A stretch of DNA of 27,076 nucleotides from a virus: positions 1 through 27,076 of IMG/VR virus record IMGVR_UViG_3300021347_000028; one strand, given 5' to 3'. Position 1 is the first letter of the stretch. Every line of letters starts with the position of its first letter. The notes beneath the pieces were generated by a model that was not told the DNA's origin, made no database searches, and worked only from the letters and a program-made list of their open reading frames with translations. Below, one piece after another: positions 1 through 27,076 of this stretch. The position numbers and the translations under genes were made by a program.

Positions 1-735
1 AGAGATGAATATGGTCAAATGGTATTGGCATGTGATGGATTTAATACTTGGAGAAAAGATTTCTTTCCAGAATATAAAGCAGCACGTAAAAAGAATAGGT
101 CTGCATCTGACTTAGACTGGAACAGTATCTTTACATCACTAAATGAAATCAGAGAAGAGATACGAGAAAATTTACCATGGAAGGTATTGCATTTAGATAA
201 TACCGAGGCAGATGATATTATTGCTACACTAACACAGCAAACCCAAGAGTTTGGTCAGCATGAACCAGTTATGATTATATCTTCGGATAAAGACTTTATA
301 CAATTACACAAATTTAATAATGTAAAACAATTTAGTCCGATACAAAAGAAATTAGTCCAAGATAATAATCCAAGAACATATAAATGGAATCATATTATGC
401 GTGGTGATTCAGGCGATGGTATACCAAATGTTTTATCCCCAGATGATACATTTGTATCTGAACAACACCAGAACCAATTAAGACAAACTAGAGTCGATGA
501 ATGGATAAATAATATAGATGACTTAAGAGAATTAATGGGGGATGAGGTTTATCGTAATTTTCAAAGAAATCAAACACTAATTGATTTTGATTATATACCA
601 GAACCTATCCAAACAAACATTATAAATACTTTTAACGAGACAAAACCAGCAGCACGTATGAAGGTATTGACTTACTTAATTAATAAACGATGCAATCAAT
701 TGATTGAATGTGTAGAGGAATTTTACAATGGCTAA
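1..735 (+). CDS. rnh: RNase H / 5'-3' exonuclease, T4 Rnh-like (5' end outside window)
   Basis: This is the flap-endonuclease-family nuclease that removes RNA primers from Okazaki fragments during phage replication. The reading frame is open from base 1, so the start lies upstream and the N-terminal metal ligand is not visible. Seen here: the WRKDFFPEYK stretch, the acidic motif NTEADDII, the motif ISSDKDF and the motif GDSGDGIPN. These correspond in order to the metal-binding acidic clusters of T4 RNase H, and LIDFDYIP near the C-terminus also matches T4. About 244 residues lie in the window, against 305 in T4. The 3' end overlaps the next gene by 8 bases, so the two are probably translated together. 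I am confident of the family. Confidence 0.93.
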   Translation, partial: RDEYGQMVLACDGFNTWRKDFFPEYKAARKKNRSASDLDWNSIFTSLNEIREEIRENLPWKVLHLDNTEADDIIATLTQQTQEFGQHEPVMIISSDKDFIQLHKFNNVKQFSPIQKKLVQDNNPRTYKWNHIMRGDSGDGIPNVLSPDDTFVSEQHQNQLRQTRVDEWINNIDDLRELMGDEVYRNFQRNQTLIDFDYIPEPIQTNIINTFNETKPAARMKVLTYLINKRCNQLIECVEEFYNG

Positions 736-1201
736 AAAATTAGTTCCTGAAGTATTAGAATTAGTACGACAGGCAAAAACAAAACAGGAAAAGGTTGAGA
801 TCCTAAGACAGAATTCTCATCCAGCTCTAAGAGATATTCTTAGAATTAACTTTGATGCTGACGTAGTATCAGTATTACCAACAGGTGCTCCACCTTACCA
901 AAAAGATGATGCTCCAGAAGGACATTCACCATCTTCTTTATTTAGAGTTCACAAACAATTTAAATACTTTTTCAAAGGTCCAATTGCGAACCAAGCAAAG
1001 CCTGCTAGAAGAGAAAGTATCTTTATTAGTGCATTAGAAAGTATGCATCCAACCGAATCAGATCTTTTAATCGAAGCTAAAGATAGAAAGTTAAAAGGGA
1101 TTACAAAGGCTTTAGTAGATGAAGCTTTTCCGGGCTTAGTAGTTAAGGCAGTTAAAAAGCCAGCTGCTAAGAAAACAACAACAAAGAAAAAGGAGAAATA
1201 G
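728..1201 (+). CDS. Conserved T4-like marine phage protein of unknown function
   Basis: A 157-residue soluble protein that I recognise as a family found beside replication genes in T4-like cyanophages and pelagiphages (probably DUF6433), with no established function. Visible features are an N-terminal helical part (KTKQEKVEILRQN), a central segment with LPTGAPPYQKDDAPEG, and a basic Lys/Ala-rich tail after residue 140 that could contact nucleic acid. The ATG overlaps the end of rnh by 8 bases, implying cotranscription with it. No catalytic motif is evident. Confidence 0.75.
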   Translation: MAKKLVPEVLELVRQAKTKQEKVEILRQNSHPALRDILRINFDADVVSVLPTGAPPYQKDDAPEGHSPSSLFRVHKQFKYFFKGPIANQAKPARRESIFISALESMHPTESDLLIEAKDRKLKGITKALVDEAFPGLVVKAVKKPAAKKTTTKKKEK

Positions 1202-1256
1202 CCTATGGTATAAACTTCTTCGTTATGTAATTTTAACTCAATCATGGAGATTAATT

Positions 1257-1415
1257 ATGATTACACTCGAGCGACTCAAGAGAGATCAAAGGGAAGCATT
1301 TCGCTATACAAGGCGATTGAAGAAAAAGGGTAAAGACTCACTATCTTATAAAGCACATAAAAAGGCTTTAGTACTTAGTCAGTCGATAAGAGAATTACAA
1401 ACAATAGGAGGTTAA
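1257..1415 (+). CDS. Small basic protein, 52 aa
   Basis: A short reading frame starting MITLERLKRD and ending LQTIGG. It is supported by a good ribosome-binding site (GGAG at 1246-1249, 7 nt before the ATG) and by filling the gap between two genes in the same direction. It is very rich in Lys and Arg (RRLKKKGK) and predicted helical, which would suit nucleic acid or protein binding. I do not recognise a family. Support comes only from its ribosome-binding site and position. Confidence 0.55.
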   Translation: MITLERLKRDQREAFRYTRRLKKKGKDSLSYKAHKKALVLSQSIRELQTIGG

Positions 1416-1422
1416 TTTATCA

Positions 1423-1450
1423 GGGGAAGCCCTGGTAAAACAGGGCGAAC
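1423..1450 (+). other. Nested RNA hairpin upstream of the 1458 gene
   Basis: GCCCTG (1429-1434) pairs with CAGGGC (1441-1446) around a GTAAAA loop. An outer GGG/CCC pair flanks it across a symmetric GAA/GAA internal loop. No T-run follows, so it is not a standard terminator. It sits directly before the next start codon, which has no clear Shine-Dalgarno sequence. A cis-regulatory or RNA-protective role is inference. Confidence 0.5.
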
Positions 1451-1457
1451 CCACATT

Positions 1458-1661
1458 ATGATGACAACAGCAATTGAATTACACACCTATCAAAGAGGTG
1501 AAAGAAAATCTAAAGTATGGAAAGACCTAGAAGGATTCTACGTAGAATTCTATATAGGCGGAAAACTAGTAGAGAAAAGAGCTTTATACGAGCACTCTGA
1601 AGTATATGCAGAAAATGCAGCAGAAAATTTTGTCGATGAGGTAATGACATTACATGGTTAA
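1458..1661 (+). CDS. Small hypothetical protein, 67 aa
   Basis: A 67-residue soluble protein with a compact alternating-polarity core (GFYVEFYIGGKLVEKRALY) followed by an acidic helix, suggesting a small mixed alpha/beta fold. Two consecutive ATG codons (1458, 1461) could serve as start. Neither has a clear Shine-Dalgarno sequence, and a stable hairpin lies immediately upstream. The 3' end overlaps the next gene by 8 bases. I recognise no family. Confidence 0.65.
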   Translation: MMTTAIELHTYQRGERKSKVWKDLEGFYVEFYIGGKLVEKRALYEHSEVYAENAAENFVDEVMTLHG

Positions 1662-1947
1662 AAAACAGATAGCGCCAGAAGAATTAAAAAATTCAAATAG
1701 GATATTTAAATCCGCTACTCCAAAATATACCTTAGATTGGTATGTAAAATGGATAGCTTCAGTTTTTGTATTAGCAGCTATATCTATTCGAGGTATAGAA
1801 GGATTTGCATTTGCTGATGTGGTATTAAGTATGCTTGGAGTTGGATTATGGCTTTGGGTAAGTATCTTATGGAACGACAGAGCTTTAATAATGCTAAACG
1901 GAATAGGATTAGCTTTACTAATTAGAACATTTTTTGAATTGATATAA
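1654..1947 (+). CDS. Small integral membrane protein, 97 aa
   Basis: A hydrophilic N-terminal tail of about 28 residues is followed by the motif YTLDWYVKW and about three hydrophobic segments (residues 31-48, 52-72 and 77-95), so it should sit in the inner membrane. Proteins with a TLDWYVKW start occur in T4-like cyanophages as conserved proteins of unknown function. It overlaps the preceding gene by 8 bases, and its stop lies just before the early promoter at 1951. Confidence 0.68.
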   Translation: MVKKQIAPEELKNSNRIFKSATPKYTLDWYVKWIASVFVLAAISIRGIEGFAFADVVLSMLGVGLWLWVSILWNDRALIMLNGIGLALLIRTFFELI

Positions 1948-1950
1948 AGG

Positions 1951-1979
1951 TTTACAAATAACCTAAACTATGGTATAAT
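1951..1979 (+). promoter_or_regulatory. Early sigma70-type promoter P1
   Basis: TTTACA at 1951-1956, a 17-bp spacer and TATAAT at 1974-1979, preceded by GG as in the other early promoters of the window. The ATG at 1987 starts 7 bases after the -10 box, so the transcript is predicted to be leaderless or nearly so. Confidence 0.88.
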
Positions 1980-1986
1980 ATACATT

Positions 1987-2607
1987 ATGAATATTTTTGT
2001 ACTCAATCACGATCCTGTCATTGCAGCACAGGAACAATGCGATAAACATGTTGTGAAAATGATTTTAGAATCAGCACAAATGTTATCAACAGCACACCGA
2101 ATGTTAGATGCTACTGAAACACGTGGTCCATCTAAATCAGGAAAGACAATGGTTAAGAAATGGATTTTCGAAGATGATCGAGAAGATGTTTTATATAAAG
2201 CCGTTCACATGTATCACCCATGCACAACTTGGACATTACAGTCCGCACATAATTATCGTTGGCATTATAAACACTTTGTTGCTCTATGCGACGAATACAC
2301 GTATAGATATGATAAAGTCCATGTAACAGATACAAGACTAAGAAAACCTTTGGAAAGATTACCAGATAATATACCTATGAAAAAGCTTACTCCATTTGCA
2401 TTAGCAATGAAAGCATTTCCAGATTGTATTACCGAATGTGCAGTAGAATCTTATCAGAATTATTACCATACTAAATTAGCATATATGCCAATGGTATGGA
2501 CTAAACGAAAACAACCTTCTTGGTTTAATCCAGATGCATATGAAAGAAAGCATAATAAATTAGACTGGGTAGGTCAACATTGGGAGGCAGCAAATGCCAA
2601 CGTATGA
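1987..2607 (+). CDS. Conserved phage protein with CDKHVVKM motif, unknown function
   Basis: A 206-residue protein of a family widespread in large phages, recognisable by the N-terminal stretch CDKHVVKMILESAQMLSTAH, an HPCTTW motif, and conserved aromatic and His residues (NYRWHYKHF). The pattern of conserved Cys, Asp, His and Lys suggests an enzyme, but I know of no assigned reaction. It is the first gene of the P1 transcript, and its ATG lies where transcription should start. The 3' end overlaps the next gene by 14 bases. Confidence 0.75.
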   Translation: MNIFVLNHDPVIAAQEQCDKHVVKMILESAQMLSTAHRMLDATETRGPSKSGKTMVKKWIFEDDREDVLYKAVHMYHPCTTWTLQSAHNYRWHYKHFVALCDEYTYRYDKVHVTDTRLRKPLERLPDNIPMKKLTPFALAMKAFPDCITECAVESYQNYYHTKLAYMPMVWTKRKQPSWFNPDAYERKHNKLDWVGQHWEAANANV

Positions 2608-2845
2608 TTTTAAAAATAACGATACCGGTGAAGTAAAAGAATATATAATGACCATAGCTGAAATGGAACAGTTTAAAAAAGACAATCCTAATATGCAGCA
2701 AGTTATATCAACAGCAAAACATAATTTGATTACTAACAAAGATGGTTCAGTATTAACAAAAGCAGGAGATGGATGGAAAGAAGTTCAACAAAGAATTCAA
2801 TCCGGAATGCCTCCTAAAGATAGACATTTAATAAACACGAAATAA
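2594..2845 (+). CDS. Small conserved phage protein (MPTYDF family), 83 aa
   Basis: It starts MPTYDFKNNDTGEVKEYI, an N-terminus resembling the FmdB-like small regulatory family and common in marine T4-like phages. The Cys pairs of a zinc ribbon are absent, since there is no Cys in the protein. The C-terminal half is polar and basic. GGGAGG-like bases about 10 nt upstream can serve as its ribosome-binding site. Function unknown. Confidence 0.65.
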   Translation: MPTYDFKNNDTGEVKEYIMTIAEMEQFKKDNPNMQQVISTAKHNLITNKDGSVLTKAGDGWKEVQQRIQSGMPPKDRHLINTK

Positions 2846-3105
2846 TGAGTAGTATAAGTCATATAGAATATGCCGTAGTATTTAATAAAGAAGGACACTT
2901 CGAAGAATATTGTCACGGAACTTATGAAGAGATTGAATTTTATTGTGAACAAAGAGGTTGGTACGTAGATAGATATTTAGATAACGTAGCACCTTCTACA
3001 GTTCAGAAGGGATTCAGATATGTTGGGAAAGGCGTAGACCCTTGCGCTACAAATAGAGGATTCGATTATGAAAAATCTGAGCCTATTGTTGATAATAGTT
3101 GGTAG
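2845..3105 (+). CDS. Hypothetical protein, 86 aa
   Basis: An 86-residue soluble protein with three Cys and many aromatic residues (EYCHGTYEEIEFYCEQRGW), probably a small alpha/beta domain. The start codon shares one base with the preceding stop (TAATG), typical of translational coupling. The 3' end overlaps the lipoprotein-like gene by 38 bases. No family recognised. Confidence 0.62.
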   Translation: MSSISHIEYAVVFNKEGHFEEYCHGTYEEIEFYCEQRGWYVDRYLDNVAPSTVQKGFRYVGKGVDPCATNRGFDYEKSEPIVDNSW

Positions 3106-3295
3106 CGTTAGCTGCTCTACAGTAGAGATATTACCTGGACTTTGTTTTAATGACAAAGATAAAACTCATTTGTGTGAAAAAGAAGAAACAATTGATCCAC
3201 CAAAAGAAAGAACACCAGACGAAAAATGGGAGATGTGTGAACCATGGCTACACCACGATGGTGAAGTTTGGATGGATTGCATGATGATAGCATGA
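3068..3295 (+). CDS. Small putative lipoprotein, 75 aa
   Basis: The N-terminus MKNLSLLLIIVGSVSC is a short positively charged start, a hydrophobic stretch and a Cys at residue 16 in a lipobox-like setting, so lipid modification and export to the envelope are predicted. The mature part is small and acidic with five Cys in the 60 residues after the lipidated one, so disulfides are possible. Phage o-spanins are small lipoproteins, but no i-spanin partner overlaps this gene, so I do not call it Rz1. The stop overlaps the next start as ATGA. Confidence 0.55.
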   Translation: MKNLSLLLIIVGSVSCSTVEILPGLCFNDKDKTHLCEKEETIDPPKERTPDEKWEMCEPWLHHDGEVWMDCMMIA

Positions 3296-3948
3296 TAGAA
3301 TACGATCCAATAGAAATAAATACAGATTTAGAACAGCACACTAAAAAATCTGGAAGGTATTATACTGATATAGAAGGTAATAGATATTATTCTGTTACTA
3401 CCGTATTATCGATTTTAAATAAAGAAGCTATAATGGCTTGGCGTAAAAGAGTTGGCAACGAAGAAGCTAATCGTATATCAACCCAAGCAGCTACTCGAGG
3501 AACAAAGGTTCACGATATGATAGAAAAATATATCGTGGGAGAAGAATTTGATCAGGATAATTTGATTGCATTATCTAATTTTAAAGATATACAACCTATT
3601 ATAGATCAGAACCTAACTAAAATCCATGCAGTTGAAGCACGGTTATTTTCTAAGCATTTAGGATTAGCTGGAACCGTAGACTGTGTAGGAATTTGGGATG
3701 GTAAGCTTAGCATTATTGATTGGAAAACATCCAAGAAATATAAAAAGAAAGAATGGTGTGAAAACTATTTTATGCAAGCTTCTGCATATGCTATTATGTG
3801 GGAAGAAAGAACTGGCATGCCAATTACTAATTTAGTCGTTGCTATTGCTGGTGATGAAGGTGCTCAGATCTTTATTGAACATAGAGATAACTGGGATAAA
3901 AAATTAATAGAAACTATAACAGAATATAATAGGAGAAAAAACAAATGA
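3292..3948 (+). CDS. PD-(D/E)XK-family nuclease (MGME1/RecB-like exonuclease)
   Basis: A 218-residue nuclease. The core reads GTVDCVGIWDG then IIDWKTSKK, giving the Asp and D-x-K residues of the PD-(D/E)XK active site, followed by QASAYAIMW, which matches the QxxxY motif of RecB-like exonucleases. The YYSVTTVLS element near the N-terminus is typical of phage members of this family. A role in DNA end processing or host DNA degradation is inferred. I chose ATG 3292, which makes an ATGA overlap with the upstream gene, over an in-frame ATG at 3268. Downstream it overlaps the peroxiredoxin gene by four bases. Confidence 0.85.
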   Translation: MIEYDPIEINTDLEQHTKKSGRYYTDIEGNRYYSVTTVLSILNKEAIMAWRKRVGNEEANRISTQAATRGTKVHDMIEKYIVGEEFDQDNLIALSNFKDIQPIIDQNLTKIHAVEARLFSKHLGLAGTVDCVGIWDGKLSIIDWKTSKKYKKKEWCENYFMQASAYAIMWEERTGMPITNLVVAIAGDEGAQIFIEHRDNWDKKLIETITEYNRRKNK

Positions 3949-4451
3949 TAGGCGTAAACGAATCATTTCCTACATTCCATATGAATGGAGTAGAGGGAGA
4001 AGAATTAGTTGTTAGAAATTCTATGGACTATAGCGGATGGAGAGTATTTTATTTCTATCCTAAAGACTTTACTTTTATTTGCCCAACAGAGATTGTTGCA
4101 ATGGATAAATTATTAGGTGAAGCTCAAGTGGTAGGATTTAGTGGAGATAATGAGTTTTGTAAAAAAGCTTGGAAAGAATCTTTACCAGATACTCTCGGAA
4201 ATATCAGACATACTTTATTGGCAGATTGCGGATTAAAATTATCCCATGAACTAGGTATCGTAGATTTTGGTGCACTTGTTTCTTTAAGAGCAACATACAT
4301 TGTTGATCCAGAAGATAAGATCCAACACGTATCAGTTAATGCATTAGATACGGGAAGAAATGCAGATGAGGTTTTAAGAACTTTACAAGGACTTAAAGCT
4401 GGAGGTTTAACAGGTTGCTCGTGGAATCCGGGTGACGAATTCGTGGTATAA
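3945..4451 (+). CDS. Peroxiredoxin (AhpC/TSA 2-Cys type)
   Basis: A thiol peroxidase of 168 residues that reduces hydrogen peroxide or organic peroxides. The peroxidatic Cys46 lies in DFTFICPTEI, the signature of the Prx1/AhpC class. A second Cys at 158 in LTGCSWNPGD is placed like the resolving Cys, although the usual VCP context is changed. The catalytic Thr of PTE is present, and RATYIVDPEDKI matches the family's C-terminal core. It shares an ATGA overlap with the nuclease gene and is therefore an early gene under P1. This is an auxiliary metabolic gene, probably host-derived, that may protect the infected cell from oxidative stress. Confidence 0.92.
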   Translation: MIGVNESFPTFHMNGVEGEELVVRNSMDYSGWRVFYFYPKDFTFICPTEIVAMDKLLGEAQVVGFSGDNEFCKKAWKESLPDTLGNIRHTLLADCGLKLSHELGIVDFGALVSLRATYIVDPEDKIQHVSVNALDTGRNADEVLRTLQGLKAGGLTGCSWNPGDEFVV

Positions 4452-4453
4452 AA

Positions 4454-4663
4454 ATGGCAGGATATACAGGACCTTTATGTGAAGCTTTAATTAAAAAACT
4501 AGAAGGTGAGATTGCAATGGCAGTAGCCAACGTGGAAGTTTATAAAACTAATCCAGCAGGTATTGGTGAACATCCAGGTTTAGTAGAAGCAATCGAATCA
4601 GAAGTTGCAAAAATAGCTGAAGCAGAAGATAAAATCGAAACGATAAGAAAATATTTCTCATAA
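4454..4663 (+). CDS. Small helical protein, 69 aa
   Basis: A 69-residue acidic protein dominated by two long heptad-like helices (EALIKKLEGEIAMAVANVEV and AIESEVAKIAEAEDKIETIR), so a small helical hairpin or coiled-coil dimer is likely. It starts 2 bases after the peroxiredoxin stop and is the last gene before promoter P2. No family recognised. Confidence 0.62.
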   Translation: MAGYTGPLCEALIKKLEGEIAMAVANVEVYKTNPAGIGEHPGLVEAIESEVAKIAEAEDKIETIRKYFS

Positions 4664-4669
4664 ATAGTG

Positions 4670-4698
4670 TTTACATACTGCACAAAATGTGGTATAAT
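4670..4698 (+). promoter_or_regulatory. Early sigma70-type promoter P2
   Basis: TTTACA at 4670-4675, a 17-bp spacer, then TATAAT at 4693-4698 preceded by GG. The ATG of the next gene (4707) begins 8 bases after the -10 box, again predicting a leaderless transcript. Confidence 0.88.
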
Positions 4699-4706
4699 AC
4701 ACTATT

Positions 4707-5303
4707 ATGGAAAATTTTAGAACATACATATCAGAAGCTAAGAACAAAGGTTTAACGATCTTTGATATAGACGATACTATGTTCAAAACAAAAGCCAGAG
4801 TAAAGGTTATGCCTTCTGGCAAAGTTTTAACCCCACAACAATTTAATACTTACAAACTAGGACGCGGCGAAGAGTTTGACTTTGGTGAATTTAAATCAGC
4901 AAAGTTATTCCAACAAACTGCAGTACCAATTGGCAAGATGATTGCTAAGTTTAAAGCGATTCTGAAAAATGCTGTTAAGTCAGGATCAAAAGTAATAATA
5001 GTAACTGCTCGAGCAGATATGGATGATAAAAAACTATTCCTTGATACATTTAGATCTCATGGAATAGATATTGATAAATCTCATATTATACGTGCAGGTA
5101 ATCTAGGTATGAAATCAAGTGCTGCAGCTAAAGCACAAGTATTCAAACAATTCCTAGACACAAACGAATACAGCAGAATTAGGTTATTTGATGATGATAA
5201 AAGTAATTTAAAAGCTTTATTATCTCTCAAAGATGATTACAACGACATAGAGTTTGAAGCTTGGCTAGCGAATGACAAAGGTCAAATTAAAAAGGTGAAA
5301 TGA
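4707..5303 (+). CDS. HAD-superfamily phosphatase
   Basis: A 198-residue hydrolase with the three HAD signatures in order. Motif I is FDIDDT (residues 19-24; nucleophile Asp20, acid/base Asp22), motif II is IIVTAR (97-102) and motif IV is LFDDDKSN (160-167). The segment between motifs I and II carries a small cap of about 70 residues. The substrate is unknown; polynucleotide or nucleotide phosphate is plausible for a phage. It is the first gene of the P2 unit and ends in an ATGA overlap with the next gene. Confidence 0.82.
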   Translation: MENFRTYISEAKNKGLTIFDIDDTMFKTKARVKVMPSGKVLTPQQFNTYKLGRGEEFDFGEFKSAKLFQQTAVPIGKMIAKFKAILKNAVKSGSKVIIVTARADMDDKKLFLDTFRSHGIDIDKSHIIRAGNLGMKSSAAAKAQVFKQFLDTNEYSRIRLFDDDKSNLKALLSLKDDYNDIEFEAWLANDKGQIKKVK

Positions 5304-5518
5304 TGCCAACAAAATTTAAACCATCTCAAGATATAAGAGATAGAGCAACAGGTAAAATAACAACACAACACTTCTTTATGAAAGGTATGCATAAAGATGA
5401 ACTATTCGAATACATTAATAGTTCAAACGGTAAACCTAAGATTAAACAAAAATGTCGTAATGAATTAGTCCGAAGAGGAATAAAGATAGTGATGGTACCA
5501 AAAGGTGAAGAAGTCTAA
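5300..5518 (+). CDS. Conserved cyanophage/pelagiphage hypothetical, 72 aa
   Basis: A basic 72-residue protein, MMPTKFKPSQDIRDRATGKI onward, with the conserved tail SSNGKPKIKQKCRNELVRRG. Very similar short proteins occur across T4-like cyanophages without assigned function. The high Arg/Lys content fits binding to nucleic acid. The start overlaps the HAD stop as ATGA. Confidence 0.7.
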   Translation: MMPTKFKPSQDIRDRATGKITTQHFFMKGMHKDELFEYINSSNGKPKIKQKCRNELVRRGIKIVMVPKGEEV

Positions 5519-5732
5519 CTGGCATGGCGGTAAAGGATCAGGACGCCGTGATTCACAAAATGATCAACTATATGCAGATAATTGGGAAAAGATTTTCGGT
5601 AAGCCTAAACCTGTAGCTAAAGCTAGGAAAGCACAACCAAAACATTCTGTCACACAAGTTCATAAAGATAAGTCAAAACAAATACCTAGAAAGCATAAAT
5701 ATAACCATATAGAGGATACACTAGGAACATGA
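5505..5732 (+). CDS. Small basic conserved phage protein, GTG start
   Basis: A 75-residue Lys/Arg/Gly-rich protein starting at GTG 5505 inside the 3' end of the preceding gene. The segment WHGGKGSGRRDSQNDQLYAD resembles a short conserved protein of marine T4-like phages. The C-terminal half (KARKAQPKHS) is strongly basic and probably disordered. Function unknown. It ends in an ATGA overlap with the next gene. Confidence 0.62.
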   Translation: MKKSNWHGGKGSGRRDSQNDQLYADNWEKIFGKPKPVAKARKAQPKHSVTQVHKDKSKQIPRKHKYNHIEDTLGT

Positions 5733-5992
5733 TAGATATAGAAAAATTCGATTTTGGTTTTACTGCGGTAGATGAATCTGAGTTAGAAGCTGTACAAAAA
5801 ACAACTACTAAACTCCAGACAACTTCATCTAAAGTAGAAGAGACAGAAGAAAAATTAAATAAACTATATAATGCTATATTACCATTGCTCAGCAATTTGA
5901 AGATGAACCCCGAGAAAGAATACATACTTTGGCCAAATAGGGTAGAAAAAGTAGAGGAATTCGAAGAGTTAATCTCGAATATAGTTAAGTAA
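5729..5992 (+). CDS. Conserved coiled-coil phage protein, 87 aa
   Basis: The N-terminus DFGFTAVDESELEAVQ and the C-terminus EKEYILWPNRVEKVEEFEEL mark a short protein conserved in nearly all T4-like cyanophages and pelagiphages. The middle (residues 20-55) has heptad-type Leu/Val spacing and should form a coiled coil. Its precise role is not known to me. It has an ATGA overlap upstream and a TAATG overlap downstream. Confidence 0.75.
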   Translation: MIDIEKFDFGFTAVDESELEAVQKTTTKLQTTSSKVEETEEKLNKLYNAILPLLSNLKMNPEKEYILWPNRVEKVEEFEELISNIVK

Positions 5993-6786
5993 TGGCAAGA
6001 CTAGATATAGCAAATATTGACATGGATGAAATCCACGTAAAAGTGGGTGGAACATCTGGAACTTCAGTAAGTATGAATGATGCAGATGTTAGAGGTATGG
6101 CAGCTCCTGATGCGACATATGCAGGAGCAGATGGTATTAATACTGGTAATAATTCTACTATTGCTATTGGAGAATTTAGAAATGGTGAACATACTTCTTT
6201 AGATAGTTTCTTTGGATTAGGTAGCTGGGATACTCACAATACCTATAGTGTCGCGAATAATAGTTTTGCAACAGCCCAGGCTTTTTGTCAGATGTCATTT
6301 AAAAACGATACCACAAATAGTAGGATTGAATGTGTTTATTATGGAGGAACCAGTTCAGCCTTTGCAACAACTTATACGTCTTATATAAATTATACAGGTT
6401 ATACTGGAAATATTAATGTTAAATATACTACTGGTGGGGTAAACCAGGTAGTTTATGCAAATGTGAATGATGGAGATTATACCTATCATCCTCATGGATG
6501 GCCAGGGAGTACACAAAACTCCACCTCAATAGCATATACTAGCTCAAGGGCTAAAAAGGATTCCGGAACTAATTATACAATTCCAACAAGCGGATATGTA
6601 CCATTTAAATGGTTTGTAGAAGGACCGGGATGGACTTCAGGTGGATATAGTAATAGTGGATATGATATGGTGACACATACCATAACTTTTACCGTTAGCT
6701 TTGTTTCAGATAGTGTTACGTATAGCAGTACTTCTGCATCTAAGCTCATTGAACTATACGCAGGTAGAGGTCCACTAATATTATAA
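5992..6786 (+). CDS. Putative virion structural protein, 264 aa
   Basis: The N-terminus (MARLDIANIDMDEIHVKVGG, then SMNDADVRGM) resembles marine T4-like phage structural proteins. The rest is rich in Ser, Thr, Asn, Tyr and Gly with predicted beta-strand character and few charges, as expected for a fibre or decoration protein. Assignment as an appendage is inferred from composition and recalled resemblance. It follows the coiled-coil gene by a TAATG overlap, and a late promoter starts inside its last codons. Confidence 0.5.
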   Translation: MARLDIANIDMDEIHVKVGGTSGTSVSMNDADVRGMAAPDATYAGADGINTGNNSTIAIGEFRNGEHTSLDSFFGLGSWDTHNTYSVANNSFATAQAFCQMSFKNDTTNSRIECVYYGGTSSAFATTYTSYINYTGYTGNINVKYTTGGVNQVVYANVNDGDYTYHPHGWPGSTQNSTSIAYTSSRAKKDSGTNYTIPTSGYVPFKWFVEGPGWTSGGYSNSGYDMVTHTITFTVSFVSDSVTYSSTSASKLIELYAGRGPLIL

Positions 6787-6789
6787 ATA
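6782..6789 (+). promoter_or_regulatory. T4-type late promoter (TATAAATA)
   Basis: An exact TATAAATA, the sequence read by the gp55-type sliding-clamp-activated late RNA polymerase, lies just upstream of the lysozyme gene and overlaps the previous gene's end. Transcription should begin near 6795, leaving a leader that contains AGAGAGG. Confidence 0.68.
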
Positions 6790-6815
6790 CTATAAAACTC
6801 AGAGAGGAATTGAAA

Positions 6816-7256
6816 TTGGATATTAATAAATTAAGGGAACAACTAATCATAGATGAAGGACAAGTAAATGAAATATATAATGACCACCTTGGTTATGCTA
6901 CATTTGGGATCGGGCATTTGGTCATCGAAGGAGACCCAGAATTGGGGGCTCCGGTCGGCACTCCAGTCTCAGCAGAACGTGTTAAGGAATGTTTTGAAAA
7001 GGATGTCGAAACAGTAATAAACGACTGTAAAATATTACATGAAGGCTGGGATGGATATCCGGAAGAAGCTAAACAAGTAATAGCTAACATGATGTTCAAT
7101 ATGGGTAGAACAAGGTTAAGTAAATTTAAAAAACATAATTCCGCACTTAAATGTGGGGATTGGAAAACAGCCGCTGCGGAAGGAAGAGATTCCAGATGGT
7201 ATAAACAAGTGACAAATCGAGCAGAACGATTAATGTCAAGATTAGAGGAAATATAA
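6816..7256 (+). CDS. Phage lysozyme (endolysin), glycoside hydrolase 24, TTG start
   Basis: This is a T4-lysozyme-type muramidase of about 146 residues that cleaves peptidoglycan to release progeny or acts as a tail enzyme. The T4 catalytic triad is visible: Glu in IDEGQVNEIY, Asp in NDHLGYATFGIGH and Thr in the same stretch. SRWYKQVTNRAERL matches T4's SRWYNQTPNRAKRV. I prefer the TTG at 6816, placed 8 bases after GAGAGG, over the TTG at 6810, which is too close to the ribosome-binding site. Placement under a late promoter fits a lysis gene. No signal peptide is present, so a holin is needed. Confidence 0.92.
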   Translation: MDINKLREQLIIDEGQVNEIYNDHLGYATFGIGHLVIEGDPELGAPVGTPVSAERVKECFEKDVETVINDCKILHEGWDGYPEEAKQVIANMMFNMGRTRLSKFKKHNSALKCGDWKTAAAEGRDSRWYKQVTNRAERLMSRLEEI

Positions 7257-7257
7257 A

Positions 7258-7509
7258 ATGTCAGTACTAAGATTAAATGCAGCTGAAGTCAATTTAAGCT
7301 CAGCATCTAACGTAGGTTTTGCTAAATTAGTAAGAGTACTAAATAACAAAACATCTGTACAAGTTATCACACAGAAAAATGCTGGTGGTACTACAATCGC
7401 TACAGTTACATTGGCAGCTGGAGAAATAGCTTATATAGCAAAAGCCCCAACTGATACATTGACAGGCGTTGCAACATCATTAGCGGTAAGTGTAGCATTT
7501 GCTAACTAA
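7258..7509 (+). CDS. Small conserved phage protein, probable virion component
   Basis: An 83-residue, nearly uncharged protein rich in Ala, Val and Thr with alternating beta pattern (GGTTIATVTLAAGEIAYIAK, then KAPTDTL). Short proteins of this type occur in marine T4-like phages and are candidates for minor virion components; that role is recalled, not shown. It sits one base after the lysozyme stop in the same late unit. Confidence 0.6.
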   Translation: MSVLRLNAAEVNLSSASNVGFAKLVRVLNNKTSVQVITQKNAGGTTIATVTLAAGEIAYIAKAPTDTLTGVATSLAVSVAFAN

Positions 7510-7511
7510 AA

Positions 7512-7952
7512 ATGGCTTACTCAAGTAAGGTAGTAGATCGATTCGAAGATGTACTAAAGAATCCTGCCAAACACGGTGTTGGTAGGTTCGATCCTAAAGA
7601 TCCAAATGTCGTAACTGGTTTAGCAGGCGCACCAGCCTGTGGTGATGTTATGAAGTTGGATCTAAAACTAAACCCAGACACGGATGAAATACTCGATGTC
7701 AAATTTAAAACCTATGGATGCGGAAGTGCAATTGCTTCATCGACAATGTTTGTTGAAATGCTTAAAGGTAAAACACTTGAACAAGCAAAACAAATTAAAG
7801 ATAAAGAAATTGCAGCAGCTCTTGAATTACCTCCAATTAAACTCCATTGTTCTGTATTAGCAGAAGAAACTATTCAAACTGCTATTAAAGATTGGGAGAA
7901 GAAACAAGCACACCGTAAACATAACAACCCTCCAGATGTTAGATCTAACTGA
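7512..7952 (+). CDS. iscU: IscU-like iron-sulfur cluster scaffold
   Basis: IscU is the scaffold on which the IscS desulfurase and iron build [2Fe-2S] clusters. The protein has 146 residues and the three cluster-ligand Cys of the family: Cys43 in GAPACGDVM with the conserved Asp45, Cys70 in KTYGCGSAIASS and Cys113 in KLHCSVLAEE. The HscA-recognition LPPIK motif (residues 106-110), used for cluster release by the chaperone pair, is intact immediately before the third Cys. It should therefore be able to plug into the host ISC machinery. It overlaps the IscA gene by 17 bases. It is likely host-derived; its late-unit position suggests use late in infection. Confidence 0.95.
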   Translation: MAYSSKVVDRFEDVLKNPAKHGVGRFDPKDPNVVTGLAGAPACGDVMKLDLKLNPDTDEILDVKFKTYGCGSAIASSTMFVEMLKGKTLEQAKQIKDKEIAAALELPPIKLHCSVLAEETIQTAIKDWEKKQAHRKHNNPPDVRSN

Positions 7953-8253
7953 TGCTGCGATCAATCAGGCGATTAGCAAAACGCAGGATGATGGCAACGA
8001 TACTATCCGAGTTGGTGTTACTGGTGGCGGTTGTACTGGCTTTAAGTACATTTTTGATTTTGCTGAAACAGTCCATTCAACTGATCATATCCTAGATTAC
8101 GGGAAATTCAAAATAGTAATAGATGAGGATTCTCTTCCTCTTTTAGACGAGGCAATTATCGATTTTGTCCAGGAAGGTCTAAACCAATCATTTAAGATAA
8201 TCAATCCTAAAGAAACCGCTTCCTGCGGATGTGGCGTTAGTATCTCATTCTAG
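7936..8253 (+). CDS. iscA: A-type iron-sulfur carrier, IscA/ErpA-like
   Basis: The A-type carrier accepts clusters or iron and hands them to apo-proteins. The 105-residue length is normal for IscA, and the three invariant Cys are present: Cys33 in GGGCTGFKY, and Cys97 and Cys99 in the C-terminal SCGCGVSISF. It starts inside the end of the iscU-like gene, so the two are coupled. No desulfurase, ferredoxin or HscA/HscB lies in the window, so it would depend on host partners. The choice between IscA, ErpA and SufA cannot be settled from the sequence alone. Confidence 0.93.
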   Translation: MLDLTDAAINQAISKTQDDGNDTIRVGVTGGGCTGFKYIFDFAETVHSTDHILDYGKFKIVIDEDSLPLLDEAIIDFVQEGLNQSFKIINPKETASCGCGVSISF

Positions 8254-8265
8254 CGACCTAAATTA

Positions 8266-8273
8266 TATAAATA
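8266..8273 (+). promoter_or_regulatory. T4-type late promoter (TATAAATA) before the curli-like locus
   Basis: An exact TATAAATA lies 13 bases after the iscA stop. The expected start site, about 5-6 bases downstream, coincides with the ATG at 8279, so the message would be leaderless. It is the only recognisable promoter at the head of the curli-like locus and implies late expression. Confidence 0.65.
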
Positions 8274-8278
8274 GCTAT

Positions 8279-8572
8279 ATGGAAATATTTGAACTAATTA
8301 TGGAAGTAGGTGCGCCAGTCGCAGGTGCATTATTAATGGGTTATTTTATATTCCTAATATTAAAACAGATATTAGGGGGTTTGGTTGATTCGATTAGTAC
8401 TCTAACTATGTTTTGCAAAAGTCTAGAAACAAGAGTGAATACTATGAATAACGAAATGATTAAAATAGATTTATTAGTAAGTAGCGCATTAGAACTTACT
8501 CCACCTATCGAAAGAGTTGCTAGAGCTAGTAACTTTATCGAAGACGGTAAAATAGACGCAAGGAGAGACTAA
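8279..8572 (+). CDS. Small single-TM protein with coiled coil (paralogue 1)
   Basis: A 97-residue protein with one N-terminal transmembrane segment (GAPVAGALLMGYFIFLILKQ) followed by a cytoplasmic or periplasmic helical part (residues 35-70) with heptad spacing. I chose ATG 8279, which directly follows the late promoter and aligns with the start of the next gene, over an upstream in-frame start at 8231 inside iscA. The arrangement, and the shared GYFI after a Gly-rich hydrophobic stretch, match the next gene, so the pair probably arose by duplication. A holin-like role (BhlA-type architecture) or a membrane part of the curli-like system are both possible. Confidence 0.62.
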   Translation: MEIFELIMEVGAPVAGALLMGYFIFLILKQILGGLVDSISTLTMFCKSLETRVNTMNNEMIKIDLLVSSALELTPPIERVARASNFIEDGKIDARRD

Positions 8573-8898
8573 TGGACGAGATTGCAATAAGTAATGATCC
8601 TACAATAGTGCAACTTATAAACGATTATGGATTTCCAATTGTATTAGCAGTTGGAATGGGATATTTTATATATTATGTTTGGCAATTTATTTCCAATGAA
8701 TTAGAACCTGAAATAGAAAAGATGCACATGCAACTTATCAGGTTAATTGATCAGGTAAGAATGCTTGATCAGGATATGATACGATTACAACAAAAGGTAA
8801 ATGTTGTACTTGAATATAGAGAGAGACAAAAATTCTTAGAAGACGTAGAAGAAAAAGAAGCTCTTGCGGAGAAACAAAAACATGAAGAGACCAAGTAA
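8572..8898 (+). CDS. Small single-TM protein with coiled coil (paralogue 2)
   Basis: A 108-residue protein with an N-terminal transmembrane segment (YGFPIVLAVGMGYFIYYVWQ) and then a long amphipathic helix with regular hydrophobic spacing to residue 85. A charged Glu/Lys tail follows. It shares layout and the MGYFI element with its upstream neighbour, and its ATG overlaps that gene's stop by one base (TAATG). The 3' end overlaps csgF by 17 bases. Possible holin or inner-membrane accessory; I do not recognise a named family. Confidence 0.65.
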   Translation: MDEIAISNDPTIVQLINDYGFPIVLAVGMGYFIYYVWQFISNELEPEIEKMHMQLIRLIDQVRMLDQDMIRLQQKVNVVLEYRERQKFLEDVEEKEALAEKQKHEETK

Positions 8899-9442
8899 CG
8901 CAGGATTAAGTCCCTGGCTATTGACAGGTATTTTTTTCGGTATAGTATTACTAATGGGTAAAGTAAATGCCGACGAATTAGTACATGAATTTAAAAACCC
9001 ATCATTTTCGGGTATTGGAACCTCAGCACACTATCTAACTGTAGAAAACCAAGAGAAATCCAGAAGAGATGCTATTAAAAAAGATATAGAAGCAGCTTTA
9101 AAACAGGCCGAAAGAGATGCAGAGAATACAACCCTTGCTAAATTTATGCGTAACCTTGAAAGCAGGATTTACGCACAACTATCTAAACAACTAGTAGAAA
9201 AATTATTCGAAACCTGTACAGTAGAGGCAGTAGCTGCTGGAACATGTACAGAAACAACATTTGGTAGTTTTGTTCTGGAAGGAAATACAATTACCTATCA
9301 AAAGACAACATGTGATGCTTCCCTGTGGGCTTGTACCCAAGGGGATCAGGTTATTGTTATGACAATTATTGCAGAAGATGGAACAGAAACCCAAATAGTA
9401 ATACCAATAGGAGCGGGGACAGCAGGAAGTGGAATCGGTTAG
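8882..9442 (+). CDS. csgF: CsgF-like curli assembly factor
   Basis: CsgF binds the outer-membrane CsgG pore, extends it to the cell surface and couples secretion to fibre nucleation. Seen: an N-terminal export signal ending near residue 30 (GKVNA), then at once HEFKNPSFSGIG, which corresponds to the FRNPNFGG sequence of E. coli CsgF, the part that plugs into CsgG. The protein is longer than E. coli CsgF (about 186 against 138 residues). The extra length includes a charged helical stretch (residues 55-85) and a C-terminal domain with four Cys in two pairs. ATG 8882 is preferred to TTG 8864 because GGAG lies about 10 bases upstream. It is followed by csgG with a 14-base overlap. Confidence 0.85.
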   Translation: MKRPSNAGLSPWLLTGIFFGIVLLMGKVNADELVHEFKNPSFSGIGTSAHYLTVENQEKSRRDAIKKDIEAALKQAERDAENTTLAKFMRNLESRIYAQLSKQLVEKLFETCTVEAVAAGTCTETTFGSFVLEGNTITYQKTTCDASLWACTQGDQVIVMTIIAEDGTETQIVIPIGAGTAGSGIG

Positions 9443-10406
9443 AAATTTATTTTTAATATCATTACTTGCGCTGCTTGTTAGTAGCTGTGCTTCTATTGTA
9501 CCACCTGGTGGATTAGATGCAAAGAATTGTAACCCAAATTTAAATCTAGCATGTGTAGAAAAACCAGAAGTGGTTGAAATGCCTACACACGAAGAATTAA
9601 GAAAATTACCATCACCAGAAAATCCAGTTATTGTAGCAGTCTACAAATATACAGATAAAACTGGACAAAGAAAACAAAAAGGAAATGCAGCAATGTTTAG
9701 TACTGCAGTTTCTCAAGGTGGTGAAACAATGCTAATTGATGCATTGAAAAGTGCCGGTGAAGGTACATGGTTTAGAGTGGTAGAAAGAGTAGGATTAGAT
9801 CACCTAACTCGTGAACGACAAATTGTTCGTACTACTAGAGAACAGTATAACACTGATGGAGAAGATAAAACAGGTCTTGCTCCATTATTGTTCGCTGGAA
9901 TAATTCTCGAAGGAGGTATCATAGGTTTCGATACCAATATTGAGACAGGAGGAGTGGGAGCTAGAACTCTTGGCATTGGTTACTCACAACAATACCGAAG
10001 AGATATAGTTACTGTTTCCCTCCGAGCAGTGAGTACATTAACAGGAGAAATTCTGCTTAATGTCCAAGCATCAAAAACTATTCTGTCGATCGCAGATGGT
10101 TATGATGTGTTTAAATTCGTTGATATGGACACCCAATTGATAGAGATTGAAGATGGGATGACAGAGAACGAATCAGTGACACGGTCGCTTCGCTCAACTA
10201 TTGAAGCAGCTGTGTTGGAATTAATATATCAGGGAGATGAACGAGGATTCTGGGAAATCAATTGGCCAGTAAACAAAATGATAGAAGGCAAAGTTGGGGA
10301 AATTATCGACGATGCTGAAATTGTCTATACTGAACCATCTGACATTCCGGAAGAAGTTCCTACCCCTGACAATATAGAGGAAATAATCGATGAAAATGTT
10401 AAATAG
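9429..10406 (+). CDS. csgG: CsgG-like curli secretion channel lipoprotein, GTG start
   Basis: CsgG is the outer-membrane nonameric pore that exports curli subunits. Seen: a lipoprotein signal with Cys20 in LLVSSCASIV. Then come elements co-linear with E. coli CsgG: VYKYTDKTGQRK, FSTAVSQGGETMLIDAL, GTWFRVVERVGLDHLTRERQ, GIILEGGIIGFDTNI, GGVGARTLGIG, STLTGEILLNVQASKTILS, and RGFWEINWP near the end. Length is 325 residues against 277 in E. coli, the extra being a C-terminal acidic Pro-rich tail. At the constriction the Tyr51 and Asn55 equivalents appear to be Gly and Met, while Phe56 is kept. It overlaps csgF upstream and the curlin-like gene by 17 bases downstream. Confidence 0.94.
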   Translation: MESVRNLFLISLLALLVSSCASIVPPGGLDAKNCNPNLNLACVEKPEVVEMPTHEELRKLPSPENPVIVAVYKYTDKTGQRKQKGNAAMFSTAVSQGGETMLIDALKSAGEGTWFRVVERVGLDHLTRERQIVRTTREQYNTDGEDKTGLAPLLFAGIILEGGIIGFDTNIETGGVGARTLGIGYSQQYRRDIVTVSLRAVSTLTGEILLNVQASKTILSIADGYDVFKFVDMDTQLIEIEDGMTENESVTRSLRSTIEAAVLELIYQGDERGFWEINWPVNKMIEGKVGEIIDDAEIVYTEPSDIPEEVPTPDNIEEIIDENVK

Positions 10407-11118
10407 ATATATCGCATTTTTGTTTATATTATGCCCTGTGGTTTTATTTGCCGGAACAAATGATAACGAAGTCAAGCTTGACCAATCTGGTGATACACTT
10501 AAATTATACATTGACCAAATAGGTTATGGTAATAAGATTTGTGGATCCATCAGCTCTGGAGCGTGTGCTAGTGATTGGGTGTTAACCGGTAATACCGTAA
10601 CAATGGATATTGATATGATTGGTAACTTGAACCAAGTCTTTGGTCCAACTCTTTTTGATAGTACTGATGTAGATTTAAAATTTACTGGTAGTAGTAATAT
10701 CTGGGATTGGAACGTAGGTTATGGTGGAAGTGCTGATTCATCAGTATTAGATGTTGACATCACTGGAAGTTCAAACACTTTCGATATAGATTGGGGTTAT
10801 TCAGCTTCATCCGAAAGATTGGATTTCGATTTAGACATCACTGGTGGTTCTAATGTTTGGAACATCGACATAGAAAACGATGATGCAACTTGGAACGTAG
10901 ACGTTATTGGAAGTTCTAATAACTTTGTTACATCAATGTCAGATGGTGCTTATAATTCCCTTACTATGGAATATATAGGTTCAAACGGCGACATTGATAT
11001 AATACAATCCTCCGGAACATGCCCAACAGGCACAACTGGATGTTATGGTGTTATAAATGCAGACTTTGATTCAGAAAATGCAGTCATTGACATTAAGCAA
11101 AAAGATACTGGCGACTAG
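10390..11118 (+). CDS. Curlin-like secreted repeat protein 1 (candidate amyloid subunit)
   Basis: A 242-residue exported protein with a signal peptide ending near residue 21 (VVLFAG). The mature part is about seven beta-type repeats of roughly 20 residues. The first, LYIDQIGYGNKI, is a classical curlin unit (I-x-Q-x-G-x-x-N). Later ones, such as VDITGSSNTFDIDW and LDITGGSNVWNIDI, keep the G-S-S-N turn but replace the Gln ladder by Asp and aromatics. One Cys pair lies near the start of the mature region and another near the end. GAGG at 10376-10379 serves the ATG inside the csgG end. Position directly after csgG strongly suggests it is the exported substrate. Divergence from CsgA leaves amyloid formation unproven. 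Confidence 0.75.
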   Translation: MKMLNRYIAFLFILCPVVLFAGTNDNEVKLDQSGDTLKLYIDQIGYGNKICGSISSGACASDWVLTGNTVTMDIDMIGNLNQVFGPTLFDSTDVDLKFTGSSNIWDWNVGYGGSADSSVLDVDITGSSNTFDIDWGYSASSERLDFDLDITGGSNVWNIDIENDDATWNVDVIGSSNNFVTSMSDGAYNSLTMEYIGSNGDIDIIQSSGTCPTGTTGCYGVINADFDSENAVIDIKQKDTGD

Positions 11119-12226
11119 TCTACTAGTCTTTAGTTCTTTTACTTTTGCAAATGATATTGGCGATATAACAGAACACAAGGGCAGTGGTGGAATAACTCGC
11201 GAAGGTGAGAGTTTTACCACTGAACTTGGATTAGGTGTCCAGCAAATGGATGCTATTGAAACGGCCAAAGGTCGTATTAAATTAACTTTCTTAGATGATA
11301 CAGTATTAAGATTAGTAGAACATACAGAAGTTGTACTAACTAAATATTATTTTGATCCTAATGATACTAAGAATAATTCTCTTGGTATGAAGTTTGTATC
11401 TGGTACAGCAAGATTTGCTACAGGTGGATTAGGATTAGTACCAAAAGAGAATATAGTAATAACAACTCCTACAGCTACTATTGCAGTTAGGGGAACAGAT
11501 TTTACTACTACTGTGGATGAGTTAGGTCGAAGTTTAGTTATACTTCTTCCAGAAACAGAATGTACAATAGATGGAGATTGTTCACCATCTGGAGCTATCA
11601 CAGTAACAAATGAAGGTGGTACGGTATCACTGACCGAAGCATACCAAGCAACAATGGTATCAAGCTTTGATAAAATACCTACACAACCCGTAGTTTTAGA
11701 TAATATAAATTTAAATATGATAGACAATATGTTTATCGTAGCACCACCTCAAGAAATAAAAGAAGTGGTAGAAGAAGAAAGCAAATCTGCAGATAGAGGT
11801 AATTCTTTATTAGACTTTAATGAACTCGACCAGGATTTATTAAAAGAAGAATGGGAAGAAGAAGATTTAGAATATACCGAACTTGATATGGATTTATTGG
11901 ATGTAGATTTTTTACAAGATGTTTTAGTCGCGATTGAAGAAGTTAATATATTAAAACGTAGTACTCAAGCATCTCAGTCTGCAGGATCAGGTACAGCTGA
12001 TATTCAAGGTACTGTTTTGGGGTTTGATAAAGATACCCAATATAATACTATTATAGATCAGGGTATGGGTCAAATATGGTTTTATAGAGAAGTAAATGGT
12101 ATTATATCAGTTAAAATTCCTATAGATAGTAATACAACATTAAGGAGCGAGAATGAAGGTAAAGAAAACCTTATTACTGTTGGCGATGGTCAGTCTATCG
12201 TTATCATCATACGTCAAGGCGGGTGA
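11078..12226 (+). CDS. FecR-domain periplasmic protein
   Basis: A secreted protein of about 382 residues. A signal peptide (KKILATSLLVFSSFTFA) is followed by a FecR domain: IKLTFLDDTVLRLVEHTEVV, FVSGTARFATGG and then TPTATIAVRGTDFTTTVDEL, the typical beta-strand and IAVRGT-DF pattern. A long acidic linker (EEEWEEEDLEY-type composition) and a C-terminal beta domain follow. FecR domains act in the periplasm as signal relays or envelope ligand-binding modules. No sigma factor is adjacent; the nearby signalling partner is the CHASE2 cyclase. The start is uncertain: ATG 11057, ATG 11078 and TTG 11087 are in frame, all within the preceding gene and none with a strong ribosome-binding site. The 3' end overlaps the next gene by 74 bases. 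Confidence 0.82.
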   Translation: MQSLTLSKKILATSLLVFSSFTFANDIGDITEHKGSGGITREGESFTTELGLGVQQMDAIETAKGRIKLTFLDDTVLRLVEHTEVVLTKYYFDPNDTKNNSLGMKFVSGTARFATGGLGLVPKENIVITTPTATIAVRGTDFTTTVDELGRSLVILLPETECTIDGDCSPSGAITVTNEGGTVSLTEAYQATMVSSFDKIPTQPVVLDNINLNMIDNMFIVAPPQEIKEVVEEESKSADRGNSLLDFNELDQDLLKEEWEEEDLEYTELDMDLLDVDFLQDVLVAIEEVNILKRSTQASQSAGSGTADIQGTVLGFDKDTQYNTIIDQGMGQIWFYREVNGIISVKIPIDSNTTLRSENEGKENLITVGDGQSIVIIIRQGG

Positions 12227-12980
12227 TGAGCACAACCATGTAAATATAGATCAGGTTAGTTCTTCTGATAATTTCAACCTGTCTATTGAACAAGTTGGAA
12301 ATGCTAACTTAGCAAGATTCTCTTTCGATCATAATTCGAATACATTAAACCTTTTACAATTCGGAAGTGAGAACTATTTTGGATATTCAGATGCATGGGG
12401 TTCTGGTTTTAGTTGGGGTGGTGATTTAGATGGTGCTTCGAATAACATAGATGTTAGACAAAAATGTTCTGCTGGAGCTAACTGTAATGATAACGATTTT
12501 CAATTCCATGTTTGGGGTGATAATAACATAGTTAAGTTTGGCCAAGGTTATTCTTTAAATGATACTTCTAATTGGAGTCCAACATGGAATTATGATGGTA
12601 ATGAACCTGGTGGAAACTTTGTTCTATTGGATATCCACGGTGATTCAAATAAATTTATTGGAAGCCAAAAGATGGATACGAGTACTATATCCCATTCTAT
12701 GACCGTAAAAATATATTCAGATTCAAATGACGTATTTGCTAGACAAGCACAGAATGGAAATAAAACCCTAACACTTCAAATCAATAGCGGAAATGATGGT
12801 AATGATGTTTATATTAACCAAAGAGATAACGGTGCACATACCGCAACTATTACTTTGTCTGGATCATATCCAACAGATTTAGATTTACTGCAAAGAGGAA
12901 ACACAAATCAAAGTTATTCACTTACACAAAATTGTCTGACAGTAGGTGGTTGTTCAGTATCAGTAACACAAGGAAATTAA
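12153..12980 (+). CDS. Curlin-like secreted repeat protein 2 (candidate amyloid subunit)
   Basis: A 275-residue exported protein with a signal peptide to about residue 23 (LSSYVKAG). The mature region carries curlin-type units such as IEQVGNANLARF, LNLLQFGSENYF, VYINQRDNGAHT and LLQRGNTNQSYSLTQ, closer to the CsgA/CsgB consensus (Q-x-G-x-x-N) than repeat protein 1. Between them are Asp/Asn-rich turns such as HGDSNKF and YSDSNDVF. A Cys pair near residues 105-111 and another near the C-terminus could make disulfides. AAGGAG (12142-12147) five bases before the ATG is a strong ribosome-binding site although it lies inside the FecR gene. It probably supplies the major or nucleating subunit of the phage fibre. 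Confidence 0.78.
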   Translation: MKVKKTLLLLAMVSLSLSSYVKAGDEHNHVNIDQVSSSDNFNLSIEQVGNANLARFSFDHNSNTLNLLQFGSENYFGYSDAWGSGFSWGGDLDGASNNIDVRQKCSAGANCNDNDFQFHVWGDNNIVKFGQGYSLNDTSNWSPTWNYDGNEPGGNFVLLDIHGDSNKFIGSQKMDTSTISHSMTVKIYSDSNDVFARQAQNGNKTLTLQINSGNDGNDVYINQRDNGAHTATITLSGSYPTDLDLLQRGNTNQSYSLTQNCLTVGGCSVSVTQGN

Positions 12981-12981
12981 A

Positions 12982-13239
12982 ATGACAGAATGTCCAGAAG
13001 AATATTATGAATGTCTTACAGAAGAAGAATGGGATGATATAGTAGATTTATTTGAAGAGAATGAAATTATCATGCCTGAAGAATTAGGTGATGCACAAGC
13101 AGCAATTAATTTTACGTGGGAGATTCTATTTTTATCCCCATGGGAATTAGCATATATAGCATTACCAATGAGTGTTTTAGCATTCTATGGTTTAACGATA
13201 TATAGCATATTTAAATACATACAAAAGAAATTTAGCTAG
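12982..13239 (+). CDS. Small single-TM protein with acidic N-terminus
   Basis: An 85-residue protein. The first 45 residues are strongly acidic (CLTEEEWDDIVDLFEENEII) and the C-terminal third is a transmembrane segment (WELAYIALPMSVLAFYGLTI) ending in a short basic tail KYIQKKFS, giving an N-out, C-in arrangement by the positive-inside rule. It starts one base after the curlin-like gene stop and lies just before the cyclase. I recognise no family; a membrane tether or regulator of the adjacent system is a guess. Confidence 0.65.
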   Translation: MTECPEEYYECLTEEEWDDIVDLFEENEIIMPEELGDAQAAINFTWEILFLSPWELAYIALPMSVLAFYGLTIYSIFKYIQKKFS

Positions 13240-13261
13240 TATTGCATAGTATAACACTTTT

Positions 13262-15115
13262 ATGAAATACCTAACAACAATATGGACAAGTATAGCACTT
13301 TGTATAGCACTTTTAGGAATCAGAATAGCTGATCCAGACATAGTAGAACAAATAAGATTAAACACATTCGATCAATATATTAAGAGCTTACCCGACAAGG
13401 AATCCGATGTTGTTCTACTATCACTCGGGGAAGAAACATTATCTGTCTATGGACAATATCCCTTTCCAAGACATACCTACGCACAATTAATATCTGACTT
13501 AAGAAATGCAAATGCTGGGATGATAGCATTTACTATTATGTTTCCAGAGGCAGATAGGTTTGGTGGTGATGAGGTATTTATTTCTTGGGTAAACAATAAT
13601 GGTATTATATTAGCACAAGATGCATCTTCTCGCGGGCGCTCGGACACGGCTCCGTACGTGGGTACGGCCACGCTCGGCGAGGGCGACGCGTACGACTTTG
13701 TTCCTAAATATAAAGGTTTAGTTACTAATATACAACCACTAGAAGAAGCTGCATGGGGTGTGGGATTAATAAATGCTGGTAAAGAAGTAGATAATATAAC
13801 AAGACGTATTCCTTTATTGTCCCAAATAAACGGACAGTTATATCCATCAATGCCTTTAGAAATCATAAGAGTGTTACAAGATAAAAAGTCATATAGCTTA
13901 AAAGCCGACTATGATGGTATAAAAGATGTAATGATTCCACCATACGATCCTATTAAAACAGATTATAATAGTTCTATATGGTTAAATACTAATTATACCC
14001 ATACTGAATATGAATATGGAAAAGATGTATTACCTAATCTGGAAGGTCAAACAGTCCTGGTCGGTCTAACAGCAAGTGGCCTTGCTTCTCAAATACCCAC
14101 TCCTCAAGGTTTGTTTTCTGCTCATCAACTTCAGGCTTCTGCTCTTCAAACAATAATGGATGGGACAAGCATATCTCGTCCTCAATGGGCTGATCTTCTA
14201 GAGTTAGGTTTAATGATAGTTGGGTCATTGATGATTGTGACATCGATATACTACCTTTCTGTGTGGGTTGGTGCTGTAGCCTTCTTCGGCGTTGTCTCTG
14301 CCTACGGTGCTTTAGTCTGGTACTTCTGGACCTCAAGTGGGATACTCCTTGATCTATCCTATTCTATAATAGTATATATACTTTCTTTCGCTTCAAGCGC
14401 GTTCAATAATTTTTACATCCAGTTTAAACTACGTCAGCAGATAAAAGGACAATTCAGTACATACTTATCTCCTGATCTAGTAAATCAATTAGTGAAGAAT
14501 CCAGAACTAATGGTATTAGGTGGTGAGCGTAAAGAGATGACATTTATGTTCATGGATATAATTGGGTTTACTCCTATTAGTGAAGCATATAAAGAACAAG
14601 ACGATCCAGAAGGATTAGTTGAATTAATTAACTATTATTTAGATACTATGACTAAAATTATACTTAGAAATGGCGGTACTATAGATAAGTATATGGGGGA
14701 TTGTATAATGGCTTTCTGGAACGCCCCACTCGATTGTCCAGATCATGCAAATAAGGCGGTAACCACCGCGATGGAAATACTTGATGCGGGAAAAGCACTA
14801 CAAAAAGAACTGGAAGATAAAGGTTTGCCAAGCATTGGTGTTGGTATTGGTATCAATACCGGTGACTGCATTGTCGGAAACATGGGATCAGAATCTCGAT
14901 TTGACTATTCCGTCATTGGAGATGCCGTCAATCTCGGCGCTAGACTCGAGGGACAAACAAGAAATTATGATGGGGTGGACTTGCTGCTATCAGAATTCAC
15001 TTATAGAAAATGTACGGACGGAGCATTTACGAAAGTCGACCGAATCAATGTTAAAGGCAAATCAGAGGCCGTTACGATTTATACATGTATCGGTAGAACC
15101 AACAACTCAGACTAA
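13262..15115 (+). CDS. CHASE2-sensor transmembrane adenylate cyclase, class III
   Basis: A 617-residue membrane enzyme predicted to make cAMP from ATP. Order: an N-terminal transmembrane helix (about 7-25); a periplasmic CHASE2 domain (about 28-305; EETLSVYGQYPFPRHTYAQL, later GLVTNIQPLEEAAWGVGLIN); three transmembrane helices (about 315-385); and a class III cyclase domain (about 420-605). Catalytic residues look intact: metal-binding Asp in FMFMDIIGF and YMGDCIMAF, purine-selecting Lys in TIDKYMGD, Ser in DYSVIGD (Ser/Thr here favours ATP over GTP), and the transition-state Asn and Arg in AVNLGARLEG. It is full length. A 60-base GC-rich island lies in the CHASE2 coding part (13631-13690). 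No clear promoter was found in the 22-base gap before it. It is likely host-derived and acts with the curli-like locus. Confidence 0.93.
   Translation: MKYLTTIWTSIALCIALLGIRIADPDIVEQIRLNTFDQYIKSLPDKESDVVLLSLGEETLSVYGQYPFPRHTYAQLISDLRNANAGMIAFTIMFPEADRFGGDEVFISWVNNNGIILAQDASSRGRSDTAPYVGTATLGEGDAYDFVPKYKGLVTNIQPLEEAAWGVGLINAGKEVDNITRRIPLLSQINGQLYPSMPLEIIRVLQDKKSYSLKADYDGIKDVMIPPYDPIKTDYNSSIWLNTNYTHTEYEYGKDVLPNLEGQTVLVGLTASGLASQIPTPQGLFSAHQLQASALQTIMDGTSISRPQWADLLELGLMIVGSLMIVTSIYYLSVWVGAVAFFGVVSAYGALVWYFWTSSGILLDLSYSIIVYILSFASSAFNNFYIQFKLRQQIKGQFSTYLSPDLVNQLVKNPELMVLGGERKEMTFMFMDIIGFTPISEAYKEQDDPEGLVELINYYLDTMTKIILRNGGTIDKYMGDCIMAFWNAPLDCPDHANKAVTTAMEILDAGKALQKELEDKGLPSIGVGIGINTGDCIVGNMGSESRFDYSVIGDAVNLGARLEGQTRNYDGVDLLLSEFTYRKCTDGAFTKVDRINVKGKSEAVTIYTCIGRTNNSD
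13631..13692 (+). other. In-frame GC-rich island within the cyclase gene
   Basis: By direct count 47 of the 60 bases at 13631-13690 are G or C, whereas flanking coding sequence is AT-rich. The reading frame stays open and the codons are nearly all G/C-ending (CGC, TCG, GAC, ACG, GGC). CCGTAC and GTACGG inside it form a 6-bp hairpin with a 4-base loop. Confidence 0.85.
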
Positions 15116-15368
15116 AAGACAATTTTATATTTTAAATACTATTGATTTAATAACAACAATCTATGGATTAAGTTGTTCACCAAATATAAAAGAAGGTAAT
15201 ATTTTCCTAAATGAAAGACCAGAAAATTATCAACTGATTTTACATAAAGCAATCTTAAGTCCTACAATTGAACAAAATTTCTCTGATCCACAACTAGAAA
15301 TGGTTAACCTCGCGCTACAGGTAGCAATCATTAATAATCTATTCACTATCAACAAATCCTGTTGGTAA
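15048..15368 (+). CDS. Small membrane-associated protein, possibly DUF5658-like
   Basis: About 106 residues, with RQFYILNTIDLITTIYGL followed by KEGNIFLNERPENY. This resembles small membrane proteins of the DUF5658 type, with a short hydrophobic helix then a polar motif, and a second hydrophobic helix near the C-terminus (MVNLALQVAIINNLF). Only the part after 15115 is free of overlap with the cyclase gene. The exact start is uncertain, and I use ATG 15048, an in-frame start within the cyclase end. The frame extends further upstream but that part is an out-of-frame shadow of the cyclase domain. Confidence 0.5.
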   Translation: MLKANQRPLRFIHVSVEPTTQTKRQFYILNTIDLITTIYGLSCSPNIKEGNIFLNERPENYQLILHKAILSPTIEQNFSDPQLEMVNLALQVAIINNLFTINKSCW

Positions 15369-15384
15369 CGTCACAATTTCGTGA
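15369..15384. repeat. Inverted-repeat copy A (operator-like)
   Basis: CGTCACAATTTCGTGA is itself a short inverted repeat (TCAC/GTGA). Its reverse complement recurs at 16136-16151 with one mismatch. Both copies sit 9-18 bases upstream of an early -35 box region, suggesting a regulator site or a paired RNA element. Confidence 0.5.
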
Positions 15385-15397
15385 ACTTTTCAAATTA

Positions 15398-15420
15398 GGG
15401 GTTTACAAACCCCTTTTTTT
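15398..15420 (+). terminator. Rho-independent terminator overlapping promoter P3
   Basis: GGGGTTT (15398-15404) and AAACCCC (15407-15413) form a perfect hairpin followed by seven T (15414-15420). It should end the transcript from the cyclase side. The -35 box of P3 lies inside its stem. Confidence 0.82.
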
Positions 15421-15430
15421 ACGGTATAAT
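15402..15430 (+). promoter_or_regulatory. Early sigma70-type promoter P3
   Basis: TTTACA at 15402-15407, a 17-bp spacer and TATAAT at 15425-15430. Unlike P1 and P2 it gives a leader of roughly 27 bases that contains the strong ribosome-binding site ATAAGGAGTTAAA at 15450-15462. Confidence 0.9.
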
Positions 15431-15463
15431 ACACCCATAATATTTAAAAATAAGGAGTTAAAT

Positions 15464-15559
15464 ATGAAAACATTACAAAAACACGGCCTTTTAGATACAG
15501 ACTTTCTACAAGCATGTTTATTATTTATTTTACCAATTATTATCAAGGTGGTATCATAA
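15464..15559 (+). CDS. Small hydrophobic peptide, 31 aa
   Basis: A 31-residue product starting MKTLQKHGLLDTDF and ending in one hydrophobic helix (LQACLLFILPIIIKVV). The P3 promoter and a near-ideal AAGGAG site upstream support real translation. The stop shares a base with the next start (TAATG). Being first in the unit and a single-TM peptide, it could act on the host membrane; no family known to me. Confidence 0.62.
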   Translation: MKTLQKHGLLDTDFLQACLLFILPIIIKVVS

Positions 15560-15675
15560 TGAAAAATGTAATTCAATTTCCTTTAACAGAAAAAAGAAAA
15601 AGACAGCTAAACGCAGAACACAAGCAAAAAGCTAGAGACGAAATTAAAAGAAGATTAGCCGAAAGGAGAGTATAA
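15559..15675 (+). CDS. Small basic peptide, 38 aa
   Basis: A 38-residue product beginning MKNVIQFPLTEKRKRQ and ending RRLAERRV, with about one third Lys or Arg, predicted as one amphipathic helix. Coupled by TAATG junctions to the genes on both sides, which supports it as a true gene despite its size. Such peptides in phages may bind nucleic acid or host proteins; nothing more specific can be said. Confidence 0.62.
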   Translation: MKNVIQFPLTEKRKRQLNAEHKQKARDEIKRRLAERRV

Positions 15676-16115
15676 TGAAATTAATATTTGATGTAGATGG
15701 AACTTTAATGGATGTCGAACACAGAAGACATTTCGTATCTGGACCTTCAAAAGATTGGGAAAGCTTTATGGACCCAAAGGTTATGGAGGGTGATACTCCA
15801 AACCAACCTGTCGTAGATATAGCATTAGCTATGGACGATCACGGACACGAAATAGTAGTTGTTTCAGCTAGAAACGAAAGACACAGAGAAGTTACTGAGG
15901 CTCAATTGAAAGCAGCTGGGGTAAACTTCCAACATCTTTTCTTAAGACCAGATGGTGACTTTAGATCAGATGATATGTTCAAAGAAGAAGTTTTGGATGC
16001 TTTAATAGCTAACGATTGGAAACCAGATATGGTATTCGATGATAGAGATCAGGTCGTAGCTATGTGGAGACGAAGAGGTCTCGTATGTGTTCAAGTAGCA
16101 AAGGGTAATTTTTAA
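15675..16115 (+). CDS. Polynucleotide 3'-phosphatase-like HAD protein (PNKP phosphatase domain only)
   Basis: A 146-residue HAD phosphatase resembling the C-terminal phosphatase domain of T4 polynucleotide kinase. Motif I is IFDVDGTL (Asp6 and Asp8), motif II is IVVVSAR, and the C-terminal VFDDRDQVVAMWRRRGLVC then QVAKGNF closely matches T4's [26 protein letters not shown] region. There is no kinase domain: the protein begins directly with the HAD motif. It would remove 3'-phosphates from nicked RNA or DNA ends so that a ligase can seal them. Third gene of the P3 unit, and a hairpin terminator overlaps its stop. Confidence 0.85.
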   Translation: MKLIFDVDGTLMDVEHRRHFVSGPSKDWESFMDPKVMEGDTPNQPVVDIALAMDDHGHEIVVVSARNERHREVTEAQLKAAGVNFQHLFLRPDGDFRSDDMFKEEVLDALIANDWKPDMVFDDRDQVVAMWRRRGLVCVQVAKGNF

Positions 16116-16124
16116 TTGCCTTTT
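16104..16124 (+). terminator. Probable Rho-independent terminator
   Basis: GGTAATT (16104-16110) pairs with AATTGCC (16114-16120), including one G-T pair, around a 3-base loop, and is followed by TTTT. It lies over the end of the phosphatase gene and before P4. The T-run is short, so read-through is likely. Confidence 0.55.
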
Positions 16125-16135
16125 GTTACGAATTG

Positions 16136-16151
16136 TTACGAAATTGTGACG
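16136..16151. repeat. Inverted-repeat copy B (operator-like)
   Basis: TTACGAAATTGTGACG matches the reverse complement of copy A at 15369-15384 in 15 of 16 positions. Just upstream TGTTACGAA is repeated in direct orientation (16124-16141), giving three related units in front of P4. Confidence 0.5.
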
Positions 16152-16160
16152 AAAAAGGGG

Positions 16161-16189
16161 TTTACAAAGGACCCAAAATACGGTATAAT
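16161..16189 (+). promoter_or_regulatory. Early sigma70-type promoter P4
   Basis: TTTACA at 16161-16166, a 17-bp spacer and TATAAT at 16184-16189, with GGGG before the -35 box. The leader contains ATAAGGAGTTAAA at 16209-16221, identical to the P3 leader. Confidence 0.9.
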
Positions 16190-16222
16190 ACACCTATAAT
16201 ATTTAAAAATAAGGAGTTAAAT

Positions 16223-16723
16223 ATGAACAAATTAGTTATTCACACCCAGTATAAAGAAAATTACGGTGCCCACGACTGGGATGGCAAAGGCGAATGTCCG
16301 CAATATTGGAAATTCAAAGGTGGTTCTACTTACGTAGTTCCTAACTTTAAAGCTCCTGCTGTTACGCAGGAAGTTGTTAATCAACTTAGAGAACTTATCG
16401 AGTACTCTAACTACGGATCCAAGGAATATATCCTGGATTATTCTGTTGTTCCTAGCACAGAAAAGGTCTGTGAAGATTGGGAATCACCAATCCAGATTAA
16501 CATTGATTCTGAACAACCTATTGCTCTTAGGGTTATTGATAACCGTGAAGATGGTTGGATGAGATCTGAGATCTTAGAAAAGACTGAGTCTTGGACTATG
16601 ATGCCAGAAAGTGAAAGAAAAGATTTTTCTGCATCTTACCTAATGCGTGATGGCGATATTTGCGATGGTGAGGCAGAACTTAAAAACTGGTTCGATACAT
16701 GCGGCCAAGTGGAGGTAGTATAA
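16223..16723 (+). CDS. Conserved cyanophage/pelagiphage hypothetical, 166 aa
   Basis: A protein of 166 residues with the N-terminal signature HTQYKENYGAHDWDGKGECP and then QYWKFKGGSTYVVPNF, found in many marine T4-like phages without assigned function. It is acidic, rich in Trp, Tyr and Cys, and probably a single compact domain. I chose ATG 16223, which follows the AAGGAG site of the P4 leader; the frame is open further upstream through the promoter but that cannot be translated. The stop overlaps the next start (TAATG). Confidence 0.75.
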   Translation: MNKLVIHTQYKENYGAHDWDGKGECPQYWKFKGGSTYVVPNFKAPAVTQEVVNQLRELIEYSNYGSKEYILDYSVVPSTEKVCEDWESPIQINIDSEQPIALRVIDNREDGWMRSEILEKTESWTMMPESERKDFSASYLMRDGDICDGEAELKNWFDTCGQVEVV

Positions 16724-17025
16724 TGAGAGACTCTAAAAATTACGTGTTTACTGCACACACTCAAAGTGCAGGTGATATGCTGGAATTAGAAAATATTCGT
16801 AAAGCAGTTAAAATAATGAATAAAGAATTAAGACATTATAGGTATGGTTCCCGTCAGCAGAAAGACGGGTATGGGAGTCCGTATCGTCAGTTCTATGTTA
16901 AGTGTCAAGGACGTGGTCCTAGAACTGTTAATGCTCGTGCCGATGGTAGGCGTGATAGGGGATATGATCAGTCTCTTCCCCTTAGGCATGCCACTCATAT
17001 GGACGTTTATATCTACGAGAGATAA
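16723..17025 (+). CDS. Conserved phage hypothetical, 100 aa
   Basis: A 100-residue basic protein, MRDSKNYVFTAHTQSAGDML onward, with a C-terminal half rich in Arg and Gly (QGRGPRTVNARADGRRDRGY), consistent with RNA or DNA contact. ATG 16723 overlaps the preceding stop (TAATG) and is preferred to an ATG at 16699 inside that gene. Function unknown. Confidence 0.68.
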   Translation: MRDSKNYVFTAHTQSAGDMLELENIRKAVKIMNKELRHYRYGSRQQKDGYGSPYRQFYVKCQGRGPRTVNARADGRRDRGYDQSLPLRHATHMDVYIYER

Positions 17026-17034
17026 GGAGAAGAA

Positions 17035-17229
17035 ATGGAAAGATATTTAATAACAACTGAATCCTACATATATGCTAAAGACGAGAAGGCTGCAAAGTCA
17101 CTCGCAGGATATGTGCAAGGAGTACAAAGAAAAAGATACGACAATCAATGTTGTGTTACTAGGTTAGAATCTGCCCCGTTCGGTGGTGGTTTCTCAGATA
17201 AAAATTTATTAGAAGGAGAAATACTTTAA
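17035..17229 (+). CDS. Small hypothetical protein, 64 aa
   Basis: A 64-residue protein starting MERYLITTESYIYAKDEKAA, with alternating strand-helix character and two Cys-containing or Arg-rich turns (QRKRYDNQCCVTRLE). AGGAGAAG directly upstream is a clear ribosome-binding site. It is coupled to the next gene by TAATG. No family recognised. Confidence 0.66.
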   Translation: MERYLITTESYIYAKDEKAAKSLAGYVQGVQRKRYDNQCCVTRLESAPFGGGFSDKNLLEGEIL

Positions 17230-17495
17230 TGGATATTTCCGAGTATTTGGTAGAGACAAATGACCATTACGGTGGTATACAAAAAGTTTATAAATTTCCT
17301 AATGGATATGGTGCTTCCGTTATCCGTCATAGGGGATCTTACGGATTTGCAAAGGGCCTTTGGGAGCTCGCAGTCTTAGACAGAGCGGGTGATCTTTGTT
17401 ATTCTACACCTATTACAAGTGATGTTATAGGTCATCTCACCAATGAGGAAGTTATTTTGAAATTAAATGAAATTAGGGGTTTACAAGCATCGTAA
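17229..17495 (+). CDS. Conserved phage hypothetical, 88 aa
   Basis: An 88-residue protein with HYGGIQKVYKFPNGYGASVI and LWELAVLDRAGDLCYSTPIT, a beta-rich pattern seen in short conserved proteins of marine T4-like phages. The last 15 bases of the gene contain the -35 box of promoter P5, so coding sequence and promoter are shared here. Function unknown. Confidence 0.7.
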   Translation: MDISEYLVETNDHYGGIQKVYKFPNGYGASVIRHRGSYGFAKGLWELAVLDRAGDLCYSTPITSDVIGHLTNEEVILKLNEIRGLQAS

Positions 17496-17509
17496 AATAC
17501 GGTATAATA
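17481..17509 (+). promoter_or_regulatory. Early sigma70-type promoter P5
   Basis: TTTACA at 17481-17486 within the end of the previous gene, a 17-bp spacer and TATAAT at 17504-17509. The leader carries ATAAGGAGTTAA at 17529-17540, the same ribosome-binding leader as P3 and P4. Confidence 0.9.
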
Positions 17510-17541
17510 CACCCCATAAATAATATTAATAAGGAGTTAAT

Positions 17542-17859
17542 ATGAATAGATTAGATCTAATCAAAAAAGCGGCACTCAAAGCCAAAGCCAAAAAACTAAA
17601 CACAACAGTCGAAGAACTAGAATTCCAAGAAACAATTCGTAAGCTCGACGAGCGTAAAGCTAAAATCAAAGAAGAAATGAAACTTCATAAGAAGTTAACT
17701 AAGCAAGTCAAAAAAGCTGGCAAACAAACTGCTAGCTCTTTAGAATGTTTTTCACCAGAGAATATGTATTACTCTGATAAAGAAGTTTCTTCATATATAG
17801 AAAATAGTTCTTATATGGATGCTTACAATGCCAATAGATCGGCAGATGGAGATTACTAA
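17542..17859 (+). CDS. Small Lys-rich helical protein, 105 aa
   Basis: The first 60 residues are a highly charged helix (AALKAKAKKLNTTVEELEFQ, then RKLDERKAKIKEEMKLHKKL) likely to form a coiled coil. The last third is acidic, Tyr/Ser-rich and probably disordered. It is the first gene of the P5 unit with a strong AAGGAG site, and its stop overlaps the next start (TAATG). Function unknown. Confidence 0.68.
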   Translation: MNRLDLIKKAALKAKAKKLNTTVEELEFQETIRKLDERKAKIKEEMKLHKKLTKQVKKAGKQTASSLECFSPENMYYSDKEVSSYIENSSYMDAYNANRSADGDY

Positions 17860-18041
17860 TGAGAGAAGTATTATTTAATTATGGTGAATGTCAAATACAT
17901 AGAGACAAATCACCTGGTGGTATACCAAGATGGATCGTTACATGGAAAGATGGTTCAATGCAAACTTATAATGCAGCTTGGTATCACTTAAAAGCAGTCA
18001 GACAATATGTGGAGGCAAAGTTAGAAAATGACGCAATATGA
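17859..18041 (+). CDS. Small hypothetical protein, 60 aa
   Basis: A 60-residue protein with a beta-rich first half (CQIHRDKSPGGIPRWIVTWK) and a C-terminal helix. Coupled to both neighbours: TAATG upstream and a 14-base overlap downstream. No family recognised. Confidence 0.62.
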   Translation: MREVLFNYGECQIHRDKSPGGIPRWIVTWKDGSMQTYNAAWYHLKAVRQYVEAKLENDAI

Positions 18042-18297
18042 TGATAGAGTCGAACAGCAAAGACTTAAAATAGAAGCTGAAGAATGGGCAAAAGGTGTAA
18101 AAGCTTTACATGCACATTCATTAAACTCAATGTACTATGATGACAGACCTCAAGATACAGAGGATGGAAAAACTGTTATGGACGTAATGTATAACGATGG
18201 ATCTGTTCGTAGAACATGTGCAGACGGTGGAGTCGTTATTATGGGTACTCAACTAAGAGGACAATCGCTAGTTGATGAATACGTTAGGAATACTTAG
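18028..18297 (+). CDS. Hypothetical protein, 89 aa
   Basis: An 89-residue acidic protein with an N-terminal helix (VEQQRLKIEAEEWAKGVKAL) and a beta-type second half (VMDVMYNDGSVRRTCADGGV). It is the last gene of the P5 unit; its stop is directly followed by the GGGG and -35 box of P6. Function unknown. Confidence 0.64.
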   Translation: MTQYDDRVEQQRLKIEAEEWAKGVKALHAHSLNSMYYDDRPQDTEDGKTVMDVMYNDGSVRRTCADGGVVIMGTQLRGQSLVDEYVRNT

Positions 18298-18300
18298 GGG

Positions 18301-18329
18301 TTTACATCTCTTAGAAATTATGGTATAAT
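18301..18329 (+). promoter_or_regulatory. Early sigma70-type promoter P6
   Basis: TTTACA at 18301-18306, a 17-bp spacer and TATAAT at 18324-18329. The next ATG (18337) is 7 bases after the -10 box, so this is a third leaderless early promoter. Confidence 0.88.
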
Positions 18330-18336
18330 ATATATT

Positions 18337-18690
18337 ATGAGCACAACAAGTTTTTACATGGGTTCACTTAGATATGGACCAACTGGAAAAAGAAGAAAGA
18401 ATCACGCGGCTAATCCAGTCAAAAAACAAAGGCCTAAATTCGTACCTATGAAGATCGATCCGATTAGGGCAAAAGCAGCATTAGAAGCTGCTGAACGTAG
18501 AGAACAAGAAAAGAAAGAATTCTTAGAAAGAATCTCTAAAGTAAAACCTTCTATGGGTAGAAAAGAACCGCTCCAATATACAGGAGAAAGAAAATTAGTT
18601 GGTATTGCTACAATGCATAAATCAAATGCAGTACCAATCTTCGAATCCGATAAGGAACATGCTAAAGATATAGCAAGGATGAGGAGATAA
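18337..18690 (+). CDS. Basic hypothetical protein, 117 aa
   Basis: A 117-residue protein with a strongly basic N-terminal half (YGPTGKRRKNHAANPVKKQR) followed by a charged helix (RAKAALEAAERREQEKKEF). It is probably nucleic-acid associated and partly disordered. It would be translated from a leaderless message. No family recognised. Confidence 0.64.
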   Translation: MSTTSFYMGSLRYGPTGKRRKNHAANPVKKQRPKFVPMKIDPIRAKAALEAAERREQEKKEFLERISKVKPSMGRKEPLQYTGERKLVGIATMHKSNAVPIFESDKEHAKDIARMRR

Positions 18691-18698
18691 ACAATTTC

Positions 18699-18751
18699 GG
18701 GGTACGTCACAATCTTTAACTCCTTATCATTCAGAACGTGACCTCTGCCCC
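18699..18751 (+). ncRNA. Candidate RNA hairpin with an anti-Shine-Dalgarno loop
   Basis: GGGGTA (18699-18704) pairs with TGCCCC (18746-18751) and GTCAC (18706-18710) with GTGAC (18738-18742), leaving a 27-base loop. Loop bases TTTAACTCCTTAT (18715-18727) are the exact reverse complement of the leaders at 15450-15462 and 16209-16221 (13 nt), and 12 of them match 17529-17540. No own promoter is visible. It could be processed from the P6 transcript or act in cis on the gene at 18763, which lacks a clear ribosome-binding site. Confidence 0.45.
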
Positions 18752-18762
18752 ACCTTAAAATT

Positions 18763-19944
18763 ATGGCACTTAAAAAGATAAACAAAAAACGTATAGCAAT
18801 GAGAAAGGATCGGGTTTCACTCGATGCTAAAATGATGGGTCCTGAACCTTTATTCACAGATGAAGACCAAGATGCTATAGCATTAGAACAGAAAGATGGA
18901 AAAGTAGGACCAATATGGTCTAGTGCCACAAGATGGTATAATTATTTTTATGATAATAAAGATTATGTTCCTTTTGCTGTAGATTACCTAAAAGATGTCG
19001 AAGGCTGGGATGATGATAAGATTAAAATCTTTTTACGTTTACCTGATTGGAAGATTAGACGAATTGGAAATATGGCTATTGTATGGTCAAGAGGATATAA
19101 ATTTTCAGCAGCTCTAATCGAAAGTACAGCACAGATAGCATCAGATTTATTCGAAGAAGCTTCACTATTAGAAGAGCAAAGAATAGAAGCAGTAAAAGAA
19201 AAACCTAAAATGCCTAGTATACAGGAAAGAACTAGAGCAAAAGTATTAGATACAATATATGCAGAGTTTGATACCTCAGTGGTTGATGAATGGATGGACG
19301 GTAATTTTAAAGTAGATTTCCCAGCATTCTCTTTATTTAAAAACTTTGGATTAAAAGGTAACGCTATTCCTATCTTTCATAGTATGATAGAATCAGGTTA
19401 TTTAGAATTAAAAGAAGCTTATGATAAAACATGTCCCGATTGTGTAGAAGCATATAGTCATGTAACAAAAGGCAATAAGAAGAAAATGCTCAACGTATAC
19501 GAATCTATCTTTTCTGACCTAGATAAACTTAAAGATAGCTTTAAAGCGACGCGTAAGGCGCGTGTACGTGTGCCTAAGAGCAACGATAAGCAAGTATCTA
19601 AGTTAAACTATATGAAAGAAGATCTTAACTCTAAACTAACATCTATCGATCCTGTATTAATACCAGGTAAGACTAAACTATGGATTTATAATACCAAACA
19701 AGGTAAACTAACAGAATTTTTTACAGACAATGGTGCTGGTTTTGAAGTTGTTGGATCTACATTAAAGAACTTTGATCCTAAACTAAGTAAAGTAACTAAA
19801 CTTAGAAAGCCAGATGAGATACTTCCGCAGATACTAAACAAAACAGAATTCCAGATAAAGAAAGTTTGGAAAGGATTAACAACAAAGATTTATGAACCAA
19901 CAGGCCGAATTAATAAGGACTGTATTTTAATGAGAGTAATATAA
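18763..19944 (+). CDS. Conserved T4-like marine phage protein, 393 aa, unknown function
   Basis: A large soluble protein next to the gp33-gp59-gp32 block, in the position of a conserved hypothetical of T4-like cyanophages. Visible: a basic start, an aromatic segment WYNYFYDNKDYVPF, a long helical middle (residues 120-270), a basic patch KATRKARVRVPKSNDKQ and a beta-type C-terminal part (KTKLWIYNTKQGKLTEFF, LRKPDEILPQIL, GRINKDCILMRV). Its neighbours suggest a job in replication, recombination or late transcription. The start has no clear ribosome-binding site and follows the hairpin at 18699. The ATG of gp33 overlaps its stop (TAATG). Confidence 0.78.
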   Translation: MALKKINKKRIAMRKDRVSLDAKMMGPEPLFTDEDQDAIALEQKDGKVGPIWSSATRWYNYFYDNKDYVPFAVDYLKDVEGWDDDKIKIFLRLPDWKIRRIGNMAIVWSRGYKFSAALIESTAQIASDLFEEASLLEEQRIEAVKEKPKMPSIQERTRAKVLDTIYAEFDTSVVDEWMDGNFKVDFPAFSLFKNFGLKGNAIPIFHSMIESGYLELKEAYDKTCPDCVEAYSHVTKGNKKKMLNVYESIFSDLDKLKDSFKATRKARVRVPKSNDKQVSKLNYMKEDLNSKLTSIDPVLIPGKTKLWIYNTKQGKLTEFFTDNGAGFEVVGSTLKNFDPKLSKVTKLRKPDEILPQILNKTEFQIKKVWKGLTTKIYEPTGRINKDCILMRVI

Positions 19945-20183
19945 TGGATATATTAGAAGAAAAGATTATGACTAAGAAAAGGTTTAGCGCAGGAGTAGAA
20001 ACTCTGGTTGCTAAAAACAATATGTCATATATCGATGCAATGAACTATATCATAGAGAAAAGAGGAATGGATTATGGAAACATAAAGAAATTGCTTAGTG
20101 ATTCTCTAAAAGAAAAAGTTACTGCAGAAGCACAAGGATTAAACTTAATTAAACAAAAGAAGGGTAACACATTACCAGTATGA
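19944..20183 (+). CDS. 33: Late promoter transcription accessory protein, gp33-like
   Basis: In T4, gp33 ties the sliding clamp to RNA polymerase and co-activates late transcription with gp55. This 79-residue protein has the layout of the short marine T4-like gp33 homologues: AGVETLVAKNNMSYIDAMNY followed by IIEKRGMDYGNIKKLLSDSL, then KEKVTAEAQGLNLIKQKK. T4 gp33 is longer (112 residues). Location directly before gp59 and gp32, and the presence of TATAAATA late promoters in the window, support the call. An in-frame ATG eight codons in is an alternative start. Confidence 0.72.
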   Translation: MDILEEKIMTKKRFSAGVETLVAKNNMSYIDAMNYIIEKRGMDYGNIKKLLSDSLKEKVTAEAQGLNLIKQKKGNTLPV

Positions 20184-20770
20184 TGCAACCCTTTGATGCA
20201 TATAGTATGTACAATGCACTTAAGTTGCATTTCGAACAAGATAGCTATGATGCAGTTAAGTATAATTTTAAATCCAACGTATCATCTAAATCGTTCTTTG
20301 CAAGGAAAGATAAATACTTCTTTGCCAAGTTAGCTAAGAACTATGATGATAAATTATTACAATATTATATAGCAAACTTTAAGAATGGAGTAAGCTATGT
20401 TGGTGATATGTTAAATGAAGGTGGTGAAACTAACTTTAAAGAACATATGAAAATTCGCGAATCGATACATCGTGAGTTTCAAAAAGATATAAATAAACTT
20501 GTTGATATGGATAAAGAGTTTGATAGTTTCTTTGAAGCAAAACAAACCCATCCATTGATAATAAAATTATTGATGAGAGAAGAGATTAGTTTAGAGACTG
20601 TTGTTATTCTGGATTCAATATTAGGGTTTATGGACCGTGAAGGAAAGAAGATAACTGAGACAATTATTTGGCCAGATATCTCTAGAAAGATTATGAAATA
20701 TAAACCTTTTGTAGACTTTAATAAGATTAAATGTATAGACATAATCAAAAAAGGGTTTACAAAACCATAG
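20180..20770 (+). CDS. 59: Loader of DNA helicase, gp59-like
   Basis: gp59 binds forked DNA and gp32 and loads the gp41 replicative helicase. This 196-residue protein matches T4 gp59 (217 residues) in several blocks: YDAVKYNFKSNVSSKSFFAR, RKDKYFFAKL, IANFKNGVSYVGDM, PLIIKLLMREEISLETVVIL and DSILGFMDREGKK. It is strongly basic with an all-helical pattern, as in the T4 structure. The ATGA overlap with gp33 and the position just before gp32 follow the usual T4-like order. The -35 box of the gp32 promoter lies inside its last codons. Confidence 0.9.
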   Translation: MMQPFDAYSMYNALKLHFEQDSYDAVKYNFKSNVSSKSFFARKDKYFFAKLAKNYDDKLLQYYIANFKNGVSYVGDMLNEGGETNFKEHMKIRESIHREFQKDINKLVDMDKEFDSFFEAKQTHPLIIKLLMREEISLETVVILDSILGFMDREGKKITETIIWPDISRKIMKYKPFVDFNKIKCIDIIKKGFTKP

Positions 20771-20784
20771 GAGTGTGGTATAAT
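20756..20784 (+). promoter_or_regulatory. Early sigma70-type promoter P7, upstream of gp32
   Basis: TTTACA at 20756-20761 inside the end of gp59, a 17-bp spacer and TATAAT at 20779-20784. It gives gp32 its own transcript with a leader of roughly 57 bases. Confidence 0.9.
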
Positions 20785-20798
20785 ATACTCATTATATT

Positions 20799-20858
20799 AT
20801 GAATAAAGTGGATAATTCAATTAATACAGTGTACATGGAGAATAAAAATGTCATTTGA
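20799..20858 (+). CDS. Possible 19-aa leader peptide overlapping the gp32 start
   Basis: ATG 20799 opens a 19-codon frame (MNKVDNSINTVYMENKNVI) whose stop TGA lies 8-10 bases inside gp32 in another frame. It begins 14 bases after the -10 box. Translation would pass over the gp32 ribosome-binding site and start, so it could couple or attenuate gp32 expression. No direct evidence for translation. Confidence 0.3.
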   Translation: MNKVDNSINTVYMENKNVI

Positions 20859-21780
20859 AAACTTAAAGAGCGCACGAGGCTCGTCTATCGACAAACTCGT
20901 AAAAGCAGCAGAAGCTGTATCCACCCCAAAAGCTGAAAACTCTTCTTATGAAGATAACAGACTTTGGAAACCTACCAGAGATAAAGCAGGAAACGGTTAC
21001 GCGGTAATCAGATTCTTACCTGCCAAAGAAGGTGAAGATCTTCCTTGGGTAAGATACTGGGACCACGGATTCAAAGGTCCTAACGGTCAATGGTATATTG
21101 AAAAATCTTTAACCTCTATAAATCAACCTGATCCTGTATCAGAGTCGAATACGGTTCTTTGGAATACTGGTAGAGACGAGGATAAAGCTTTGGCGAGAGA
21201 AAGAAAAAGAAGGTTACATTATGTTTCCAACATTCTCGTAATTAACGATCCTGAAAACCCACAGAATAATGGGCAGGTAAAACTTTACCAATTTGGTAAA
21301 AGAATCTTCGACAAAATTATGGATGCTATGCAACCACAATACGCCGATGAATCACCTGTAAATCCATATGACTTCTGGGAAGGTGCAGACTTTAAAATTA
21401 AAATTAGAAAAGTCGACGGATGGGTTAATTATGATAAATCAGAATTCTCAGCCCCTGCTCCTTTGTATGATGGAGATGAAGCTCAATTACAAGATGTTTA
21501 TGGGAAACTATATTCATTAAGTGAGTTCACAGATCCAAAACAATACAAAAGTTATGATGAACTTAAAGCTAAGCTTAATAGAGTATTGGGAGTCGATGCT
21601 GGGATCAGTGCGGATATGGCAGCAATGTCCACTGCGCCTGTTCCTACGATGGAGGCTACATCTAATCTTAATGTCGGTGCATCAGTTGCCGAGCCATCAT
21701 TACCCGCTGAGGAATCAGAATCTTCTTCGGATGAAGATGATACTTTAAGCTACTTTAACAAATTAGCGAACGAGAGTTAA
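20848..21780 (+). CDS. 32: Single-stranded DNA-binding protein, gp32-like
   Basis: gp32 coats single-stranded DNA in replication, recombination and repair. The 310-residue protein has the T4-type order: a short helical N-terminal region for cooperativity (SFENLKSARGSSIDKLVKAA), an OB-fold core with WVRYWDHGFKGPNGQWYIEK and RRLHYVSNILVINDPENPQN, the conserved GKRIFDKIMDAMQP and PYDFWEGADFKIKI segments, and an acidic tail (EESESSSDEDDTLSYF) that recruits partner proteins. The zinc-binding His-Cys3 site of T4 gp32 is missing, and there is no Cys in the protein. GGAG 9 bases upstream serves the start. It is transcribed from P7 and ends at the terminator at 21833. Confidence 0.96.
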   Translation: MSFENLKSARGSSIDKLVKAAEAVSTPKAENSSYEDNRLWKPTRDKAGNGYAVIRFLPAKEGEDLPWVRYWDHGFKGPNGQWYIEKSLTSINQPDPVSESNTVLWNTGRDEDKALARERKRRLHYVSNILVINDPENPQNNGQVKLYQFGKRIFDKIMDAMQPQYADESPVNPYDFWEGADFKIKIRKVDGWVNYDKSEFSAPAPLYDGDEAQLQDVYGKLYSLSEFTDPKQYKSYDELKAKLNRVLGVDAGISADMAAMSTAPVPTMEATSNLNVGASVAEPSLPAEESESSSDEDDTLSYFNKLANES

Positions 21781-21787
21781 GCTAGTT

Positions 21788-21826
21788 GGTCTGTAGTACA
21801 ATCTAACGTATTCAATACTACAGGTC
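21788..21826. repeat. Inverted repeat between gp32 and the tail operon
   Basis: CTGTAGTA (21791-21798) and TACTACAG (21816-21823) form a perfect 8-bp stem, extendable by a G-C and two G-T pairs, around a 17-base loop. It lies just before the terminator in the gp32 3' region and could protect the mRNA end or bind a protein. Confidence 0.6.
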
Positions 21827-21832
21827 GGAAAA

Positions 21833-21867
21833 GGTCAAGGTCCTATAGGATTCTTGGCCTTTTTTTT
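21833..21867. terminator. Bidirectional Rho-independent terminator
   Basis: GGTCAAGG and TCTTGGCC form a stem closed by CC-TATA-GG (21833-21859) with eight T after it on the + strand (21860-21867). On the - strand the same hairpin is followed by TTTT. It separates the convergent gp32 and tail transcripts, and the tape-measure stop codon overlaps the T-run. Confidence 0.9.
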
Positions 21868-23674
21868 ATCTACTGGAAGCACCACCTAGTACTGCTGAAG
21901 CTGCAGAAGGTAGCATATGGGTAACATTCGATTGAATTACCTGATTGTTTGTTGTTGTAGGAGATGATGTAACGGTTGAAACACTTACATTGCTTGCTGT
22001 TGTTGCCTGATCAGCCTGTAAGTCTGCAGAGCTTTGTGATATTTGTGCACCATCAACAGTAGTCTTTTTCTCTATAGCTGCCATAATATCCTCTTCTGAC
22101 ATACCTTCCATTGAAGCTAGTTGAGCTTCTTCTTTAGACATACCAGAATCTCTTGCTTCATTATATGCAGCTTGTTCTTCATTTTTCTTTCTTATTTCTT
22201 CAGCTGCTCTTGCCCCTCTTCCGGTATCTAAACCAGCAGCTAAGCTATCGATTACTGAGGTATCGAAATCATCACCCATAAGCCATTTAGCTAATCTTGG
22301 ACCTAACAGTCCAATTATCTTTCTTGGTATAAAGGTAATACCATTTACGAGCATTGCTAAGAAGTCTACAAAATATAAAAATGCAACTTTGAGTGTGTCG
22401 ATTATACCTGCGCCTGGTCCTAACGAGTCTTGTAATTTTTTAAATCCAAGATATAATCCACCTATAAGAGCTACAATTAATAATGCTGGAGCTAGGACTA
22501 CACCTAAACCACCTACTGCAAATCCCATCGCTGTTCCTAAGGTAGTTAATGCTCCTACGATAGTGGGTATAAATGTACCTATCATAAAGATTCTGAATAC
22601 TCTTGCTGCTTTTAATGCTGTACCTAAGAATTTAATAATCTTTCCAGAGAATAATAATAGAATACCGCCAATTAAAGAGGTAAATAACCCTGCATTTTGT
22701 TCGAAAAGATATGCTGCTTCTTGAGATTCTCCGTTGAATAATGCAGAAAAGTAATTTATAACAGCTCCAATTTTCTCAATAGCAGTTGTCATAATCTCAT
22801 TAAATTTTTCTGGATCGACAAAGAGTAAAGCTAAACCTGTTAATGCTGCTATAAATCCAACTCCTTTAGCTGCACCGCTTATACCAGAATCCAGTTTATC
22901 ACCAAAGCTTTCCATACTATTAGCAATCTGTAATAACCTAGAATTAGCTTCTTCGTTTAACTTCTGAGCTTCTCTACGATTCTCTTCTGATTCTGCACCC
23001 TTTTTTATTTCTTCGATCTGCTCTCGAGCCGCTAATATTAATTCCTTATTCTTCTCATTCATCGGAAGAGCTAAGTTCTTCTGGGCTTCATCGTAGGCTT
23101 TTTGTAAAGCCTTTGTTTGCATTGTAGAGAATTGTCCAAATCTTCCACCTAATTTCTTAAGTTGATTACCTAAATCTTTGTTTAATGTATCACCTTCTGT
23201 GAGTGCAGTTTGTTTTTCAATTCTTTTAATGACATTCTGTAGACCCGCGAGGTTTTCTTTTGTAGCTTGTTCTTCTTTTGAACCATATTTCTCTATCAAA
23301 GAAGAAGTATCAGAGTTTATAGTAGCTAATTCAGCTAATCTATTTCCTATGGCTATATCATTTTTAGAACCTTTTAATAATTTAGCTGTTTCATCTAATG
23401 CTTTCTGCATTTCTGCAGCATCTTCAGCTCTACCATTTTCAGCTAATTCGTCTATTTTCTTCTGGGCATCGGCAGCCTGTAATAATAAATCCGCTCTTTG
23501 TTCCGCTCTATTAGAAACCTGTCCACTTCTTTGAATAAGAGCATCCAAGTTTTTATTTGCATCTTGTACACCTTTATCAATATTTCCTATAGTAGGATCA
23601 ACTGATGGTTTCTTTTCCTTTCTTTTTTCTATAGGCTTTTGTGGTGCCGGATTCTTTTTATCGTCGTCTGCCAT
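21866..23674 (-). CDS. Tail tape-measure / baseplate hub length determinant, gp29-like
   Basis: A 602-residue protein with the build of a myovirus tape measure: a long charged coiled-coil region (residues 25-255, rich in Lys, Glu, Ala and Gln), a hydrophobic middle of several membrane-like segments (about 265-460; GVGFIAALTGLALLFVD, FTSLIGGILLLFSG, VVLAPALLIVALIGGLYLGF) and a polar, partly disordered C-terminus with a final NVTHMLPSAASAVL. T4 gp29 has 590 residues. Identity is inferred from architecture, size and position after gp26/gp51; direct similarity to T4 gp29 is not obvious by eye. In the virion it would fill the tail tube and enter the host membrane. Last gene of the - strand operon. 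Confidence 0.65.
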   Translation of the reverse strand: MADDDKKNPAPQKPIEKRKEKKPSVDPTIGNIDKGVQDANKNLDALIQRSGQVSNRAEQRADLLLQAADAQKKIDELAENGRAEDAAEMQKALDETAKLLKGSKNDIAIGNRLAELATINSDTSSLIEKYGSKEEQATKENLAGLQNVIKRIEKQTALTEGDTLNKDLGNQLKKLGGRFGQFSTMQTKALQKAYDEAQKNLALPMNEKNKELILAAREQIEEIKKGAESEENRREAQKLNEEANSRLLQIANSMESFGDKLDSGISGAAKGVGFIAALTGLALLFVDPEKFNEIMTTAIEKIGAVINYFSALFNGESQEAAYLFEQNAGLFTSLIGGILLLFSGKIIKFLGTALKAARVFRIFMIGTFIPTIVGALTTLGTAMGFAVGGLGVVLAPALLIVALIGGLYLGFKKLQDSLGPGAGIIDTLKVAFLYFVDFLAMLVNGITFIPRKIIGLLGPRLAKWLMGDDFDTSVIDSLAAGLDTGRGARAAEEIRKKNEEQAAYNEARDSGMSKEEAQLASMEGMSEEDIMAAIEKKTTVDGAQISQSSADLQADQATTASNVSVSTVTSSPTTTNNQVIQSNVTHMLPSAASAVLGGASSR

Positions 23675-23684
23675 TTATTTTCTC

Positions 23685-24068
23685 TTAGTTAGGATTACTA
23701 TCCCCGTGTTCTTTAGCTGCTGAATTTACATATAGACCAAACCATGCCGCACCTGCACCTACTAAGATACTGATAAGACCAGATTGTTCTAATGTTGGTT
23801 CTGGTAGTTCCATAAACCAGAATGTAGCGTAATATAAAAGATACATGTAAATACCCAAGAATGCTCTTGGTATAATTCTCCATGCGTCTAATGTCTTAGC
23901 TGCAAACACCCATTTTTGCCATGGGTTTTTTCTATCGTTTGTAGTTAGCTCAAAGATTTCTTGTTTCAATTCACCTATTTCACTAACCATGGCCATGAAC
24001 TTTTTAAGATCAATTTCGACCTCATTCCTATCCATGTCTCCTTGAAATTGTCCACTTGGTTGATTCAT
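23685..24068 (-). CDS. Two-TM conserved T4-like marine phage protein
   Basis: A 127-residue protein with an acidic helical N-terminal half (DRNEVEIDLKKFMAMVSEIG) and two C-terminal transmembrane segments (IPRAFLGIYMYLLYYATFWF and ISILVGAGAAWFGLYVNS). The form with NPWQKW before the first segment is conserved in marine T4-like phages; I recall no firm function. Size and topology would allow a holin, but its place between the gp26/gp51 pair and the tape measure suggests a tail-related role. ATG 24068 lies 2 bases after the gp51-frame stop with GAGGA upstream; the frame is open further 5' but that part overlaps gp51 coding. Confidence 0.7.
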   Translation of the reverse strand: MNQPSGQFQGDMDRNEVEIDLKKFMAMVSEIGELKQEIFELTTNDRKNPWQKWVFAAKTLDAWRIIPRAFLGIYMYLLYYATFWFMELPEPTLEQSGLISILVGAGAAWFGLYVNSAAKEHGDSNPN

Positions 24069-24070
24069 TT

Positions 24071-24268
24071 CTATTTCCTCATTTTTGCTTGTTGTTGTTG
24101 CAACCTTTCGTTCTCCTTCTGGATATGATCCTGCAGGAGAGCTATGTAAATCTCCCTCTCCCATGGCACCATACCCTCAAGTTCGGTTAACGAATAACCG
24201 TGGTGTTGCATCAAAGCAAAATTAGTCCTATAATGATTTATAAGGCTATCATGCGAGAGGCCTAGGTA
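24071..24268 (-). CDS. 51: gp51-like baseplate hub assembly segment, probably made by -1 frameshift from gp26
   Basis: A 65-codon frame reading YLGLSHDSLINHYRTNFALM and then QHHGYSLTELEGMVPWEREI, ending with a Gln/Lys-rich helix. This matches the short gp51-like proteins of T4-like cyanophages (hub assembly catalyst). The frame has no ATG, GTG or TTG before the TTG-ATG in FALMQ, so conserved sequence lies upstream of any possible independent start. It is open into gp26, where T TTT TTT permits a -1 shift exactly into this frame, giving a fusion of about 300 residues. The stop lies 2 bases before the next ATG. Confidence 0.75.
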   Translation of the reverse strand, partial: YLGLSHDSLINHYRTNFALMQHHGYSLTELEGMVPWEREIYIALLQDHIQKENERLQQQQAKMRK

Positions 24269-24972
24269 AAAAAACTTTGTAGACCTTTTAGTTCTATTTC
24301 GTTTTCTTTACCACACTTAATACATTTATACTCTATATCGTGAGTTAAAGTTGGTATCTTTTCAAAATAAGAAGAAATCTTTTTGAATTGTGCTGAACTT
24401 AAATTATTCAGAAATCCTTCAACCGATTCTCTTGGTTCATCTTTACAATTATAAACACCTTCTTCATCAAATATTGTATCAATACAATCAATAACCATAT
24501 CAAATGCTCCTTCAGGTTTCTGAAGATGCTCTTCATCATATTTTTCTACATCCTGAATTCCAGGATATCTAAGCGTAACGCCTATATCATTATCTATGAT
24601 AATAGTGTTACTTTCTGGAAGATCTGAAAGATTTATTTCTTCTAAGTTTACAGATACTGGAGTTACTGAATTGCACTCTGTATCCTGACACTTAAGTTCT
24701 AAATCAACGATCTCACCTACAGACTTAGCACGTAAAGCTAAGAATAATTTTTCAAAATCAAAAACGGTAAACTTACTAAAATCTACTTTATCAAATATGC
24801 ATCCTTCCATAACATCTTTCAATGTTCGAATAATCATCTTTTGATCTTTCGATTCTAAAGCTACCATTAATAGCTTTTCTTCCCCTACATTATAAGGTCT
24901 GTATTCAATTTCGGCTCCGGTCGACGGTAATATTGTCGTATAACGAGAACCTTTCACTACTGGCAAAGCCAT
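24262..24972 (-). CDS. 26: Baseplate hub subunit, gp26-like
   Basis: A 236-residue protein of the T4 base-plate protein family (PF12322). The N-terminus TTILPSTGAEIEYRPYNVGE followed by EKLLMVALES matches T4 gp26's SGKKIKYRPFLVKEEKILLM. FEKLFLALRAKSVGEIVDLE matches LEYLFLQLRAKSIGEKIEI. Two Cys pairs (LKCQDTEC and YKCIKCGKENEI) probably bind zinc. GGAGAT 8-10 bases before the ATG is the ribosome-binding site. The last sense codons are TTT TTT ACC, and the run of seven T allows a -1 shift into the gp51-like frame. Expected to act in hub/tape-measure assembly in the infected cell. Confidence 0.9.
   Translation of the reverse strand: MALPVVKGSRYTTILPSTGAEIEYRPYNVGEEKLLMVALESKDQKMIIRTLKDVMEGCIFDKVDFSKFTVFDFEKLFLALRAKSVGEIVDLELKCQDTECNSVTPVSVNLEEINLSDLPESNTIIIDNDIGVTLRYPGIQDVEKYDEEHLQKPEGAFDMVIDCIDTIFDEEGVYNCKDEPRESVEGFLNNLSSAQFKKISSYFEKIPTLTHDIEYKCIKCGKENEIELKGLQSFFT
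24268..24274 (-). promoter_or_regulatory. Slippery heptamer T TTT TTT (candidate -1 frameshift site)
   Basis: Read on the - strand in the gp26 frame the bases are agT TTT TTT acc tag: a canonical X XXY YYZ site two codons before the gp26 stop. After a -1 shift the next codon is TAC, which enters the gp51-like frame. A weak AGGC/GCCT stem lies just downstream. Confidence 0.7.
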
Positions 24973-24985
24973 AATATTTTATCTC

Positions 24986-25621
24986 CTATAGTATACTATC
25001 AATTGCGCTTCTTATTGCTGAGCCAGTAGAACTTAATGGTCCTTCTGGTACAAATTTATTGTAAGCAAAAGTTACGCTCATTTCATTTACAGCATTTTCT
25101 GAGCTGTTATCTAAACTTATCGATTCATAAGAAACTGGATAAGCTTTTTCTAACTTAACTCCATAAACCGGAATGTTCTTCTGGTTCAATTGCTGGATTA
25201 TCACATCTACAGAATAATCATTTTTAAATCCTGAGATATATGATTCGGTATTAAATATGCCTGACTGCCATTGCTCAAGCATATTTCTCATATAATAATC
25301 ATTTGTTAGATGGAATGTCATTGTTACATCCTCATCAATAAATGTATATGGGTATTTGTTTTGTTGTCTGTCGTGGTCATGTTCGAATGTAGAAAGTGTT
25401 CTTCCTGGTAATGTAACTGATTTACAGAGTATGGATATATCTCTTGGATCGTTTAATAAATTAGCAGCATTAAAGTTACCTGAAATAACTGACCCGATTA
25501 TATTTTCTACATCTAGATTAATTAAAGAAACGTCTGGTGGTGCAAATATAACATTGAATCTATTTGACGGAGCTAATCCACCTTTCTTTGCTATTGTTGA
25601 TTTTAAGTTATCTATATTCAT
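24986..25621 (-). CDS. Tail-tube-fold baseplate protein (gp54/gp19-like)
   Basis: A 211-residue protein with the strand pattern of the myovirus tail-tube fold: SNRFNVIFAPP, CKSVTLPGRTLSTF, YTFIDEDVTMTFHLTNDYYM, LEQWQSGIFN, then NIPVYGVKLEKAYPVSYESI and MSVTFAYNKF. This is the same order as T4 gp19 (NLFQVEIS, CKATALPAG, the middle strand, a WQS turn, WPTNVGELQLDW and a C-terminal strand). The baseplate proteins gp54 and gp48 share this fold; gp48 is recognised separately at 26710, so gp54 (tail tube initiator) is the best guess. AGGAG lies about 6 bases before the ATG. Confidence 0.7.
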   Translation of the reverse strand: MNIDNLKSTIAKKGGLAPSNRFNVIFAPPDVSLINLDVENIIGSVISGNFNAANLLNDPRDISILCKSVTLPGRTLSTFEHDHDRQQNKYPYTFIDEDVTMTFHLTNDYYMRNMLEQWQSGIFNTESYISGFKNDYSVDVIIQQLNQKNIPVYGVKLEKAYPVSYESISLDNSSENAVNEMSVTFAYNKFVPEGPLSSTGSAIRSAIDSIL

Positions 25622-25623
25622 TC

Positions 25624-26211
25624 TTAGCTCCTGGCTATTTTATTTGAATCAGCCCAAACTGCAGCTTTACCTTTCTTCTTAAATTGTTCTGTCGGTAAGA
25701 ATATAGCTACTTCCCATTCAGACATAGGTACTCTAACTAATTTAGATTTAATATGTTCTGTTAAATAATGTTTAAAACAAGGTTTAAACTCTTTATACTT
25801 TTTACTACTTGCTAACAATTTATATCTTGCCCTAATTCTACTCTTATCTGTAATCTTTTGTGGCGCTGTTTTCATTAGTTCGTCTAAGAATGCCGCACGT
25901 ATTGTTGGCTTTAGATAATGTAAATTTAATCCATAGAATCCACCTTTTGCAGGTTCAACCATTATAGTTAATGGAAACCTATCGTAATAAGGTAATGTAT
26001 CTTTATATTTTGGATCGTAAAAATACATGTACATATTACCAGCAATGTTTCTAGCGGTAGGTTCTAATGCGTCATCTTTTAAAAGAGATGTACGATTTAC
26101 TGTTCCTAATTTCTTAACGTTAGCTTGAAACCATTTTTTACTAGCATTCGTTCTAGCCGTGACACCTGCACGGAACGCTTGAGCTTGTAAAGTATCAAAT
26201 AAACTTGCCAT
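25624..26211 (-). CDS. Conserved phage structural-module protein, 195 aa
   Basis: A basic protein with a central conserved block, YMYFYDPKYKDTLPYYDRFP then LTIMVEPAKGGFYGLNLHYL, that I recognise from many T4-like marine phages and other large phages. There it lies among virion assembly genes and has no clear function. It is not similar to T4 gp53. No ribosome-binding site precedes the ATG; instead CATAAATA, a late-promoter-like box, ends 5 bases upstream, so a leaderless late transcript is likely. Two bases separate it from the next gene. Confidence 0.72.
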   Translation of the reverse strand: MASLFDTLQAQAFRAGVTARTNASKKWFQANVKKLGTVNRTSLLKDDALEPTARNIAGNMYMYFYDPKYKDTLPYYDRFPLTIMVEPAKGGFYGLNLHYLKPTIRAAFLDELMKTAPQKITDKSRIRARYKLLASSKKYKEFKPCFKHYLTEHIKSKLVRVPMSEWEVAIFLPTEQFKKKGKAAVWADSNKIARS

Positions 26212-26215
26212 AGTA

Positions 26216-26668
26216 CTATTTATGCTTTCCAGTCAGTAGTTTGATCCCTAAATTCTTTAAAGTATCTTCTGTCCATACTTGGAACTTCCACCCTTTCTTT
26301 TCGGCAAATTGATTAGCAGCATTCCATTTATCTGTATTTTTAATAAATGTTGTTACTTCTCTTAGATGTTTCTTTGTTTTTCTTTTGTTTTTAGGTGGAA
26401 CTGTATCTTTTTTAGGTTTAATTTCAACAAGATATACATCACCATTCTTCATTTCTATTAATAAATCAACATAATACCTATGTAATCTTCCATCGACCTG
26501 ATACTTATAAGGTATAACTACTTCTTCACTATTCCAAAATCGAATGTTTGGGTTATCTTCACACCATCTAAATGCCTGTCTTTCCCATAAAGATCTATAT
26601 ACAACCTTACTAGAATCTCCTGCATATTTAGATTTGTTTTTAATTGTGTATTTGCCTTTGTAACTCAT
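26216..26668 (-). CDS. 4: Head completion protein, gp4-like
   Basis: With ATG 26668 the product has 150 residues, the length of T4 gp4. Shared blocks: MSYKGKYTIKNKSKYAGDSS, KVVYRSLWERQAFRWCEDNP, FWNSEEVVIPY, LHRYYVDLLIEMKNGDVYLV, EIKPKKDTVPPK and KKGWKFQVWTEDTL, against VYRSLWELRVMKWLDKNPNV, DKRPHRYFPDFFI-type and EVKPYSQTIPPKKK in T4. The D-x-n-E-x-K arrangement is of the PD-(D/E)XK nuclease type, fitting a role in processing or protecting DNA ends when the head is completed. The frame continues upstream over the late promoter and into gp48, so the longer version is rejected. Confidence 0.93.
   Translation of the reverse strand: MSYKGKYTIKNKSKYAGDSSKVVYRSLWERQAFRWCEDNPNIRFWNSEEVVIPYKYQVDGRLHRYYVDLLIEMKNGDVYLVEIKPKKDTVPPKNKRKTKKHLREVTTFIKNTDKWNAANQFAEKKGWKFQVWTEDTLKNLGIKLLTGKHK
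26217..26224 (-). promoter_or_regulatory. Late-promoter-like box (CATAAATA)
   Basis: Reading CATAAATA on the - strand across the gp4 stop, 5 bases before the ATG of the 195-aa gene. One mismatch from the T4 consensus at the least constrained end. It would give a leaderless transcript for the tail operon. Confidence 0.5.
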
Positions 26669-26675
26669 ATAAATA
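26668..26675 (+). promoter_or_regulatory. T4-type late promoter for gp48 (+ strand)
   Basis: Exact TATAAATA at 26668-26675, 34 bases before the gp48 ATG; it overlaps the gp4 start codon on the other strand. Confidence 0.6.
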
Positions 26676-26702
26676 AACCTATAATTAATAATTTTATACA
26701 GG

Positions 26703-26710
26703 TATTTATA
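26703..26710 (-). promoter_or_regulatory. T4-type late promoter for gp4 (- strand)
   Basis: Exact TATAAATA on the - strand, 34 bases upstream of the gp4 ATG and overlapping the first base of the gp48 start codon. With the + strand box at 26668 it forms a symmetric divergent late promoter pair. Confidence 0.62.
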
Positions 26711-27076
26711 TGGCTTCAATATTAACTTTTCCAAGATCATTACGCAGGGATGTGGATAACGGAAAACCACACATTGGGTTTTCTTTAACTGGTGAGCATA
26801 AACCAGACCCAACAGAGATAGATCGAATCCATATGTTTATTCCTTCAAGCTTTGCTGTCAAAGATGGAGCTTCATATACTGGTATAGATTTAGGGGCATT
26901 AAATGCTGCTAATACTGTAAAAGCTAATTTAAATAAATCCAAAGATGCTTTGGCTGGTATGGAAACAGCTGATGCAACTGTTATGAGTTTAAAAGCTATT
27001 GAAGGTATAACTGGTGATGCTGGTGGACTAAGTGCAAAAGCAGCAATGCAACAAGGTGTAGCATTTAACCCACAAA
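26710..27076 (+). CDS. 48: Baseplate tail tube cap, gp48-like (3' end outside window)
   Basis: The first 122 residues of a protein starting MASILTFPRSLRRDVDNGKP and then HIGFSLTG, with the later segments IHMFIPSSFAVKDGASYTGI and MQQGVAFNPQ. This pattern (a start with FP or YP, an IHLPIP-like strand, an Ala-rich helical insert, then NPQ/NPN) is that of gp48 in marine T4-like phages, which caps the baseplate and starts the tail tube. The gene is divergent from gp4 and follows its own late promoter. The rest lies beyond the right edge. Confidence 0.72.
   Translation, partial: MASILTFPRSLRRDVDNGKPHIGFSLTGEHKPDPTEIDRIHMFIPSSFAVKDGASYTGIDLGALNAANTVKANLNKSKDALAGMETADATVMSLKAIEGITGDAGGLSAKAAMQQGVAFNPQ

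Follow-up and report, generated by a model that had tools for sequence, protein, structure and literature searches.

A partial phage curli cluster was described in 2020 together with the proposal that it serves sibling capture (PMC7029224), and in 2022 the curli operon of phage Melnitz was proposed to control lysis (PMC9004378). The whole unit was set out the same year for pelagiphage podoviruses and myoviruses, in a study that also reported expression of the module in metatranscriptomes and that places FecR and cyclase genes outside bacterial curli operons (PMC9599517). Its module definition (CsgF-CsgG-CsgA/B-FecR-CsgA/B-AC behind one or two small genes) also describes the locus analyzed here, which lies in a 27,076-base IMG/VR fragment of a T4-like phage (hereafter, the window). 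A first-pass annotation of the window had suggested that the unit of pore, plug, two subunits, FecR protein, and cyclase may be new; priority for this unit belongs to PMC9599517. The suggested roles (an extracellular matrix, a block to superinfection, or an altered host surface) likewise appear in PMC7029224, PMC9004378, and PMC9599517, and are compatible with our results. Within the accessible open-licence literature, we did not find exchange of the second curlin gene, the conserved promoter spacing, a correction of a kinase label, or the locus in Hyphomonas sp. TMED17.

The pelagiphage type VIII module (in HTVC023P-type podoviruses and in pelagimyophages, including HTVC008M, NC_020484) matches the window in genes and order, including FecR, both curlins, and the cyclase, and also carries two small leading genes. 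Methylophilales phage Melnitz shares eight genes with the window in identical order; PMC9004378 reads its operon as a lysis pore without fibre genes, whereas the Melnitz record annotates two curlin-repeat proteins. The E. coli csgBAC-csgDEFG system shares CsgG and CsgF homologues and curlin-like repeats with the phage module, but in the latter CsgE was not found, a FecR protein and a cyclase are added, and the curlins are weakly similar.

Gene content and conservation of the locus

The T4-like character of the window is indicated by a T4 RNase H and by tail and baseplate genes, and its gp32-like SSB finds its best matches in Melnitz, cyanophages, and Mosig. From such relatives, we infer that the host was SAR11 or a similar marine bacterium. 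The module (8279–15115) consists of nine genes on one strand, with short overlaps or 1–22 base gaps between them. Its products are CsgF and CsgG, a pair of secreted proteins resembling curlins, a secreted protein with a FecR domain, a class III nucleotide cyclase of the CHASE2 type, and small membrane proteins:

8266–8273, + strand: T4-type late promoter element TATAAATA, 5 nt before the ATG at 8279
8279–8572, + strand: smA, 97-aa single-TM coiled-coil protein (phrog_18771, 3.7e-23)
8572–8898, + strand: smB, 108-aa smA paralogue (phrog_18771, 2.2e-28)
8882–9442, + strand: CsgF, pore plug/extracellular chaperone (Pfam PF10614, 5.1e-10)
9429–10406, + strand: CsgG, outer-membrane secretion pore lipoprotein (Pfam PF03783, 6.1e-48)
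10390–11118, + strand: cur1, conserved curlin-like secreted protein (weak Curlin_rpt match; weak CsgA model)
11057–12226, + strand: fecR, FecR-domain protein with signal peptide (Pfam PF04773, 2.5e-10)
12153–12980, + strand: cur2, variable curlin-like secreted protein (allele exchange; relatives match Curlin_rpt)
12982–13239, + strand: tm85, optional small protein with one TM segment (relatives in a minority of loci)
13262–15115, + strand: cyc, CHASE2 sensor with class III nucleotide cyclase (PF05226, 4e-34; PF00211, Guanylate_cyc, 1.2e-18)

A scan of viral contigs with CsgG returned 106 relatives, 80 of which were kept. In these roughly 80 IMG/VR contigs, the order smA-smB-csgF-csgG-cur1-fecR-cur2-(tm85)-cyc is constant as far as each contig extends, and it is the same in the cultured phages HTVC008M and Melnitz. 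Mosig EXVC030M infects the same host as HTVC008M (HTCC1062), and its genome yielded no match for CsgG, smA, or the cyclase. Both curlin-like genes are kept in every extended locus; in a minority of loci, a tm85 relative sits between cur2 and cyc. Pfam matches, gene layout, and this constant order confirm the annotated one-direction CsgF/CsgG/FecR/CHASE2 cyclase locus in a T4-like phage. All the genes it named are present, though it left out the three small membrane-protein genes (8279–8572, 8572–8898, and 12982–13239). Identical junctions recur in about 80 contigs and both cultured phages, and an assembly chimaera was rejected on this ground.

All module genes are under purifying selection in close pairs. 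Between the window and locus L004, omega was 0.05 for smA, 0.07 for smB, 0.15 for csgF, 0.20 for csgG, 0.10 for cur1, 0.20 for fecR, 0.28 for cur2, and 0.13 for cyc. Across the pairs, scattered higher values appear where dS was very small or cur2 had been replaced. The most conserved gene is smA, for which omega was about 0.04–0.07 against most close relatives.

Several neighbouring genes were also noted. Two Fe-S scaffold genes (NifU_N/IscU-like and Fe-S_biosyn/IscA-like) lie at 7512–8253, just before the module, and relatives of both adjoin the module in a contig from a SAR11 bin (L238), where the IscU-like protein is 74% identical. An open frame at 15099–15365, which extends from within the cyclase gene as far as 15368, has a weak DUF5658 match (20 bits, under the cut-off). 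In L238, it also matches (39%) a portion of a 151-aa gene that sits between fecR and cyc. No start codon lies just past the cyclase stop, so the frame is perhaps a remnant or else an overlapping gene. A phage AhpC/TSA peroxiredoxin is encoded at 3945–4451 (PF00578, 4e-19).

Promoter, leading genes, and secretion pore

The TATAAATA element does not occur in the window more often than chance predicts (6 seen versus 5.7 expected), and the argument for a late promoter from motif count alone was therefore dropped in favour of a spacing test. The pattern [T/C]ATAAATA-N5-ATG stands at the smA start in 63/80 loci, represented by 26 distinct 16-mers, and 878 kb of viral loci contain it 81 times on the operon (+) strand but just once on the (−) strand. 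It was missing at the smA starts of HTVC008M and Melnitz, and a wider smA set contained it in 37/80, so part of the group lacks the pattern. The late promoter proposed from the first inspection is thus upheld by conserved spacing to the first ATG. The geometry of T4 late promoters provides the basis for placing the transcript start, which would apparently coincide with the A of the smA ATG, predicting a leaderless late mRNA.

Alignment of the paralogues smA and smB shows that each has about 95 aa, a single hydrophobic helix, and a tail resembling a coiled coil. They are confined to the curli-type module: the smA scan found smB in 80/80 loci and csgF alongside in 78/80, the two loci without a visible csgF being a short contig and L292. 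Judging from position, these are apparently the small genes called histidine kinases in PMC9599517. We found no kinase domain in either protein in Pfam or NCBIfam, and HATPase_c was absent from the window and from the whole genomes of HTVC008M and Melnitz; the highest His column in the alignment reached 7% in smA and 86% in smB. Since there is no HATPase_c catalytic domain, the histidine kinase label does not apply.

Among the pore components, and in addition to its Pfam match, the CsgG profile matched the solved E. coli CsgG at 1e-66, and the window protein carries a VSSC lipobox, with a similar lipobox in 69/81 copies; it is 47% identical to HTVC008M CsgG, and its constriction-loop residues, Phe excepted, are unlike those of E. 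coli. CsgF, whose start is more probably 8882 (a correction to an earlier gene call), has the CsgG-binding N-terminus: a motif of type F-K-[SN]-P-[SA]-F-[SN]-G-x-G is present in 76/81 phage CsgF proteins and aligns with bacterial CsgF. A CsgE counterpart, reported as not visible in the first-pass annotation, was indeed not matched in the window, HTVC008M, Melnitz, a 130-kb relative, or TMED17, in a search that detected the E. coli control. PMC9599517 describes alphaproteobacterial curli modules without CsgE, which is therefore no universal feature.

Curlin-like proteins, FecR protein, and cyclase

Relatives of both curlin-like proteins match Curlin_rpt in Pfam (8/47 for cur1 and 16/51 for cur2), but the window cur1 scored 16.9 bits, below the 20.7 cut-off, and the window cur2 had no match. 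AlphaFold2 models of both were all-beta (pLDDT 82 and pTM 0.77 for cur1; pLDDT 75 and pTM 0.77 for cur2), and Foldseek searches with these models returned nothing significant, the weak matches including many to beta-solenoids.

The gene for the second curlin, cur2, is a cassette for allele exchange. Operon pairs with CsgG 97–100% identical can differ in cur2 to the point of 43–48% amino acid identity, with flanking DNA 86–100% identical and the interior about 50%. In L026/L027, CsgG is identical and DNA around cur2 is 95–100% identical, but inside cur2 identity falls to about 50% (45% for the protein); L044/L046 (CsgG 99%, cyclase 96%, cur2 43%) and L041/L042 (CsgG 97%, cur2 48%, cyclase 60%) show similar replacement. 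Both ends of cur2 are more conserved than the interior, and other close pairs retain like cur2, so exchange is episodic. In HTVC008M, cur2 matches Curlin_rpt and also PA14, the latter above its gathering cut-off. We infer that cur2 is the exposed, adhesive part of the structure. A bolder and tentative reading, with odds a little short of even, makes it an allele-switched surface fibre whose interiors recombine between near-identical operons, such that cells infected by different phages would display different fibres. If it is true, cur2 would be an antigen-like variable system on the infected cell, not on the virion.

In the alignment, the FecR domain comes immediately after an opening stretch that resembles a signal peptide, and the cytoplasmic anti-sigma part and membrane helix that precede this domain in iron-signalling regulators are not there. 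By its predicted architecture, it is a secreted FecR domain and not an iron-signalling anti-sigma regulator. The cyclase has the catalytic residues of class III adenylate cyclases (two metal Asp, purine Lys, and Asn/Arg): both Asp residues, the Lys, and the Arg are invariant in 37 phage copies, and the transition-state Asn is present in 36/37, the exception having Ser. Ser replaces this Asn in the Melnitz cyclase (L003:13625-15676) and also in L094. The best solved relatives are adenylate cyclases, which, together with the purine Lys, suggest that the product is cAMP. Cyclic-nucleotide-binding domains occurred in 4/99 SAR11-family genomes; six phage records, among them HTVC008M and Melnitz, contained none.

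Origin and role of the module

Outside phages, the sequence csgF-csgG-curlin-fecR-cyclase was found on a 705-kb contig of the MAG Hyphomonas sp. TMED17 (NHBW01000006.1). These five genes are like the phage module in order and strand, but smA/smB and cur2 are absent and metabolic genes flank the locus. In a CsgG tree, all phage copies and that of TMED17 stand apart from 25 canonical bacterial CsgG proteins (100/99), with TMED17 on a long branch inside the phage clade; its locus may represent kin of the donor or a recipient. An origin in SAR11 hosts was rejected: CsgG matches occurred in 3/197 SAR11-family genomes, two on phage contigs (one with a terminase, the other next to an IscU gene that is a close relative of the window's) and the third on a contig of 3 kb whose neighbouring genes are of phage type. 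Support was likewise lacking for FecR-cyclase pairs elsewhere in the alphaproteobacteria, TMED17 being the sole strong match in a FecR profile search of 385 genomes, for which its own sequence was in the profile; the remaining FecR neighbourhoods that were retrieved contained none of the module's genes, although several of those contigs ended just past fecR.

Phage-type curli contigs also turned up in MAGs assigned to Bacteroidota, Planctomycetota, Synechococcus, Rhodobacteraceae, and Pelagibacter (L084–L090 and L092–L095), and are probably misbinned phage DNA. A 1,499-base phage record labelled Salmonella phage S.Kent 1-2-1 (OR851715.1) has a CsgG homologue that is possibly host DNA.

We consider the best explanation to be a late phage type VIII (curli) module that gives the dying host an altered, phage-specific surface (probability roughly 0.6). 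Following the promoter at 8266, host machinery would make CsgG, which by homology would form an outer-membrane pore, and CsgF, whose motifs suggest that it plugs the outer mouth of that pore. Two curlin-like, putatively beta-solenoid proteins with signal peptides would exit via CsgG and assemble on the infected-cell surface, cur1 perhaps as a conserved scaffold or nucleator and cur2, whose variation is plain, as a putatively exposed, adhesive, and diversifying subunit. The secreted FecR protein and the periplasmic CHASE2 sensor could sense the state of the secretion compartment and adjust the cAMP level through the cytoplasmic domain. The likely outcome would be a changed host surface that wards off competing phages or tethers the cell to those around it. 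Counting against this explanation are the sub-threshold curlin matches of the window's own proteins, the Foldseek searches without a significant match, the lack of clumping in Melnitz infections (PMC9004378), and the scarcity of cyclic-nucleotide-binding domains in SAR11-family genomes and their absence from HTVC008M and Melnitz.

These outcomes can be put in more specific forms. A coat that hides receptors and so excludes superinfecting phages, with cur2 under frequency-dependent selection, is a real if doubtful possibility: allele exchange centres on cur2, conserved promoter spacing points to late expression, and the general form of the idea is found in PMC9599517, though superinfection exclusion usually acts early and the module operon looks late. 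Sibling capture, in which the fibres stick infected cells to those nearby and newly released virions thereby encounter hosts even in dilute water, was proposed in PMC7029224 and PMC9599517, and would suit the PA14 domain in one cur2. We regard it as unlikely, given that Melnitz infections showed no clumping according to PMC9004378, and that adhesion among kin would favour conserved subunits over exchanged ones (strain-specific partners could explain the exchange).

We rate as improbable the repurposing of CsgG:CsgF for lysis timing, as a pinholin or gated pore with the other genes as regulators or passengers. This is the proposal made for Melnitz in PMC9004378, and the late promoter, a phage lysozyme about 1 kb upstream of the module, and a weak 20-residue match of smB to a holin family are in keeping with it. 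An outer-membrane pore alone, however, does not breach the inner membrane, the CsgF pore-plug motif is retained, and two secreted curlin-like proteins persist in every extended locus, one of them diversified and once fused to PA14; the exchange of cur2 speaks for a surface-exposed role rather than for a lysis pore. A use of the pore to take up large nutrients or cofactors, suggested in PMC7029224 and PMC9599517 and in line with the missing CsgE gate and the adjoining phage Fe-S scaffold genes, is very hard to credit, as it leaves CsgF, two curlins, and cur2 exchange unexplained.

The kinase-label correction removes a misleading regulatory model from this system. If the module works, viruses of very abundant ocean bacteria would re-coat their hosts with protein fibres, which would bear on superinfection, aggregation, and carbon export, and the exchange of cur2 offers a concrete, testable handle on the purpose of the coat.
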